Part shown: piece by piece, positions 1 through 64,000 of the stretch
How the letters are laid out: each line of letters opens with the position of its first letter
Numbering within the stretch: position 1 is the first letter of the stretch
Assembly: GCF_001741865.1 (NCBI RefSeq)
Contig: NZ_CP017147.1
Location: 3,897,001 to 3,961,000, forward strand
Source: Bosea vaviloviae
Lineage (GTDB): Bacteria > Pseudomonadota > Alphaproteobacteria > Rhizobiales > Beijerinckiaceae
Length of the DNA stretch: 64,000 nucleotides
Reading direction: 5' to 3'
Made by a program: the position numbers and the translations under genes
The notes under the pieces: model-generated
Told to the model about the DNA's origin: nothing
What the model saw: the letters and a program-made list of their open reading frames with translations, nothing else
The model's database searches: none

Positions 1-782
1 TAGTTGCGGGATGCTGGTGACCGTCGCGAGCGGGCCGGCCGTTCGGCGACGGCGAGATGGGCGGACATGGCCGTCTCGTCAGCCAGGAGCGCCTCGGAGC
101 GCGCGGCGTGGACGATGGCGCCCCGGTCGAGGATGATCGCCTCGTCGGTGAAAGGCAGGATCTTGCGCGCCTTCTGCTCGACCAGGATCGTGGTCAGGCC
201 GTCCTCGCGGTTGAGCTGGGCGATCGCAGCCAGCAATTCATCGACGATGATCGGGGCGAGGCCCTCCAGCGGCTCGTCGAGCAGCAGCAGGTCGGGGTCG
301 AGCATCAGGGCGCGCGCGACCGCCAGCATCTGCTGTTCGCCGCCGGAGAGCTGGTTGCCGAGATTGCGGCGGCGCTCGCCGAGACGTGGGAACAATGCAT
401 AGGCGCGAGCGACCGTCCAGGCTGTGCCGCGCTGAACCACGGTCAGGTTCTCCTCGACCGTGAGCGAGCGGAAGATGTTGCGCTCCTGCGGAACCCAGCC
501 GATGCCGATCGCCGCACGCTTTTCGGGCGGCAAATGGGTGATGTCCTCGCCTTTGAAGCGGATGCGGCCGGAGACATGGCGGGTCAGCCCCATGATCGTG
601 TCGATCAGCGTGGTCTTGCCGGTGCCGTTGCGCCCCAGCAGCGCCAGCGCCTTGCCGTCCGCGAGCCGCAGCGACAGCCCGTTGATGACGACCGCCTCGC
701 GATAGCCGGCGACGAGGTCGTCGATTTCGAGCAGGCCGGAGATGTTTTGGGACTTAGATAAGAGAGTTTGGGGCTCAGACAT
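1..782 (-). CDS. livF: Branched-chain amino acid type ABC transporter ATPase LivF (stop codon cut by window edge)
   Basis: Second ATPase of a Liv-type importer; it hydrolyses ATP on the cytoplasmic side of the LivHM permease. Walker A GRNGTGKTT is at about residues 50-58, an LSGGEQQ signature follows, and Walker B reads LLLLDEP, an order typical of LivF. The ATG at 782 lies inside the end of livG (8-base overlap), so the two are translationally coupled. About 260 residues, longer than the usual ~235 because of an N-terminal extension of roughly 15 residues and a basic C-terminal tail. The frame is open to base 3, and bases 2-1 read TA, so the stop is probably cut by the window edge. The substrate could be an amino acid or an aromatic acid and cannot be read from the ATPase. 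Confidence 0.93.
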   Translation of the reverse strand, partial: MSEPQTLLSKSQNISGLLEIDDLVAGYREAVVINGLSLRLADGKALALLGRNGTGKTTLIDTIMGLTRHVSGRIRFKGEDITHLPPEKRAAIGIGWVPQERNIFRSLTVEENLTVVQRGTAWTVARAYALFPRLGERRRNLGNQLSGGEQQMLAVARALMLDPDLLLLDEPLEGLAPIIVDELLAAIAQLNREDGLTTILVEQKARKILPFTDEAIILDRGAIVHAARSEALLADETAMSAHLAVAERPARSRRSPASRN

Positions 783-1557
783 GCGCGTCCTCCCCGAGAT
801 AGACGGCTTTCACGCGAGGGTCGGTCGAAATCTCCTCGACGCCGCCTTCCGCGAAGAGCTGACCCTGGACCAGGACCGAGATCCGGTCGGCGAAGGAGAA
901 GACCAGCTCCATGTCGTGCTCGATCAGCAGGACGGTGACGTCCTGCGGCAGCGCCTCGACACTGTCGAGCACGTCGTGGCGTTCATCTTCGGGCACGCCG
1001 GCCGCCGGCTCGTCGAGCAGGAGCAGTTTCGGCTTGCAGGCCATGGCAAGCGCGATCTCGAGCAGCCGCTGCTTGCCATAGGGCAGCGTCGCGGTGCGCC
1101 AGGTCATCATCCCGCCGAGCTTCATGCGCGTGAGCAGCGCCTCGGCCTCGTCGACGACCGCGCTGTTCTGGCCGACGCGGCTCCACCAGCGCGCACCGGC
1201 GCCCTCGCGCTCGGCGATGGCGAGGCCGACGGTCTCGATCGGCGTGAGGTCGGCAAAAAGCTGGTTGATCTGGTAGGTCCGCGCCATGCCGCGCTTGACG
1301 CGACCTTGCTGGCTGAGGCGCGTCACGTCCTCGTCCAGCAGCCGGACCGTGCCGGAGGTCGCCGGCAACACGCCCGTGAGCAGGTTGATGAAGGTGGTCT
1401 TGCCGGCGCCGTTGGGGCCGATCAGCGCATGGCGCGCGCCCTTGGCGACGCAAAGCGAGATCTCGGAATTGGCCTTGAAGCCGCCGAAGGATTTGCTCAG
1501 GCCGAGGGTTTGGAGGGCAAGCGTTTGGAGGGCAAGCGTCTGAGTGGGAAGCGTCAT
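775..1557 (-). CDS. livG: Branched-chain amino acid type ABC transporter ATPase LivG
   Basis: First ATPase of the importer, 260 residues. Walker A GPNGAGKTT is at about 47-55, the signature region reads LPYGKQRLLE, and Walker B LLLLDEPAAG is followed by the LivG-typical C terminus. The ATG at 1557 overlaps the livM stop by four bases (ATGA). The N terminus is unusual: a 15-bp unit encoding TLALQ is present twice, plus a diverged third copy, between the start codon and the conserved SKSFGG strand. This looks like a recent in-frame slippage product. A longer upstream reading frame exists, but it overlaps livM and does not resemble any family. Works with LivF, LivH, LivM and LivK. Confidence 0.95.
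   Translation of the reverse strand: MTLPTQTLALQTLALQTLGLSKSFGGFKANSEISLCVAKGARHALIGPNGAGKTTFINLLTGVLPATSGTVRLLDEDVTRLSQQGRVKRGMARTYQINQLFADLTPIETVGLAIAEREGAGARWWSRVGQNSAVVDEAEALLTRMKLGGMMTWRTATLPYGKQRLLEIALAMACKPKLLLLDEPAAGVPEDERHDVLDSVEALPQDVTVLLIEHDMELVFSFADRISVLVQGQLFAEGGVEEISTDPRVKAVYLGEDAHV
1508..1552. repeat. 15-bp tandem repeat in the livG 5' end
   Basis: Two identical 15-bp units (1508-1522, 1523-1537) and a diverged third (1538-1552) next to the livG start codon. They encode the pentapeptide TLALQ twice and TLPTQ once. One of several short tandem duplications at gene ends in this window. Confidence 0.9.
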
Positions 1558-2585
1558 GGCCGGCGCGCTCCCAGCAGCCTGAGCAGCGGGGCAAAAGGCC
1601 TGGCCAGCGTGGCCATCAAGCGGTCGCGGCCGATCAGCACGAGGATCACCAGGATGAAGCCCATCCAGAAGATCCAATAGGCCGGCGTCATCGCCGAGAG
1701 CGTGTCCTTCATCAGCTTGAAGGCGATCGCGCCGATCAGCCCGCCATAGAGATAGCCGGAGCCGCCGATGACGAGCACCAGCAACGCGTCGGCCGAGCGC
1801 GCGAAATCGAGCACCTCCAGCGAGACGAACTGCGTCGTCTGGGTGAGGAGCGCGCCCGCCATGCCGGCATAGATGGCGGCCAATGTGTAGATCGCGACGA
1901 TGCGTCGGTTCGGCGCGATGCCGATCGTCGCCGCGCGCAGGCGGTTGTCCTTGAGCGCCTTCAGCGACAGGCCGAAAGGCGAATGCACGATCCGCCTTGC
2001 CAGCAGGAAGAGCAGGAATGTCGAGGTCAGGCTGTAGGTATAGGCCGTGGTGCCGGCGAAATCGAAATCGAAGCGCCCCAGGATCGGGCCGACCGAGACG
2101 CCGAGCAAGCCGTCCGCACCGCCGGTGATCCAGTCGAGCCGGTTGGCGAGTTCGTGGAAGATCAAGGCGACGCCGAGCGTCACCATCAGCCGGGTCAGAT
2201 CGGTGCCGCGCAGGATCATGAAACTGGCGAGGAAGCCGACGAAACCGGCCGCCGCTCCGGACAGAAGCAGCCCCGTCACCGGCTCGGAAACGCCGTGCTT
2301 GGCCAGCAGTCCCGCCGCATAGGCCCCGACGCCGAAGAAGGCGGCATGGCCGAGCGAGACGATTCCGGCATAGCCCAGGATCAGGTCGAGCGAGAGCGCA
2401 AACAGCCCCAGGATCGCGATTTCGTTGAGCAGGAGATGGCGATTCGGAAACAGAAGAATCAATCCGAAGGCGCTGATCCAAAACAGGATTTCCGGCCAGC
2501 GCCAGGCTGCCTTCGCTTTCAGGAAGGTAGCGGGCGAGGGGGCTTGCGCCTCCGGTGGCCGGGTGCTGGGAGGTTTGCTGAGCAT
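1554..2585 (-). CDS. livM: Branched-chain amino acid type ABC transporter permease LivM
   Basis: Inner-membrane permease, 343 residues from the ATG at 2585; a GTG four codons upstream is possible. Multiple hydrophobic helices and the family motif GYAGIVSLGHAAFFGVGAYA near the N-terminal third identify LivM. The N terminus is a proline/alanine-rich cytoplasmic extension before the first helix. The preceding livH stop and this ATG are separated by one base (TGAGATG), and the 3' end overlaps livG by four bases. Forms the heterodimeric channel with LivH. Confidence 0.94.
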   Translation of the reverse strand: MLSKPPSTRPPEAQAPSPATFLKAKAAWRWPEILFWISAFGLILLFPNRHLLLNEIAILGLFALSLDLILGYAGIVSLGHAAFFGVGAYAAGLLAKHGVSEPVTGLLLSGAAAGFVGFLASFMILRGTDLTRLMVTLGVALIFHELANRLDWITGGADGLLGVSVGPILGRFDFDFAGTTAYTYSLTSTFLLFLLARRIVHSPFGLSLKALKDNRLRAATIGIAPNRRIVAIYTLAAIYAGMAGALLTQTTQFVSLEVLDFARSADALLVLVIGGSGYLYGGLIGAIAFKLMKDTLSAMTPAYWIFWMGFILVILVLIGRDRLMATLARPFAPLLRLLGARRP

Positions 2586-2586
2586 C

Positions 2587-3441
2587 TCAGCGCCCACGCG
2601 CGAACAGGCCCTGCGGCCTGAGCATCAGGACCGCGAGCATGATCGCATAGATGATGAAGGCTCCAAGCTGCGGCACGAGATATTTGCCCATCACGTCGGC
2701 GACGCCGAGCATGAGCGCCGCCAGCAGCGGCCCGGTCAGGCTCGAGGTGCCGCCAACCGTAACCACGATCAGGAAGTAGAGCATGAATTTGAGCGGGAAG
2801 GTCGGATCGAGCCCGACGATCTCGGCGCCCAGCGCGCCTCCCAGCCCCGCCAGCCCGGATCCGAAGGCAAACGTGATGGCGAAGACCTTGACCACCGGGA
2901 TGCCAAGCCCGCGCGCCGCGCGCCGGTCATCGACGGCGGCCCGCAACTGGCTGCCGAAGCGCGTCTTCGCCAGCATCCATTGCAGGCCAAGCGCCATCAG
3001 GCCGCAGAGGATCACGATGAAGAGCCGGTAGATGCCGATGCCGACCCCGCCGATGAAGACGCGGCCCTGCAGATAGGCCGGCAGATGGATGCTCTGCTGC
3101 TGCGAGCCCATCAGATAGTCGGTCGCGGCGATCGACATGAAAACCAGGCCGATCGAGAACAGCACCTGGTCGAGATGGCTGCGCTCATACATGTGCCGAT
3201 AGAGCGCGCGCTCGAAGACCAGTCCCAACGCTGCGCTGAACAGGAAGGCGAGCGGCAGGCAGAGCAGGAACGGCACACTGAGCCGGTTCATCAGGATCAC
3301 GGTGGCGTAGCCGCCGGCCATGGCGAAGGCGCCATGCGCCAGGTTGACGAAGTTCATCAAGCCGAGCGTCACGGCCAGCCCCGCCGCCAGCACGAAGAGC
3401 AGCATGCCATAGGCGATCCCGTCGAACAGGATGGTCAGCAA
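2587..3441 (-). CDS. livH: Branched-chain amino acid type ABC transporter permease LivH
   Basis: Inner-membrane permease, 284 residues, starting MLTILFDGIAYGMLLFVLAAG. The motif GLMNFVNLAHGAFAMAGGYA and the C-terminal LRPQGLFARGR are characteristic of LivH. About eight hydrophobic segments. First permease gene after livK, from which it is separated by about 185 bp holding a dispersed palindromic repeat. That spacing may reduce expression of the membrane genes relative to the binding protein, which is usual for ABC importers (inference). Confidence 0.94.
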   Translation of the reverse strand: MLTILFDGIAYGMLLFVLAAGLAVTLGLMNFVNLAHGAFAMAGGYATVILMNRLSVPFLLCLPLAFLFSAALGLVFERALYRHMYERSHLDQVLFSIGLVFMSIAATDYLMGSQQQSIHLPAYLQGRVFIGGVGIGIYRLFIVILCGLMALGLQWMLAKTRFGSQLRAAVDDRRAARGLGIPVVKVFAITFAFGSGLAGLGGALGAEIVGLDPTFPLKFMLYFLIVVTVGGTSSLTGPLLAALMLGVADVMGKYLVPQLGAFIIYAIMLAVLMLRPQGLFARGR

Positions 3442-3478
3442 GGAGGGCTCCGCTCTTGGGTTGTTGCCAGCGCTAGAT

Positions 3479-3602
3479 CGTCATTGCGAGGAGCGCAGCG
3501 ACGAAGCAATCCAGGGGGAGGTCGAGCACGGCCGCTCTGGATTGCTTCGCGGAGCCTGTACTCGGGCTTGCCGAAGGCAAGACCCGGGTGCTCGCAATGA
3601 CG
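3479..3602. repeat. Dispersed palindromic intergenic element (CGTCATTGCGAG type)
   Basis: Outer arms CGTCATTGCGAG (3479-3490) and CTCGCAATGACG (3591-3602) are perfect reverse complements. Inner arms GAAGCAATCCAG (3503-3514) and CTGGATTGCTTC (3537-3548) pair too. The element fills the gap between livK and livH and could fold into a long structured RNA in the liv transcript. Sequences of this type are scattered in many Hyphomicrobiales genomes. Confidence 0.85.
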
Positions 3603-3626
3603 CTTGCGGTCTTGATGATCAGTGCC

Positions 3627-4823
3627 TCACTTCGCGGCCTTCACCGGGTCCGGCACGGCCTCGAAGGTCGCGAACTCGACATTGTAGAGTTCGCCATTCA
3701 CCTTCTCGACCTTGCGGACATAGACGTTCTGGATGATGTCGCGCGTCTTGGGGTCGATCGAGATCGGCCCTCGCGGGCTGACCCAGCTCATGCCCTTCAT
3801 CGCCTCGACCAGCTTGGTGCCGTCGGTGTCGCCATTGGTCTTCTTCAGCGCCTGGTAAATCAGGTGCATGCCGTCCCAGCCGCCCATCGCCATGAAATTG
3901 GGCCGCACATTGGCAGCCTTGCGGAAGGCCTCGACGAAGGCCTTGTTCTCGGGCGAGGGATGGGCCGCCGAATAGTGGTGCGTGGTGACGAGGCCGAGCG
4001 TGACGTCGCCCATGCTGTCGAGCGACTCGTCATCGGTGACGTCGCCGGTCGCGATCAGCCGAATGCCGGACTTGTCCAGGCCGCGCTCGACGAATTGCTT
4101 CATGAACTGCACGCCGAGGCCCGATGGCACGAAGACGAAGAGCGCATCGGGTTTGGCGTCCGTGACGCGCTGCAGGAAGGGCGAGAAATCGGGATTGCGC
4201 AGCGGGATTCGGATCTCGCCGGTGATCTCGCCGCCGGCGGCTGTCAGGCGCTCCTTGAAGGCCTTCTCAGCGTCGAGGCCCGGGCCGTAATCGGCGACCA
4301 GCGTCATCGCCTTCTTGATGCCGTTCTTTGAGGCCCAGTCGGCGATGCCGATTGTCACCTGCGGCAAGGTGAAGGAGGTTCGCACGATGAAGGGGGATTG
4401 TTCGGTGATCGAGGAGGTGCCTGCCGCCATGACGATCTGCGGCGTCTTCGACTGCGTCGCCAGCGGCGCGACCGCGAAGGCGAGCGGGGTCAGCCCGAAA
4501 CCGGCCAGGAAGGAGACCTTGTCGTTGACCAGCAGCTCCTGCGCGATGCGGCGAGTAACGTCGGGCGTGCCGGTATCGTCCTTGATGATCAGTTCGATCG
4601 TCTTGCCCGCGACGCTTGCGCCGTTCTGGGCCATGTAGAGCTTCGCGGCAGCCTCGATCTGGCGGCCGATCGCCCCGGCGAAGGGGCCGGTCATCGGCAG
4701 GATCAGGCCGATCTTGACGGTCTGCTGTGCCTGCGCCTGTACCGGCGCGGAGGCGAGCATCAGAGCCGTGCCGCCCAGGGTCAGCAAGGCGCGGCGTGAT
4801 AGTGCGGTTGTCGATTTCGGCAT
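3627..4823 (-). CDS. livK: ABC transporter periplasmic substrate-binding protein, LivK type
   Basis: Periplasmic binding protein of 398 residues. The start at 4823 is chosen because a GGGAGGGG ribosome-binding site lies just upstream and the protein then begins with a signal peptide. It carries SRRALLTLGG before a hydrophobic stretch ending in AQAQ, so a Tat-type leader is possible. The mature part begins VKIGLILPMTGPFAG and continues as a Peripla_BP_6 domain to the end. The ligand may be a branched-chain amino acid, an amide or an aromatic acid. Aromatic CoA pathways often use Liv-type importers, but here cysHDN separates the liv genes from the aminobenzoate cluster. Confidence 0.92.
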   Translation of the reverse strand: MPKSTTALSRRALLTLGGTALMLASAPVQAQAQQTVKIGLILPMTGPFAGAIGRQIEAAAKLYMAQNGASVAGKTIELIIKDDTGTPDVTRRIAQELLVNDKVSFLAGFGLTPLAFAVAPLATQSKTPQIVMAAGTSSITEQSPFIVRTSFTLPQVTIGIADWASKNGIKKAMTLVADYGPGLDAEKAFKERLTAAGGEITGEIRIPLRNPDFSPFLQRVTDAKPDALFVFVPSGLGVQFMKQFVERGLDKSGIRLIATGDVTDDESLDSMGDVTLGLVTTHHYSAAHPSPENKAFVEAFRKAANVRPNFMAMGGWDGMHLIYQALKKTNGDTDGTKLVEAMKGMSWVSPRGPISIDPKTRDIIQNVYVRKVEKVNGELYNVEFATFEAVPDPVKAAK

Positions 4824-4840
4824 GATACCCCTCCCAAAAC

Positions 4841-4874
4841 GTGCGATTACCGCACTATTATTTTGATTTCGCAC
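4841..4874. promoter_or_regulatory. Candidate operator upstream of livK
   Basis: GTGCG (4841-4845) and CGCAC (4851-4855) form an inverted repeat with a 5-nt spacer. A third CGCAC (4870-4874) lies 19 bp further upstream in direct orientation. The array sits 17-50 bp upstream of the livK start in an A/T-rich stretch, suiting a repressor or activator site. No regulator gene is adjacent. Confidence 0.4.
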
Positions 4875-5090
4875 AATTTTCTGCTGCCCGATGCCGTCTG
4901 TCAATCTGGTCGAAAGGCGATGCCGGCTGCAGCCTAGCACGCTCCCGCGCAACCTGGCACGCACCAGCGAAACGCGTCCCCGTCGTGTCTGCCCCGGCGA
5001 AGGCAGCCATTCCCTTGGCGAGGCCGAGCCGCTATCAGCGAGCCGACCGCGCGCGAATGCGTGCGCCCTGGAAACCGGACGGAGCACATC

Positions 5091-5876
5091 ATGGATCTCG
5101 GCCTTCACGACAAGCGCGCGCTGGTGCTGGGCGCGAGCCGCGGCCTCGGCGCAGCCATCGCCCGGACGCTCGCGACGGAGGGGGCGACGGTGATCGCGGC
5201 CGCGCGCAATGTCGCCGCGACCAATGCCTGGATCGCCGACTGTCCCGCAGAGGTGCGCGGGCGCATCTCCGCCGCGAGCCTCGATCTGGCGGATATCGCC
5301 GCCGTCGACGCCTTTCTCGGTGAGCTCAATGGCACTGGGGGCGTCGACATCCTGATCGGCAATTCGGGCGGCCCGCCGCCGGCCGAGGCGCGCGAGGCCA
5401 AGCGCGAGGATTGGCTGAAGCATTTCGAGGGGATGGCGGCCAACCTCTTCCACCTCGCGCAGGGCCTTTTGCCCGGCATGACCGGCCGTGGTTTCGGCCG
5501 CATCGTCACCATCGCCTCGTCCGGCGTGGAGCAGCCGATCCCGCGTTTGGCGCTGTCGAACGGCATCCGCTCAGCGGTGATCGGCTGGTCGAAGACACTC
5601 TCAGCCGAAGTCGCCGCGCAAGGCGTCACGGTGAATGTCGTCCTGCCGGGGCGCATCCATACCGAGCGCGTCGACCAGCTCGACAAGGCCGCCGCCGACC
5701 GCACCGGCATCACGCCCGACGAGGCGGCCAAGGTCTCGCGCGCGACGATTCCCGTCGGGCGCTACGGCACGGCGCAGGAATTCGCTGATGTCGTCGCCTT
5801 CCTGGTCAGCACGCGGGCGAGCTATGTCACCGGCGCCAAGATCCGCATCGACGGCGGGGCGACGCGCGGGATTTGA
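5091..5876 (+). CDS. SDR family protein with degenerate catalytic tetrad (BKR-like)
   Basis: Short-chain dehydrogenase/reductase fold, 261 residues. Start at 5091 follows GGACGGAG; an in-frame start 30 bp upstream lacks a better site. The cofactor loop reads GASRGLG (about 14-20), close to the consensus. The usual NNAG is NSGGPPP, and the region aligned with YxxxK reads SNGIR, so the catalytic Tyr and Lys appear to be Ser and Arg. A 3-oxoacyl-ACP-reductase-like SDR subgroup with an imperfect tetrad is known. Ends with the typical [15 protein letters not shown]. Divergent from livK across about 270 bp. Substrate unknown; it may be non-catalytic or use a different mechanism. Confidence 0.85.
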
Positions 5877-5943
5877 AGTCCCGCACGGGCGCGAGCGGCC
5901 CGTTATTCCGCGGTGAAAACGGGCCGTTTGCCTCGCTGCGGAA

Positions 5944-5978
5944 GGTTTTTCTCCTTTTGAAGTGAAATAAGAAAAACC
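5944..5978. promoter_or_regulatory. Inverted repeat upstream of the cys operon
   Basis: GGTTTTTCT (5944-5952) and AGAAAAACC (5970-5978) are perfect 9-bp arms with a 17-nt spacer. Lying about 90-120 bp upstream of cysH in an A/T-rich stretch, it is a plausible activator or repressor site for sulfate assimilation. No regulator gene is adjacent. Confidence 0.4.
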
Positions 5979-6017
5979 ACGCTACTGCCTGTGAATTGAT
6001 CATTCCGGCTTTCGGGA

Positions 6018-6055
6018 CTAGGTGAAGCGTTCGATTTACCGAACGCTTCACCTAG
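6018..6055. promoter_or_regulatory. Perfect 16-bp inverted repeat 9 bp upstream of cysH
   Basis: CTAGGTGAAGCGTTCG (6018-6033) and CGAACGCTTCACCTAG (6040-6055) are exact reverse complements around the loop ATTTAC. The hairpin ends nine bases before the cysH ATG, where a ribosome-binding site would be expected; none is obvious. It could be an operator, an RNA hairpin controlling cysH translation, or an extragenic palindrome. Confidence 0.6.
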
Positions 6056-6064
6056 CGAAAACCG

Positions 6065-6895
6065 ATGTCCGCCGATCCTTTGAATGCGCCGGGCCTACCC
6101 GGTCAGATCACCGCTTCGGATGCCCAGACTGCCGGCACGTCGCTGGAGCAGCGGGCCCTTGCCTTGAACGAGGCGTTCGGCGCGGCGGATGTCGTCGCCC
6201 GGCTCACTGGCGCCGCGGCCACCGCGCATGGTCGCCTCGTCTTCACCACCAGCTTCGGTCTGGAGGACCAGGTCCTCACCCATTTCATCATCGCTGCCGG
6301 ACTTCCGGTCGAGATCGTGACGCTCGACACCGACAGGCTGTTTCCGGAGGTCCATGCGCTCTGGAAAGAGACCGAAGCGCATTTCGGCGCCAGGATACTG
6401 CCGTTCTACCCGCGTCATGACGCGGTCGAAGGGTTTGTCAGCGCGCATGGCCTCAACGGCTTCTACACCTCGCGCGAGGCGCGCAAGGCCTGCTGCGACA
6501 TTCGCAAGGTGGAGCCGCTCGGACGGGCGCTGGCCGGCGCCGACATCTGGATCACCGGCCTGCGCGCCGACCAGTCGGCCGCGCGCGGCGGCGTCCGCTT
6601 CGCCGAGGCCGAGGCGGCGAGGGGCCTGATCAAGCTCAGCCCATTGCTCGACTGGTCGCGCGACAGAACGCTCGCCTTCGCCAAGGCGAATGGCGTTCCG
6701 CTCAATCCGCTGCACGAGAAGGGGTTCGTCTCGATCGGTTGCCAACCCTGCACGCGCGCCATCCGCCCCGGCGAGCATGAGCGGGCCGGGCGCTGGTGGT
6801 GGGAGGATGATGCGGCCAAGGAATGCGGGCTCCATGTCGGGCCGGACGGGAAGCTGACGCGGGCGAAGCCCGCTTCGCTGGGGGCCAGCGCATGA
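6065..6895 (+). CDS. cysH: Phosphoadenylyl/adenylyl-sulfate reductase CysH (4Fe-4S type)
   Basis: Cytoplasmic thioredoxin-dependent reduction of activated sulfate (APS/PAPS) to sulfite; 276 residues. CC at 143-144 and CxxC at 226-229 give the four cysteines that ligate a 4Fe-4S cluster in the APS-reducing subgroup. ECGLH supplies the catalytic Cys254. The substrate loop [10 protein letters not shown] is at about 61-70. Presence of the cluster cysteines, and no adjacent cysC kinase, favour APS as substrate. First gene of cysHDN; its stop overlaps the cysD start by four bases. The 16-bp inverted repeat immediately upstream may regulate it. Confidence 0.95.
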
Positions 6896-7794
6896 TCCAG
6901 CTCAGCCATCTCCAGAAGCTCGAAGCCGAGGCGATCTTCATCATCCGCGAAGTCGTGGCGACCTGCGACAAGCCGGTGCTGCTTTATTCGATCGGCAAGG
7001 ATTCAGCCGTCCTGCTGCATCTCGCCATGAAGGCGTTCTATCCGGCCAAGCCGCCTTTCCCGCTGCTCCATGTCGATACGACCTGGAAGTTCCGCGAGAT
7101 GGTCGCTTTCCGCGACGAGACCGCCGACCGGCTCGGGCTCGATCTCATCGTGCATGTCAACCAGGAGGGCGTGAAGGCCGGCATCGGCCCCTTCGCCTCG
7201 GGCTCGCGCATCCATACCGATGTGATGAAGACGCAAGGCCTGAAACAGGCGCTCGACCTGCACAAATTCGACGCGGCCTTCGGCGGCGCCCGGCGCGACG
7301 AGGAGAAGAGCCGCGCCAAGGAGCGTGTCTTCTCCCTGCGCTCGCCCGAGCATCGCTGGGACCCAAAGAACCAGCGGCCCGAGCCCTGGCAATTGTTCAA
7401 CACCCGCAAGCACAAGGGCGAGAGTTTTCGCGTGTTCCCGCTCTCCAACTGGACCGAGCGCGACGTCTGGGACTACATCGCGCTCGAGAATATTCCGGTC
7501 GTGCCGCTTTATTTCGCCGCTCCGCGCCCGGTGGTGAAGCGCGACGGCGCCTGGATCATGCGCGACGACGAGCGCATGGAGCTCCTGCCAGGCGAGGTCG
7601 TCGAGAGCCGCATGGTCCGCTTCCGCACGCTCGGCTGCTATCCCCTGACGGGAGCGGTCGAGAGCGAAGCCGCGAGCCTGACCGAGATCATCGCCGAGAT
7701 GCGCTCCTCGCGTTCGTCGGAGCGGCAGGGCCGCGTCATCGACCATGACGGCGCAGGCTCGATGGAGCAGAAGAAGCAGGAAGGCTATTTCTGA
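6892..7794 (+). CDS. cysD: Sulfate adenylyltransferase subunit 2 CysD
   Basis: ATP sulfurylase catalytic subunit, 300 residues; with CysN it makes APS from sulfate and ATP. Start at 6892 (ATGA overlap with cysH) gives the canonical N terminus [18 protein letters not shown]. The PP-loop motif [14 protein letters not shown] follows at about residues 35-48. [18 protein letters not shown] and the C-terminal [10 protein letters not shown] are family hallmarks. Its TGA overlaps the cysN ATG by one base. Confidence 0.97.
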
Positions 7795-9428
7795 TGACCG
7801 CGCTGGCCAAGGAGAAGCGGTCCTCGGGGCCTGCTGCCGGGCAGGTTCCTGCCAATGACTCGACCGGGCTCGAGGCCTCGGGCCAGCATTCCTTGCTGCG
7901 CTTCATCACCTGCGGGTCGGTCGATGACGGCAAGTCGACGCTGATTGGCCGGATGCTCTACGAGGCCGGCGCGGTGCTCGACGATCAGCTCGACACGCTC
8001 GACGCCGATTCCCGCAAATTCGGCACGCAAGGGACGCAGCCCGATTTCGCCTTGCTCGTCGACGGCCTGTCGGCCGAACGCGAGCAGGGCATCACCATCG
8101 ATGTCGCCTATCGCTATTTCGCCACGGAGAAGCGCAGCTTCATCGTCGCCGACACGCCCGGCCACGAGCAATACACCCGCAACATGGCGACAGGCGCCTC
8201 GACCGCCGATCTCGCCATCATCCTGATCGATGCGCGCAAGGGCCTGCTGCCGCAGACGCGGCGGCATTCCTTCATCGTCTCGCTGGTCGGCGTCCGCCAT
8301 GTCGTGGTCGCGGTCAACAAGATGGACCTCGTCGGCTATGACGAGACCGTCTTCCGCCGCATCGTCGAGGATTATCGCGAGGCGACGAAGTCGCTGGGCT
8401 TCGCCTCGGTCCGCTTCATCCCGGTCTCGGCGCGCGACGGCGAGAATGTGATGCGTCGCTCGCCCGCGATGCCCTGGCATGACGGCCCGGCGCTGCTGCC
8501 CCTGCTCGAAACCATCGCGGTCGCGCCGGAGCAGCACGGCGAAGAGGGCTTCGTGCTGCCGGTGCAATGGGTCAACCGGCCCAATCTCGATTTCCGCGGC
8601 TATGCCGGTCTGGCCGTGCGCGGTCGCGCGCGCGTCGGCGATGCCGTGACTGTCCTGCCCTCGGGTCGCGCGAGTCGCATCGCCCGTTTGATCGGCGCGG
8701 CAGGCGAGGCCAGCAACGCCGCCGTAGGCCTGGCGGTGACCGTGACGCTGGAAGACGATGTCGATGTCTCGCGCGGCGATGTCATCGTCGCTGCGTCTTC
8801 ACCCGTGCCGGTCAGCCGCGAAGTGAAGGCGCGCCTGCTCTGGACCGGCGAGCGGGCTTTGCTGCAGGGCGGCCAGTTCCTGCTCAAGCTCGCGACGCAA
8901 AGCGCCAATGCGACGCTGGACGCGCTGCATCACAGCATCGATATCGAAGGTTTCCGTCCGGTGCCGGCCCAGAGCCTGCGCATGAACGGTATCGGCTTCG
9001 TTAGCTTGAAGCTCGACAAGCCCATTATCGCCCTGCCTTACCAGGAGAACCGTGAGCTTGGCGGCTTCATCCTGATCGACCGGATCAGCAACGAGACGGT
9101 CGCTTTCGGTTTCGTCGAGGCGGCTGCGGGCGCAGGCTCGGCCGGCGGTGCAGCGACCGGCCCGCTGGCGCGCCTGCGGCAGGCGCTCATCAAGACCGTC
9201 GGCCGTTCCGGCACGCCCGATCGCCGGTTGTGGCTGGCTGCGGTGAGCTGGCGGCTATTGAGCACCGCCGGGCTGTTCCTGGCGGCCTGGGCGGTAACCG
9301 AGCAGGTCGGCATATCTGGCGCGCTGGCGCTCGGAGATCTCGCCTTGCGGCCCTTGCTGCGCAAGCTCCATGCGCTGCTGTGGCGCGAGCGCGCAGGCTC
9401 GGCGTTGCAGGACGGCGCAGGTATCTGA
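7794..9428 (+). CDS. cysN: Sulfate adenylyltransferase subunit 1 CysN with C-terminal DUF2061-like domain
   Basis: GTPase that drives APS synthesis by CysD. P-loop GSVDDGKST at 41-49, DTPGHEQY and NKMD follow, then EF-Tu-like beta-barrel domains to about residue 440. At 544 residues it is longer than plain CysN (~470) and shorter than CysNC fusions (~630). The extra tail, about 470-535, is not an APS kinase: it has no second P-loop. It carries SWRLLSTAGLFLAAWAVT and LALRPLLRKLHALLW, two hydrophobic helices resembling DUF2061 membrane proteins. The domain may dock the sulfurylase at the membrane (inference). The 3' end carries a tandem repeat that includes the stop codon. Confidence 0.93.
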   Translation: MTALAKEKRSSGPAAGQVPANDSTGLEASGQHSLLRFITCGSVDDGKSTLIGRMLYEAGAVLDDQLDTLDADSRKFGTQGTQPDFALLVDGLSAEREQGITIDVAYRYFATEKRSFIVADTPGHEQYTRNMATGASTADLAIILIDARKGLLPQTRRHSFIVSLVGVRHVVVAVNKMDLVGYDETVFRRIVEDYREATKSLGFASVRFIPVSARDGENVMRRSPAMPWHDGPALLPLLETIAVAPEQHGEEGFVLPVQWVNRPNLDFRGYAGLAVRGRARVGDAVTVLPSGRASRIARLIGAAGEASNAAVGLAVTVTLEDDVDVSRGDVIVAASSPVPVSREVKARLLWTGERALLQGGQFLLKLATQSANATLDALHHSIDIEGFRPVPAQSLRMNGIGFVSLKLDKPIIALPYQENRELGGFILIDRISNETVAFGFVEAAAGAGSAGGAATGPLARLRQALIKTVGRSGTPDRRLWLAAVSWRLLSTAGLFLAAWAVTEQVGISGALALGDLALRPLLRKLHALLWRERAGSALQDGAGI

Positions 9429-9464
9429 GAGACGCAAGTATCTTGGAGACGCAAGTATCTAGGA
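9414..9464. repeat. 17-bp tandem repeat spanning the cysN stop codon
   Basis: Three 17-bp units at 9414-9430, 9431-9447 and 9448-9464. The first contains the last codons and TGA of cysN; the other two are near-identical copies downstream, followed by the first six bases of a fourth. Confidence 0.85.
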
Positions 9465-9511
9465 GACGCCGACCGGCATTCTGCCGGCCGGAGTTGATCA
9501 GGCGATGGGGA

Positions 9512-10390
9512 TCACGCCGCCTGCGAATAGCTGCTGGTTGCGGAGCTCGAGGCTCCCCACTGGTAGATGTTGCCATAGCTCTGCGAGGCGTTGAGGAACG
9601 CGGCGGGGGGCTGGGGCGGAGGCCCGCGCTTGTCCGACGCTTGCTGGAAGGCGGTCTGCTCGTCCTTGGAAATCGATCCGTTCTTGTCGGAATCGATTGC
9701 ATCGAACAGCTTGCTCAGAAGATCGCTCGAAGCCGTCGTGTCGGAAGACAGCGCACTCAGGAATTCGTCCTTGGCGACGCTGCCATCGGAATTCGCATCG
9801 AGCTGCGAGAAGATGTCCTGATCGTCGGAATCCTCGCTGGAGGCGTCCTGCGGAGGAGGTGGCGGCGGCGGCGGTCCGGCGACCTTGAGCGTGTCCTGGA
9901 AGGCCTTGGTCTCGTCCTTCGAGATCGAACCGTCGGAGTTGGAGTCGATCGCGTCGAAGAGGTCGCCCAAGGCGCTGGTCGAGTCGCTCGTGCCCATGGA
10001 GAAGGCGTGGGTAAACTCGTCCTTGGCGATGCCGCCGTCGGAGTTCGCATCGATCTGCGAGAAGATATCCTGATCGTCGCTTGTCGTGCTGTCGCTGGCG
10101 CTGCTGGTCTGGCCGGATTGAAGTCCGAACAGGAACGACTGCAACTGCTGGCCTGCCTTTTCGGCCTTGGCCTTGAACGCATCCGACTCCGCCTTTGTAA
10201 CCGAGCCGTCGCTATCGCTGTCGATCGCCTTGAAAAGCGCTTCGTTCTTGGCACTGTCAGCCCCCTTGGGAGCTCCGCTCTGGAACTCGTCGAGGCTGAG
10301 CGAGCCGCTGCTGTCGCCGTCTAACGTATCGAAGCTGGGTGGTTTCGGCGGAGGCGGACGAAAGCCGCCAACGCTGCCGATGCTGGACAT
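9512..10390 (-). CDS. Six-EF-hand calcium-binding protein, calsymin-like architecture
   Basis: 292 residues, very rich in Asp, Ser and Gly. Six canonical EF-hand loops start at D24, D57, D114, D149, D198 and D233 and end in Glu at position 12 (for example DANSDGSVAKDE). They form three pairs separated by proline-rich linkers, including a run of eight prolines. The same plan, three repeated modules with two EF-hands each, is known for calsymin (CasA) of Rhizobium etli, a secreted calcium-binding protein. There is no classical N-terminal signal peptide, so export, if any, would be non-classical. It stands alone between cysN and the aminobenzoate operon. A calcium buffer or sensor role is inferred from the loops only. 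Confidence 0.88.
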   Translation of the reverse strand: MSSIGSVGGFRPPPPKPPSFDTLDGDSSGSLSLDEFQSGAPKGADSAKNEALFKAIDSDSDGSVTKAESDAFKAKAEKAGQQLQSFLFGLQSGQTSSASDSTTSDDQDIFSQIDANSDGGIAKDEFTHAFSMGTSDSTSALGDLFDAIDSNSDGSISKDETKAFQDTLKVAGPPPPPPPPQDASSEDSDDQDIFSQLDANSDGSVAKDEFLSALSSDTTASSDLLSKLFDAIDSDKNGSISKDEQTAFQQASDKRGPPPQPPAAFLNASQSYGNIYQWGASSSATSSYSQAA

Positions 10391-10554
10391 GAAATGTCTC
10401 CATCACTGATTGCCGCCGGTCGACGGCGCAAACAGAGTCAAGGAGCAACTCATGCCGGATCGCTAAGCCTGTGCCATTGCGGAAAAGATCTTGGTTTCGA
10501 TTGTTTTCGAAATGCAGGCTTCGAAACATATGGAAACATAATCGCCGCGCCGGG

Positions 10555-10584
10555 CCAGGCCTTCACGGGTCAGGCCTTCAGCGG
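10555..10584. repeat. 15-bp tandem duplication at the ridA stop codon
   Basis: Units 10555-10569 and 10570-10584 match at 12 of 15 positions. The TGA of the RidA gene (10580-10578) lies in one unit and a second TGA at the same place in the other. A weaker example of the stop-spanning duplications seen at cysN, the monooxygenase gene and suyA. Confidence 0.55.
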
Positions 10585-10985
10585 CCGATGACCGCGGTCG
10601 CCTCGATCTCGATCAGGGCCTGCGGCTCGACCAGCGCCACCACCTGCACCACGGCCATGGCGGGGAAATGCCGGCCGAGCACCTCGCGATAGACCGGACC
10701 CATCTCCTTCAGGCTGGAGCGATAGGTCGCGATGTCGGTGACGTACCAGGTCAGCCGGACGATATCCTCGACCTGCCCGCCACCGGCCTCGACCACGGCC
10801 TTGATGTTGATCAGCGTCTGCCGAAGCTGCGGCAGGAAGCCCTGCGCGAAGATGCCGGCCGCGTCCCAGCCGACGAGCCCGCCGGTGACCAGGACGCGCC
10901 CCTCCGCGACCATGCCGTTGGCATAGCCGCGTGGCGTGGGCCAGCCCTCCGGCAGGATGGCGCGTTGTGTTGCAGCACTCGACAT
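10578..10985 (-). CDS. RidA family (YjgF/YER057c/UK114) protein
   Basis: 135 residues, typical chorismate-mutase-like RidA fold, probably a homotrimer. The C-terminal half has VVQVVALVEPQALIEIEATAVI, where family members place conserved ligand-contacting residues; the Arg of classic RidA deaminases is not evident there. RidA proteins hydrolyse reactive enamines and imines. As the last gene of a 2-aminobenzoyl-CoA operon, it could release ammonia from the enamine or imine formed after dearomatisation of the ring (inference). About 45 bp separates it from the ligase gene. The 3' end carries a short duplication that includes the stop. Confidence 0.88.
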   Translation of the reverse strand: MSSAATQRAILPEGWPTPRGYANGMVAEGRVLVTGGLVGWDAAGIFAQGFLPQLRQTLINIKAVVEAGGGQVEDIVRLTWYVTDIATYRSSLKEMGPVYREVLGRHFPAMAVVQVVALVEPQALIEIEATAVIGR

Positions 10986-11031
10986 GGTGTCGCCTCGGTT
11001 GGGCCGTTCCGGCTCGTGTTTCGAAGAAGGG

Positions 11032-12671
<1,640 letters not shown>

Positions 12672-12675
<4 letters not shown>

Positions 12676-13883
12676 CTCGCCCCCCGCCTAGCGGCATGTG
12701 TCTTCAGCAGGTCGCGTGCGATCACGACCTTCTGGACCTCGCTGGCGCCCTCATAGATACGCAAGGCCCTGATTTCCCGGTACAACTCCTCCACCTTGAC
12801 GCCCTTGGTCACACCGAGCCCGCCATGGATCTGGACGGCACGGTCGATGACGCGCTGGGCGTTCTCTGTTGCGACGAGTTTGGCGAGCGCCGCCTCGCGG
12901 GTGACGCGGGGTGCGCCGCGATCCTTGGTCCAGGCGGCGCGATAGACCAGCAGCGCTGCGGCATCGACCTCGGCCGCACTGTCGGCGATCGCGGCCTGCG
13001 ACAATTGCAGGTCGCCGAGCGTGCCGCCGAACAGCTTGCGGCCATTGGCGTGCGAGACCGTCTCGTGCAGCGCCCGCCGTGCGAAACCGAGTGCGGCTGC
13101 GCCGACTGTCGAGCGGAAGATGTCGAGCGTCGCCATCGCGACCTTGAAACCGTCGCCGGGGCCGCCGATGCGGTTCTCGAGCGGGATGCGGCAGGCATCG
13201 AAGCTCAAGGTGGCGAGCGGGTGCGGCGCGATCACATCGATGCGCTCGGCAATGCTCAGGCCGGGCGTGTCCGCCTCGACCAGATAGGCCGAGAGGCCGC
13301 GCGCGCCGGGCGCCTCGCCGGAGCGGGCGAAGACGACATAGTGGTCGGCAATGCCGCCATTCGAGATCCAGGTTTTTTCGCCGTCGATCCGGATATGCGT
13401 GTTGCCGTCCGGCGTCGCGGTCGTCGCCATTGCGGCGACGTCGGAACCGGCCTCCTTTTCCGATAATGCGAAGGCGGCGATGCGCTTGCCGTCGCGGATG
13501 CCGGGCAGGATGCGCTGCTTCATCGCCTCTGAGCCCGCGAGCGTGATCGACCCCGTGCCAAGCCCCTGCATGGCGAAGGCGAAATCGGCGAGCCCGTCAC
13601 GCGCCGCCAGGATCTCGCGGGCGAGGCAGAGTGTGCGGACGTCGAGCGTCTCGCTCAGGCCGCCATAGGCTGCCGGCACCACGGCCTTGAGGAAGCCCGC
13701 CTCGCCAAGTGCCTTGACGCGGGCTCCGCAGGCTACGTCGACATCGTCATGCGGCAAGCCGGGCAGGGTGGTGTCGGCCCAGGCCGAAAGCGCTTCGGCG
13801 AAGCGACGATGGCGATCCTCGAAGAAGGGCCAGTCGAGCGTGTCGGCCAGGATCGCCATGCCGAGAATGCCGCTGCCCGCCAT
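12672..13883 (-). CDS. Acyl-CoA dehydrogenase family protein
   Basis: FAD-dependent acyl-CoA dehydrogenase, 403 residues. Motifs [18 protein letters not shown] and [18 protein letters not shown] form the flavin and substrate pocket, and IYEGASEVQ puts the catalytic base at E378. The N terminus has an extended helical segment. In this operon it probably introduces or removes a double bond in the alicyclic CoA ester left after ring reduction (inference). TGAGATG spacing to the upstream hydratase gene and ATGA overlap with the ligase indicate one transcript. Confidence 0.92.
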
Positions 13884-13884
13884 C

Positions 13885-14718
13885 TCAATTCCCCTCGAAG
13901 ACCGGCTTCTGCTTGTTGGCGAAGGCGTGGTAGGCGCGGGTGAAATCCTCGGTCTGCATGCACAAGGCCTGCGCCACGGCTTCTGCCTCGATCGCGCTCT
14001 CGACCGACATCGCCCATTCCATTTCGAGCATGCGCTTGGTCATGGCGTTGGCGAAGGTCGGCCCGTCCGCGAGCTCGGCTGCCAGGGCCTGGGCCTCAGC
14101 GAGCAGGTTCTCCTTGGTCACGAGCCGGTTGAGGAAGCCCCAGCGTTCGGCTTCCTCGCCCTTCAGCACGCGGCCGGTGTAGAGCAATTCGGCTGCGCGT
14201 CCCTGGCCGACGATGCGCGGCAGCATCGCGCAGGCGCCCATGTCGCAGCCGGCCAGGCCGACACGGTTGAACAGGAAGGCGATCTTGCTCTCGGCCGTGC
14301 CCAGCCGCAGATCGGACGCCATCGCCATGATCGCACCCGCGCCGGCGCAGATGCCGTCGATCGCGGCGATGACCGGCTGCGGGCAGGCGCGCATCGCCTT
14401 GACCAGTTCCCCGGTCATGCGGGTAAATTTCAGCAACTCCTTGGTCTCCATCGCGACCAGCGGCCCGATGATCTCGAAGACGTCGCCGCCGGAGGAGAAG
14501 TTGCCGCCGGCGCCGGTGACGACGATCGCCTTGACGTCTTCTTCCTTCTGCGCGGCCAGGAAGAAATCGGTGAGTTCGCGGTAGCTTGCGAAGGTCAGCG
14601 GATTCTTCTTCTCAGGTCGATTCAGCATCACCGTCGCGACCTTGCCGGCGACGTTCAGTTGGAAATGCGCCGGTGTGAAATTCGCCAGCGGCAAGGTCGT
14701 GGCGTTGGCGAGGCTCAT
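13885..14718 (-). CDS. Enoyl-CoA hydratase/isomerase family protein
   Basis: Crotonase-fold protein of 277 residues. The CoA-binding loop and oxyanion hole are visible in [13 protein letters not shown] and [19 protein letters not shown], and [17 protein letters not shown] lies where catalytic acids usually sit. It could hydrate the ring double bond or open the ring hydrolytically, both known reactions of crotonases in aromatic CoA pathways. Overlaps marR by four bases and is followed by the dehydrogenase after one base. Confidence 0.9.
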
Positions 14719-15260
14719 GCCTTGTCTCCGTTGGCTGCCTTGTCTCCGTTGGCGCGCTGCGCGATGGCCGCATGCAGGGAGGTTTTTGTGCGGCCGAGCA
14801 GCCGGAACAGTTGCGTGGTCTCGGCATGGTCGAGCCCGGCAAAAAGCTCCGCGATCCAGCCCTCATGCCGCTCGGCCATCGCCTTGAAGGCTTTGCGCCC
14901 CTGCGCCGTCAGCGTCAGCACCTGCACGCGCCGGTCCTGCGCGGCGGCGCGCTTGTCGACGAGCCCGTCGGCCAGGAGCCCGGCGACGACGGCGGTGACA
15001 TTGCCGTTCGAGACCATCAATCGCTGCGAGACCTCGCCGACGGTCATGCCGGTGGTCGATTTCTCGAGCTGCGCCATCAGGTCGAAGCGCGGCAGTGTCG
15101 TCTTGAACTCCTCGCGCAGGCGGTTGCGGATCTCGGTCTCGATCAGGGTCGAGCAGGTCAGCAGCCTGAGCCAGAGCCGTAATTCGTCCTTGTGATCGCC
15201 GGGGCGTTCGCTGGCCTTGGTCTCGCGGTCGAGCACGAGGCTGGGGGAGGGCGTTTCCAT
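14715..15260 (-). CDS. MarR family transcriptional regulator of the aromatic-CoA cluster
   Basis: 181 residues with a winged-helix core: [20 protein letters not shown] is the recognition helix region and [18 protein letters not shown] is the wing. MarR proteins in aromatic catabolism usually repress until an aromatic acyl-CoA or acid binds. The gene lies inside the operon it probably controls, 3 bp after the SDR. Two similar dyads in the SDR/monooxygenase divergent region are likely operators. The C terminus ends in a duplicated hexapeptide (ANGDKA twice), from an 18-bp tandem duplication at 14719-14754. Confidence 0.92.
14719..14754. repeat. 18-bp tandem duplication at the marR 3' end
   Basis: Units 14719-14736 and 14737-14754 differ at one position and encode ANGDKA twice at the C terminus, directly before the marR stop / enoyl-CoA hydratase start overlap. 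Confidence 0.85.
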
Positions 15261-15263
15261 GGC

Positions 15264-16019
15264 CTAGAACTCCCCGCCATTGATCAGGATCGATTGTCCG
15301 GTGATGGATTGGCTGGCCGGCCCACAGAGATAGAGCACGGCGGCCGCGACCTCCTGCGGCGCGATCAAGCGCCCTTGCGGATTGTCCTTCACCAATTGCG
15401 CCAGCGCCTGCTCGTCTGTGAGGCCGGTCTTGGTGGTGATCGCGTTGATGCTGCCTGCGACCATGTCGGTGTCGGTGTAGCCCGGGCAGATCGCGTTGAC
15501 CGTGACGCCGGCGCGCGCCGTTTCCAGCGCAAGCGAGCGCACCAGGCCGATCACGGCATGTTTGGCGGCGGCATAGGCGGAGACATAAGCGTAGCCGCGA
15601 TGCCCGGCGGTCGAGGCGATCGCGATCAAGCGGCCGTTGCGGCGCTCCAGCATGCCGGGCAGCACCGCGTGGAAGGCATTGACCGTTCCGATCAGGTTGA
15701 TCTCGTTCATGCGGCGGAAGCGCTCGGCATCGCTGCGTGTGAACGGCCCGGTCTCGACTGCGCCGGCATTGGCGATGACGATGTCGAAAGGCTGGATTTG
15801 CGCCAGGGCGGCAGCGGCGGCGGCAGTCGCTGCCTCGTCGCGGATATCGCAGGACATGAACGCGTCCGCGTCGCCGGCTTCGACCGCCTCTTGCAGAACC
15901 TTTGCGTCGCGCCCGATGATGCTGACGCGGGCGCCCTCGCGCTTCAGCGCGGCCGCGACGGCGCGCCCGATGCCGCGCCCACCGCCTGTCACCAGTGCAT
16001 GCTGTCCTGCCAGACCCAT
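15264..16019 (-). CDS. SDR family oxidoreductase, probable 3-hydroxyacyl-CoA dehydrogenase of the aromatic pathway
   Basis: Classical SDR of 251 residues: cofactor loop TGGGRGIG at about 11-18, NAG in IVIANAGAV, catalytic Ser in IASTAGHRGYAYV and SAYAAAKHAV giving YxxxK. Ends SITGQSILINGGEF. First gene of the minus-strand operon, directly downstream of the putative MarR operator. A beta-oxidation-like 3-hydroxyacyl-CoA dehydrogenase role fits its company (hydratase, acyl-CoA dehydrogenase). The exact substrate is inferred. Confidence 0.9.
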   Translation of the reverse strand: MGLAGQHALVTGGGRGIGRAVAAALKREGARVSIIGRDAKVLQEAVEAGDADAFMSCDIRDEAATAAAAAALAQIQPFDIVIANAGAVETGPFTRSDAERFRRMNEINLIGTVNAFHAVLPGMLERRNGRLIAIASTAGHRGYAYVSAYAAAKHAVIGLVRSLALETARAGVTVNAICPGYTDTDMVAGSINAITTKTGLTDEQALAQLVKDNPQGRLIAPQEVAAAVLYLCGPASQSITGQSILINGGEF

Positions 16020-16047
16020 CCTGAGCGACCTCCTGATGAATCAATAT

Positions 16048-16061
16048 ATTTTAGGTCTAAA
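16048..16061. promoter_or_regulatory. Candidate MarR operator, SDR-proximal
   Basis: ATTTTAGGTCTAAA contains the dyad TTTAG-GT-CTAAA and lies about 30 bp upstream of the SDR start. Eleven bases (ATTTTAGGTCT) recur in reverse orientation in the second dyad near the monooxygenase gene. Confidence 0.6.
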
Positions 16062-16197
16062 GGAATTTGCAAGCGTCCTGATCGGGTTGGAGACTGGCGA
16101 TGAAATCGCGTGGAAACTGCCATGGGTCGGCCGCGTGCGATCAAATATGACACCCGTCGTTCGATTTTAAGGCGAGCGAAATGAGCCTCTTGAGATA

Positions 16198-16223
16198 AAA
16201 TTATTTCAGACCTAAAATAATTT
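16198..16223. promoter_or_regulatory. Candidate MarR operator, monooxygenase-proximal
   Basis: AAATTATTT (16198-16206) and AAATAATTT (16215-16223) are perfect arms around CAGACCTA. The site includes AGACCTAAAAT, the reverse complement of part of the other dyad, and ends 22 bp before the monooxygenase start, where a repressor would block transcription. Confidence 0.6.
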
Positions 16224-16245
16224 CATAGCCCATTTTTCGGAGGTC

Positions 16246-18573
16246 ATGATGCGCATCGCGGTTGTTGGTGGCGGACCCGCCGGGCTCTATTTCGCGCTCC
16301 TGATGAAGCGCGACTGGCCGCAGCTCGAGGTCACGGTCTTCGAGCGCAACCAGCCCGACGACACCTTCGGCTTCGGAGTCGTCTTCTCCGACCAGACGCT
16401 CGACACCTTCAAGGCTGCCGATGCGACGAGCTATGCCGCGATCCGCGACAATTTCGCATACTGGGACGATGTCGAGATCCATTTCAAGGACAACGTCCAC
16501 CGCGTCTCCGGCAACGGCTTCTGCGGCTGCTCGCGCCGGTCCCTGCTCATGCTGGTGCAGGCTCGCGCCCGCGAACTCGGTGTCTCCCTTCGTTTCGGCG
16601 AGGAGGCTGCCGATATCGAGGTGCTGAAGCGCGACTTCGATCTCGTCGTCGCCGCCGACGGCATCAACAGCCTTATCCGCGAGGGTTGGCGCGAGCGCTT
16701 CCAGCCCGAGACCGACCTGCGGCCCAACATCTTCACCTGGATGGGATCGACCCGCCCCTTCGACGCCTTCAATTTCTTCTTCAAGGAAACCGAGTTCGGG
16801 CTCTTCATCGCCCATTGCTACCAATATGAGGTCGGCCGCTCGACCTGGGTGCTGGAGACCGACCCCGAGACCTTCGCCAAGGCGGGGCTCGACAAGCTGA
16901 GCGAAGCGGAATCGGCCGCCTTTCTCGAAGGCGTCTTCGCCGAGGAACTGCAGGGCCACAAACTGGTCACCAACCGCTCGCTCTGGCGAAATTTCCCGAT
17001 GATCCGTTGCCGCAACTGGGTTTCGGAGAACGTCGTCCTGATCGGCGACGCCAAGGCGACGGCGCATTTCTCGATTGGCTCGGGCACCAAACTCGCGATG
17101 GAAGACGCGATCGCCCTGCACAAGGCCTTCGGCAAGGCGCAATTGAACGTCACTGAGGCGCTGAGCCTGTTCGAGCGCACGCGCCGCGAGGAGGTCGAGA
17201 AGACCCAGCACGCGGCCGATGTTTCTCTGGTCTGGTTCGAGCAGTTGCGCCGCTTCTGGGATTTCGACCCGCTGCGTTTCGCCTTCGGCCTGATGACGCG
17301 CTCCAAGGCGATCACCTATGACAATCTGGCCCTGCGCGCGCCGGGCTTCGTCGCGGCGATCGACAGGCTGGTCGCGCAGGAGCTCGGCCCGCTCGCCCGC
17401 ACCCGCAAGGACGGAGCGCCCGTGCCGCCGGCCTTCCAGCCGCTCAAGCTGCGCGAGATGCAGGTCGAGAACCGCATGGTGCTCTCGCCGATGTGCCAGT
17501 ATTCGGCTCGGGATGGCCTACCCAACGACTGGCACCTGATGCATTACGGCTCGCGCGCCATTGGCGGCCCTGGGCTGATCTTCACCGAGATGACCTGCGT
17601 GGCGGCCGATGCCCGCATCACCCCGGGCTGCGCCGGGCTCTATACCGATGCGCAGGAAGCTGCTTGGGCCCGGATCGTCGACTTCGTCCATGTCAATTCG
17701 GTGGCGAAGATCTGCCTCCAGCTCGGCCATGCCGGGCGCAAGGGCGCGACCAGATTGATGTGGGACGGCATGGACAAGCCGCTGGAGGAGGGCGCCTGGC
17801 CGATCATCTCGGCCTCGCCCTTGCCCTATTACCCCGAGAGCCAGACCCCGCGCGAGATGAGCCGCTCCGACATGGACCGGGTGAAGGCCGAGTTCGTCGC
17901 GGCAGCGCAGCGTGGCGAGCGCGCCGGCTTCGACATGCTGGAGCTGCACTGCGCCCATGGCTATCTGCTGGCGAGCTTCCTCTCGCCGCTGACCAATCAC
18001 CGGACGGATGACTATGGCGGCTCGGTCGAGAACCGCCTGCGCTATCCGCTCGAGGTCTTCCGCGCCCTGCGCGAAGCCTGGCCACCGGAAAAGCCGATGT
18101 CGGTGCGCATCTCCGCGACCGACTGGAAGGCGGGCGGCGTGACCCCGCAGGACATGATCGCGATCTCCACGGCCTTCGCGGAGGAGGGCTGCGACCTCGT
18201 CGACGTCTCGACCGGGCAGACCGTCAACGACAGCCGCCCGATCTATGGCCGTATGTTCCAGACGCCGTTCTCCGACCAGATCCGCAACGAGGCCCGGGTC
18301 GCGACCATGTGCGTCGGCAACATCACCTCGGCCGACCAGGTCAACACCATCATCGCCTCGGGCCGCGCCGACCTTGTCGCGCTCGGCCGGCCGCATCTGG
18401 CCGATCCCTCCTTCGTGCTGCGCGCCGCCGCCTGGTATGGCGTCGATGTCGCCCAGCCGGTGCAATACCAGCCCGGCCAGGACCAGCTCATGCGCAACAC
18501 CCCGCGCGAGCGTGAAGAAAGCGAGGCGCTGAAGCTCAAGGCCAAACCGAGCCGCCACGCGGTCTCGGTCTAA
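16246..18573 (+). CDS. Bifunctional FAD monooxygenase / FMN reductase, 2-aminobenzoyl-CoA monooxygenase/reductase (salicylyl-CoA 5-hydroxylase) family
   Basis: 775 residues made of two enzymes. Residues 1 to about 385 are an aromatic-ring FAD monooxygenase: GGGPAGLYF near residue 8 and [19 protein letters not shown] around 265. From about 397 to 755 it is an Old Yellow Enzyme-type NADH:flavin oxidoreductase ([38 protein letters not shown]). This fusion is known from 2-aminobenzoyl-CoA monooxygenase/reductase of Azoarcus evansii, which hydroxylates and reduces the ring of the CoA thioester; database names often say salicylyl-CoA 5-hydroxylase. A ligase, beta-oxidation genes and RidA next door favour the 2-amino substrate. 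GGAGG lies before tandem ATGs at 16246/16249. The 3' end is duplicated in tandem. Confidence 0.93.
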
Positions 18574-18683
18574 TCAAGCGAGCCGAGCCGCCACGCGGTC
18601 TCGGTCTAATCAAGCGAGCCGAGCCGCCACGCGGTCTCGGTCTAATCAAGAGAGCCGAGCCGCCACGCAGTCTCGGCCTGAAG
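18547..18683. repeat. 36-bp tandem repeat (3.8 copies) spanning the monooxygenase stop codon
   Basis: Units start at 18547, 18583, 18619 and 18655 (last one partial and diverged). Unit 1 holds the final codons (PSRHAVSV) and TAA stop; units 2 and 3 repeat both. Each unit can fold into a hairpin CCGAGCCGC-CAC-GCGG(T)CTCGG with one bulged base, so the mRNA ends in an array of near-identical hairpins. No spacers, so not a CRISPR. Confidence 0.93.
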
Positions 18684-18755
18684 TCGGGCGCGGGGGGAAC
18701 ATCCGGTGTGCCCGCCTGTTTCTTGAGCATCACAGTCCCAGCCAGAAGGACCGAC

Positions 18756-19091
18756 ATGCTCGCCATCACCCGTTTGCTCGCCGCCGCGATAGCCGTCGCG
18801 ACCGGCTCTTTCGCCGCGCTCGCCCAGGGGACGGTCACGCCGCCGCAAGCGCCCTCGGCCGTCGCACCGCAATCCAACAGCGGACTCGGTCCGGTGACGA
18901 CGCATCCCTCGCAGGTCGACAAGGGCCAGAACATGATCCTGCCATCGGCGGGGAGTTCTGGACCGTCAGCCGCGCCGACCATGATCTATGATTGCAAGGC
19001 CAAGCCGCAGGACTGCACGACGCCCGCGACGCCTGCCGACAAGGCTACGGCTCCGCAAATCTCCGCTCCGCCTGCAACGACGCCCCCGTAG
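18756..19091 (+). CDS. Small secreted protein of unknown function
   Basis: 111 residues. The ATG at 18756 follows AGAAGGA and gives a signal peptide (LLAAAIAVATGSFAALAQG) with a likely cleavage after ALA-Q. The mature part is low-complexity, rich in Pro, Ala, Thr and Ser, with one Cys pair around YDCKAKPQDC that could form a disulfide. I recognise no family. It lies just after the hairpin array, in the same direction as the monooxygenase gene but with no evident link to it. Confidence 0.65.
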   Translation: MLAITRLLAAAIAVATGSFAALAQGTVTPPQAPSAVAPQSNSGLGPVTTHPSQVDKGQNMILPSAGSSGPSAAPTMIYDCKAKPQDCTTPATPADKATAPQISAPPATTPP

Positions 19092-19260
19092 CGCAGGTTC
19101 CGCTTGCGCGGGTGCGTGGCGGCGGGAGTATTTTTCCCGGTTGATTGCGTGAATGCAAAGTCGACATTGGGCGATGGGGGCTTCCTCTGGCGGCGGGGGC
19201 CGCTATCTCAGGCGCAGACAGCGGGCCGATCCGGCCTTGCGCCCAATCATGAGGTTCCCG

Positions 19261-20208
19261 ATGAAGCTCACCGGCATTCACCACGTCACCGCTATCTCGG
19301 CCGATGCGCCGGGCAACCGTCGCTTCTATGCCGAGACGCTGGGCATGCGGCTGGTCAAGAAGACGGTGAACCAGGACGACACCTCGGCCTATCACCTGTT
19401 CTATGCCGATGGCGCCGGCTCGCCTGGATCGGACCTGACCTTTTTCGACTGGCCTGCCTCACCGGCCCGGCGTGGCACGCATTCGATCAATCGCACCTCG
19501 CTGCGCGTCGCCAATGAGGCGTCGCTGGAATGGTGGCGCGAGCGTCTGACCAAGGCCGGGGTCAAGGTTTCAGACATCCGCGCGATCAATGGCCGCCCAG
19601 CCGTCGATTTCGAGGATCCGGAGGGCCAGCGCCTGACGCTGCTCGCAGATGGCGGCGAGATTCCCTTCATCGTCTGGGAGAAGAGCCCGGTTCCCGCCGA
19701 GCATCAGATTCGCGGGCTCGGGCCCGTCACCATCTCGGTGCCGAAGCTCGAGCGCACCGAGGTCGTGCTGACCCAGCTTCTCGGCCTGGAGCGGGTCGCG
19801 TCCTATCGCGACGCTGCCCATGCCAGCGGCGAGATCCATGTCTTCAAGATCGGGGAGGGTGGTCCGGCTGCCGAGCTGCATGTTGCAGTCGAGCCCGATG
19901 CGCCGCAGGCGCGCGAAGGGGCGGGCGGCGTGCATCACCTCGCGCTGCGCACGCCGACCTTCGCCGACTACGACGCCTGGGCGGAGCGCCTCAAGGAGGC
20001 GGGCTATCCCAATAGCGGCAAGGTCGACCGCTTCTACTTCCGCTCGCTCTATCTGCGCGAGCCGAACGGCATCCTGATCGAGATCGCGACCGACGAGCCC
20101 GGCTTCTCCGCCGACGAGCCGGCCGAGACGATGGGTGAGAAGCTCGCTCTGCCGCCCTTCCTGGAGCCGAAGCGGGCGCAGATCGAGGCCGGGCTGAAGC
20201 CGCTCTGA
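19261..20208 (+). CDS. VOC family ring-cleaving dioxygenase (MhqO/LinE-like)
   Basis: 315 residues with two vicinal-oxygen-chelate modules, about 1-130 and 145-290. Metal ligands are suggested by GIHHVTAI at the N terminus, GGVHHLAL in the second module and ILIEIATDEPGFS near the C terminus. Relatives are extradiol-type enzymes acting on hydroquinones. Start at 19261 is preferred because GAGG precedes it by 6 bp; another in-frame ATG is four codons upstream. A strong terminator follows. It may share a role in aromatic metabolism with the upstream cluster, but the CoA pathway does not require a ring-cleaving dioxygenase. Confidence 0.87.
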   Translation: MKLTGIHHVTAISADAPGNRRFYAETLGMRLVKKTVNQDDTSAYHLFYADGAGSPGSDLTFFDWPASPARRGTHSINRTSLRVANEASLEWWRERLTKAGVKVSDIRAINGRPAVDFEDPEGQRLTLLADGGEIPFIVWEKSPVPAEHQIRGLGPVTISVPKLERTEVVLTQLLGLERVASYRDAAHASGEIHVFKIGEGGPAAELHVAVEPDAPQAREGAGGVHHLALRTPTFADYDAWAERLKEAGYPNSGKVDRFYFRSLYLREPNGILIEIATDEPGFSADEPAETMGEKLALPPFLEPKRAQIEAGLKPL

Positions 20209-20244
20209 ACGGCGGGGCGAGATTTAACACGCCGACCTATCAGG

Positions 20245-20278
20245 CGCGGCGGACCGGATCGGTCCGCCGCGTTTTTTT
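20245..20278 (+). terminator. Rho-independent terminator after the VOC dioxygenase
   Basis: Perfect 12-bp arms CGCGGCGGACCG (20245-20256) and CGGTCCGCCGCG (20260-20271), loop GAT, then seven T. One of the clearest intrinsic terminators in the window. Confidence 0.92.
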
Positions 20279-20485
20279 GTCGCAAATTGCCGCGTTGGAT
20301 TCACCGGCAATTAACCACGCAGGACTTTAACTGAACTCAGTTGAGTTGCTGGCTTCCCTGCATGGACGATCAGCGCCTTTCTCGGCTCGTGCTCTTGTTC
20401 GAGCGCGGCGGAGAGCCGGCCGCGTTGGGTTTCGTTCACTGGGGCAAGCGGCGTGTTGCGTTGTTGAGTTGAGAGCGCCGCCCCC

Positions 20486-21625
20486 ATGTCGGACCAAGGC
20501 TACAGGCCGCGTGCAGTCAGGTTGCGCTCTCGCGCCCGGCTGCGCCGCAAAGTGTTGCTCCAGCTTGCCTTCGTCGCGGCCACCACCGCACTGGGTTTCC
20601 TGGTGATGGATGGGTCGCAGGATAGGCCAGCGACCCATGATACGAGGCCCGTGCAGACAGCGGCTGCATCGCTGCAAAAGACTGAGGCAGCAAGAGTTTA
20701 CAGCAATCTCCTGAACTCCGAATTCAAGCTCGGCCCTGCACCCACCACTTTGGGGCGCAGCGCGCCGCTGGATGCGGGTTTCCAGGTTAACACGCCGCTG
20801 CAGACGGCTTCGCTCGCGCCGGCCGTCCTGTCGCAACCCATTGTTTCGGCTTCGGCTGCGATCGTCCCGCGTGACGTGGACACGACCGGAAGCATCGCGC
20901 CTACGGCCTCTCCTTCGACCGGGTCGGTGTCGGACATTCTCAAGACCCCTTCAGCGCTCAGGCTCGCGCCCGGCGCGCCGCTGCCGATCGCACGGCCGTC
21001 TGAGCTCAAGCTTCCCGAGACCCGCGAGCCGCCGGCCATCGTGCTGCGCCAGCCGGCGCGCCGGCCCAAGGTCGCGGCCGCGCCTGCGCAAGCACCGGAC
21101 AACCGTTCGTTCTTCGAAAAATTCTTTGGCGTCCCGCCTCAGCCAGCCGGGCCCGCTCTTGCCTACGCAGCGCCCGAAGATGATGTCGTCGACCGTTCAC
21201 GCGGACGCCGGCTCAGCCCCGGCACGGCGCCGTCGTTCGGTTCGGCGCAGGCGACGGCGATCTACGACATCAGCGCGCGCACGGTCTACATGCCCAATGG
21301 CGATCGCCTGGAGGCGCATTCAGGTCTCGGCGACAAGATGGACGACCCTCGTTTCGTCCATGTCCGGATGCACGGCGCCACGCCGCCGCATACCTATGAT
21401 CTGACCGAGCGCGAGGCGCTGTTCCATGGCGTGCGGGCGCTGCGTCTCAACCCCGTCGGCGGCAGCGGCGCGATCCATGGCCGCGCCGGCCTCCTGACCC
21501 ACACCTATCTGCTCGGCCCCAACGGCGATTCGAATGGCTGCGTGTCGTTCAAGGACTACGACAAGTTCCTGCAGGCCTATCTGCGCGGCGAGGTGAAGCG
21601 CCTGGTCGTCGTGGCGAGCCGGTAG
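20486..21625 (+). CDS. DUF2778 (Tlde1-like) domain protein with N-terminal membrane anchor
   Basis: 379 residues. A basic N terminus and one hydrophobic segment (VLLQLAFVAATTALGFLV, about 23-40) suggest a signal anchor. Then comes a long Pro/Ala/Ser-rich linker to about residue 240 and a C-terminal domain of about 130 residues. That domain contains GAIHGRAG, then HTYLLGPNGDSNGCVSFKDY, the His and Ser-Asn-Gly-Cys pattern of DUF2778. Tlde1, a type VI L,D-transpeptidase-like effector, has this domain. Here the anchor and linker, and the absence of T6SS or immunity genes, suggest a periplasmic cell-wall role instead (inference). Both flanks are intergenic. Confidence 0.8.
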   Translation: MSDQGYRPRAVRLRSRARLRRKVLLQLAFVAATTALGFLVMDGSQDRPATHDTRPVQTAAASLQKTEAARVYSNLLNSEFKLGPAPTTLGRSAPLDAGFQVNTPLQTASLAPAVLSQPIVSASAAIVPRDVDTTGSIAPTASPSTGSVSDILKTPSALRLAPGAPLPIARPSELKLPETREPPAIVLRQPARRPKVAAAPAQAPDNRSFFEKFFGVPPQPAGPALAYAAPEDDVVDRSRGRRLSPGTAPSFGSAQATAIYDISARTVYMPNGDRLEAHSGLGDKMDDPRFVHVRMHGATPPHTYDLTEREALFHGVRALRLNPVGGSGAIHGRAGLLTHTYLLGPNGDSNGCVSFKDYDKFLQAYLRGEVKRLVVVASR

Positions 21626-21699
21626 CTGACGTTCTGCGAGGAAGCCAGGCCGTCAGCTTCGCCCTCGGGTCCGACCTTTGGTCGGCCCAAGGATAAACT

Positions 21700-21829
21700 C
21701 CGCGAAGTGCCCGGAACCCAGAACCGATGCCCTCACAGCTGAAGCGCTGTCGTTCCAGCATCTTTCTGGTCACTATCATCGGTTCCGGGCTCAGGCCTGC
21801 GGCCTGCCCCGGAATGACGGTGTGGTCCG
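21700..21829. repeat. Palindromic intergenic sequence downstream of topA
   Basis: The sequence near 21710-21728 (CCCGGAACCCAGAACCGATG) is largely complementary to CATCGGTTCCGGGC near 21776-21790, apart from a short insertion, and a small GC-rich hairpin (GGCCTGCGGCCTGCC) follows. Probably a degenerate dispersed palindrome that could end both converging transcripts. Confidence 0.45.
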
Positions 21830-24511
21830 TCAGGCCTTGGCGGCCGCCTTCGGTTTCGCCGCTGCCTTGGCTGGCGCCTTTGCCTTTGCAGCGGCCTTGG
21901 GCTTGGCCGAGGATTTCGCGGCAGCCTTGGCCGGAGTCTTCGCCTTCGCCGCAGCCTTTGGCTTCCCGCCACCCTTGACGCCGCTGGCCTCAGCCTTGGT
22001 GTTGACGAGTTCGACCGCCTGTTCGAGCGTGATCGCCTCCTGCGTCATCGCCTTGGGCAGGGTCGCATTGACCTTGCCCCAGTTGACGTAAGGGCCGTAT
22101 TTGCCGGCGCGGACGACGAGCTTGCCGCCGCCCGGGTGCTCACCGAGATCGCGCCCCGGCACGGCTGCGCCACGCCCGAAACGGCTGCCGCCGCCGCCAC
22201 TCTCCTTGGCGACGATCAGGTCAATGGCGCGGTTGCCGCCGAGTTCGAGGATATCGTCGTCCTTGTCGATATTGGCGTAGGTCTTGCCGTGCTGGACGTA
22301 AGGCCCGTAGCGGCCGATTCCGACGAGGATCGGCTCGCCGCTCTCGGGATGCTTCGCGACCTCCCTTGGCAGCGCCAGCAACGCCAGCGCCTTCTCCAGC
22401 GTCACGCTGGCCGCGCTCATGCCCTTGGGCAGGCTGGAGCGCTTGGGCTTCTCACCCTCGCCAAGCTGGATATAGGGCCCGAAGCGGCCATCACGCAGCG
22501 TGACGTCGACCTCCGTGACCGGATCCTTGCCGAGGATGCGCACGCCCGGCGCACCTTGACCGCCCTCAGTGGTGGCTTCGCCATCAGCCGCGGAGACGGT
22601 CAGCGGCCGGGTGTAGCGGCACTCCGGATAGTTCGAACAGCCGACGAAGGCGCCGAACTTGCCGAGCTTGAGCGAGAGCGTACCGGTGCCGCAGACCTGG
22701 CAGGAGCGCGGATCGCCGCCATCCTCGCGCGCCGGGAAGACATGGGCGCCGAGCACGCCGTTCAGCGCCTCCAGCACCTCGGTGACGCGCAGATCCTTGG
22801 TCTCGCCGATCGATTTGGTGAACTCTTCCCAGAATTCGCGCAGCAGCACCTTCCAGTCGATCTCGGCGTTGGAGACCCGGTCGAGTTGCTCCTCGAGATT
22901 CGCCGTGAAATCGAACTCGACATAGCGCTTGAAGAAGCTCTCCAGGAACGCCGTCACCAGCATGCCCTTGTCCTCGGGGACGAGGCGTTTCTTGTCGATG
23001 CGGACATATTCGCGGTCGCGCAGGGTCGACAGCGTCGCGGCATAGGTCGAGGGGCGGCCGATGCCGAGCTCTTCCATGCGCTTGACGAGGCTGGCTTCCG
23101 AATAGCGCGGCGGCGGCTCGGTGAAGTGCTGGTCGGCCGCGATGGCGCGCTTCTCGAGCGGCTCGCCATTCTTCATCGCCGGCAGCTTCTTGGAGTCCTC
23201 GTCCTCCTCGTCGTCGCGGCTCTCCTGATAGAGCGTCAGGAAGCCGTCGAAGAGTACGACCTGGCCGGTGGCGCGCAGCTCCAGATTGCGCGCGCCGACC
23301 TTGGCCGCAATGTCGACCGTGGTGCGTTCGAGCGAGGCCGATTCCATCTGGCTGGCGATGGTACGCTTCCAGATCAGTTCGTAGAGCCGCGCCTGCTCGG
23401 GTTCGAGATGGCGCGCCACCATGGCCGGCAGACGGCCGAGATCAGTCGGCCGGATCGCCTCATGGGCCTCCTGCGCGTTCTTGGCCTTGACCGTGTATTT
23501 GCGCGGCACGCCGGGAACATAGGCGTCGCCGAACTCCTTGCCGATGACGCGCCGGGCGGCGGTGATGGCCGAGCCGTCCATGTCGACGCCGTCGGTTCGC
23601 ATATAGGTGATGAGACCCACGGTCTCGCCGCCGATGTCGACGCCCTCATAGAGCCGCTGCGCCAGTTGCATCGTTCGCGCCGGGGCGAGGCCCAGCTTGC
23701 GCGAGGCCTCCTGCTGCAAGGTCGAGGTCTGGAAGGGCGGATAGGGGTGGCGCTTGACCGGCTTGGCCTCGACATTCGCCACGCTGAAGGCGGCGGTCTC
23801 CAGCGCCGCCTTGAAGGCGCGCGCCTCGTCGCCCGTGCCGATGTCGAGCCGGGTGATCTTCTTGCCGTCGGCACCGACGAGCCGCGCGTCGAAGACGCCG
23901 CCTGCGCTGGTGGCGAGTGTGGCCACCAGCGACCAGTATTCGCGTGCCCGGAAGGCCTCGATCTCGCGCTCGCGGTCGCAGACGATGCGCAGCGCGACCG
24001 ACTGGACACGGCCGGCCGAGCGCGCGCCGGGCAATTTGCGCCAAAGCACGGGGGACAGGGTGAATCCGACGAGATAGTCGAGCGCTCGGCGCGCCAGATA
24101 GGCGTCGACCAGCGCCTGGTCGACCTGGCGCGGATTGGCGAGCGCCTTTTCCACGGCGTCCTTGGTCACGGCGTTGAAGGTGACGCGCTCGACGGGAATG
24201 CCCTTGAGCGCCCGCTTGGCGTTCAGCGCTTCCAGCACGTGCCAGGAGATGGCCTCGCCCTCGCGGTCCGGGTCGGTTGCGAGGATCAGCTTGTCGGCGC
24301 CCTTCAGCGCCTTGACGATCTCGGCGACCTGCTTGGCGCCGCGCCCCTCGATTTCCCACTTCATCGCGAAGTCCTGCTCGGGCTCGACGGAGCCGTCCTT
24401 GGCGGGCAGGTCGCGGATATGCCCGAACGAGGCGATGACCTCGTAATCCGAGCCGAGATACTTGTTGATCGTCTTGGCCTTGGCCGGCGACTCGACGACG
24501 AGGAGCTTCAT
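21830..24511 (-). CDS. topA: DNA topoisomerase I
   Basis: Type IA topoisomerase that relaxes negative supercoils; 893 residues from the ATG at 24511 (KLLVVESPAKAKTINKYLG). The Toprim acidic motif is ATDPDREGEAISWH and the nucleophile is Tyr303 in GLITYMRTDG. One C4 zinc finger is visible (SCQVCGTGTL then CSNYPECRY, about 600-635), followed by topoisomerase C-terminal repeats ending GRYGPYVQHG and AGKYGPYVNWG. The final ~50 residues are a Lys/Ala/Pro-rich tail like histone H1, common in alphaproteobacterial TopA and probably DNA-binding. Here topA is separated from dprA and inverted relative to the dprA-topA order common in relatives. Confidence 0.97.
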   Translation of the reverse strand: MKLLVVESPAKAKTINKYLGSDYEVIASFGHIRDLPAKDGSVEPEQDFAMKWEIEGRGAKQVAEIVKALKGADKLILATDPDREGEAISWHVLEALNAKRALKGIPVERVTFNAVTKDAVEKALANPRQVDQALVDAYLARRALDYLVGFTLSPVLWRKLPGARSAGRVQSVALRIVCDREREIEAFRAREYWSLVATLATSAGGVFDARLVGADGKKITRLDIGTGDEARAFKAALETAAFSVANVEAKPVKRHPYPPFQTSTLQQEASRKLGLAPARTMQLAQRLYEGVDIGGETVGLITYMRTDGVDMDGSAITAARRVIGKEFGDAYVPGVPRKYTVKAKNAQEAHEAIRPTDLGRLPAMVARHLEPEQARLYELIWKRTIASQMESASLERTTVDIAAKVGARNLELRATGQVVLFDGFLTLYQESRDDEEDEDSKKLPAMKNGEPLEKRAIAADQHFTEPPPRYSEASLVKRMEELGIGRPSTYAATLSTLRDREYVRIDKKRLVPEDKGMLVTAFLESFFKRYVEFDFTANLEEQLDRVSNAEIDWKVLLREFWEEFTKSIGETKDLRVTEVLEALNGVLGAHVFPAREDGGDPRSCQVCGTGTLSLKLGKFGAFVGCSNYPECRYTRPLTVSAADGEATTEGGQGAPGVRILGKDPVTEVDVTLRDGRFGPYIQLGEGEKPKRSSLPKGMSAASVTLEKALALLALPREVAKHPESGEPILVGIGRYGPYVQHGKTYANIDKDDDILELGGNRAIDLIVAKESGGGGSRFGRGAAVPGRDLGEHPGGGKLVVRAGKYGPYVNWGKVNATLPKAMTQEAITLEQAVELVNTKAEASGVKGGGKPKAAAKAKTPAKAAAKSSAKPKAAAKAKAPAKAAAKPKAAAKA

Positions 24512-24740
24512 GGTGCGTTTCAGTCTCAATGGGCGAAGGACGGGGCCGGGCAAAGCACAGGGAAAGCACGTTATGTGCCTGCCTGGCGAAGCTTGGCGCA
24601 GGGCGCGTTGATAGCGGTTCGGAAGGGCGCGCGAAAGTGGTTCACGCCGTTCTCTCTGTCAAACGCCGATTATGCTTTGCCCGGACGGGTGGAGGCCTTA
24701 CCCGGGCGCTGACGTTCGACGATGATGAGCGGAGGATATC

Positions 24741-25562
24741 GTGTCTGTACACAGCTTGATCAAGCGCCGGACCGCGCAGGACATCCAGATACGCAAATCC
24801 GGCGAGCCGATCGTCTCCCTGACCGCCTATACCGCTGCGATGGCGGGCATCGTCGACGAGGTCGCCGATTTCATCCTGGTCGGCGATTCGTTGGGCATGG
24901 TGGTCTACGGGCTCGACAGCACCGTTCCGGTGACGCTGGAGATGATGATCCTGCATGGCCAGGCCGTGATGCGCGCGACGCGCCACGCCCTCATCGTGGT
25001 CGACATGCCCTTCGGCAGCTATGAGGAAAGCCGCGAGCAGGCCCTGCGCAACGCCGCCCGCATCCTCAAGGAGACCGGTTGCGGTGCGGTCAAACTCGAA
25101 GGCGGCGCGCGCATGGCGCAGACGATCCGCTTCCTGGTCGAGCGCGGTGTACCCGTGATGGGCCATATCGGGCTGACGCCGCAGGCCGTCAACACGCTCG
25201 GCGGCTTCAAGGCACAGGGCCGCAGCAAGGCGCAGTGGCCGGCCATTCTCGCAGATGCCGAGGCGGTCGCGCAGGCGGGCGCCTTCGCGATGGTGGTCGA
25301 GGCTGTCGCCGAACCGCTGGCCGCGCAGATCACTGAGGGGGTCGGCATCCCGACCATCGGCATCGGCGCGTCCGCGGCTTGCGACGGCCAGATCCTCGTC
25401 CTCGACGACATGCTCGGCCTGACCGGGCGCGTGCCGAAATTCGTGAAAACCTATGGCAATCTCGCCGCTGAGGTGAGGCAGGCGGTCACCGGCTATGCCG
25501 ACGACGTCCGGGCCCGCCGATTCCCTGGGGCCGATCACGTCTACAGCGTGAAGGCGGAATGA
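24741..25562 (+). CDS. panB: 3-Methyl-2-oxobutanoate hydroxymethyltransferase
   Basis: First step of pantothenate synthesis: transfers a hydroxymethyl group from methylene-tetrahydrofolate to ketoisovalerate. 273 residues. GTG start at 24741 with GGAGG 6 bp upstream. Motifs [16 protein letters not shown] and [12 protein letters not shown] carry the metal-binding Asp residues, AVKLEGG and MGHIGLTPQ the substrate site, and IGIGAS the C-terminal loop. Monocistronic here; no panC nearby. Followed by a RIME-like repeat. Confidence 0.97.
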
Positions 25563-25568
25563 GGCTCC

Positions 25569-25671
25569 AGAGCATTTTCGAGCGAAGTGGACACCGGTTC
25601 GCGTGAAGACAATGCGATAAGGCAAGGCGGTAGAGCATTTCCGCGCTTCGGAGAAACGCGGAAATGCTCTA
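25569..25671. repeat. RIME-like palindromic intergenic element 1
   Basis: Begins AGAGCATTTTCGAGCGAAGT and ends in a perfect hairpin TAGAGCATTTCCGCG (25631-25645) / CGCGGAAATGCTCTA (25657-25671). The terminal TAG (25671-25669 on the minus strand) is the stop codon of the adjoining gene. Related elements occur at 34932, 55318 and elsewhere in the window. Confidence 0.85.
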
Positions 25672-26793
25672 GTTGCAGCCCTCGGGAAGCTCCGTCGCCC
25701 GCAGGCTTTCGGGGCCGCTTTTGGAGGAGTTGCCCATTGGATGCTTGACGTTCCAGCGGCCGGAGCCGTCGAGCTTCAATGTGCCTTTGCCGTCTTGCAA
25801 TTCCAGCGCATAGCTGCCGCTGCCATAGAACTGGGCCCCGACCACCCGTCCGTTATAGGCGTAGGTTCCCGTCTTCTCGCCGTTCGGCGTGAATTGGAAA
25901 TTGGCATTCGGCGAGGTTTTGACTGTGAATGCCTCTGCCGAATCGCAGACCTTGTCGGAGAATTTCAGGTCGTCGACCTGACCGGCGACGCTGAAGGCCA
26001 GGGCGCAGCGAACCTCGATTCCGAGTAGGCTCTCAGGCGTCGGGCCCGGGCTGCCGGAGGTGATCTTGGTTTTCTTCTGCTTCAGCACGCGCCGGATCTC
26101 GCCGGCCAGCACGTCGACCTGGGCTCGATAGGCCTTCACCTCGTCCTCGGCCTGTTCATAGGCATGGCGCTCGTTGAATGCGTAGAAGCCCAGTCGCTGG
26201 CATGTATCGCGATGTGCGGCCTCATGGACCTGAAGCGCCTTCGCAATCCCGTCGCAGACGCTTCCTTGTGTCGTGGCCTGCTTCATCGCGGCTTCGTTCT
26301 CGGGCGCACACAGATCCTTGCCGGCCTTGCGGTGTTTTTCCTCGATCTCGCGGCGCAGCGGAAGGTCGGGCTGAGTGTAGTCGTTCACCCATTTTGTTGC
26401 TTCCGGAATGCCTTCCTTCTCCCGGTTGTTGGCAGCGTTGTCGCGCAGCTGTGCTCCGCGCGGTACGAATTTGATCTCCTGCGGGGCCCCCGGCGTCGGC
26501 GGGGGGAGGCCATCCCGTGCGCTGCCCGGCGCTGGTTTCTCGCCCTTTCTGGGCGGAGCTTCGAAGGCCTCGTAATCCCGCCGTGCAGCGTTGACGGCGA
26601 AATCCTTCGGCGGGGCGCCGTATTTCTCGCGCAGATCGTGGGCCTTGGCGGCGTGCTTGTCGCGCAGGATCAGGGCAAGCTTCAATTCATTCTGCAAGGA
26701 TTTCAGCCCTTCGCAGGTGCAGGCGGCGGCCTTTGCCTCGCTACCTGCCGTCACAAGGATCGCGCTCAGCAGCGCAAGCGCCGGCCGTTTCAT
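25669..26793 (-). CDS. Secreted protein with HExxH motif, possible zinc metallopeptidase
   Basis: 374 residues with a clear signal peptide (MKRPALALLSAILVTAGSEA, cleavage near KAAA-C). Central charged region, then ALQVHEAAHRDTC with H190-E191 and H194, followed about 22-24 residues later by acidic residues in YEQAEDEVKAYRAQ. This layout is compatible with a zincin active site (HExxH plus a downstream Glu). The C-terminal ~130 residues look like a beta-rich domain. Paired cysteines suggest disulfides. No family recognised with confidence; a protease role is inferred from the motif only. Its TAG stop is supplied by the RIME-like element. Confidence 0.7.
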   Translation of the reverse strand: MKRPALALLSAILVTAGSEAKAAACTCEGLKSLQNELKLALILRDKHAAKAHDLREKYGAPPKDFAVNAARRDYEAFEAPPRKGEKPAPGSARDGLPPPTPGAPQEIKFVPRGAQLRDNAANNREKEGIPEATKWVNDYTQPDLPLRREIEEKHRKAGKDLCAPENEAAMKQATTQGSVCDGIAKALQVHEAAHRDTCQRLGFYAFNERHAYEQAEDEVKAYRAQVDVLAGEIRRVLKQKKTKITSGSPGPTPESLLGIEVRCALAFSVAGQVDDLKFSDKVCDSAEAFTVKTSPNANFQFTPNGEKTGTYAYNGRVVGAQFYGSGSYALELQDGKGTLKLDGSGRWNVKHPMGNSSKSGPESLRATELPEGCN

Positions 26794-26905
26794 GAAAACT
26801 CCCCTGTCTCAACGCTGGGCCCATCTGACATGACCTAACGGTAGACGACAATATGCAGCACCGCCTTGCGCGCGCCACGACTCGCGCCTAAACACCCGTC
26901 TTCAA

Positions 26906-27850
26906 ATGACATCGCCAGCACCGCTCTACCCGCACCGCCACCTCCTCGGCATCGAGGGGTTGTCCCATCTGGACATCGAGGCGCTGTTGGACAGGGCCGA
27001 CACCTATGTCGCGCTCTCCCGGCAGGTCGAAAAGAAGACGGCGACCCTGCGCGGCCGCACCCAGATCAACCTGTTCTTCGAGCCCTCGACCCGGACGCAG
27101 GCCTCCTTCGAGCTCGCCGGCAAGCGGCTCGGCGCCGACGTCATGAACATGTCGGTCGCCTCCTCTTCGGTGAAGAAGGGCGAGACGCTGATCGACACCG
27201 CAGCGACCTTGAACGCGATGCGGCCCGATATCCTGGTGGTGCGTCATCATGCGGCCGGTGCGGTCAATCTCTTGGCCCGCAAGGTCGATTGCTCCGTGGT
27301 CAATGCCGGCGACGGCGCCCATGAGCACCCGACGCAGGCGCTTCTCGACGCGCTCACCATCCGCCGCAACAAGGGCCGCATCGCCGGGCTGACGGTGGCG
27401 ATCTGCGGCGACATCCTGCATTCGCGCGTCGCCCGCTCCAACATCATCCTGTTGAACGCGCTTGGCGCGAAAGTCCGTTTGATCGCACCTTCGACCCTGC
27501 TACCGGCCGGCATCGAGCGCATGGGCGTTACGGCCTTCACCGACATGAAGAAGGGGTTGGAAGGCGCTGACATCGTGATGATGCTGCGCCTGCAGCTCGA
27601 ACGCATGCATGGCGCGTTCGTGCCGTCTCCAAAGGAGTATTTCCGCTATTTCGGCCTCGATCGCGACAAGCTCGATGCGGCTCAGCCGGACGCGCTCGTG
27701 ATGCATCCAGGCCCGATGAACCGCGGTGTCGAGATCTCCTCCGAGGTCGCCGACGGCGCACAGTCATTGATCCGCGAACAGGTCGAGATGGGCGTCGCCG
27801 TCCGCATGGCCGTACTCGATGCGCTCGCCCAGCACCTGCCGAATGGCTGA
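26906..27850 (+). CDS. pyrB: Aspartate carbamoyltransferase catalytic subunit
   Basis: Second step of pyrimidine synthesis: aspartate plus carbamoyl phosphate to carbamoyl aspartate. 314 residues. [13 protein letters not shown] binds carbamoyl phosphate, [15 protein letters not shown] gives the HPTQ motif, MLRLQLERM and [10 protein letters not shown] the aspartate site. No pyrI is nearby. The downstream dihydroorotase-like protein without metal ligands suggests an ATCase:pseudo-DHOase complex as in Pseudomonas. Head of the pyrB - membrane protein - pyrC' group. Confidence 0.97.
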
Positions 27851-27855
27851 GCGCA

Positions 27856-28098
27856 GTGGACTTCGCCCTTGCCCTGCTGCTGAAGCTGATGCGCCGGGTC
27901 CGATACGTCTTCGTGGCGCTCTATCTCGTCGTCTCGGCCGGGTTCCTCTACGCCGAGCCGCGCTCGGGCTGGACCTGGTTCATCGTCGTGGCGGGCGCCG
28001 TTTTATGTCTGGCGTTCTGGGGTCTGGTGGGCTTCTGGACTTATGCCTTCGCGCGCAGGCAGAGCCGTGACGGCAGGAATGGAACCGACCATGGCTGA
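27856..28098 (+). CDS. Small two-helix membrane protein between pyrB and pyrC'
   Basis: 80 residues from a GTG at 27856, 5 bp after the pyrB stop, ending 8 bp inside pyrC'. Two hydrophobic segments (YVFVALYLVVSAGFLYA and WFIVVAGAVLCLAFWGLVGF) are joined by a short polar loop, and the tail is basic. Tight spacing on both sides supports translation. I do not recognise a family. A weak ribosome-binding site leaves the start open. Confidence 0.6.
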   Translation: MDFALALLLKLMRRVRYVFVALYLVVSAGFLYAEPRSGWTWFIVVAGAVLCLAFWGLVGFWTYAFARRQSRDGRNGTDHG

Positions 28099-29395
28099 AC
28101 TTCAGGACATCGCGATCGTCAACGCCCGGCTTGTCGATCCGGCGACGGGACGCGACGAGCGCGGTTCGCTCCTCATCCGGTCGGGACTGATCGTGGATGT
28201 CGTCTGGGGCGGTGCGCCCCCGACCGTCGCGGAAGGCACGCATCTGATCGATGCCGGCGGCCTGGTTTTGGCGCCGGGGCTGGTCGATCTGCGCGCCTTT
28301 CTCGGCGAGCCGGGGGCCGAATTCCGCGAAACGCTCGGCACCGGCTCGCAAGCCGCCGCTGCGGGCGGCGTCACAACGGTGGTCTGCCGGCCCGATACCG
28401 ATCCGCCGATCGACGACCCCGCGATCATCGACTTCATTAAGCGCCGCGCCCGCGACAAGGCGATCGTCAACGTCCTGCCGTCGGCCGCCCTGACCAAGGG
28501 TATGCTGGGCAAGGAGATCACCGAGTTCGGCCTGTTGCTGGAGGCCGGTGCCGTGGCGTTCGGCGATGGCGCCAAGGCGGTCCGCAATCCGCAATTGCTG
28601 CGTCGGGCGATGATTTACGCCCGCGATTTCGACGCGCTGTTGATGAACCATGTCGAGGATCCCGATCTGCGTGGTTCGGGCGTCATGAATGAGGGCGAAT
28701 TCGCCAGCCGCAAGGGGCTGCCGGGCATCCCCCACGAGGCCGAGACCGTGATGCTGGAGCGCGACATCCGGCTCGCGCGGGCGACCGGCTCGCGCTACCA
28801 CGCGGCGATGATTTCCTGCGCGGAATCGGTCGAGCTGGTGCGCCGGGCCAAGGCGTCGGGACTGCGCGTCACCTGCGGCGTCTCGATCAACAACCTGACG
28901 CTGAACGAGAACGATGTCGGGGACTATCGCACCTTCTGCAAGGTCTCCCCGCCGCTGCGCCATGAGCAGGAGCGCCTCGCCATGGTCGCGGCGCTGGCCG
29001 AGGGCGTCATCGACGTCGTGGTCTCCGATCATGATCCCCAGGACGTCGAGACCAAGCGCCAGCCCTTTGCGGAAGCCGCTGATGGCGCGCTCGGCATCGA
29101 GACCTTGCTGCCGGCCGCCCTGCGCATGGTCCATGCCGGGCAGATCGGCCTCGCCACGCTGCTGGCTTCGCTCTCGGCGCGGCCGGCCGGCTTGCTCGGC
29201 CTGCCCGGCGGCCGGCTTGCGGTGGGCGCGCCCGCAGACCTTGCTTTGTTCGATCCCGACGCCCCGCATGTCGTCGATAAGCGCAAGCTCAAATCGCGCG
29301 CCAAGAACTCGCCTTTCGACGAGGCCAAGCTCGAAGGGCTGGTGCGCACGACGCTGGTCGCGGGCAGGGTGGTCTATCACGACGACGCGGTCTAG
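28091..29395 (+). CDS. pyrC: Dihydroorotase homologue lacking metal ligands (pseudo-DHOase, PyrC')
   Basis: 434 residues of the class I dihydroorotase fold, but the active site is degraded. The metal motif DxHxH reads DLRAF, with Arg68 and Phe70 in place of both His. The later HxST His is Met240 (AAMISCAES). H187 (NHVED) and D313 (SDHDP) remain. Such proteins are known in Pseudomonas as inactive partners that assemble with aspartate carbamoyltransferase, which fits the position two genes after pyrB. A catalytic pyrC should exist elsewhere in the genome. ATG at 28091 chosen; another in-frame ATG is four codons upstream. Confidence 0.9.
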   Translation: MAELQDIAIVNARLVDPATGRDERGSLLIRSGLIVDVVWGGAPPTVAEGTHLIDAGGLVLAPGLVDLRAFLGEPGAEFRETLGTGSQAAAAGGVTTVVCRPDTDPPIDDPAIIDFIKRRARDKAIVNVLPSAALTKGMLGKEITEFGLLLEAGAVAFGDGAKAVRNPQLLRRAMIYARDFDALLMNHVEDPDLRGSGVMNEGEFASRKGLPGIPHEAETVMLERDIRLARATGSRYHAAMISCAESVELVRRAKASGLRVTCGVSINNLTLNENDVGDYRTFCKVSPPLRHEQERLAMVAALAEGVIDVVVSDHDPQDVETKRQPFAEAADGALGIETLLPAALRMVHAGQIGLATLLASLSARPAGLLGLPGGRLAVGAPADLALFDPDAPHVVDKRKLKSRAKNSPFDEAKLEGLVRTTLVAGRVVYHDDAV

Positions 29396-29414
29396 ATCAC
29401 GTTTCCCGGGGTTG

Positions 29415-29466
29415 AGAGCATTGCTCCAGCGAAAAACCGGTACCCACTTTTTCGCGCAATGCTCTA
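29415..29466. repeat. RIME-like palindromic intergenic element 2 (short form)
   Basis: AGAGCATTG and CAATGCTCT outer arms enclose GCGAAAAACCGG / CCACTTTTTCGC inner arms. It lies between pyrC' and plsY, in the same orientation class as elements 3-5. Confidence 0.8.
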
Positions 29467-29501
29467 AGCTCCCGCGTGCGGGCTGAGACGAGAGGGGTGG
29501 C

Positions 29502-30125
29502 ATGCCGGACTGGATGAATTTGGGCCTGTCATGGCCCTCTGTTTGTGCGGCCCTCGCCATCGGCTATCTGCTCGGCTCGATTCCCTTCGGGATCATCCTG
29601 ACGCGCCTGTCGGGCGGGCCGGATCTGCGAAGCATTGGCTCGGGCAATATCGGCGCGACCAATGTGCTGCGCACCGGCAACAAGAAGCTCGCGGCCCTGA
29701 CGCTGGCCGGCGACATGCTCAAGGGCACGACGGCGGTGCTGCTCAGCGCCTATCTGGTCGGTGGCAAGAGCGCCGCCCTGCTGGCAGGGTTCGGAGCCTT
29801 TCTCGGCCATCTCTTCCCGGTCTGGCTGCGCTTTCGTGGCGGCAAGGGCGTCGCCACCTATCTCGGTATCCTGATCGGGCTGAAATGGCCGATTGCTGTC
29901 ACTTTTGCCGCGATCTGGCTCAGCGTTGCCTATCTCAGCCGGTATTCCTCGGTCTCGGCGCTGCTGGCGAGCGTGCTGGCGCCGCTCCTGCTCTGGTTCT
30001 GGGCGCATGAGTATCAGATGGCGGCGGGGATGGCGCTGCTCACCGTGCTGCTCTGGTACATGCATCGGGAGAACATCGCGCGGCTGCTCGGCGGCCGCGA
30101 AGGCAAGATCGGTCAGAAGGGCTGA
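29502..30125 (+). CDS. plsY: Glycerol-3-phosphate acyltransferase PlsY
   Basis: Inner-membrane enzyme that transfers an acyl group from acyl phosphate to glycerol 3-phosphate, starting phospholipid synthesis. 207 residues and about five hydrophobic segments. Conserved motifs are [32 protein letters not shown] and [20 protein letters not shown]. Six bp separates it from dprA, so they are probably cotranscribed, an order seen across alphaproteobacteria. Confidence 0.96.
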
Positions 30126-30131
30126 ACGGGC

Positions 30132-31403
30132 ATGGCTGGCGTCGCCCTCACCGATCGCCAGCGCCTGGATTGGCTGCGACTGATCCGCAGCGAAAGCGTC
30201 GGCCCGCGTACCTTCCGCGCCTTGATGAACCGCTTCGGCGGGGCGGCCGCAGCGCTTGAAGCCCTGCCGGATCTCGCACGGCAGTCCGGCCGCACACTGC
30301 GGCTCTGCACGCTGGCCGAGGCGGAGCGTGAGTTCGCCGCTCTACAGCATCAGGGCGGCCGTTTGATCGCCCTGGGCGAGGCGGCCTATCCGAAGCCCTT
30401 GCAGGCGATCGATTCGGCACCGCCCTTGCTGGCGGTGATCGGGGCGGCTGATGCCCTGCTGCGGCCTTGCGTTGCGCTCGTCGGCTCGCGCAACGCGTCT
30501 GCCGCCGGGCAGAAATTCACAGCCAGGCTGGCGCGCGATCTTGGAGAGGCGGGTTTCGTCGTGGTCTCGGGGCTGGCGCGCGGCATCGACACCGCAGCCC
30601 ATGAAGCGAGCCTTGGGACTGGAACAATCGCCGTGCTGGCTGGCGGTCTCGACGAGGTCTATCCGCCGCAGAATCAGTCCTTGTTCCGGCGGCTTCTGGA
30701 GAGCGGCGCCGGGATCAGCGAGATGCCGATGGGCTGGGCTCCACGCGGGCGCGACTTTCCGCGCCGCAACCGGCTCGTCTCCGGGCTGTCGCTGGGAACC
30801 GTGGTGGTCGAAGCGGCACGCAAATCGGGCTCGCTGATCACGGCGCGCTTCGCCAATGAGCAAGGCCGGCAGGTTTTCGCGGTTCCCGGCTCGCCGCTCG
30901 ACCCGCGCGCGGAAGGCGGTAACCACCTGATTCGCGAGGGCGCGACGCTTTGCGCGGAAGCCGCTCACGTCATCGAGGCACTGCTGCCGCTGGTCGAGTT
31001 CGAACAGGGGCTTGGCGGCCAGGGATTTGGCGGCCAGGGATTTGGCGGCGCCGGAGCCGTGATGCGGGATGGCGCGGGAGAGGCTCCGCCTCAGGCGCTG
31101 TGGGACGAGCTCGATCTGCCTGGGATTACGCCCGCGCCGAAGACGGAACTCCCGGCGGACACGGCTTGGCAGGACAAGGCTTGGCAGGACAAGGCTTGGC
31201 AGGACAAGGTCTTGCCGTCGGAGACGAGCGATCAGGGCATCAACCTGCTCGATCTGCTTGGCGCGGCGCCGATCTCGATCGACGATCTCGTTCGCGCCAG
31301 CGGCCGTTCCGCCCGCGACGTCAGCCGGGAGCTTCTGGAGCTGGAGCTTTCAGGCACGGTCTTGCGGCAGCCAGGCGGCTTGCTGACGCGCCTGATGCCC
31401 TGA
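30132..31403 (+). CDS. dprA: DNA-processing protein DprA
   Basis: Loads RecA onto incoming single-stranded DNA in transformation; also widespread in non-competent bacteria. 423 residues: an N-terminal helix-hairpin region, a Rossmann-like DprA domain (CVALVGSRNASAAG, VVSGLARGIDTAAHEASL, AVLAGGLDEVYPPQN, to about 290) and a C-terminal winged helix (INLLDLLGAAPISIDDLVRA). The linker between them is expanded by tandem repeats: GFGGQ units from about 31014 and three AWQDK units at 31163-31207. The core motifs are intact, so function is probably retained. Confidence 0.95.
   Translation: MAGVALTDRQRLDWLRLIRSESVGPRTFRALMNRFGGAAAALEALPDLARQSGRTLRLCTLAEAEREFAALQHQGGRLIALGEAAYPKPLQAIDSAPPLLAVIGAADALLRPCVALVGSRNASAAGQKFTARLARDLGEAGFVVVSGLARGIDTAAHEASLGTGTIAVLAGGLDEVYPPQNQSLFRRLLESGAGISEMPMGWAPRGRDFPRRNRLVSGLSLGTVVVEAARKSGSLITARFANEQGRQVFAVPGSPLDPRAEGGNHLIREGATLCAEAAHVIEALLPLVEFEQGLGGQGFGGQGFGGAGAVMRDGAGEAPPQALWDELDLPGITPAPKTELPADTAWQDKAWQDKAWQDKVLPSETSDQGINLLDLLGAAPISIDDLVRASGRSARDVSRELLELELSGTVLRQPGGLLTRLMP
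31163..31207. repeat. 15-bp tandem repeat in the dprA linker
   Basis: Three identical GCTTGGCAGGACAAG units encode AWQDK three times. A second 15-bp repeat (GGATTTGGCGGCCAG type, about 31012-31050) encodes GFGGQ. Both are in frame in the linker before the winged helix. Confidence 0.9.
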
Positions 31404-31430
31404 GGTGGGATCGCCTGGCGCGGAACCGTC

Positions 31431-31555
31431 AGAGCAGGATGCGAAAAGTGGGAACCGGTTTTTCGCATCGATCCTGCTCTCATTTTTAGATGAGAGACGG
31501 TTTCAGACTTCAGACGGAATCACGCCGTGTTTCCGTCTGAAGTCATCCGGCTCTA
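31431..31555. repeat. RIME-like palindromic intergenic element 3
   Basis: First hairpin: CAGAGCAGGATGCGAAAA with TTTTTCGCATCGATCCTGCTC. Second: TTTCAGACTTCAGACGGAA with TTCCGTCTGAAGTC, then CCGGCTCTA. The closing CTA (31553-31555) is the TAG stop of the next minus-strand gene. Nearly the same layout as element 5. Confidence 0.88.
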
Positions 31556-31834
31556 GGGATTGGGGCGGCAACGCTCGGTCTGGTCGCTCGCCTCCTGGCG
31601 CGTCAGTTCGAGGAAATAGACCAGATGCCGCAGATCGGCGGCGCGCGCCATCGTGCCGAGTTCGATGAGCAGCAATTCGATATAGTGTGAGACCTCGAAC
31701 TGGAGCTGGCGGCGCTGGGCGGCGCGGCCGTCGATCGCGCCGGCTGGCGCTGCGGCCATGGGGGGCGAAGCTTCGCCGCCCTTGCGCGGCTGGTTTCCGG
31801 GGAGGGCTTGGCCGGGTTCGGCAGCTGCAGTCAC
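31553..31834 (-). CDS. Small helical protein, paralogue of the next gene (function unknown)
   Basis: 93 residues from a GTG at 31834 that follows GGAGG by 7 bp; a longer form from an upstream TTG is less likely. The N-terminal third is Pro/Ala-rich, the rest helical: HYIELLLIELGTMARAADLR then VYFLELTRQEAS. This half aligns with the gene at 31923 (YIE..ELxxMAxxADxxxLxYFLxxTRxEAS), so the two are tandem paralogues. Cytoplasmic, no signal peptide. Stop codon supplied by RIME-like element 3. Confidence 0.75.
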   Translation of the reverse strand: MTAAAEPGQALPGNQPRKGGEASPPMAAAPAGAIDGRAAQRRQLQFEVSHYIELLLIELGTMARAADLRHLVYFLELTRQEASDQTERCRPNP

Positions 31835-31922
31835 GTCAATGCCTCCATTGGGTGCAATATCGCGATAATGCAACCTGGAGTTTAAAAAAGATTGACTTGA
31901 GCTATCCCAGCCCCTTGCGGGG

Positions 31923-32198
31923 TCACATCAGGTTCGCGCCCGCCTCGCGCTTGAGCTGGATGGACGCTTCGAGCCGCGTCATGTCCAGGAAATAAGCGAG
32001 GCTCTCCATATCGGCGGATTTAGCCATCCGGAGCAGCTCGGCGCTCATGCGCTCGATGTAAAGCACGGTCGCCTGCTGCAATTCGGAGAGCTGTGGCTCT
32101 TCGGCGAGCATCACTGTAGGCGAGACGGAAGAGCTGGAGCGAGCTCCGTCGCGCACGGCGCTGCCGGAGCGTGGGAAGGTAACTCGTCGCGGTATCAT
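31923..32198 (-). CDS. Small helical protein, paralogue of the preceding gene (function unknown)
   Basis: About 91 residues from the ATG at 32198, preceded by GGGAG; an in-frame ATG 19 codons upstream has no clear ribosome-binding site. The C-terminal half, VLYIERMSAELLRMAKSADM then LAYFLDMTRLEAS, matches the neighbour at 31553. Pro/Ser-rich N terminus, no membrane segment. The conserved YFLxxTRxEA core suggests a small regulatory or adaptor protein; nothing more can be said from sequence. Confidence 0.72.
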   Translation of the reverse strand: MIPRRVTFPRSGSAVRDGARSSSSVSPTVMLAEEPQLSELQQATVLYIERMSAELLRMAKSADMESLAYFLDMTRLEASIQLKREAGANLM

Positions 32199-32331
32199 GG
32201 GCTGAACTCCCGTGATCATGCGCGCGATGTCGCGCGACATCTGGGCCTCATCCATATTCGCGTCGTCTTATGAAGACGCAATCAATGCGTGTAAAATTCG
32301 ATTTGACTGTCCTAAACGTAGCGGTGACCAC

Positions 32332-33255
32332 TCAGGTGAGGATGAGCACCGCCAGCGGCAGGGTACCGAGCGCGAGCAAGGTCTGCATTGTCGTGATCTC
32401 GGCCATCAGCGGCGCGTCGCCGCCGAGGTCACGCGCCAGGAAATAGGCGGCCGTGGCGGTCGGGACGGCGGCGGCGACCACCGTCATCGTCAGGGCCGGT
32501 CCCGAGACGCCGAGCTGCCGGGCGAGCGTCCAGGCCAGCACCGGCATGACGACGAGCTTGAGCGCGATGGCCAGGCCATGAGCGAGCCGGGGCTTGGCGA
32601 GGCGGCCCAGATCGAGCCCGGCTCCGACCACCAGCAGCCCGATGCCGAGCGCCGCGCGGCCCAAAATGTCGACATAGGTCGCGACCGCGACCGGGAGCAT
32701 CCACTGCAACTGATTGAGGATCAGCCCGAGCGCTGAGGACCAGATGAATGGGTTGAGCGCAACCGAGCGCACCGTTGCGCCTGGGCTCATCGGCTGTCCA
32801 TTGGCGTAGCGCGCCAGCACGATCACGCACATCACGTTCAGCAGCGGGATCATCGCCGCGACCGCGATCGCCATCATCGTGGCGCCGTCGCGGCCTAGGA
32901 GCCCCGAGGCGAGCGCCAGGCCCACAAAAGTATTCCAGCGCACCGAGCCCTGGAAGATCGAGGTGAAGGCCGGTCCCTCGATCCCGAGACGCCGCAGCAG
33001 GGGGCGGCTCAACAGAAGCGCCGCGGCGACGCAGAGTATGGTCAGGATCAGGCTCAGGCCCATTGCCAGGACGGGCAGGCGGCTCAGATCGGCGACCGCC
33101 AAGGTATGGATCACGACTGCGGGGAACAGCACCTGATAGGTCAGCCGCTCGACGCCGCTCCAATGCGTCGCCGTGACGAAGCCCGCGGTCTTGAGGCCCC
33201 ATCCTGTTGCGATCACCAGGAAGACGGCGACGAGGCTGTTGATCATCGGGCTCAT
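32332..33255 (-). CDS. AEC family transporter (auxin efflux carrier type)
   Basis: Inner-membrane secondary transporter of 307 residues with about ten hydrophobic segments in two halves. Family features include GSVRWNTFVGLALASGLLG in the middle and PTATAAYFLARDLGGD near the C terminus. AEC members in bacteria export or import organic acids such as malate and malonate. ATG at 33255 chosen; a second ATG three codons later is possible. No substrate-linked neighbour. Confidence 0.88.
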   Translation of the reverse strand: MSPMINSLVAVFLVIATGWGLKTAGFVTATHWSGVERLTYQVLFPAVVIHTLAVADLSRLPVLAMGLSLILTILCVAAALLLSRPLLRRLGIEGPAFTSIFQGSVRWNTFVGLALASGLLGRDGATMMAIAVAAMIPLLNVMCVIVLARYANGQPMSPGATVRSVALNPFIWSSALGLILNQLQWMLPVAVATYVDILGRAALGIGLLVVGAGLDLGRLAKPRLAHGLAIALKLVVMPVLAWTLARQLGVSGPALTMTVVAAAVPTATAAYFLARDLGGDAPLMAEITTMQTLLALGTLPLAVLILT

Positions 33256-33523
33256 GTCGCGGGCGGATCCAGATGGCGGCTGCCCGTCGCGGCGGGCTGG
33301 CGGCACCCGGAATCGGAACAAGCGGCCGAGACGCTCGTTGTTTAGACCGAGAGCATCGTCAAGGCGGGCCCTTCTCCTGTCATGGCGATGAGGCCCGGAC
33401 AAGGGCGCAGAGGGATAGGTGGCCTGCTATCGCCGCAATACTGCCGCGATTGGTTCAGGTCGTGTTCAAGCCGGCGCAGGCATCTTGTGGATGCTGCTGC
33501 TGACCACCTCAGGAGATACCATC

Positions 33524-33970
33524 ATGGCTTCCAAGAGGACTGTTTTCATTGCGGGCCTGACGGCCGCGGCCATTGCCGGGGCAGGGCTCGCGACGCCTGC
33601 CTTCGCAAGCGAGACGCGGCTGCGGGGCGATGCGCAGAGGCTCGACGCGGCCCCGGCGGAGTACAGCTATTATCGCGGCCATCGTCGCGGTTGGCATGGC
33701 GGGCGCGGTGCGGCTGTCGCTGGTGCGGTTGGCCTCGGCCTCCTCGGTGCCGCGGCGGTCGCCGCGAGCCGTCCGGCCTATGCCGATCCCTATTACGGCT
33801 ATGACAATGGCTACGATTATGCCCCGCCCGCCCCGGTCTATTACGAGCCGGCCCCGGTCTACGAGGCTCCGCCGGTCTACGCCCCACGCTATCGCTACTA
33901 TCAAGGCGGTTACGACTCGGGCTATCGCTCACGTAACGGAACGGTCGATCCGTCTCGCGGCGGTCGTTGA
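33524..33970 (+). CDS. Secreted Tyr/Pro/Gly-rich protein
   Basis: 148 residues. ATG at 33524 follows AGGAG. Signal peptide TVFIAGLTAAAIAGAGLATPAFA. The mature protein has a short hydrophobic glycine-alanine segment (AAVAGAVGLGLLGAAAVAA) that may be a membrane or glycine-zipper helix. Then a tail of Tyr/Pro repeats (YYEPAPVYEAPPVYAPRYRY). Proteins of this style are common in Hyphomicrobiales envelopes with unknown role. Followed by a stable hairpin. Confidence 0.75.
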   Translation: MASKRTVFIAGLTAAAIAGAGLATPAFASETRLRGDAQRLDAAPAEYSYYRGHRRGWHGGRGAAVAGAVGLGLLGAAAVAASRPAYADPYYGYDNGYDYAPPAPVYYEPAPVYEAPPVYAPRYRYYQGGYDSGYRSRNGTVDPSRGGR

Positions 33971-33978
33971 CGCACATA

Positions 33979-34009
33979 GGCAGGCTCGGCCGGAAAGGCC
34001 GGGCCTGCC
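33979..34009 (+). terminator. Stem-loop between the two secreted-protein genes
   Basis: GGCAGGCTCGGCC (33979-33991) and GGCCGGGCCTGCC (33997-34009), one G-U pair, loop GGAAA. No T run follows, so it may slow or partly end transcription, or protect the upstream mRNA. Confidence 0.55.
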
Positions 34010-34030
34010 GACATCACTGGGGGAAATTTG

Positions 34031-34333
34031 ATGTCTTACGATCGCAAGGCGATATGGCTTTGCCTTGGCTTGGTCGTGTCCGCCATTGGCGGAGCCGGCT
34101 CGGCCTCGGCCCAGTATAATCGCGGCTATGACCGCGATCCCGATTATGATCGGCGTGAGCGCTACGAGCGCCGGGACCGCTATGATCGGCGTGATGGTTA
34201 CCGCCGCGATGATCGCGGAGGCTACGATCGTCGGGCGCGCGGTTATGATCAGGGAGCTGGACCGGGCAGGGGCAACAACAACCCGCGCGGGACCCAGCAG
34301 GATCTGATCAGGCGCGGGCTCCTCGGGCAGTAA
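34031..34333 (+). CDS. Secreted Arg/Asp/Tyr-rich low-complexity protein
   Basis: 100 residues. Signal peptide IWLCLGLVVSAIGGAGSASA with cleavage likely before QYN. The mature part is built from YDR/YERRDR-like repeats (RRERYERRDRYDRRDGYRR), strongly charged, ending in a Gly/Asn stretch and DLIRRGLLGQ. Likely intrinsically disordered in the periplasm. Its short distance from the preceding secreted gene suggests cotranscription through the hairpin. Function unknown. Confidence 0.72.
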   Translation: MSYDRKAIWLCLGLVVSAIGGAGSASAQYNRGYDRDPDYDRRERYERRDRYDRRDGYRRDDRGGYDRRARGYDQGAGPGRGNNNPRGTQQDLIRRGLLGQ

Positions 34334-34352
34334 ATCAGGCTTTCCCGTCCGT

Positions 34353-34877
34353 CTAACGCGCCGCGTCGGCTCCATCCGGCGCGGCGTCGTCATGTTCGGG
34401 ATCGCCCGGCTCCATGCGCATCAACCGGTCGAGCGCACCCTGCAGGATGTAGGCGGCAGCCATCTTGTCGACGACTTCGGCCCGCTTGGCGCGCGAGGCG
34501 TCGGCGAACAGCAAGGTGCGGGTGACGGCCATGGTCGACATGCGCTCGTCCCAATAGGCGACCGGCAGCGGCGTGAGCGGCGCCAGATTGCGCACGAAAG
34601 CACGCGTCGACTGAACGCGCGGCCCTTCCGAACCGTCCATGTTGAGCGGCAGGCCGATGATCAGCCCCGCCACGGCATGGTTCTGCGCGATCTTGATGAG
34701 GGCCGCCGCATCGAGCCCGAACTTGACCCGGCGGATCGTCTCCAGAGGCGTCGCGATCTGCCGTTCGACGTCGGACAAGGCGAGCCCGATCGTCTTGGTA
34801 CCGAGATCGAGCCCGAGCAGCCGGGCATGGTCGGGCAGGTCAAGGAAGGTTTCGAGCGGCACGACATTGCTTGACAT
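34353..34877 (-). CDS. ruvX: Holliday junction resolvase-like protein RuvX (YqgF)
   Basis: RNase H-like nuclease family acting in pre-16S rRNA 5' maturation. 174 residues from the ATG at 34877. Catalytic pattern: [17 protein letters not shown] (first Asp), [17 protein letters not shown] (Glu/Asp region), [11 protein letters not shown] and [13 protein letters not shown]. The C-terminal tail is acidic and specific to this genome. Its stop is only 20 bp from the convergent secreted-protein gene. Confidence 0.94.
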
Positions 34878-34931
34878 GCCAAGGCCGGTAGCACGCGCCG
34901 CCCATCGAGGCGAGCGGCGCGTGTTCGCGCG

Positions 34932-35098
34932 GCTCTCATCCAAGAGTGAGAGCAGGATCAATGCGAAAAACCGGTGCCCACTTTTCGCATCCTGCTCGAA
35001 AGCGTTTTTGAACGAAGCGGACGCCGGATTGCGTGAAGAAAGCGCGTTCCAACAAAGAGCTAGAGCCATTTCCGAGCCAATCGGATCGGAAATCGCTC
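34932..35098. repeat. RIME-like palindromic intergenic element 4 (composite)
   Basis: Two modules joined: GAGCAGGATCAATGCGAAAAA paired with TTTTCGCATCCTGCTC (element 3/5 type), then AGCGTTTTTGAACGAAGCGG and TAGAGCCATTTCCGA...TCGGAAATCGCTC (element 1/6 type). The last bases overlap the TGA of the binding-protein gene at 35097. Confidence 0.82.
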
Positions 35099-36086
35099 AG
35101 TTCACATTCTGCGGCGTGACGCCGGCCGCTTGCAGTGAGGCCGCCCATTTCGCGATCTCCGCATTGAAGCGCTTCGCATGCGCCTCGCGGGTCCAGTCGC
35201 TCTCTGGGAAGGTCCGGGTGCCGGCAGATTTGAAGCGCTCGAGCACCGTGGGATCCTTGAGCGCTGCCCTGAGCGCGCCATTGAGCTTGTCGAGCACAGG
35301 GGCGGGCGTGCCCTTCGGGGCATAGAGTCCGTGCCAGATCGTCATTTCGAGGTCGGTGCCGCTCTCGCGCGCCGTCGGAGTATTGGGCAGGACATCGAGG
35401 CGTTCGGTCGAGGTCACGGCATAGGCGCGGATCTTGTCACCCTGGACCTGCGGCACGGCCGTGGTCGACTGATCGCAAAGCAGATCGACCTGTCCGGAGA
35501 CAAGGTCGTTCATCGCCGGTCCGGTGCCACGATAGGCGACCTGCGCGAACTTCACGCCAAGCGCCTGGCCCAGCAGCACGGCGCAGAGATGCGCGTTCGA
35601 GCCGATGCCGGCATGAGCGATCGTCAGCTTCTCGGCCTGGAGCTTGGCATAGGGAAAGAACGCCTTGGCATCGACCGGCGGCAGGGCGAGCTTGCCTGCG
35701 AGCACCATCGGCCCGGTATTGATCAGGCCGACCGGCGCAAAGGCCGTGCGCGTGTCATAGGTCAGATTGCCGTAGAGCGCGGGCGCCGCGGCGAGCGCGA
35801 GATGGTGGATCAAGAGCGTATGCCCATCGGGCTCCGCCGATGCGAGGCGTCGCGCTCCTGCCGTGCCGCCGGCGCCGGCGACGTTCTCGACGAGGATCTG
35901 CTGACCGAGCGTGCGCCCCATATGGTCGCCGACGAGGCGGGCGATGACGTCACTGGGCCCCCCGGCGGCGAAGGGTACGATCAGGGCGATCGGCTTGCTG
36001 GGGAAGCTTTGCGCCCATGCCGGCATGGCAAGCCCCAGGGCCAATAGCGCCCCGAATGTGAGGCGTTTCATTGTGTTCGCTGGCAT
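35097..36086 (-). CDS. TTT-type (Bug) periplasmic substrate-binding protein, probable sulfolactate receptor
   Basis: 329 residues; signal peptide LTFGALLALGLAMPAWAQ. The Bug/TctC fold is recognised by FPSKPIALIVPFAAGGPSDV and VENVAGAGGTAGARRLA at the N terminus and AYRGTGPAMNDLVSGQVDL in the middle. Start at 36086 follows GGAGGAA. TTT binding proteins deliver carboxylates to a TctAB membrane pair, which is not in this window. In other bacteria sulfolactate import has been assigned to a TTT system (SlcHFG), and the neighbours here are sulfolactate enzymes, so sulfolactate is the likely ligand (inference). Confidence 0.88.
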   Translation of the reverse strand: MPANTMKRLTFGALLALGLAMPAWAQSFPSKPIALIVPFAAGGPSDVIARLVGDHMGRTLGQQILVENVAGAGGTAGARRLASAEPDGHTLLIHHLALAAAPALYGNLTYDTRTAFAPVGLINTGPMVLAGKLALPPVDAKAFFPYAKLQAEKLTIAHAGIGSNAHLCAVLLGQALGVKFAQVAYRGTGPAMNDLVSGQVDLLCDQSTTAVPQVQGDKIRAYAVTSTERLDVLPNTPTARESGTDLEMTIWHGLYAPKGTPAPVLDKLNGALRAALKDPTVLERFKSAGTRTFPESDWTREAHAKRFNAEIAKWAASLQAAGVTPQNVN

Positions 36087-36156
36087 CCATTTCCTCCGGT
36101 TTTGAAACCGCTCTGCGGCGGCTTGGTGGGAAAGCGAGCGGATCGGACCTGGCGCG

Positions 36157-36918
36157 TCAGCGCAGGTCGGACAGGTAGTGGGCCTCCTTGGTCAGGCAGA
36201 TGCTCAGGCGTCGCTCGACCGGCGAGCCATCAAGCGAAAAGGCAATGCGGTCGATCCGCAGGGCAGCTGTGCCGACGGGTGCAGCGAGCTGGCTGGCCTC
36301 GTCGGCGTCGAGCGCCACGGCCTTCAGGCGCTCCCGCGCATTGGCGATCGTCACGCCGTAGCGTGCGGCGAACAGGCTGTAGAGATTATTGGGGATCGGT
36401 CCCGCTTCCAGCCCCGGAAAGACACGCTGCGGCAAGGTCAGCGTCTCCAGGATGATGGGGACGGCATCGAGCGACCGCAGTCGACGAATACGGATGACGT
36501 CGGCTTCTCCGTCGAGATCGAGCGCCACGTATTCGGATTCATCGGCCTTGCCGGTCTCCACCCCCAGCACGGTGCTGTCGGGAAAGCGGCGCTCGCCATC
36601 GTCGTGAACCAGCTTGAAGAACTGGAACAGGATGCGCCGCTCGTCATGCTCGGCGACGAAGGTGCCGCGGCCCTGGCGGCGCACCAGCAGGTTCTCGGCA
36701 GCGAGCTCGTCGAGCGCCTTGCGGACCGTGCCCTGGCTGACGCCGATCTCGGTGGCGAGCTGCCCTTCGCTGGGCAGGCTTTCGCCCGGCGCCCAGACGC
36801 CATCCACGAGCCGCCTGACGAAGATCGCCTTGACCTGCCGATAGAGCGGCCGGAAGCCGAGCGGCTCGGCTGTGTCGGCGACATTGCGCCTGGGATTTTC
36901 CAGCTTGTGCACACTCAT
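36157..36918 (-). CDS. GntR/HutC family regulator of the sulfolactate cluster
   Basis: 253 residues from the ATG at 36918. N-terminal winged helix (LVDGVWAPGESLPSEGQLAT, then GVSQGTVRKALDELAAENLL) and C-terminal UTRA ligand-binding domain ending RIDRIAFSLDGSPVERRLS. Divergent from suyA. A perfect 14-bp palindrome begins 2 bp upstream of its start codon, suggesting autorepression and control of the suy genes. No Shine-Dalgarno sequence is visible between palindrome and ATG, so translation may be leaderless or start differently. Confidence 0.92.
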   Translation of the reverse strand: MSVHKLENPRRNVADTAEPLGFRPLYRQVKAIFVRRLVDGVWAPGESLPSEGQLATEIGVSQGTVRKALDELAAENLLVRRQGRGTFVAEHDERRILFQFFKLVHDDGERRFPDSTVLGVETGKADESEYVALDLDGEADVIRIRRLRSLDAVPIILETLTLPQRVFPGLEAGPIPNNLYSLFAARYGVTIANARERLKAVALDADEASQLAAPVGTAALRIDRIAFSLDGSPVERRLSICLTKEAHYLSDLR

Positions 36919-36920
36919 AT

Positions 36921-36934
36921 GTCTTATATAAGAC
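36921..36934. promoter_or_regulatory. Perfect palindrome GTCTTATATAAGAC, candidate GntR operator
   Basis: 14-bp perfect palindrome between the divergent GntR gene and suyA. GT...TA...AC spacing resembles HutC-subfamily sites. It lies 2 bp from the regulator's start codon and about 66 bp upstream of suyA. Confidence 0.7.
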
Positions 36935-37000
36935 TTGGCGTCATTCAGGTCGAGCGCCGATTTGCCCGGCCGATCTGCGTCACTCCCGGAGGAGCCCCGA

Positions 37001-37288
37001 ATGAGCAAGCCCCATCTCCTGGTCCATGAAAAGAAGGACACTGTCGGCGTCGTCGTCGTCGAAGGCCTCAAGGCCGGCACGGACATGCTCGGCGTCGTCA
37101 CTCACGACAATTCCGATTTTCGCCTGACCGCCAAGATGGACATCCCGATCGGCCACAAGGTCGCGCTCAAGGACATCAAGGCAGGCGATACGATCTGGAA
37201 ATACGGCCAGGACATCGGCAAGGCCGTCGCCGATGTGAAGCGGGGCGAGCACCTGCACGTCCACAACGCCAAGACCAAGCGTTGGTGA
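37001..37288 (+). CDS. suyA: UxaA-family small subunit, probable (R)-sulfolactate sulfo-lyase alpha subunit
   Basis: 95 residues of the SAF domain found as the N-terminal part of altronate/galactarate dehydratases. Start at 37001 after GGAGGA. DIPIGHKVALKDIKAGDTIW and YGQDIG then HLHVHN are typical. Split small/large UxaA proteins include SuyAB, which cleaves (R)-sulfolactate to pyruvate and sulfite. Altronate dehydratases are usually single-chain. The downstream exporter plus SlcC- and ComC-like dehydrogenases make SuyA the best reading. The stop codon sits in a 16-bp tandem repeat. Confidence 0.85.
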   Translation: MSKPHLLVHEKKDTVGVVVVEGLKAGTDMLGVVTHDNSDFRLTAKMDIPIGHKVALKDIKAGDTIWKYGQDIGKAVADVKRGEHLHVHNAKTKRW

Positions 37289-37320
37289 GACCAAACGCTG
37301 GTGAGACCAAGCGCTGATGG
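37273..37320. repeat. 16-bp tandem repeat spanning the suyA stop codon
   Basis: Three units, 37273-37288, 37289-37304 and 37305-37320. Unit 1 holds the last codons and TGA of suyA; unit 2 repeats both with two changes; unit 3 is more diverged. Confidence 0.88.
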
Positions 37321-37419
37321 GGTTCTTGCGTCGCTGAAGGAAACCGGCGCAGGCGCCTGAAAAGAATCTGAAAAAGGGCTCCCGGCAAGGTCGAGCCCAC
37401 AACGAATGGAGGAAACGCC

Positions 37420-38700
37420 ATGTCGATCGTCGCCAATTTCGATCTCGTGAAGGGCAAGCTCGGTCGGATCAAGGGCCGCAAGATCGAGGCGCCCGAATTC
37501 AAGGCTCCGATGGTTCGGCGTCCGACCGGTCGCAGCCTCGATGCCTTCCATGGCTGGCGTCGCGAGAACGGCCGCGTCGGCGTGCGCAACCATGTGCTGC
37601 TGCTGCCGCTGGACGATCTCTCCAACGCCGCCTGCGAGGCCGTCGCCAACAACATCAAGGGCACGCTGGCGATCCCGCATGCCTATGGCCGCCTCCAGTT
37701 CGGCGAGGACCTCGACATCCATTTCCGCACCCTGATCGGCACCGGTGCGAATCCCAATGTCGCCGCGGTGGTCGTGATCGGCATCGAGGATGGTTGGACC
37801 AAGCGTGTCGTCGACGGCATCGCCGCCACCGGCAAGCCGGTCGTCGGCTTCGGTATCGAGGGCCATGGCGACATCGCCACCATCGCCAAGGCCTCCTATG
37901 TCGCCAAGGAGTTCGTGCAATGGGCGAGCGAATTGCAGCGCGAGAAATGCGGCATCGAGGAGCTCTGGGTCTCCACCAAATGCGGCGAGTCCGACACGAC
38001 GACGGGGCTCTCCTCCTGCCCGACGGTCGGCAACATGTACGATAAATGGATCCCGCGCGGCATCCACGGCGTCTTCGGCGAAACCTCGGAGATCACCGGC
38101 GCCGAGCATCTCTGCAAGGCGAGGGCTGCGACGCCCGAGGTCGGCGAGCGCTGGTACAAGATGTGGAAGGCCTACCAGGACGACGTCATCGAGGCGCACA
38201 AGACCGACGACCTCTCGGACTCGCAGCCGACCAAGGGCAACATCGCCGGCGGCCTGACCACGATCGAGGAGAAGGCGCTCGGTAATCTCGAGAAGATCGG
38301 CCGCGAGTGCAACTACATCGACATCCTGCAGCCGGCCGAGGCCCCGTCCAAGGGGCCGGGGCTCTACTATATGGACACCTCATCGGCCGCGGCCGAATGC
38401 GTGACGCTGATGGCTGCGGGCGGCTATGTCGTGCACACCTTCCCGACCGGGCAGGGCAACGTCATCGGCAATCCGATCGTGCCGGTCATCAAGATCACCG
38501 GCAACCCGAAGACGATGCGCACCATGCCCGAGCATATCGATGTCGACGTCTCCGGCATCCTGCGCCGCGACCTCACCATTCCCCAGGCCGGCGATGCGCT
38601 GATCCAGAACATCGTGCGCACCGCCAATGGCCGCTTGACCGCGTCTGAAGCATTGGGGCATCGCGAATTCTCGATGACCAAGCTCTACCGCTCGGCCTGA
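37420..38700 (+). CDS. suyB: UxaA-family large subunit, probable (R)-sulfolactate sulfo-lyase beta subunit
   Basis: 426 residues, the catalytic C-terminal part of the D-galactarate dehydratase/altronate hydrolase family. [20 protein letters not shown] at about 50-70, [20 protein letters not shown] near 185-205 and [18 protein letters not shown] near 340 match the family; the cysteines may bind iron or Fe-S. Preceded by GGAGGAA. Pairs with the SAF protein 130 bp upstream. With SuyA it is expected to release sulfite from (R)-sulfolactate; an altronate-type dehydratase is the main alternative. Confidence 0.87.
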
Positions 38701-38820
38701 GCGACTGCTATCAGCCGGAGCGGCGACGCGAGCCGTCGCTTCGGCCCTGTTTTTGCTGAAGCCATCTGCTGAAGCCCATTTGCCGAAGCCATCTCGACCA
38801 GACGAGTCGGAGCCGCGTTC

Positions 38821-39870
38821 TTGCCCGTTGCGACAACTTCACCGCTGAGCGCCTGGCGCCCCCTTCTCGACGGCATCGCGCTCTCGGTCGTCGTCGCGGT
38901 TGCCTCCGTGCTGGTCGAGCCGCTGCTCAAGGCTGCGGCCGGTGGCCGTGTCGGCGTCCCCGCCGTCGTGATTGCGCTGGTGATCGGCATGCTGCTGCAT
39001 CCCTTGGCCAACACCGTCCGCTTCGAGCCGGGCATGACCTTCTGCGTCAAGAAGCTGCTGCGGTGGGCGATCGGGCTGCTGGGCCTGCGCGTCGCGCTTG
39101 GCGACATCATTGCGCTGGGGCTCTCGACCGCGCTGCTCATCATCGCCTCGATGATCGTGACTGTGATCTGCGGCTTCCTGCTGGCGCGCTGGCTCGGCCG
39201 CGAAGCCGGGGTCGGCGCGCTTGCCGGCGTTGCAACGGCGGTCTGCGGGGCGTCGGCTGCGCTCGCGACCGCGACCGTGGTGCCCGATTATCGCGGCAAG
39301 GCGGCCGATGTCGCCTTCACCGTCATCGCCATGAACGCCTTCGCGACGCTGGCGATGCTGGCTTATCCCTTGATCTGCGCCTGGCTCGATCTCTCGCCGA
39401 TGCAGACCGGCATCATGCTGGGCGCGACCATCCATGACGTCGCCCAGGTCGTTGGCGCCGGCCAGGCGGTCTCGGACGAGGCGGCCAATGCGGCGATCAT
39501 CGTCAAGCTGTTCCGGGTGTTCATGCTGCTGCCCGCGGTGCTGGCCGTGGGCTGGTGGATGGTGCGCGAGGGCGGGCATGCCGAGCATGCGAAGGTACCG
39601 GTCCCGGTCTTCGCGATCGTCTTCCTCGGCCTGTGCCTGCTCAACAGCCTGCTGACGACGCAACCGGCGCTGGCGAGCGTCTATCTGCCGCTGCGCGACG
39701 CCTTGCTCGAGGTTTCGCGCTGGGGCTTGCTCATCGCCATCGCGGCACTTGGGCTAGGCACCTCCATGGCGGCGATGGCCCGCCTCGGCTGGCGGCACCT
39801 CGTGCTTGTCACGGGCACGAGTCTCGTCATCCTGGTTATCGTCACCGGCGGCCTGCTGGCGCTGGGCTGA
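38821..39870 (+). CDS. YeiH/PSE-family putative sulfite or sulfate exporter (SuyZ/CuyZ-like)
   Basis: 349 residues with about ten hydrophobic segments. Family motifs include LLRWAIGLLGLRVALGDI, GVATAVCGASAALATATVV and GATIHDVAQVVGAGQAVS. The start appears to be TTG at 38821; no in-frame ATG precedes the first helix. YeiH relatives such as CuyZ accompany sulfo-lyases and are thought to export sulfite. Position between suyB and the dehydrogenases supports that role. The ~120 bp upstream contains a degenerate 13-14 bp tandem repeat (GCTGAAGCCATCT type). Confidence 0.88.
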   Translation: MPVATTSPLSAWRPLLDGIALSVVVAVASVLVEPLLKAAAGGRVGVPAVVIALVIGMLLHPLANTVRFEPGMTFCVKKLLRWAIGLLGLRVALGDIIALGLSTALLIIASMIVTVICGFLLARWLGREAGVGALAGVATAVCGASAALATATVVPDYRGKAADVAFTVIAMNAFATLAMLAYPLICAWLDLSPMQTGIMLGATIHDVAQVVGAGQAVSDEAANAAIIVKLFRVFMLLPAVLAVGWWMVREGGHAEHAKVPVPVFAIVFLGLCLLNSLLTTQPALASVYLPLRDALLEVSRWGLLIAIAALGLGTSMAAMARLGWRHLVLVTGTSLVILVIVTGGLLALG

Positions 39871-39949
39871 TCGGGGAATTCGAAATGCGGATGGTGGCTT
39901 TAAGGCGACCATACCTTTCAACTCTTGAATAAGAGCCGGCCGGGACCCC

Positions 39950-40879
39950 ATGGCAGACATCATCATCACCGAATTCATGGATGAGGCCGCCGTTGCGATG
40001 CTACGCGCGCGCTACGAGGTCCATCATGACCCCGAGCTTTTCGGCAAGCCGGACGAATTGGCGGAGCTGGTTGCGCAATCTCCCGCCTTGATCGTACGCA
40101 ATCAGACGCAGGTGAGGGGGGGCGTGCTCACCGCAGCCAAGGCGCTCAAGGTCGTCGGGCGGCTCGGCGTCGGGCTCGACAATATCGACATGGAAGCCTG
40201 CACGGCGCGTGGCATCAAGGTTTTCCCAGCGACCGGCGCCAACAGCCTGTCCGTGGTCGAATACGTCATCGGCAGCGCGATGGTGCTGCTGCGTGGCGCC
40301 TATTTCGCCAATGCCGCGATGGTCGCCGGAGAATTTCCCAAGACCAAGCTGATCGGCCGCGAGATCGCCGGCAAACGGCTCGGCCTGGTCGGCTTCGGCG
40401 CGATCGCGCGCGATGCCGCCAACCACGCCCGCCTGCTCGGCATGAACGTCGTCGCCTACGATCCCTACGTGCCAGAGGACGATCCGGACTGGCAGGCGAC
40501 CCAGCGTCTCGACCTCGATGCGGTCCTCTCCAGCGCGGATGTCATCAGTATCCATTTGCCGCTGACGCCGGAAACGCGCGGATTGATCGGCAAGGAGGCC
40601 TTCGCCCGGATGAAGCCGGACGCTGTGCTAGTCAATGCAGCGCGCGGCGGCGTCATGGATGAAGAGGCGCTGATCGCGGCGCTGAAGGGTGGCAAGCTCG
40701 GCGGCGCGGCGCTCGATGTCTTCGAGGAGGAGCCTTTGCGCGAGGGCGGGAAGCGCTTCGCCGGGACGCCCAATCTGATCCTGACGCCGCATATCGCGGG
40801 CAACACGGTCGAGTCGAATGGCCGCGTCTCCGGTCTCGTCGCCGAGCGCGTCATGGCCGCGCTGGAGGGCCGGATATGA
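39950..40879 (+). CDS. slcC: D-isomer-specific 2-hydroxyacid dehydrogenase, probable (S)-sulfolactate dehydrogenase
   Basis: 309 residues of the phosphoglycerate dehydrogenase superfamily. NAD-binding GLVGFGAIARDAA near 145-157. The catalytic Arg, Glu and His lie in VNAARGGVMDEEAL, DVFEEEPL and LTPHIAGNT. In Chromohalobacter salexigens the SlcC enzyme of this type oxidises (S)-sulfolactate to sulfopyruvate. Next to suyAB and a ComC-like gene, that is the most likely role here. Overlaps the following gene by four bases. A broader hydroxyacid substrate cannot be excluded. Confidence 0.85.
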   Translation: MADIIITEFMDEAAVAMLRARYEVHHDPELFGKPDELAELVAQSPALIVRNQTQVRGGVLTAAKALKVVGRLGVGLDNIDMEACTARGIKVFPATGANSLSVVEYVIGSAMVLLRGAYFANAAMVAGEFPKTKLIGREIAGKRLGLVGFGAIARDAANHARLLGMNVVAYDPYVPEDDPDWQATQRLDLDAVLSSADVISIHLPLTPETRGLIGKEAFARMKPDAVLVNAARGGVMDEEALIAALKGGKLGGAALDVFEEEPLREGGKRFAGTPNLILTPHIAGNTVESNGRVSGLVAERVMAALEGRI

Positions 40880-41853
40880 CAAAGCTGTCGTTCGAGGCGG
40901 TCGAAACCAGGCTCGCGGACCTGTTCGCGGCGGCCGGTGCATCTCCCGCCAATGCGGCCTCCGTCGCCTGGGCGCTCGTCATGGCCGAGGCTGATGGGCT
41001 CAAAGGCCATGGCCTGTCGCGCGTGCCGACCTATCTCGCCATGCTCAGATCCGGCAAGATCGACGGGCAAGCAGTGCCGGTCGCACGCCGGCCCAAGCCC
41101 GGCGTGCTGGCGATCGACGCCGGCCATGGCTTCGCCTATCCGGCGATCGACCTCGCCGTCATCGAATTGCCGGTACTCGCCCGCGAGCAGGGCGTGGCGA
41201 TCGCCCCGATCCGGCGTTCGAACCATTGCGGCGCAGCAGGCCTCCATGTCGAGCGATTGGCCGAGCAGGGGCTCGTTGCACTGCTTTTCGCCAACACGCC
41301 GGCGGCGATCGCGCCTTGGGGCGGGGCGAAACCCGTCTTCGGCACCAATCCGATCGCCTTTGCCGCGCCGCTCGCCGGCCGCGATCCTCTGGTCATCGAC
41401 ATGGCTCTGTCGAAGGTCGCGCGCGGACCGATCGTGGCGGCCAGGCAGAAGGGCGAAGCCATTCCCGAAGGCTGGGCGCTCGACCCGGCGGGGAAGCCGA
41501 CGACCGATGCTGCGGCTGCGCTCGCCGGCACCATGGTTCCGCTCGGCGACGCCAAGGGCGCGACGCTGGCGCTGATGGTCGAGATCCTCGCCGCCTCGCT
41601 GGTCGGCGCCCATTTCGCCTTCGAGGCCTCGTCCTTCCTCGACGACAAGGGCGGTCCGCCCGACACCGGCCAGCTTATCCTCGCGATCGACCCCTCCGCC
41701 ATGGGCGGTCATTGGTTCGGCGAACGCATGCGGATGCTGGCGCATGCGATCGAGGACCAGGACGGCACAAGGCTGCCAGGCGTCAGGCGCTTGAATCTGC
41801 GTGCGAAGGCGAGGGCGGAAGGGATTGAGGTCGCTGAGGAATTGCTTCGCTAG
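40876..41853 (+). CDS. comC: Ldh/MDH2-family oxidoreductase, probable (R)-sulfolactate dehydrogenase
   Basis: 325 residues of the malate/L-lactate/sulfolactate dehydrogenase family, which has an NAD(P) fold unlike Rossmann enzymes. GHGLSRVPTYLAMLRSGKI at the N terminus, RRSNHCGAAGLHVERLAEQG with the catalytic His, and FGTNPIAFAAP are diagnostic. ComC reduces sulfopyruvate to (R)-sulfolactate, the SuyAB substrate. With SlcC it would racemise sulfolactate. Last gene of the suy group; a convergent toxin-antitoxin pair follows 11 bp later. Confidence 0.86.
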   Translation: MTKLSFEAVETRLADLFAAAGASPANAASVAWALVMAEADGLKGHGLSRVPTYLAMLRSGKIDGQAVPVARRPKPGVLAIDAGHGFAYPAIDLAVIELPVLAREQGVAIAPIRRSNHCGAAGLHVERLAEQGLVALLFANTPAAIAPWGGAKPVFGTNPIAFAAPLAGRDPLVIDMALSKVARGPIVAARQKGEAIPEGWALDPAGKPTTDAAAALAGTMVPLGDAKGATLALMVEILAASLVGAHFAFEASSFLDDKGGPPDTGQLILAIDPSAMGGHWFGERMRMLAHAIEDQDGTRLPGVRRLNLRAKARAEGIEVAEELLR

Positions 41854-41864
41854 TCGTGGCCGTT

Positions 41865-42179
41865 TCAGTCTTTTTCCTCGGCGATGGCGCCCTCAAGATC
41901 GCGGCCACCATAGAGGATCCGAAGGATGACGACCGACGAACCATCGATCCGAAAGGCGATCGTAACTCTGCGGTCGATTCCAAATGTCCGCAGACCTGTC
42001 ATCAGATGGTCGCGACGTGTTCCGCGCTCTGGGAAGTCGGATAACGCGTCATAGCTCGATTGAATGCGCCGGACATAGGTAATCGCAATCGCCGGGCTCG
42101 CGCGCTCCGATATCCAATTGTAGATCGCTTTGAGGTCCTGCCTAGCGGCCGGCCGGACGACGATGTCAAACTTGCCCAC
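41865..42179 (-). CDS. Type II toxin, RelE/ParE family
   Basis: 104 residues from a GTG at 42179 that overlaps the antitoxin gene by 14 bp. Fold pattern: IVVRPAARQDLKAIYNWISE, then YDALSDFPERGTRRD, then RILYGGRDLEGAI. ParE toxins poison DNA gyrase and RelE toxins cleave mRNA; the fold alone does not decide. Antitoxin-first order is standard. Intact reading frame suggests a functional module. Confidence 0.88.
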   Translation of the reverse strand: MGKFDIVVRPAARQDLKAIYNWISERASPAIAITYVRRIQSSYDALSDFPERGTRRDHLMTGLRTFGIDRRVTIAFRIDGSSVVILRILYGGRDLEGAIAEEKD

Positions 42180-42444
42180 GAGGCGGTGATACGCGCTGGC
42201 GGTGATATTCCTCAAGTTCCTCAAATACCTGCGCGGCTGGGATTGAGGGCCGTGGATCGGCCAGGGCCTCTTCGACCTTGGCCTTCAGGATCGCGTCGAA
42301 TTCGCGTTCCTCGCGCTCCAAGGCTCGCAAGCCGGCGCGTAGGACCTCGCTTGCCGAAGCATAGGCCCCAGACTCGACACGCGCCTCCACCTTTGCCTGC
42401 ATCTCGCCCAGCGTCACTGTCATGGGGCGACTGGTTCTGGCCAT
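42166..42444 (-). CDS. Type II antitoxin, ParD family (ribbon-helix-helix)
   Basis: 92 residues. RHH DNA-binding segment MTVTLGEMQAKVEARVESG, then YASASEVLRAGLRALEREE, typical of ParD. The acidic C terminus (VFEELEEYHRQRV) would wrap the toxin. It normally represses its own promoter. Located between comC and ade, two unrelated gene groups, so the pair marks a junction. Confidence 0.9.
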   Translation of the reverse strand: MARTSRPMTVTLGEMQAKVEARVESGAYASASEVLRAGLRALEREEREFDAILKAKVEEALADPRPSIPAAQVFEELEEYHRQRVSPPRGQV

Positions 42445-42499
42445 AGATTACTCCTTGCCCGCGAAATGTATGACACCGTCATGCTAGCGACAAGCGGGG

Positions 42500-44200
42500 T
42501 CACACGAAATCGAACCGGTCCACATCGACCAGCCCTTTATCGGTGATCTTGAGATGCGGGATCACCGGCAGCGTCAGGAAGGCTACTTGCAGGAAGGGCT
42601 CGGCTAGCACGACGCCGAGCGCCTTGGCAGCGGCGCGCAGATCCTCAAGCCCGTGCCTGACGACCTCGAAAGGCTGGTCGCTCATCAGGCCGGCGACAGG
42701 CAACGCCAGCTCGGCCGTCACGACACCTCTGTCGGCCACGGCGAAACCGCCACCGGTTTCGATCAATCGATTGGCAGCCGCGGCCATGGAGGCCTCGTCC
42801 ACGCCGACGACGCAGAGATTATGGCTGTCATGGCCGACCGATGAGGCGATGGCGCCATGCTTCATGCCGAAGCCATGGACGAAGCCGGTGGCGATGCCGC
42901 CGGATTTGCCATGGCGTTCGATCACCGTGACCTTGACCGCGTCCTGCGCCAGATCGGGCAGCGCTTCGCCGTCGCGTGAGAGCAGGGCCATGCTCAGTCG
43001 CTCGGTGATGATGCGGCCGGGCACGACGCCGATCACCGGTGTTTCGCCCTTGCGAGCGATCGCCTTGAAATCCGCCGGTGTGAGCTGCCGATTTTTGACA
43101 CTGCCGAGCCCGACAGGCGCGACCGGGATGCGATCTGCAAACAATGCGTCCTCGACCCGCCGGCCGCCGGCAAAGACGATCTTCGGGCGGCAGGTTGCGA
43201 GATCATCGAGCAGCACGATGTCGGCGCGTTTGCCCGGCCCGATGAAGCCGCGATCGAACAGTCCGAAATTCCGCGCGGCCGAGAGCGTCGCGACGCGGTA
43301 CGTCGCCAGCATATCCGCGCCATGGGCGATGGCCGTGCGGATCATGTAGTCGAGATGGCCTTCCTCGGCGATGTCGAGCGGATTGCGGTCATCGGTGCAG
43401 AAGGCGAGGAAGGGCGAGGCGTCGCGGCTGATCAGCGGTATCAGCGCATGCAGGTCCTTCGAGACCGAGCCTTCGCGGATCAGGATGGCCATGCCCTTGG
43501 CGAGCTTTTCGCGGGCCTCGTCGGCGGTCGTGGTTTCGTGATCGGTGCGAATGCCGGCCGAGAGATAGCCGTTGAGGTCCATGCCCCGCACAAGCGGCGC
43601 GTGGCCGTCGATATGCCGGTGCGAAAAGGCCTCCAGCTTGGCCAGGCAGCCGGGATCGCGATGCAGCAGGCCGGGAAAATTCATGAACTCGGCCAGCCCG
43701 ATCACCTTGGGATGGTCCATCAGGGCAACGAGATCGGCCGCCTCCAGCCTCGCGCCGGCGGTCTCCAGATGGGTCGCCGGCACACAGCTCGAAAGCTGGA
43801 CGCGCAGATCCATGCGCATCGCCTCGGCGCAGGCCAGGAAATAGCTGATGCCCTCGACGCCCAACACATTGGCGATCTCATGGGGGTCGCAGATCGCGGT
43901 CGTCACGCCATGGGGCAGCACGCAGCGCTCGAATTCGAGCGGCGTCACCAGCGAGGATTCGACATGCAGATGCGTGTCGATGAAGCCCGGCACGGCGATG
44001 AGGCCGGTCGCATCGAACTCGACCTTGCCCTGATAGGAGCCGTAGGTGCCGACGATGGTGTCGCCGCAGAGCGCGATATCGGTCTCGACCAGCCCGCCCG
44101 TGACGAGGTCGAGGAGCCGCGCACCGCGGATGACGAGGTCGGCCGGCTCGTCGCCGCGTCCCTGGGCAATCCGGCGGGCGAGGGTTGCGGCGTCGGTCAT
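42500..44200 (-). CDS. ade: Adenine deaminase
   Basis: Amidohydrolase converting adenine to hypoxanthine in purine salvage; 566 residues from the ATG at 44200. Metal site in [17 protein letters not shown], further ligands in [15 protein letters not shown], and [16 protein letters not shown] around the middle. The Ade-specific C-terminal domain contains [15 protein letters not shown] and SDQPFEVV. A start 13 codons upstream is possible. Single gene; divergent from the UPF0173 hydrolase. Confidence 0.95.
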
Positions 44201-44322
44201 GGCGCTGATTCCGTATGGCAGGGATGCGGAAGCCTGCACGCAGCCCGGCGGATTGTCGACTTGGAGGCGAGAGCCTCCCGGCCTAGATAGTCGAACGCCA
44301 TTCCCTTTGCCCGGAGACCGCG

Positions 44323-45021
44323 ATGAAACTCACCTGGTTCGGCCATTCCGCCTTTCGCCTCGATCTCGACGGGGCCTCGCTGCTGATCGACCCGTTCTTC
44401 ACCGGCAATCCGGCCTTCGAAGGCGATGTCGCCGCGGCCTCCAAGGGGGTCAGCCACATCGTCATCACCCATGGCCACGGTGACCATATCGGCGATGCGC
44501 GTGCGATCGCCGAAGCGAATGGCGCGACTGTGATCACCAATTACGATCTGTGCATGTACCTCGCCTCCAAGGGACTCAAGAAATTCGAGCCGATGAACAC
44601 CGGCGGGACGGTCGATCTTGGCGCCTTCAGCGTCAGCTTGGTGCGCGCCGACCATTCCGCAGGCTTGGTCGAGGCCGGCGTGATCTGTCCGCTCGGCAGC
44701 GCCAATGGCGCGGTCATCAAGGCCAAAGGCGAGAAGACGCTCTGGCATATGGGGGATACTGACATCTTCCCAGGCATGGACCTGATCAGCGAGATCCATG
44801 GCGTCGAGATCTGCATCTGCCCGATCGGCGACCGTTTCACCATGGGCGGAAAGACTGCGGCGCTCGCCATGACGCGCTTCGTTCGGCCCAAGGTCGCAAT
44901 CCCTTGCCATTACGGCTCCTTCCCGATCATTGATCCTAACGCCGACGCCTTCGTCGCCGCATTGAAGGGCAGCGACGTGCAGGCGCTGGTGCCGAAGAAG
45001 GGCGAAGCGGTTTCGCTTTGA
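44323..45021 (+). CDS. UPF0173 metal-dependent hydrolase (metallo-beta-lactamase fold)
   Basis: 232 residues. [17 protein letters not shown] at the N terminus, HxHxDH motif [11 protein letters not shown] at about 49-59, then HSAG and CHYGSFPI as later metal ligands. Conserved across bacteria and archaea without a settled substrate. Two dyads follow downstream before gatC. Confidence 0.93.
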
Positions 45022-45023
45022 TC

Positions 45024-45041
45024 AGTCAGTCATTACTGACT
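45024..45041. promoter_or_regulatory. Inverted repeat AGTCAGT-CATT-ACTGACT
   Basis: Perfect 7-bp arms (45024-45030 and 45035-45041) just after the UPF0173 stop and 58 bp before gatC. Could be a regulatory dyad for the gatCA transcript. Confidence 0.35.
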
Positions 45042-45053
45042 TACGTGTTTGAC

Positions 45054-45085
45054 GCCCGCGCGCTATAGCGCGGGCAAATCATTTT
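45054..45085 (+). terminator. GC-rich stem-loop after the UPF0173 gene
   Basis: GCCCGCGC (45054-45061) and GCGCGGGC (45068-45075) around GCTATA, followed by an A/T stretch AAATCATTTTT. A plausible intrinsic terminator, although it lies only 24 bp before gatC. Confidence 0.5.
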
Positions 45086-45098
45086 TCAGGAGCCCGCC

Positions 45099-45386
45099 AT
45101 GTCGGTCGACCTCGCCACCGTCAAGCGCGTCGCGCATCTCGCACGCATTGCCGTTCCGGAAGCCGATTTGCCCAAGCTGCAAGGCGAGCTCAACGCGATC
45201 CTCGGCTTCGTCGAGCAGTTGAACGAGGTCGATGTCGCGGGCGTCGAGCCGATGACCTCGGTGACGCCGATGGCGATGAAGCTGCGGGCCGACATCGTGA
45301 ATGACGGCGAGATCGCCGACACGATCGTCGCCAACGCGCCAGCGTCCGAAGATAATTATTTCATGGTGCCGAAGGTGATCGAATAG
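45099..45386 (+). CDS. gatC: Asp-tRNA(Asn)/Glu-tRNA(Gln) amidotransferase subunit C
   Basis: 95 residues, the belt subunit that stabilises GatA-GatB. Typical pattern [20 protein letters not shown] then [19 protein letters not shown] and a C-terminal [15 protein letters not shown] end. The ATG follows CAGGAG. The stop codon lies inside a perfect 15-bp inverted repeat. gatA follows 85 bp downstream; gatB is 5 kb away beyond the RND genes. Confidence 0.96.
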
Positions 45387-45410
45387 GCGCGAGAAGCGCC
45401 TATTCGATCA
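45376..45410. repeat. Perfect 15-bp inverted repeat across the gatC stop codon
   Basis: TGATCGAATAGGCGC (45376-45390) and GCGCCTATTCGATCA (45396-45410) around GAGAA. The left arm contains the last codons and TAG of gatC, so the right arm is an inverted copy of the gene's end. May act as an mRNA hairpin between gatC and gatA. Confidence 0.85.
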
Positions 45411-45471
45411 TCCTCGGGGGCGCGAAGCGCAACCCGGGGATCTCCTGACGTTTGCTGAACGGATATCCCAC

Positions 45472-46986
45472 GTGACCGATCTCACCCGCCTGACCCTGAC
45501 CGAGGCCCGCGATGGGCTGAAGGCGAAGACCTTTTCCGCAACCGAAATCACCAAGGCCCATATCGCCTCGGTCGAGAAGGCGCGCGCGCTCAACGCCTAT
45601 GTGCTCGAGACGCCCGAGCATGCCCTGAAGCAGGCGGCGGCCTCGGACGCCAAGCTCGCGAAAGGCGAGGGCGGCCCGCTGGAAGGCCTGCCGCTCGGCA
45701 TCAAGGATCTGTTCGCCACCAATGGTGTGCGGACCACGGCCGGCTCGAAGATTCTCGGTAACTTCGTGCCGGCCTATGAATCGACCGTGTCGAGCCAGCT
45801 TTGGCGCGACGGCGCGGTCATGCTCGGCAAGCTGAACAACGACGAATTCGCCATGGGTTCGTCGAACGAGACCTCGGCCTTCGGCCCCGTGGTCAATCCC
45901 TGGCGGCGCAAGGGCTCTAATGTCGGGGCAGGAGCGACGGGTGCGATCGAAGGCGCCCATCTCGTTCCCGGCGGCTCGTCCGGTGGCTCGGCTTCGGCCG
46001 TTGCGGCCGATCTCTGCCTGGCCGCGACCGCGACCGACACCGGCGGTTCGATCCGCCAGCCCGCCGCCTTCACCGGCACGGTCGGCATCAAGCCGACCTA
46101 TGGCCGCTGCTCGCGCTGGGGCATCGTCGCCTTCGCCTCCTCGCTCGATCAGGCCGGGCCGATCGGCAAGACGGTGCGCGACTGCGCCGTGATGCTACGC
46201 TCCATGGCGGGCCATGATCCCAAGGACACCACCTCGGTCGATATGGCCGTGCCGGATTACGAGAAGGCAGTCGGCCGCTCCGTGAAAGGCATGAAGATCG
46301 GCATTCCCCGGGAGTATCGGCTCGAAGGGCTCAATTCCGAGATCGACGCGCTCTGGCAGAAGGGCATTGACTGGCTGAGGGCGGCCGGCGCCGAGATCGT
46401 CGAGATCTCGCTGCCGCATACGAAATACGCCTTGCCGGCCTATTACATCGTTGCCCCGGCCGAGGCCTCGTCCAATCTCGCGCGCTATGACGGCGTGCGC
46501 TACGGCCTGCGCCAGCAGGGCCGCGACATCGTCGAGATGTATGAGAAGACCCGCGCCGAAGGCTTCGGCGCCGAGGTCAAGCGCCGCATCATGATCGGCA
46601 CCTATGTGCTCTCGGCCGGCTATTACGACGCCTATTACCTGCGTGCCCAGAAGGTCCGCACCCTGATCAAGCGCGATTTCGACCAGGCCTATGCGGCCGG
46701 CATCGACGCCGTGCTGACGCCGGCGACGCCGTCGGCGGCTTTCGGCATCGGCGAGAAGGGCTCGGCCGACCCGGTCGAGATGTATCTCAACGACATCTTC
46801 ACGGTGACGGTGAACATGGCCGGCCTGCCCGGCATCGCCGTGCCGGCCGGGCTGGACAGCCAGGGTTTGCCGCTTGGCCTTCAGCTCATCGGCCGGCCCT
46901 TCGACGAGGAGACGCTGTTCTCGCTCGGGCAGGTGATCGAGGACGCGGCCGGGCGTTTCCCCGTGAGCGAGCGTTGGTGGGGCTGA
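45472..46986 (+). CDS. gatA: Asp-tRNA(Asn)/Glu-tRNA(Gln) amidotransferase subunit A
   Basis: Amidase that frees ammonia from glutamine for transamidation of mischarged tRNA. 504 residues with a GTG start at 45472. The Ser-cisSer-Lys triad is in [12 protein letters not shown] (Lys), [17 protein letters not shown] (cis-Ser) and [15 protein letters not shown] (nucleophile Ser). The C terminus [15 protein letters not shown] and [12 protein letters not shown] is family-typical. The TGA overlaps the chorismate mutase ATG by one base. Confidence 0.97.
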
Positions 46987-47288
46987 TGGGCGAGCGCGAT
47001 TGTCTCGACCTTCCCGCTCTGGCGGGGCTGAGGCGGGAGATCGACGCCATCGATGCCGAGTTCGTCACGCTGCTGCGCCGGCGGCTCGACGTCGTCGAGC
47101 GCGTGCTGGTGGTCAAGCGGGGCGACGGCCTGCCGGCGAATATTCCCGCGCGGGTCGAGCAGGTGGTCGAGACCGTCAGGGAAAGGGCGCAGGAGGCGGG
47201 CCTTCCGCCGGAATTGGCCGAGACCCTGTGGCGGCCGCTGATCGGCTGGACCATCGCCTATGAGGAAGGTCGCCTGGCGCGGAACTGA
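46986..47288 (+). CDS. Chorismate mutase family protein (AroQ type)
   Basis: 100 residues, all-helical AroQ fold: LAGLRREIDAIDAEFVTLLR at the start, RLDVVERVLVVKR in the middle and WRPLIGWTIAYEEGRL at the end. Expected to convert chorismate to prephenate. Coupled to gatA (TGATG). A strong terminator follows. Monofunctional AroQ or a salicylate-type isochorismate-pyruvate lyase are the alternatives. Confidence 0.87.
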   Translation: MGERDCLDLPALAGLRREIDAIDAEFVTLLRRRLDVVERVLVVKRGDGLPANIPARVEQVVETVRERAQEAGLPPELAETLWRPLIGWTIAYEEGRLARN

Positions 47289-47322
47289 TCTAAAAATTCG
47301 GCACAGCCAGGGCCGGAAATTG

Positions 47323-47357
47323 AAAGGGCCTTCCGCGTTACGCGGAAGGCCCTTTTT
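47323..47357 (+). terminator. Rho-independent terminator of the gatCA-chorismate mutase transcript
   Basis: AAAGGGCCTTCCGCG (47323-47337) and CGCGGAAGGCCCTTT (47341-47355), loop TTA, followed by further T. Perfect 15-bp stem. Confidence 0.93.
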
Positions 47358-47361
47358 CTGT

Positions 47362-47488
47362 CAGAGCAGGATGCGAAAAAGTGGGCACCGGTTTTTCGCA
47401 TTGATCCTGCTCTCACTTTTAGATGAGAGACGGATTCAGATTTCAGCTGGGATCACTTCGTGAGCCCAGCTGAAATCATACGGCTCTA
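47362..47488. repeat. RIME-like palindromic intergenic element 5
   Basis: Starts CAGAGCAGGATGCGAAAAAG, paired with TTTTTCGCATTGATCCTGCTC. Second hairpin: TTCAGATTTCAGCTGGGATCA with TGAGCCCAGCTGAAATC, and closing CGGCTCTA. The terminal CTA (47486-47488) is the TAG stop of the RND permease. Same architecture as element 3. Confidence 0.9.
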
Positions 47489-50400
47489 ATGCGTGGGCTG
47501 TGCCGTGTGAGGCGTCGGGTCGATTGCCTTCTTCTTGCCGCGCAGCTCCGCCATCCAACGCACGATGACGTAGAAGGCCGGGGTGAAGATCAGGCCGAAG
47601 AAGGTCACGCCGATCATTCCCGAGAACACCGCCACGCCGAGCACCTGGCGCATCTCCGCGCCAGCGCCGATCGAGATCGTCAAGGGCAGCACGCCGAGGA
47701 TGAAGGCGAGCGAGGTCATCAGGATCGGCCGCAACCGGGTCCTGGCCGCGGCGACCGCGGCCTCGCGCCGGCTCATGCCCTCGTCCTCGGCCTGCTTGGC
47801 GAATTCGACGATCAGGATCGCGTTCTTCGCGGCGAGGCCGACAAGCACGACGAGACCGATATCGACCAGAACGTTGCGGTCGAAGCCCTTGTAGCCGACG
47901 CCGACCATCGCCGCGAGAATACACATCGGCACGATCAGGATGACCGCGAGCGGCAAGGTCCAGCTCTCGTACAGCGCTGCCAGCAGCAGGAAGACGAAGA
48001 CGACAGCGAGGCCGAAGGCGATGATCGCGGTATTGCCGGCGAGTTTCTCCTGCAGCGCGATCTCGGTCCATTCGAAGCCGAAGCCGGCCGGCAGCACTTG
48101 GCTCGCGATCTTCTCCACGGCTGCGATGCCCTGGCCCGTCGAGAAGCCGCGCGCCATCGACAGCTGCACCTCGGCTGCCGGGTAGAGGTTGTAGCGCGGC
48201 ACGCGATAGGCGCCGGTCGTGTTCGAGAAGGTCGCGACCGAGCCGATCGGCACCATCTCGCCATCGGCATTGCGCGTCTTCAAGGCGGCGACGTCGCGGA
48301 CGTCGAGCCGATAGGGGTTGTCGGCCTGCGCCGTCACCCGGAAGGTGCGGCCGAGGATGTTGAAGTCGTTGACGTAAGCCGAGCCCATATAGATCGAGAG
48401 GGTCTCGAACACACGGGTCACGGGCACACCGAGCATTTCCGCCTTGGTCCGGTCGATATCGGCAAAGATCTGCGGCGTCTTGGTCGAGAACAGGGTAAAG
48501 GGCTGCTGGATGCCCGGAGACTGCCCCGCAGTTCCTGCCACGGCCCAGGTCGCGCCTTCCAGCGCGGCGAGGCCGCGCCCGCCCTTGTCCTGGACGTAGC
48601 CCTTGAGACCGCCGCCATTGCCGATGCCGGGAACGGCCGGAGGCTCGATCACCAGGGAGAAGGCCTCGTTGATCTGGAACAGCTGGGTGCGCAGGTCGTT
48701 GAGGATGCCCTGGGTCGTCAGGCCGGCCTTGGCCCGTTCCCTGAAATCCGTAAGGGTGACGAAGGCGACGCCGGCATTGGGCGCCAAGGTGAAGGTCGCG
48801 CCATCAAGACCGGCAAACGCAACGGCATGGGCGACGCCGGGTCGCGACAGCAGCTTGTCGGTCGCCTTGCGGATGACCTCGTCCGTTCGCGGCAGGGAGG
48901 AGCCGGCAGGAAGCTGGAAGACGGCAATGAAGTAGCCGCGGTCGAGCTGCGGCACCAGGCCGGTCGGGATCGTATTGAGGCGCCACCCGGCGAGTGCGAT
49001 CAGGGCTGCATAAACGATAAGCATCAGCACGCTGACGCGAATGAGACGCGAGGTCACCGCGCCATAGCCGCGCGAGAGCCAGTCGAAACCCTTGTTGAAA
49101 TATTTGAAGAACCAGCGGATCGGCGCGCCGAGCGCTGCGAAGAATCCCTTCGGCTCCTCATGGCTGTGCGGCTTCAGCAGGATCGCCGACAAGGCCGGCG
49201 ACAGCGTCAGCGAGACGAAGCACGAGATCATCGTCGAGGCCGCGATGGTCACCGCGAACTGCTGGTAGAACGTGCCTTGCAGGCCGGTGATGAAGGCGGT
49301 CGGGATGAACACGGCGCAGAGCACCAGCGCGATCGCGAGCAGGGCGCCGCCGACCTCGTCCATGGTCTTGTGTGCAGCGTCCTTGGCGCTCATCCCTTGC
49401 GCGAGATAACGCTCGACATTCTCGACGACGACGATCGCATCGTCGACGACGATGCCGATCGCCAGCACGAGCGCGAGCAGCGAGATCGTGTTGAACGAGA
49501 TTCCGACCGCGCTCATGACCAGGAAGGTGCCGACCAGCGAAACCGGGATCGCGATGATCGGGATGATCGCGGCGCGCCAGGTCTGCAGGAACAGGATCAC
49601 GACGATGACGACGAGCACAATCGCCTCGAGCAGCGTCTGCACGACCGCGGAGACGGATTCCCCGATGAACTCCGTTGGGTTGTAGACGATCTTGTATTCG
49701 AGGCCGCCCGGGAAGTCCTTCGACAGCGTCTGCATCGTCTTGATGAGGGATTCGGAGGCCGCCAGCGCGTTCGAGCCCGGACGCTGGAAGACACCGATCG
49801 CGACCGCTTCCTTGTTGTCGAGATAGGAGTTCGACAGGTAGTCCTGCGCACCGAGTTCGACGCGGGCGATGTCGCGGATGCGGATCGTGCCGGCATCGGC
49901 GTCGGAGCGCACGACGATGTCGTAGAACTCTTCGATGCTGGTGAGACGTCCGAGCGTGTTGACCGAGAGCTGGAAGGCGCCGTCCGACTTGGCCGGGGGC
50001 TGGTTGATCGCGCCCGCCGCGACCTGGATGTTGGCGGCGCGGATCGAGGCGACGACATCGCCGGCGGTCAAGTTGCGCGACGCGACCTTGGCCGGATCGA
50101 GCCAGACCCGCATCGAATAATCGCGCGCGCCGAAGACCTGGACGTCGCCGACGCCGTCGACGCGGGTCAGCACGTCCTTGACGTTCAGCGTGGTGTAGTT
50201 CGAGACGTATTGCTGGTCGCGCGAGCCGTCGGGCGACAGCATGTGGATGACCATCAGGAAGTCGGGAGAGGCCTTGCGGACCTGCAGGCCGAGCGTGCGC
50301 ACATCCTGAGGCAGGCGCGGCTCGGCCGCGGAGACGCGGTTCTGCACCAGCACCTGGGCCTGGTCGACATCGGTGCCGGCCTTGAACACGACGCTGATCG

Positions 50401-50674
50401 TGACGCGCCCGTCGCCGGTCGATTGCGACGAAATATAGAGCATGTCGTCGACGCCGTTGACCTCCTGCTCGATCGGGGCCGCGACCGTCGAGGCGACGAC
50501 TTCGGCCGAGGCGCCGGGATAGGTCGCGGTGATCGTGACGGTCGGCGGGGCGATCTCGGGATATTCGGCGATCGGCAGGCCGCGCTGGGCGATTGCGCCC
50601 GCGATGGTCAGAAGGATCGACAGCACGGTCGCGAAGATCGGCCGGTCGATGAAGAAATGCGCGAAACGGAACAT
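47486..50674 (-). CDS. Efflux RND transporter permease subunit (HAE1/MexB type)
   Basis: Proton-driven inner-membrane pump, 1062 residues. Start MFRFAHFFIDRPIFATVLSI and the two-fold RND repeat (12 membrane helices, two periplasmic loops) are clear. IGIVVDDAIVVVENVERYLA and LVGLAAKNAILIVEFAKQAE are the TM4/TM10-region motifs with the proton-relay Asp pair. Works with the adaptor gene 70 bp upstream and an outer-membrane channel encoded elsewhere. Probably exports hydrophobic drugs or solvents; no regulator is adjacent. The stop codon belongs to RIME-like element 5. Confidence 0.96.
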   Translation of the reverse strand: MFRFAHFFIDRPIFATVLSILLTIAGAIAQRGLPIAEYPEIAPPTVTITATYPGASAEVVASTVAAPIEQEVNGVDDMLYISSQSTGDGRVTISVVFKAGTDVDQAQVLVQNRVSAAEPRLPQDVRTLGLQVRKASPDFLMVIHMLSPDGSRDQQYVSNYTTLNVKDVLTRVDGVGDVQVFGARDYSMRVWLDPAKVASRNLTAGDVVASIRAANIQVAAGAINQPPAKSDGAFQLSVNTLGRLTSIEEFYDIVVRSDADAGTIRIRDIARVELGAQDYLSNSYLDNKEAVAIGVFQRPGSNALAASESLIKTMQTLSKDFPGGLEYKIVYNPTEFIGESVSAVVQTLLEAIVLVVIVVILFLQTWRAAIIPIIAIPVSLVGTFLVMSAVGISFNTISLLALVLAIGIVVDDAIVVVENVERYLAQGMSAKDAAHKTMDEVGGALLAIALVLCAVFIPTAFITGLQGTFYQQFAVTIAASTMISCFVSLTLSPALSAILLKPHSHEEPKGFFAALGAPIRWFFKYFNKGFDWLSRGYGAVTSRLIRVSVLMLIVYAALIALAGWRLNTIPTGLVPQLDRGYFIAVFQLPAGSSLPRTDEVIRKATDKLLSRPGVAHAVAFAGLDGATFTLAPNAGVAFVTLTDFRERAKAGLTTQGILNDLRTQLFQINEAFSLVIEPPAVPGIGNGGGLKGYVQDKGGRGLAALEGATWAVAGTAGQSPGIQQPFTLFSTKTPQIFADIDRTKAEMLGVPVTRVFETLSIYMGSAYVNDFNILGRTFRVTAQADNPYRLDVRDVAALKTRNADGEMVPIGSVATFSNTTGAYRVPRYNLYPAAEVQLSMARGFSTGQGIAAVEKIASQVLPAGFGFEWTEIALQEKLAGNTAIIAFGLAVVFVFLLLAALYESWTLPLAVILIVPMCILAAMVGVGYKGFDRNVLVDIGLVVLVGLAAKNAILIVEFAKQAEDEGMSRREAAVAAARTRLRPILMTSLAFILGVLPLTISIGAGAEMRQVLGVAVFSGMIGVTFFGLIFTPAFYVIVRWMAELRGKKKAIDPTPHTAQPTH

Positions 50675-50745
50675 GGGCGTTTCCTGGCCGGAAGGCAGGG
50701 CGGACGGCGAGGCGCCGTCCGTGGCTCAGATCGGGTAGCGAACGG

Positions 50746-51903
50746 TCAGTTCGTGCCGGTCGGCTTGATCTCGCCGGGTTGCGGCGTCACCGTCCCGCCC
50801 GGGCGCACCATCGGGTTGGCGAGGCCGCCGATGATGACCTGGTCGGTGGGAGCGAGGCCTTCGCGGATCACGCGTAGACCACCGCTGATCTGGCCGAGCA
50901 CGACGGGCTTGGGCACGACCTTGTTCTCGGGGCCGATGGTCAGGACGATCTTGCTGGCCTGGTCGGAGACGATGACGGTGTCGGGCACGAGCAAGGCATC
51001 GGCCTCGCCGGCGAAGAGGCGCAGCCGCCCGAACGTGCCCGGCGTCAGGAACTGGTCCTTGTTCTCGAACACGGCGCGGCCGCGGATGGTGCCGGAGCGG
51101 GCGTTCAGAGCGTTGTCGACGAAGTCGATCTTGCCCCTGCGCTTCCACTCGCGCTCATCCGCCAGGCGCACTTCGGCCGGGCTGCCTTCTTCGCGGCTGG
51201 TGACCTTGCGCAGGTCCTTGGTCAGCCGCGAATAGCGCAGGTAATCGGCCTCCGAGGCATCGAAGACGAAGTTGATCGGGTCGACGGCGACGATCGTGGT
51301 CAAAAGCGTCGCGCCCGACTGTCCGCCGGCGACGAGGTTGCCCGGGTCGACGCGCCGGTTGGAGATGCGTCCGGCGAGGGGAGCGCGCACCTGGGTCCAT
51401 TCGAGATTGAGCTCGGCCGTCTTGAGGTTGGCCTCGGCTCCCTGCAGGGTGCCGATCGCACTGTTGAGGTTGGCGCGGCGCTGGTCGATGTCGCGGGCCG
51501 TGATGGTCCGGTTCTGGGTCAGGCCCTCGGCGCGCTCGACCTCGTTCTGTGCCAGCTCGACCTGCGCCTTGGCGCGCGCCACATCGGCGCGCGAGACATC
51601 GACCGAGAGCCGGTAGGGACGCGGATCGATGGTGAAGAGCAGGTCGCCCTTCTTGACGAGATCGCCGTCACGGAAATGCAAGGAATCCAGGAAGCCCGAG
51701 ACCCGGGCGCGAATTTCGACCTGCTCGCTTGCCTCGAAACGGCCGGTATACTCGTCCCAGTTGGTGACGCGCTTGGCGAGCGGAGCCGAGACCTGCACGG
51801 GCGGCGCCGGCGGCGCGCCCTGGGCGAGGGCCGCGGCGGCGACGAAAGTCAGCGCGGCGGAAGTGATGACGAGTCCGAAACCTGTGGCGCGGCGATATGT
51901 CAT
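50746..51903 (-). CDS. Efflux RND transporter periplasmic adaptor subunit
   Basis: Membrane-fusion protein, 385 residues from the ATG at 51903 (GGAG 8 bp upstream). Signal peptide [20 protein letters not shown] with cleavage near LAQ. Lipoyl halves ([20 protein letters not shown] and [20 protein letters not shown]) flank an alpha-hairpin (about 100-165), then beta-barrel and membrane-proximal domains. First gene of the two-gene pump operon. Confidence 0.95.
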
Positions 51904-52132
51904 GGACGGACTCCGGATAGCAGGACCGGCGCAACCAGCGAGGGTTTCCGGATTTTGCTGCAAGAAGGGGATCGGGCTGACGATTGTCAAGATCGTTCAC
52001 TCGACACTAAGGCAAACAGGGGCCAAATACGCCACAATACGGCCAAGTGGTGACAGGAGGGCAACAGCCGCTTGCCGGCCGCGCGCCGAAATCGTAACCC
52101 GTAGCCGAGATTTTCAAGTCGAAAGAGCCAAG

Positions 52133-53614
52133 ATGAACGCGCATGTTCGCCCCGCCGACCCCAAGAAGCTGATCAAGGGAGCGACCGGCGATTGGGAAGT
52201 GGTGATCGGCATGGAGATCCATGCACAGGTAACCTCCAATGCGAAACTCTTCTCCGGCGCCTCCACGGCGTTCGGCGCCGAGCCGAACGAGCATGTCAGC
52301 CTCGTCGATGCCGCCATGCCGGGCATGCTGCCGGTCATCAATGCCGAGTGCATCCGCCAGGCCGTGCGCACCGGCTTGGGCCTCAACGCCCAGATCAACA
52401 ACCGTTCGGTCTTCGACCGCAAGAACTACTTCTATCCCGATCTGCCGCAGGGTTACCAGATCAGCCAGTACAAAAGTCCGATTGTGGGTGAGGGCGAGAT
52501 CGTCGTTGATCTGTCGCCGACCGAGCAGATCACGGTCGGCATCGAGCGCCTCCATTTGGAGCAGGACGCCGGCAAGTCGATCCATGACCAGCATCCGACG
52601 ATGAGCTTCGTCGATCTCAATCGCTCGGGCGTGGCACTGATGGAGATCGTCTCGAAGCCGGATCTGCGCTCGGCCGAAGAGGCGCGCGCCTATGTCACCA
52701 AGCTGCGCACCATCATGCGTTATCTCGGCACCTGCGACGGCGACATGGAGAAGGGCAATCTGCGCGCCGACGTGAACGTCTCGGTCCGCAAGCCCGGCGC
52801 GGAGCTGGGTACGCGCTGCGAGATCAAGAACGTCAACTCGATCCGCTTCATCGGCCAGGCCGTCGAGGTCGAGGCGCGCCGCCAGATCGGCATCATCGAG
52901 GATGGCGGCAAGATCGACCAGGAGACGCGGCTCTATGATCCCGGCAAGGGTGAGACGCGCTCGATGCGCTCCAAGGAAGAGGCGCATGACTACCGCTATT
53001 TCCCGGATCCGGACCTGCTGCCGCTCGAATTCGACGACGCCTTCGTGGCGGAGCTGAAGAGCGTCCTTCCGGAATTGCCGGATGCCAAGAAGGCGCGCTT
53101 CATCGCGGAATACGGCCTCTCGCCCTATGACGCCGCGGTACTGGTCGCCGAGCGCGAGCAGGCGGACTATTTCGAGGCCGTGGCCAAAGGCCGCGACGGC
53201 AAGGCCGCCGCCAACTGGGTGATCAACGAACTGTTCGGCCGCTTGAACAAGGAGGGCCAGGATGTCGGCTCCTCGCCAGTCTCGGCTTCCCAGCTCGGCG
53301 GGCTGGTCGAGTTGATCGGCGAAGGCGTCATCTCGGGCCGGATCGCTAAGGACCTGTTCGAGATCCTCTGGTCCGAAGGTGGCGACCCGCGCACCATCGT
53401 CGAGGCGCGCGGCATGAAGCAGGTCACCGATACCGGCGCGATCGAGAAGGCGGTGGACGAGCTGATCGCCGCCAATCCCGACAAGGTCGAGCAGGTCAAG
53501 GCGAAGCCGACCATGCTGGGCTGGTTCGTCGGCCAGGCGATGAAAGCTTCGGGCGGAAAGGCCAACCCGCAGGCCCTGAACGAGATCCTGAAAGCCAAGC
53601 TGGGCATCGAGTGA
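52133..53614 (+). CDS. gatB: Asp-tRNA(Asn)/Glu-tRNA(Gln) amidotransferase subunit B
   Basis: 493 residues from the ATG at 52133. The catalytic core has [40 protein letters not shown] and [18 protein letters not shown]. The helical and YqeY-like tail ends [20 protein letters not shown]. Phosphorylates Glu/Asp-tRNA and transfers ammonia from GatA. A GNAT gene starts inside its stop codon (GTGA). Confidence 0.97.
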
Positions 53615-54117
53615 CGCCAGACGGTCTCATCATCCGCGACGCGCTGCCCGCCGATCTCCCGGCGGTGCGCGGTCTGCTGGTCGAGACCTGGCATGCGACC
53701 TATGACGGCATCTATGGCTGGCAGCGCGTCGCCGAGATCACCAATGCCTGGCATTCGCTGGAGAACCTCTCGGCCCAGCTCGGGCGCGAGAGCGGGGCCT
53801 TTCTCGTCGCCCTGGTCGGCGAGGAGATCATCGCAACCTCCTCGGCGCGGCTGGAGCGCGACCGCGCAGCGCTGCTGACGAGGCTCTATGTCCTCCCGAG
53901 CTATCAGGGCATCGGTGTTGGTCGCACGCTGCTGCAGGTGACGCTGGCCTGTTTTCCGCAGGCCCCGGTCGCGCGCTTGGAGGTCGAGAGCCAGAACGAG
54001 CCGGCCATCGCTTTCTACGAGCGCATGGGTTTTTTCCTGCAGCGCCAGGCCCGCTTCGACGGGCGCGAGGACACCCCGAACACACTGCTGATGGCGAAGC
54101 GGCTCTTCGCCGAGTGA
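53611..54117 (+). CDS. GNAT family N-acetyltransferase
   Basis: 168 residues from a GTG at 53611 overlapping gatB by four bases. The acetyl-CoA site is in [20 protein letters not shown] (about 91-110), followed by [20 protein letters not shown]-terminal [20 protein letters not shown] is the usual first strand and helix. Substrate unknown; coupling to gatB does not define it. Confidence 0.9.
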
Positions 54118-54177
54118 TAGCGCTCGCGGTCCGGCTGCTGGCGAATTTCTAGTGATGACGAGATGAAGGATCAGAGC

Positions 54178-54672
54178 ATGAGCCGCAGCCCCATCGATCC
54201 CGCGGAGATCACGATCCGCGAGGCTGTGCGGGCCGATGCGCCCCGCATCGCCACCCTGATCATGCTGGGCGCGGCGCGGCAGGCCAAGAGCCCGGAGGAG
54301 ATCGCCGTCGAGGTCGCTCATCCAGCTTACCTCGATGCTTTCGACGAGATCGCGGCCAGCCCTCACAACACATTATTCGTGGCGGAGCGGCTGGGGCGGG
54401 TCGTCGGCACCTTCCAGGTCACGCTGATCCCCGGGCTCGTCGCGCGCGGCCGCAAGCGGGCCAAGATTGAAAGCGTCCATGTCGCGCCCGAGAGCCGCAG
54501 CCTCGGCATCGGCGCCGTGATGATGCGCCACGCGCTCGCCTTCGCTGGGGAGAAGGGTGCGGGCCTCGTCGAGCTGACCTCCGACAAGGCTCGGACCGAT
54601 GCGCATCGCTTCTACGTCAATCTCGGCTTCGTCCAGAGCCATGAAGGCTTCAAATTCGTGATCGCGCCGTAG
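54178..54672 (+). CDS. GNAT family N-acetyltransferase
   Basis: 164 residues from the ATG at 54178, placed 7 bp after AAGGA; an in-frame ATG lies five codons upstream. Acetyl-CoA motif VHVAPESRSLGIGAVMMRHA (about 104-123) and C-terminal DAHRFYVNLGFVQSHEGFK. Not a close copy of the adjacent GNAT, so two families rather than a recent duplication. Substrate unknown. Confidence 0.9.
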   Translation: MSRSPIDPAEITIREAVRADAPRIATLIMLGAARQAKSPEEIAVEVAHPAYLDAFDEIAASPHNTLFVAERLGRVVGTFQVTLIPGLVARGRKRAKIESVHVAPESRSLGIGAVMMRHALAFAGEKGAGLVELTSDKARTDAHRFYVNLGFVQSHEGFKFVIAP

Positions 54673-54708
54673 CGGCCGGTCCGTGCCGCTTCAAAAGGCC
54701 TCGAGGTC

Positions 54709-55284
54709 TCAAAAGGCTTGCAGAATCCAGAGAAGCTGCATCGAGAGATGGAGCGCGGCCACGGCGATCTGCACGGATCGCCGTGCGACGAGGAAGCCTA
54801 CGAGGCACAGGGCGAGGCCGATGGGAACCTGCAGCAGATAAGCGCTGCTCAACTGGTTCCAGCGCTCCGTGCCCTTGATCAGCGTATCCGTCACGTCGAG
54901 GGCAAAGGTCGCCGCCAGCAGGCTGAAGAACCAGCGGCGCCTTTTGATGAAGAAGTCCTCATAGCCCACATATTCCGAGATGTTGTCGGGAAAGAGCAGC
55001 GCCGCCAGCATGTAGAGGACGACGGCATAGCCGATGAGGAAGGTGAAGACGCCGAAATTCCAGACGGGAATCCGCGAGAGTGCGAATTCCCACCACCAGA
55101 ACAGGATCAGTTCGAGCAGGATCGAGCCGGCCCAGAGCAGGTGGATCAGCGACAGGCGGTGGCGGGCGGGATGCTGGATGAAGCCGGCCGTACCGGTCAG
55201 CAGCCGGGTCACGCCGAGCCCGGTGACCATGCCCATGACAATCCGGACATGGGCGAAGAGTTCTTGCGACGGAACATTCTCCAT
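54709..55284 (-). CDS. Integral membrane protein of unknown function
   Basis: 191 residues with about five or six hydrophobic segments (for example LIHLLWAGSILLELILFWWW and FGVFTFLIGYAVVLYMLAAL). N terminus FAHVRIVMGMVTGLGVTRLL is cytoplasmic or amphipathic. No signal peptide, no catalytic motif. Start at 55284. Resembles uncharacterised alphaproteobacterial membrane proteins. A 9-bp sequence containing its stop codon (TCAAAAGGC on the plus strand) recurs 18 bp downstream. Confidence 0.78.
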   Translation of the reverse strand: MENVPSQELFAHVRIVMGMVTGLGVTRLLTGTAGFIQHPARHRLSLIHLLWAGSILLELILFWWWEFALSRIPVWNFGVFTFLIGYAVVLYMLAALLFPDNISEYVGYEDFFIKRRRWFFSLLAATFALDVTDTLIKGTERWNQLSSAYLLQVPIGLALCLVGFLVARRSVQIAVAALHLSMQLLWILQAF

Positions 55285-55637
55285 GGGGCGTCCATAACCT
55301 GCTTGGCGCGGCGAGCCTAGAGTGTTTTCGAGCGAAGTGGATACCGGGTCGTATGAAGAAAGCGCGTTAGAACAATGACATAGAGCGAATTTCGACCAAC
55401 TGGATCGGAAATTGCGCTCTTTCCTCGGCAAAGGAAACGGATGCTGGTCTTGGGGAGGAGGCTGCAAAGGCAAAGCGCTGCGGCCGTTCGAGCGCGAGTG
55501 CCGCCTTCCTCCGCGGTCTCGCCTTTCGCCCGCCCTCACGACATGGCGAGGCCGCTCAGGGCGCGGGGTCCGGTGCTTCCAGGACGGTGCGGGCGAGACT
55601 AGATCTGTCGCATCCAGCAACCGACGGGAAGCGCAGT
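55285..55637. other. Intergenic region between the membrane protein and the GST gene
   Basis: 353 bp without a gene. The left part is RIME-like element 6 (55318-55420). From 55421 to 55637 I see only GC-rich sequence with no convincing reading frame, promoter or dyad; the GST start has only a weak GGGAAG upstream. Confidence 0.6.
55318..55420. repeat. RIME-like palindromic intergenic element 6
   Basis: CTAGAGTGTTTTCGAGCGAAG, ATACCGG and GTATGAAGAAAGCGCG are shared in layout with element 1 and the second half of element 4. A terminal hairpin TAGAGCGAATTTCGACC / ATCGGAAATTGCGCTCT closes it. Confidence 0.82.
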
Positions 55638-56345
55638 ATGGCACAAGTTCAGACCAATCCGATCGATCTCCACTACTGGCCGACGCCGAATGGCTGGAAG
55701 ATCACCATCATGCTCGAGGAGTGCGGGCTGCCCTACACCGTCATTCCCGTGAACATCGGCAAGGGCGACCAGTTCAAGCCGGAATTCCTGGCGATCTCGC
55801 CCAACAACCGCATGCCCGCGATCGTCGATCCCGAGGGGCCGGATGGGAAGCCGATCTCGGTCTTCGAATCCGGAGCGATCCTGCAATATCTCGGTCGCAA
55901 GACCGGAAAGTTCTATCCCGCGGACGAGCGTGGCCGCGTCGCCGTCGATGAATGGCTGTTCTGGCAGATGGGCGGCTTTGGCCCGATGCTCGGCCAGACC
56001 CATCATTTCCGACTCTATGCGCCCGAGCAGCTGCCCTATGCCATCGAGCGCTATACCAATGAGGCGAACCGCCTCTACGGCGTCCTGAACAAGCGCCTCG
56101 CCGGTCGCGACTACATCACCGGCGATTATTCGATCGCCGACATGGCTTGCATCGGTTGGGCACGCGGTTGGGAGCGCCAGGGCCAGGACATCAAACAGTT
56201 TCCGCATGTCGAGCGCTGGATCGCGACGATGCTGGCACGCCCGGCCGTCGAACGTGGTCTTGCCGTCGCTTCGGAGCTGCGCAAGCCGCCGGAGCAGCGC
56301 ACGCCCGAGGAGCACGCGATGCTATTCAACCAGAAGGCGCGCTGA
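55638..56345 (+). CDS. Glutathione S-transferase family protein (YfcG/YghU-like)
   Basis: 235 residues. N-terminal thioredoxin-like domain with LHYWPTPNGWKITIMLEECG; the Asn-Gly pair replaces the catalytic Ser/Cys, as in Nu-class enzymes. SPNNRMPAIVDPEGPDG and FESGAILQYLGRKTG bind glutathione. C-terminal helical domain DYSIADMACIGWARGWERQG. Nu-class members have disulfide-bond reductase activity with glutathione disulfide. Start at 55638. Confidence 0.93.
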   Translation: MAQVQTNPIDLHYWPTPNGWKITIMLEECGLPYTVIPVNIGKGDQFKPEFLAISPNNRMPAIVDPEGPDGKPISVFESGAILQYLGRKTGKFYPADERGRVAVDEWLFWQMGGFGPMLGQTHHFRLYAPEQLPYAIERYTNEANRLYGVLNKRLAGRDYITGDYSIADMACIGWARGWERQGQDIKQFPHVERWIATMLARPAVERGLAVASELRKPPEQRTPEEHAMLFNQKAR

Positions 56346-56357
56346 ACGCAGCCCCGC

Positions 56358-56450
56358 CGTCATGCTCGCCCTTGTGGCGAGCATCCACGTCTTGAACGTC
56401 GCGCTCCACAGATGAAGACGTGGATGGTCGGGACGAGCCCGACCATGACG
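56358..56450. repeat. Palindromic intergenic element (CGTCATGCTCGCC type)
   Basis: Outer CGTCATG / CATGACG ends with inner GCATCCACGTCTT / AAGACGTGGATGGTC arms; central part unpaired. A separate repeat class from the RIME-like elements. Lies between converging GST and DUF2147 genes. Confidence 0.75.
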
Positions 56451-56499
56451 AAAGCGGTGCGACGCCGGTCTATGGCCCGAAGACGACCTCCTTCGCGCG

Positions 56500-56922
56500 T
56501 CAGTTCGCCCGTGACCACTTCACCGAGCGGCAGATCAGCCCGCCGAGCACGCAGCCTGATGTCGTCAGCGCCTCGCCTGCCAACGTCATCGTGCCCGAAT
56601 AGGTCTTGCCGTCCTCGGGGTTGAAGGCGCTGCCGCTCCACTTGCCGGCGCCGGCCGGCTTCATATCGTAGAAGATGCGCTGGCCGACCTTGGCAGGACC
56701 GTTGGGATCCTTGAGCCAAGCGATGGTGCCGCAAACCGCTTCACCGCATTTGGCGAAGCGGACGCGCGAGGCGCCGGTGTCGCGCAGCCATGTGCCGGTG
56801 ACATCCTGGGCCATGGCAGGTGTCGCGCCCATTCCGATCAGAAGCCCAAGACCCAGAAGCGCAAGACCCAGAACCCCAAGACCCAGAAGCTTGGGGCGGC
56901 CTGCGATTGCATGCGTGTTCAT
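56500..56922 (-). CDS. DUF2147 domain secreted protein
   Basis: 140 residues. Signal peptide with hydrophobic core LLGLGVLGLALLGLGLLIGM, cleavage near AMA-Q. The mature domain starts DVTGTWLRDTGASRVRF, then GTIAWLKDPNG and TYSGTMTLAGEALTTSGCVL, a beta-barrel-like DUF2147. The signal peptide's hydrophobic core is built from a 15-bp tandem repeat. A TGAACCAT dyad lies 34 bp upstream. Function unknown. Confidence 0.88.
   Translation of the reverse strand: MNTHAIAGRPKLLGLGVLGLALLGLGLLIGMGATPAMAQDVTGTWLRDTGASRVRFAKCGEAVCGTIAWLKDPNGPAKVGQRIFYDMKPAGAGKWSGSAFNPEDGKTYSGTMTLAGEALTTSGCVLGGLICRSVKWSRAN
56839..56898. repeat. 15-bp tandem repeat in the DUF2147 signal peptide
   Basis: CAGAAGCCCAAGACC-type units at 56839, 56854 and 56869 with a partial fourth at 56884. 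In frame, they encode LGLG(V/A/L)-like pentapeptides in the hydrophobic core. Confidence 0.85.
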
Positions 56923-57277
56923 GTCGATCCTCCCTTGTCCGACCAGCTATGCTGCATGGTTCAGATATGAACCATATCGGAGGCGCGACCCGTCTCCAAG
57001 CCTGCTTTAACGGGAGGATGAAGCGGGTAACCGCGCGCCAAGGTGAACGTCGCGTCAACGCGGCGAAGGCTGACCCAACGGGAGGATCTTGAAATCACGT
57101 GGCTTTTCGCGCGGCCAGCATGAATCGATCGTTGATTTAACCCGGCGATTACATCTCGTTGAGCTTCGATTCATCGCGATTTTTAGCGGCCTCTTTAAGG
57201 GCTGCGGCCAAATCTCACCGTCACAAGCCGCGGCCTTGGACGGGTGCTCGGCGCAACAGGACAAGAGGGTGGTTGTC
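56923..57277. other. Intergenic region between DUF2147 and the Sel1-like gene
   Basis: 355 bp. Contains the ATGGTTCA/TGAACCAT dyad at 56956-56975. A TTG with GGGAGG upstream near 57089 could extend the Sel1-like gene by 63 codons, but the translated extension has no family resemblance. Nothing else evident. Confidence 0.5.
56956..56975. promoter_or_regulatory. Dyad ATGGTTCA-GATA-TGAACCAT, candidate operator of the DUF2147 gene
   Basis: Perfect 8-bp arms (56956-56963, 56968-56975) 34 bp upstream of the DUF2147 ATG. Typical of a dimeric repressor site of the MarR/HxlR/TetR sort; no regulator gene is adjacent. Confidence 0.5.
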
Positions 57278-57547
57278 ATGGCACGCATGGAAATGAGCGC
57301 GATTCCCGCTTCGCTGGTGATCCCGACGGAAGCCTCCGCCGAGGCCTATTACGAACTTGGGCTGATGTATGCCGCAGGCCGCAATCAGCCGGTCGACCTC
57401 GTCGCGGCGCAGAAATGGTTCAACGTCGCCCTGGCGCGCGGTTGTGGCCGGGCGGCTGCCCATCGCCAGGAACTGGCGCTCGAATTGACCCGCGACGAGA
57501 TCGCCGAGGCGCTGCGCGAGGCCCGCAGCTTCCTGACGCGCCACTAG
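57278..57547 (+). CDS. Short Sel1-like (tetratricopeptide-related) protein
   Basis: 89 residues from the ATG at 57278. AEAYYELGLMYAAGRNQPVD then LVAAQKWFNVALARGCGRAA is one Sel1-like repeat (YxLGxxYaxGxgvxxdxxxAxxWfxxAAxxG). The C-terminal EIAEALREARSFLTRH is helical. Cytoplasmic. Such single-repeat proteins are probably adaptors. A longer form from an upstream TTG is possible. Confidence 0.78.
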   Translation: MARMEMSAIPASLVIPTEASAEAYYELGLMYAAGRNQPVDLVAAQKWFNVALARGCGRAAAHRQELALELTRDEIAEALREARSFLTRH

Positions 57548-57639
57548 CGTCCCGCTGAAACGCCCGGGAGCCTTGTGGGGCGGAGAGGCGGCCGCTATAA
57601 GCGCGCCGCATTCTCCAGAAATTCCCCAAGGATATATCG

Positions 57640-58062
<423 letters not shown>

Positions 58063-58144
58063 TCTCTCAAAATCCACGCCGTCGTCCTGGGCAAGCCGCG
58101 TAGCGGCGCCGTTTTTGGGATGACGGTGGGGTGCGTGATGTGCA

Positions 58145-58171
58145 GGCGGGCTCTCGAGCCCGCCTTTTTTT
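58145..58171 (+). terminator. Rho-independent terminator downstream of ndk
   Basis: GGCGGGC-TCTCGA-GCCCGCC stem followed by seven T (58165-58171), which run into the stop codon of the convergent MerR gene. Confidence 0.9.
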
Positions 58172-58599
58172 CACGCCACGCGGTGGTCGTGCAGGCAATG
58201 GCCGTGATCGGCGAGCGATTCGATCACCCGGCATTCGGCTACGCGGCCGTGCTGGCATTCGCCGACCATGCGCTGGAGCTCGCCGCGCAGTGATTGGAGC
58301 TGGGCGATGCGCCGCTCGACATCGGCGAGATGGCGTTGCGCGATGCTGTCGGCCCGGTCGCATGACGCCTGCGGCTCGGCCGCCATAGCCAGCAATTCGC
58401 GGATATCGTCGACGGCAAAGCCGAGATCGCGCGCATGCCGGATGAAGCGCAGGCGCTGCAGATGAGCGTCGCCATAGCTGCGGCGGTTGCTCTGCGTACG
58501 AACGGCGGCGGGCAGGAGCCCGATCTCCTCGTAGAAGCGGATGGTCGGAACCTTGACGCCTGTCGCCTCCGACAGCGCGCCGATCGGCATCTGTTCCAT
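58171..58599 (-). CDS. MerR family metal-responsive regulator (ZntR/CadR-like)
   Basis: 142 residues. Winged HTH MPIGALSEATGVKVPTIRFY, then a long dimerisation helix, then a metal loop with Cys115 and Cys123 (GECQHGRVAECRV). Cys80 is present; sensors of monovalent ions such as CueR have Ser there, so a divalent metal (Zn, Cd, Pb) is likely. The His/Cys-rich tail HGHCLHDH may add ligands. GGAGG precedes the ATG. A perfect MerR-type dyad lies 16 bp upstream. No metal exporter is adjacent; the target may be distant. Confidence 0.9.
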   Translation of the reverse strand: MEQMPIGALSEATGVKVPTIRFYEEIGLLPAAVRTQSNRRSYGDAHLQRLRFIRHARDLGFAVDDIRELLAMAAEPQASCDRADSIAQRHLADVERRIAQLQSLRGELQRMVGECQHGRVAECRVIESLADHGHCLHDHRVA

Positions 58600-58614
58600 C
58601 GCGGCGGCCTCCTA

Positions 58615-58635
58615 ATCCTCTAGAGACTAGAGGAT
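58615..58635. promoter_or_regulatory. MerR-type operator ATCCTCTAG-AGA-CTAGAGGAT
   Basis: Perfect 9-bp arms with a 3-bp centre (21 bp), matching the CCTCTAG...CTAGAGG style of ZntR/CadR operators. Located just upstream of the MerR gene, so autoregulation is likely. Confidence 0.75.
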
Positions 58636-58659
58636 ATAGCGTATAGGCCTTGCCGATGA

Positions 58660-58691
58660 AACCCCGTGGCCTGATCCTGGCTCACGGGGTT
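58660..58691 (-). terminator. Stem-loop downstream of the MipA/OmpV gene
   Basis: AACCCCGTG (58660-58668) and CACGGGGTT (58683-58691) form a 9-bp stem between the MipA/OmpV stop and the MerR promoter. No strong T run. Confidence 0.5.
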
Positions 58692-58703
58692 CGGAGTTCG
58701 CGC

Positions 58704-59525
58704 TCAGAAGCCGAGATCGAAGGCGTAGCTCGCCGAGATGCCGAGCGTGATCGAGTCGCGCGAGCCATAGGTTCTCACGATCGGCGACTTGGCGGCATCG
58801 CCGACCAGGCGCTTGTACTCGATATAGGTCGTGGTTGAGAGACGCTCGGACCAGTTATAGGTCGCCTGCGCGATCGCGCCGTAGGAATGGACCCCGGCAT
58901 TGTAGCGCTGCAGCAGCCCGCCGGTGCCGGCGACACCGGGATAGGAGCCGAAATAGGTCCGCAGATAGTCGGCGCCGACGATGCTCATGCGCGGGCCGGC
59001 ACCGAACGACCATTGGCCGACCCTGGCGATGGCGTCGAGCTTGAGTTCAGCGACCAGCGCGTCATGGGCGATGAAGCCGCGCCGCAGATCGACGCGGGCG
59101 CGCAGCCAGGAGGCCGGGTAGAACTCGGCGAAGCCGCCGGCCTCGAAGCCGAATTTCGTATCGGGAACCGCGACCAGAGCGGGGTTGGTGCTGGCCTTGC
59201 GCTCCCAGAGCAGATTGCCGGAGAAGCCGATGCGCCAGCCCTTGCCGGAGAAGAAGCCGATCGAGAGCGCGTCATCCTCGGCCACCCACCAGGTGCTCTT
59301 CACGCCCTTGCCGAGCGAGATGATCGGGCGCGGCCGGAAGACGTAATTGTTGGAGCCTGAATAATCGGGCTGGTAGCGCAAGCCGGCTCCCAGCGTCAGA
59401 TTCCAATGCTGCGCGGATTCAGGCGAGGTGAGGGTGCTGTAGTCGCTCGACTGCGCCAAAGCGCGCTGGCCGGACGAAAGGACGAGACAGGCCAGCAGGC
59501 CCGCCAGGAACGCAACGCAACGCAT
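58704..59525 (-). CDS. MipA/OmpV family outer membrane protein
   Basis: 273 residues from the ATG at 59525. Signal peptide CVAFLAGLLACLVLSSGQRA, cleavage near ALA-Q. The mature protein is beta-rich, starting NLTLGAGLRYQPDYSGSNNY and FRPRPIISLG, and ends in the aromatic ISASYAFDLGF typical of outer-membrane barrels. MipA binds murein enzymes in E. coli; OmpV-type members respond to osmotic or metal stress. Located upstream of the MerR gene on the same strand, perhaps by chance. Confidence 0.9.
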   Translation of the reverse strand: MRCVAFLAGLLACLVLSSGQRALAQSSDYSTLTSPESAQHWNLTLGAGLRYQPDYSGSNNYVFRPRPIISLGKGVKSTWWVAEDDALSIGFFSGKGWRIGFSGNLLWERKASTNPALVAVPDTKFGFEAGGFAEFYPASWLRARVDLRRGFIAHDALVAELKLDAIARVGQWSFGAGPRMSIVGADYLRTYFGSYPGVAGTGGLLQRYNAGVHSYGAIAQATYNWSERLSTTTYIEYKRLVGDAAKSPIVRTYGSRDSITLGISASYAFDLGF

Positions 59526-59701
59526 CGATGAGAACTCCGGCGCCGAGGCGCCTTTACCGAACACAACCTCACTCAACTTGACTCGTTAGTGTTAACCGCC
59601 GGTTGACGCTCGCGCGCCGGCTGCGTCGAGAGGTGCCGAGAAAGGCATGGCTGCCCGCGTCCGCCATTTCTCCTGCTCTGAACTTCGTCTAATAAGCAAT
59701 T

Positions 59702-61789
59702 ATGACCGAGCTTCCCCGCATCGCCCATCTGCCATCCGTTTGCCCGCATGACTGCCCTTCCGCCTGCTCTCTCGAGGTCGAGGTCATCGATGGGCGCAGC
59801 ATCGGGCGGGTGCGCGGCAGCAAGCGCCAGAGCTACACGGACGGGGTGATCTGCGCCAAGGTCGCGCGCTATTCCGAGCGCATCCACCATCCCGACCGGC
59901 TGCTGCATCCGCTGCGCAGGACCGGGCCGAAGGGATCGGGCCAATTCGAGCGGATTTCCTGGGACGAGGCACTCGACGAGATCGCTCGCCGTTTCCTGGC
60001 GATCGAGCATGAGCACGGCGCGCAGGCCATCTGGCCCTATTACTATGCAGGCACGATGGGCCTCGTCATGCGCGACGGCATCAACCGCCTGCGCCACGCC
60101 AAGGGCTATTCCGGCCAGTATTCGACGATCTGCACCACCATGGCCTGGACCGGCTTCATCGCCGGCACGGGCCGCCTCGCGGGACCCGATCCGCGCGAGA
60201 TGGCCAAGTCGGACTGCGTGGTGATCTGGGGCACCAACGCCGTGCATACCCAGGTCAATGTGATGCACCACGCCGTCAAGGCGCGGAAGACGCGCGGCGC
60301 CAAGATCGTCGCCATCGACATCTATCACAATGCCACGCTCGCCCAGGCAGACCTCGCTTTGGTGCTGCGGCCGGGCACGGATGCGGCGCTGGCCTGCGCG
60401 GTGATGCATGTCCTCTTCCGCGATGGCCATGCCGACCGCGACTATCTGGCGCAGCACACCGACGCTCCAGACGAGCTGGAAGCGCATCTCACCGACCGCA
60501 CTCCGGAATGGGCGGCTGCCATCACCGGGCTCGAGGTCGCGCAGATCGAGGAGTTCGCGGCCCTCGTCGGCACGCGCAAGAAGAGCTTCTTCCGGCTGGG
60601 CTATGGCTTCGCGCGCCAGCGCAATGGTGCGGTCTCGATGCATGCGGCGCTGTCTGTGCCAACCGTTACAGGAGCCTGGCAATATGAGGGCGGCGGCGCC
60701 TTCCACAGCAACAGCGGCATCTACAAATGGCGCAAGAGCCTGATCGAAGGGCTCGACCTCATCGATCCGAAAATCCGCCAGCTCGATCAGTCGCAGATCG
60801 GCCGGGTGCTCACCGGCGATGCGCAGGCGCTGCGGCAGGGCGGGCCGGTCAAGGCGCTCTTCATCCAGAACACCAACCCGGTTTCGGTCGCGCCCGAGCA
60901 GGAGCTGGTCAAGCAGGGCTTTGGGCGCGACGACCTCTTCACCGTCGTCCATGAGCAGTTCATGACCGAGACGGCCGGGATGGCCGATATCGTGCTGCCG
61001 GCGACCCAGTTCATGGAGCATGACGACATCTATCAGGGCGGCGGCCACCAGCACATCATGTGGGGCGGCAAGCTGGTCGACCCGCCGGGCGAATGCCGCT
61101 CGAACCACGAGGTCATCTGCGCGCTCGCCGAGCGGCTCGGTGTGCAGCATCGCGGCTTCCAGATGTCGCCGCGCGAGATCGTCGACTGGACATTGCGCGA
61201 GAGCGGGCGCGGCACGCTCGACGAATTGATTGCCAATGATTTCCACGACGTACAGCCGGATTATCGCACGGCGCATTATCTCGACGGCTTCGGCTACCGC
61301 GACAAGAAATTCCGCTTCAAGCCCGATTGGCCGAAGGTGCCCAACGCCAATGCCGGTACGGTTGGCCCATACTTGCAGATGCCGACATTGCCCGACTACT
61401 GGGCCGTCATCGAGAATGCTGATGCCGAGCATCCCTTCCGCCTGGCGACGAGCCCGGCGCGCAGCTTCCTGAACTCGACCTTCACCGAGACCCCGGGCTC
61501 CCAGAAGAAGGAGGGGCGTCCAACCTTGATGCTGCATCCCGACGATGCGGAAAAGCTCGGCATCGCGGCCGATGACGAAGTCATGGTCGGCAACAGCCGC
61601 GGCAGCGTGTATCTCCATGCCGTGCTGTTCGAGGGCTTGGTGCGGGGTGTCGTCATCGCCGAGTCGATCTGGCCCAATGCGGCGCACAGGCATGGCCGTG
61701 GCATCAACACAATCACGGGGGCAGACGCCGTCGCGCCCTTCGGCGGCGCTGCTTTTCATGACGTGAAGGTGTGGATCAAGCGGGCGTGA
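59702..61789 (+). CDS. Molybdopterin-dependent oxidoreductase (DMSO reductase superfamily)
   Basis: 695 residues. N-terminal 4Fe-4S motif with Cys14, Cys18, Cys22 and Cys51 (VCPHDCPSAC then GVICAK). Molybdopterin-binding regions include VVIWGTNAVHTQVNVMH, ALFIQNTNPVSVAPEQELVK and DIVLPATQFMEHDDIYQGGG, and the C-terminal dinucleotide-binding domain starts near residue 585 (RLATSPARSFLNSTF). No Tat signal, so cytoplasmic. No partner subunits or cofactor genes are nearby. Belongs to an uncharacterised group of stand-alone enzymes; substrate unknown. Confidence 0.9.
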   Translation: MTELPRIAHLPSVCPHDCPSACSLEVEVIDGRSIGRVRGSKRQSYTDGVICAKVARYSERIHHPDRLLHPLRRTGPKGSGQFERISWDEALDEIARRFLAIEHEHGAQAIWPYYYAGTMGLVMRDGINRLRHAKGYSGQYSTICTTMAWTGFIAGTGRLAGPDPREMAKSDCVVIWGTNAVHTQVNVMHHAVKARKTRGAKIVAIDIYHNATLAQADLALVLRPGTDAALACAVMHVLFRDGHADRDYLAQHTDAPDELEAHLTDRTPEWAAAITGLEVAQIEEFAALVGTRKKSFFRLGYGFARQRNGAVSMHAALSVPTVTGAWQYEGGGAFHSNSGIYKWRKSLIEGLDLIDPKIRQLDQSQIGRVLTGDAQALRQGGPVKALFIQNTNPVSVAPEQELVKQGFGRDDLFTVVHEQFMTETAGMADIVLPATQFMEHDDIYQGGGHQHIMWGGKLVDPPGECRSNHEVICALAERLGVQHRGFQMSPREIVDWTLRESGRGTLDELIANDFHDVQPDYRTAHYLDGFGYRDKKFRFKPDWPKVPNANAGTVGPYLQMPTLPDYWAVIENADAEHPFRLATSPARSFLNSTFTETPGSQKKEGRPTLMLHPDDAEKLGIAADDEVMVGNSRGSVYLHAVLFEGLVRGVVIAESIWPNAAHRHGRGINTITGADAVAPFGGAAFHDVKVWIKRA

Positions 61790-61856
61790 CCTTCCGCGCT
61801 CTTGACCTTTGCGAGGCGCTGTGAACCATCGCCGACGCGCGGGCGAGGCATGAATC

Positions 61857-62258
61857 ATGCAATCAGGAGCCCGTTTTCTTAGGGCTTGTGAAATCATGAT
61901 GATGCGGCGGATGGGTGCGGTCGTTTTGGCCGGTGGATTGTCTGTGCTGCTGGGCACGGTCGTACTGGCCGCGAGCAGCTCCGCGCCGCTCCCGCCGCCG
62001 GATCCGACGGCGAAGAACCTCACCCCCTATATGATCCAGCTGCGCGCCTTCGACGCTTGCCTGCACACCCAGTCGCAATTGCTGCAGACGACCCGCGAGG
62101 CGGTGCATACGCCGTGCAGCTGCTACGCCAAGGGCACGGTCAACGCCATGTCCAAGGACGAGATCCAGGCTTTTCGCGACACCGGCTATTTCAACGACAC
62201 GGCGCGTGAGAAGGGTCTGGAGTTCCTCGACAAGTGCAAGCTCAAGCGGCCGCTTTGA
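61857..62258 (+). CDS. Small secreted protein with conserved cysteines
   Basis: 133 residues (an alternative ATG at 61896 shortens the N terminus by 13). Hydrophobic signal MGAVVLAGGLSVLLGTVVLA. The mature part has four Cys (FDACLHTQ, HTPCSCYAKGT, LDKCKLKRP), probably two disulfides. Likely periplasmic. No family recognised. Overlaps the convergent GST gene by 17 bp. Confidence 0.7.
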   Translation: MQSGARFLRACEIMMMRRMGAVVLAGGLSVLLGTVVLAASSSAPLPPPDPTAKNLTPYMIQLRAFDACLHTQSQLLQTTREAVHTPCSCYAKGTVNAMSKDEIQAFRDTGYFNDTAREKGLEFLDKCKLKRPL

Positions 62259-62964
62259 CGGCTGCGGCTTCCGGAAAGAAACGCGCCCTGATCCGCGCTT
62301 CGTAAGCGACGAGATTGGGGTGGCTTTCGACGACGCCACGAATGGCGGAGTCGAAGACCGGGCTGAGCGCCGACATCGTGAAGGCGCCCAGCACTGCGTC
62401 GGCCCCGCAAGGCGTGTCGCCGAGCAGGTACTGCCGCTCGCCCAGAATAGCGGCGATCGCGGCATAGGCGCGTCTGGTCAGGGCCAGCCGCTCCTCGGCG
62501 CTGTGCCGCCCGGTGCCCTGGCCGTCGAGATTGTTCCGCACCTTGCGTTTCACCATGGCGATGATCAACGGACGCAGCGGGGCTGGTATCGCCTTGAAGA
62601 AATGACGCGGACCGCGGTCGAAATTCCCGCTGTCGATCCAGCGCTCATGCACGACCATCCAGTAGAGCTGCTCTTCCAGCATCTTCTCGACGGCCCAGGC
62701 GATGCCGCGCTGCTCCGGCGTCAGGCCGGTGTCGAAATCGATGCCGTGCGCGCTTTCCAGGTGGAAGCGGATGAAGCTCGAATCGGGAATGGTGGCGCCG
62801 TCGTCGACGATCATCGGCAGCTTGCCTTTGGGTGCGCTGCGCATGTTCCCGGTCACGCGCTGGAACGGTAGCCCGGACATCTGCAGCAGGATCTCGGCCT
62901 TGATGCAGAACGGGCTCGGATCGGGCAGTCCGAAGCCCGGGCCGAAGCTGTGCAGGGTGATCAT
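62242..62964 (-). CDS. Glutathione S-transferase family protein
   Basis: 240 residues from the ATG at 62964. The thioredoxin-like domain begins ITLHSFGPGFGLPDPSPFCI, then KLPMIVDDGATIPDSSFIRF binds glutathione. The C-terminal domain YLLGDTPCGADAVLGAFTMS resembles the metaxin/Fax-like GST subgroup. Substrate unknown. The 3' end overlaps the secreted-protein gene. Confidence 0.87.
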   Translation of the reverse strand: MITLHSFGPGFGLPDPSPFCIKAEILLQMSGLPFQRVTGNMRSAPKGKLPMIVDDGATIPDSSFIRFHLESAHGIDFDTGLTPEQRGIAWAVEKMLEEQLYWMVVHERWIDSGNFDRGPRHFFKAIPAPLRPLIIAMVKRKVRNNLDGQGTGRHSAEERLALTRRAYAAIAAILGERQYLLGDTPCGADAVLGAFTMSALSPVFDSAIRGVVESHPNLVAYEARIRARFFPEAAAVKAAA

Positions 62965-63083
62965 GTCGTGGTTTCCTCTTGGCATTCTTGCCGGCCTGGA
63001 CGCTACTGCCACGCTCCTGACAGGATTCGTCAGCAGGCTGGGCCAATCTGAACCTGACGAAGCTCGGGTGGAAACTGAAGAAC

Positions 63084-63872
63084 ATGCAGCGCGCCGAACG
63101 ATTGCTCGATCTGATCCAGAGCCTGCGCCGCCGGCGCCGGCCCGTGACGGCCGATACGCTCGCCGCCGAGCTCGATGTCTCGGTTCGCACGGTTTATCGC
63201 GACATCGCCGCGCTGATGCGCCAGGGCGTGCCGGTCCGGGGCGAGGCCGGCATCGGCTACGTCCTCGATGCCGGCTTCGACCTGCCGCCGCTGATGCTGT
63301 CGCCCGACGAGATCGAGGCGGTTCTCGTCGGCATGCGCTGGCTCAGCGAACGGGCCGACCCTGTTCTGGCGCGCGCGGCCGAGGATGTGGTCAGCAAGGT
63401 CGCAGCCGTGCTGCCGACGCATCTCAAGCCAATCCTGCTCGACGGCGCCTTGTTCGCCCCCGCCTATGGCTCGGAGAAGCCGGTCGACCAGGTCGATGTC
63501 GCCGGCGTCCGCGCCGCGATCCGGCAAGGCCGCAAGCTCTCGATCCGCTATCGCGACGAGGCCGGCCGGGAATCGCAGCGCATGATCTGGCCGATCGGCA
63601 TGACTTTCTACGAGCGCGTGCGCATCGTCATCGCCTGGTGCGAATTGCGCGAGGCGTTCCGCCATTTCCGCACCGACCGCATCACCGACCTCACCTTGCG
63701 CGAGGAACGCTACCCGGCGCGGCGCGCTGACCTGTTGCGGCGCTGGCAGCAGCAGGAGGATGAGCGCGACAGGGCCGCTTGCGAGCAGCGCGAGGCGGCT
63801 CAGGCCCGCGCGATCGCGCCTGCGATCAGTGAGACACGGCCCGAGGCGACCTCGGCCAGCGCGCGCGGATAA
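63084..63872 (+). CDS. YafY/DeoR-like transcriptional regulator with WYL domain
   Basis: 262 residues. N-terminal HTH ERLLDLIQSLRRRRRPVTAD then LDVSVRTVYRDIAALMRQGV, and a WYL ligand domain around 145-215 (KLSIRYRDEAGRESQRMIWP). Divergent from the GST gene with about 120 bp between, which it may regulate. The Arg/Gln-rich C-terminal tail extends about 30 residues past the usual end and overlaps purN by 73 bp. Confidence 0.88.
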   Translation: MQRAERLLDLIQSLRRRRRPVTADTLAAELDVSVRTVYRDIAALMRQGVPVRGEAGIGYVLDAGFDLPPLMLSPDEIEAVLVGMRWLSERADPVLARAAEDVVSKVAAVLPTHLKPILLDGALFAPAYGSEKPVDQVDVAGVRAAIRQGRKLSIRYRDEAGRESQRMIWPIGMTFYERVRIVIAWCELREAFRHFRTDRITDLTLREERYPARRADLLRRWQQQEDERDRAACEQREAAQARAIAPAISETRPEATSASARG

Positions 63873-64000
63873 AGCGTGTGCTCCTGCGCCAGCACGCGCT
63901 GGCTCAGGCTGTCCTCGTCGTCGCCCGGCAGCACGGGCACCTTGGCCTGGGCGATCACCGGCCCGGCATCGAGCTCGGGCACGACGAAATGCACGCTGCA
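63800..64000 (-). CDS. purN: Phosphoribosylglycinamide formyltransferase, C-terminal part
   Basis: Only the last ~66 codons are in the window; the gene continues beyond the right edge. CSVHFVVPELDAGPVIAQAK, LPGDDEDSLSQRVLAQEH and YPRALAEVASGRV match the PurN C terminus. Transfers a formyl group from 10-formyl-THF to GAR in purine synthesis. purM would be expected next in this orientation, outside the window. Confidence 0.93.
   Translation of the reverse strand, partial: CSVHFVVPELDAGPVIAQAKVPVLPGDDEDSLSQRVLAQEHTLYPRALAEVASGRVSLIAGAIARA

Follow-up and report, generated by a model that had tools for sequence, protein, structure and literature searches.

In the parts of the literature available to us, SuyAB of Paracoccus pantotrophus and of Cupriavidus pinatubonensis is reported to eliminate sulfite from (R)-sulfolactate, giving pyruvate. 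The proposal that the dehydrogenases SlcC and ComC together racemise sulfolactate is credited there to Denger and Cook 2010, as are suyR and a TTT importer (cited in PMC9594981, PMC6018796, PMC5812351 and PMC6303947), in agreement with the sequence-only reading of the present locus, which had named SlcC and ComC as a described enantiomer-converting pair. Judging from the portions of these papers at hand, the pathway has been described in Chromohalobacter and other bacteria, so the seven-gene set presented here is of an already known kind. In the same partial body of literature sulfolactate use by Bosea was not found, and a paper on acesulfame mentions sulfolactate just in passing.

Gene set and proposed pathway

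The locus lies in a 64-kb stretch of Bosea vaviloviae DNA (the window). Its seven genes are ordered tctC, the gene of a GntR/UTRA regulator, suyA, suyB, a YeiH-type exporter gene, slcC and comC, the first two divergent from the other five (Table 1). In a Pfam profile search the expected domains exceeded their cut-offs in all seven open reading frames, the SAF domain of SuyA weakly (23.3 bits versus a cut-off of 21). The families, the gene order and the sizes of SuyA and SuyB read earlier from the sequence were all recovered.

Table 1. Genes and sequence elements of the locus, in window coordinates.
Feature	Position	Strand	Description
tctC	35097..36086	-	TTT-type periplasmic binding protein, orphan; PF03401, 180 bits; matched in 50/80 loci
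GntR/UTRA (HutC-type) regulator gene	36157..36918	-	PF00392 + PF07702; divergent from suyA; matched in 67/80 loci
Perfect palindrome GTCTTATATAAGAC	36921..36934		14 bp, between gntR and suyA; candidate operator
suyA	37001..37288	+	Predicted small subunit of (R)-sulfolactate sulfo-lyase, 95 aa; SAF PF08666; matched in 80/80 loci
suyB	37420..38700	+	Predicted large subunit, 426 aa; PF04295 + PF20629; SuyB clade; KCGESDTT motif
Hairpin, 12 bp, T-rich tail	38714..38745	+	Directly 3' of suyB
suyZ	38821..39870	+	YeiH-family exporter; PF03601, 227 bits
slcC	39950..40879	+	SerA-like 2-hydroxyacid dehydrogenase; PF00389/PF02826
comC	40876..41853	+	Ldh2/MDH2-type dehydrogenase; Ldh_2 PF02615, 334 bits

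The complete set is present in 41 of 80 related loci, which argues against a chance grouping. These 80 are the best of 395 confirmed loci, so that all counts are biased to close relatives, and 26 of these loci span less than 17 kb. Loci from plasmids, including L104 and L105, were picked by hand (14 fetched out of 60 listed records).

We have good confidence, on the strength of sequence comparison, that the locus is a sulfolactate-catabolic divergon combining racemisation by SlcC and ComC, cleavage by the SuyAB lyase and export by SuyZ. TctC would catch sulfolactate in the periplasm, and entry would be via an unlinked permease. SlcC would oxidise (S)-sulfolactate to sulfopyruvate and ComC would reduce sulfopyruvate to (R)-sulfolactate, so that the pair would act as a racemase. 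SuyAB, a UxaA-family lyase, would, judging by its clade membership, convert (R)-sulfolactate to pyruvate and sulfite. SuyZ would let out sulfite or sulfate. Away from the locus the genome also encodes two molybdopterin proteins of the sulfite-oxidase type, which match that of M. oryzae at 39% and 35%; one of them may oxidise the sulfite. The predicted target of the GntR/UTRA regulator is a single palindromic operator in the gap that separates its gene from suyA. The degradation of sulfolactate to pyruvate and sulfite by the whole set, as proposed earlier, is very probable in view of the SuyB clade, the neighbours of the relatives and the published pathway. No clear HpsN was found in the Bosea genome. 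The sole match (39%, in a 433-aa frame) is in our reading most likely histidinol dehydrogenase, and for this reason a DHPS route is not claimed.

Dehydrogenases and probable sulfo-lyase

The slcC and comC frames overlap by 4 bp, and from their sequences the products are likely (S)-sulfolactate dehydrogenase and (R)-sulfolactate dehydrogenase, respectively. The best NCBIfam match of SlcC is TIGR01327 (phosphoglycerate dehydrogenase), under the equivalog cut-off. In the SlcC tree 70 of the 82 rows form a clade free of the 7 genome paralogues included (the genome has 14), and four cluster SlcC rows (L057, L064, L085 and L139) fall outside it; the window SlcC is 55% identical to the SlcC-like protein of L140. 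For ComC the best NCBIfam family is NF040650 (L-sulfolactate dehydrogenase), with 188 bits versus a cut-off of 500. The best PDB match of ComC is a ureidoglycolate/piperideine-2-carboxylate-type enzyme, behind which the methanogen L-sulfolactate dehydrogenase ranks. ComC is identified with less certainty than SuyAB. The alignments used for the SlcC and ComC trees, the co-divergence and the SuyB residues omit L036, L095, L106, L113, L114-L134, L147 and L155; L114-L134 are short loci, most of them duplicating others.

An alternative that we consider unlikely but worth keeping in mind is that SuyAB is a sulfo-lyase but imported sulfolactate is not racemised by the dehydrogenases. Their role would instead be to form (R)-sulfolactate by reducing sulfopyruvate that arises through transamination of cysteate, or to act on another 2-hydroxyacid. 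A SerA-like enzyme could use other hydroxyacids, ComC occurs without SlcC in 9 of the 80 loci (the contig being short in L050 at least), and ComC is not cleanly apart from a genome paralogue, L156, which is 50% identical to it and sits within the cluster-ComC clade. On the other side, all 60 of the 80 loci with an SlcC match also have ComC, and the two proteins co-diverge beyond the part explained by the lyase (partial r 0.585 over 72 loci with the SuyB distance removed; 0 of 2000 permutations as high). Moreover, the pair of C. salexigens has been proposed to racemise, as far as the available text goes. The two-dehydrogenase racemisation suggested in the sequence-only reading is supported by families, linkage, co-divergence and the published proposal; its ComC half is weakened by the score under the NF040650 cut-off and by the paralogue inside the clade.

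The assignment of the lyase draws on a tree of 99 rows, taken from 101 SuyB hits by omitting L095 (the window copy) and one of two L102 hits. One branch, with support of 100/100, parts 90 SuyB-type rows from 9 other UxaA-family rows. We used the tree for this one deep split only, as bootstrapping stopped short of convergence (0.961) and the branches of several non-SuyB rows are very long. The window SuyB shares its clade with the lyase encoded beside hpsN/hpsO of C. pinatubonensis (68% identical) and with the lyases of Paracoccus clusters (about 79%). The SuyB rows read KCGESDTT where the other UxaA-family rows read CGGSD. Identity to SuyB shows a gap as well: 13 of 316 matched plasmid records are at 60-90%, the other rows among the 60 listed are at 38% or less, and the 256 records outside the listed 60 are all under 60%. 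No Paracoccus pantotrophus SuyB appears by name among the matches listed (120 of 8000 scored Paracoccus rows). At its N-terminus the window SuyB is longer, by about 30-40 residues, than the four distant SuyB proteins aligned with it.

A large subunit grouping with altronate dehydratases would have spoken against a sulfo-lyase. It separated from the proteins of altronate and galactarate type that were tested, and the tree and the identities together rate an altronate or galactarate dehydratase low. We regard as very improbable the wider possibility of a sugar-acid or hydroxy-dicarboxylate dehydratase module, in which the UxaA-type pair would dehydrate an aldonate or tartrate-like acid and the two dehydrogenases would act on it. 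In NCBIfam and the PDB the large subunit matches galactarate dehydratases only, in NCBIfam with a score far below the cut-off, and some relatives carry an enolase-superfamily gene, with closest PDB entries that include Bll6730, a D-tartrate dehydratase. A Variovorax cluster (L098) has GntR, a 2-hydroxyacid dehydrogenase, a split UxaA pair, TctC and Ldh, but its lyase is outside SuyB and just 38% like it, so that architecture alone proves nothing. Nor is the split into two subunits diagnostic of SuyAB, since the non-SuyB pairs of L098-L100 are split too. Against a dehydratase module stand the place of the window lyase within the SuyB clade, all 34 of the 34 clade-specific residues in the window protein, and the sulfonate genes and exporters linked in relatives. 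Neighbours of SuyAB relatives include hpsN/hpsO in C. pinatubonensis, a sulfite oxidase gene in P. versutus, and a molybdopterin oxidoreductase and a sulfate-exporter-type gene in M. oryzae; in L136 and L138, SuyAB, SlcC, ComC, TctC and GntR are grouped with hpsN (93% in L136, 89% in L138).

Predicted export, uptake and regulation

SuyZ is presumed from its family to export sulfite or sulfate, with a score against TIGR00698 (YeiH family) of 130 bits, under the cut-off of 232.6. The hairpin after suyB is a candidate terminator or 3' stabiliser. Terminator-like sites numbered 3 versus a mean of 4.3 in shuffles, which is not significant alone; a hairpin of at least 8 pairs near the suyB end was part of the best fold in 11 of 14 chosen close loci, judged by eye without shuffle control.

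The earlier remark that the membrane subunits of the transporter are missing was borne out as to TctA: no TctA is encoded in the window, and the 7 TctA genes of the genome all lie elsewhere. TctA was also matched in none of the 80 related loci (26 of them short; TctB not sought apart), and the gap therefore looks like a lineage trait rather than a local loss, which makes "near-complete" a fair label for the module. Features of the SlcHFG type were not seen, as there is no TctA beside TctC, and the window TctC is not close to that of a complete cluster (26% identical to the TctA-adjacent TctC of L140, in a single comparison). We tentatively suggest, while thinking it somewhat doubtful, that the orphan TctC binds sulfolactate or sulfonates and forms a lineage of its own, apart from the slcHFG-type TctC, that it shares the lyase operator and that it works via an unlinked general TctAB or as a periplasmic sensor; the Bosea pathway would then have a borrowed TTT permease or none. 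The permease-partner question for orphan TctC proteins could here be tested with one defined ligand.

The listed frame of the regulator begins at GTG 37101, overlapping suyA; the ATG at 36918 is the likelier start. The gene is possibly suyR. The palindrome is a candidate operator common to gntR-tctC and suyA. Its perfect form occurs once in the 6.7-Mb genome; with up to 2 mismatches it is found in the 250 bp preceding suyA in 79 of 101 loci, and at 5 sites elsewhere in 1.57 Mb. A promoter scan gave no sigma-70-like site near it. The motif is not new, since the 14-mer is in print, in the accessible part of PMC4494728, where it forms the motif core of SdhR, a further GntR regulator of the HutC type. 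Its use at suyA was not found in the available portions of the literature on sulfolactate or SuyR, nor was a link between SuyAB and GntR in those on sulfolactate with GntR. The conserved operator offers a simple way to search for the regulon.

A decayed or silent cluster without present function, to which the TctA partner absent from the window might point, is hardly credible given seven reading frames open over their domains, a lyase shared by 49 of 67 genomes in the genus and, in the 26 closest loci (L001-L026), a SuyB 91-100% identical, an operator perfect in 26/26 and all seven genes in 24 (L003 is truncated by a contig end and L026 has no SuyZ match). If the proposed pathway is correct, sulfolactate use would be widespread in the genus Bosea.

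Comparison with described systems

The hpsN-hpsO-suyAB cluster of C. pinatubonensis HN-2 (L083) shares with the window the SuyAB pair and a TTT binding protein gene, which in HN-2 lies downstream. Unlike the window, it has DHPS genes upstream, no slcC or comC match in the 19 kb shown, and no operator copy even when 3 mismatches are allowed.

The suyAB clusters of P. versutus (L081), P. seriniphilus (L104) and P. aestuarii (L105) are closer. As in the window, gntR is divergent from suyA-suyB and a sulfate-exporter-type gene is present; their SuyB proteins are 79-80% identical to that of the window, and the operator variant of Paracoccus differs from the palindrome by 2-3 mismatches. P. seriniphilus and P. 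aestuarii also have slcC- and comC-like genes, but in these two clusters tctC and a gene for a TTT permease of about 650 aa separate suyB from slcC, and the exporter gene comes last. In the accessible text of PMC12421959, the sulfofucose cluster of Paracoccus wurundjeri and Sinorhizobium mexicanum have SlcC, ComC, SuyA and SuyB as a terminal module, like the window. The S. mexicanum SuyB is 81% identical to ours. The P. wurundjeri cluster holds sulfosugar genes, whereas none were noticed beside the window module (29.5-47 kb).

By description in the available sources, Chromohalobacter salexigens (suyAB, slcC, comC, slcHFG, suyR) has a complete TTT importer, SlcHFG, where the window has TctC only. 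The two systems otherwise resemble each other in their sulfo-lyase, two dehydrogenases of opposite handedness (the proposed racemase), regulator and TTT-type binding protein, and the C. salexigens SlcC falls within or next to the SerA clade, just as the window SlcC is SerA-like.

Layout and site of the cluster

The gene families and gene order put forward in the sequence-only reading were borne out, with seven open reading frames on two strands. They lie in a genome of 6.71 Mb (contig 1, 3897001-3961000). The slcC and comC frames overlap by 4 bp, and a strong ribosome-binding site, GGAGGAAAC, precedes the suyB start. A hairpin lies 3' of suyB and may set suyAB apart from the following genes; inspection by eye, without a shuffle control, showed hairpins of other sequence there in 11 of the 14 close loci chosen.

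Positions and strands of features in the window and in related loci
Feature	Sequence	Position	Strand
tctC, gntR/UTRA	window	within 35097-41853	minus
suyA, suyB, YeiH-type exporter, SerA-like dehydrogenase, Ldh2-type dehydrogenase	window	within 35097-41853	plus
14-bp palindrome	window	36921-36934	
ParD/ParE pair	window	41865-42444	
Enolase-superfamily gene	L070	9805-10977	
GNAT acetyltransferase gene	L013	9286-9882	
GNAT acetyltransferase gene	L064	10215-10808	
Second operator-like copy	L084	8309	
Second operator-like copy	L082	5980	
Second operator-like copy	L054	12488	
Second operator-like copy	L046	637	

The flanking genes are ordinary, with ruvX upstream. Downstream, a ParD/ParE toxin-antitoxin pair is directly 3' of comC, and adenine deaminase and a protein of the beta-lactamase fold are encoded on the same side. 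In 23 of the 26 closest loci the cluster is likewise followed by adenine deaminase, so the site is old in this group.

The SuyAB lyase and the dehydrogenase pair

A maximum-likelihood tree with 99 rows has a single branch (100/100) that parts 90 SuyB-type sequences from nine other UxaA-family rows (E. coli UxaA and GarD, two paralogues from the genome and five plasmid-borne proteins). Since the bootstrap had not converged, and very long branches lead to the outer rows, we use only this deep split and nothing finer. A separate alignment set 100 SuyB against 8 other rows: in 34 columns SuyB is fixed, at 98% or more, for a residue that none of the others has, and the window SuyB carries all 34. 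Two of these residues, K187 and E190, belong to the motif KCGESDTT; the rows outside SuyB have CGGSD there, preceded by E, Q or V. The window protein also has an N-terminal extension, which is lacking in the four distant SuyB with which it was aligned. Many full-length proteins are at least 90% identical to it, and those of Bosea psychrotolerans and Bosea sp. OK403 are 100% identical. At E 1e-120 or better, SuyB is present in 49 of 67 genus genomes and in 15 of 398 genomes taken from the phylum; both counts include the genome of the window. The large subunit has matches in 316 of 72,556 plasmid records. The best match is 60-90% identical in 13 of these (Methylobacterium, S. mexicanum, Paracoccus, a Rhodobacteraceae strain, C. 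pinatubonensis, Caballeronia and Rhodococcus) and below 60% in the remainder, with none between 61% and 38% among the matches listed (60 of the 316 records).

Across the best 80 of 395 related genome loci, SuyA was matched in 80, ComC in 69, GntR in 67, SlcC in 60, and TctC and SuyZ in 50 each; the complete seven-gene set was found in 41, and all 60 loci with SlcC also have ComC. SlcC and ComC distances correlate more than SuyB distance accounts for (partial r 0.585, 72 loci; none of 2000 permutations as high). In Bosea thiooxidans (L020) SlcC and ComC are only 57% and 64% identical to those of the window, as against at least 80% and at least 79% in those others of the 26 closest loci that have the genes, and its SuyB, unlike its dehydrogenases, is Bosea-like. 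Together, the co-divergence and the change in L020 fit SlcC and ComC working as a pair. The two L020 dehydrogenases seem to have been exchanged together, and a sulfite oxidase match lies close by.

Three observations on ComC count against the pair: it falls below the NCBIfam cut-off for L-sulfolactate dehydrogenase, the best match among solved structures is a ureidoglycolate/piperideine-2-carboxylate-type enzyme, and a genome paralogue, 50% identical, lies inside the cluster-ComC clade. The SlcC clade (70 of 82 rows, FastTree support 0.897) holds none of the seven genome paralogues included (of 14 existing), nor the Variovorax plasmid sequence L098; the cluster SlcC of L057, L064, L085 and L139 also fall outside. 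L098 carries the same set of genes (GntR, a 2-hydroxyacid dehydrogenase, a split UxaA pair, TctC and Ldh), with a lyase only 38% like SuyB, and is perhaps a parallel pathway for another substrate.

An enolase-superfamily gene accompanies suyAB and comC in six loci lacking an SlcC match (L061, L070, L072, L073, L075, L077), and occurs in addition to SlcC in L064 and L105. Its closest PDB entries are 4kem and Bll6730, the latter of which we take to be a D-tartrate dehydratase; its product could stand in, as a single enzyme, for the racemising step, or act as a second lyase. A gene for a GNAT acetyltransferase, assigned by Pfam, was matched in 24 of the best 80 of 395 loci. In 23 of them it comes directly after suyB among the matched genes; none was seen after suyB in the window.

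A candidate operator and an orphan TctC

A perfect palindrome of 14 bp stands between gntR and suyA, 66 bp upstream of suyA and 2 bp ahead of the codon at which gntR probably starts. Genome-wide it is the only perfect copy, with one other place, carrying two mismatches, at two or fewer; since a reversed control pattern likewise matched twice on each strand, weight is given to the perfect copy alone. The palindrome is perfect in all 26 closest loci. At up to two mismatches and within 250 bp upstream of suyA it is present in 79 of 101 loci, with five sites elsewhere in 1.57 Mb, and in L051, L053, L058 and L066 it precedes suyA (1-2 mismatches) though gntR is not divergent from it. By the same definition it is absent from 22 of the 101, including L083 and L103 (Betaproteobacteria), L085 (Actinomycetota), several Alphaproteobacteria and five of six genomes related only at phylum level. 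SdhR, another regulator of the HutC type, has a motif with this 14-mer as its core (PMC4494728), which makes the window's HutC-type GntR protein, by analogy, a fitting binder of this candidate operator. From its position downstream of gntR, tctC would share this control. Four loci have a second operator-like copy with 1-2 mismatches, either at a distance from suyA or next to the first one; these possibly mark further regulon members.

TctA was matched in none of the best 80 of 395 related loci. The genome holds 7 TctA and 29 TctC genes; from coordinates, 8 of the 29 lie within 5 kb of a TctA, leaving 21 orphans, the window TctC included. Orphan TctC proteins are common, according to PMC5812351. 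The window TctC is 26% identical to that of the related locus L140, which makes it unlikely to be an SlcH left over once its partners were lost.

Comparison with described sulfolactate modules

The window's dehydrogenases share 55% (SlcC) and 52% (ComC) identity with their L140 counterparts. In L140 a TctB-sized frame comes after the tctC and tctA matches, which is the published gene order of slcHFG. Both suyR and SlcHFG are named in PMC6018796. A review describes cleavage by SuyAB for P. pantotrophus and C. pinatubonensis, and SlcC/ComC for C. salexigens and the majority of sequenced Paracoccus (PMC9594981). In two further papers, C. salexigens SlcC groups within the SerA clade or next to it (PMC6303947), and the same module stands below sulfofucose (PMC12421959).

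Gene neighbourhoods in relatives link the lyase to sulfonates. P. versutus has gntR, suyAB and a sulfate-exporter-type gene, with sulfite oxidase further along; in M. oryzae a molybdopterin oxidoreductase and a gene of the sulfate-exporter type accompany suyAB and the two dehydrogenases. The P. seriniphilus and P. aestuarii loci combine gntR, suyAB, tctC and a TTT permease with both dehydrogenases and the exporter. C. pinatubonensis HN-2 has hpsN, hpsO, suyAB and a TTT binding protein; L136 and L138 have hpsN (93% and 89% identical to that of C. pinatubonensis) together with suyAB, slcC, comC, tctC and gntR. That the Bosea cluster belongs to an already known kind of sulfolactate module is well supported; the additions to the published pathway are the candidate operator, the orphan TctC of this lineage and the co-divergence of SlcC and ComC.
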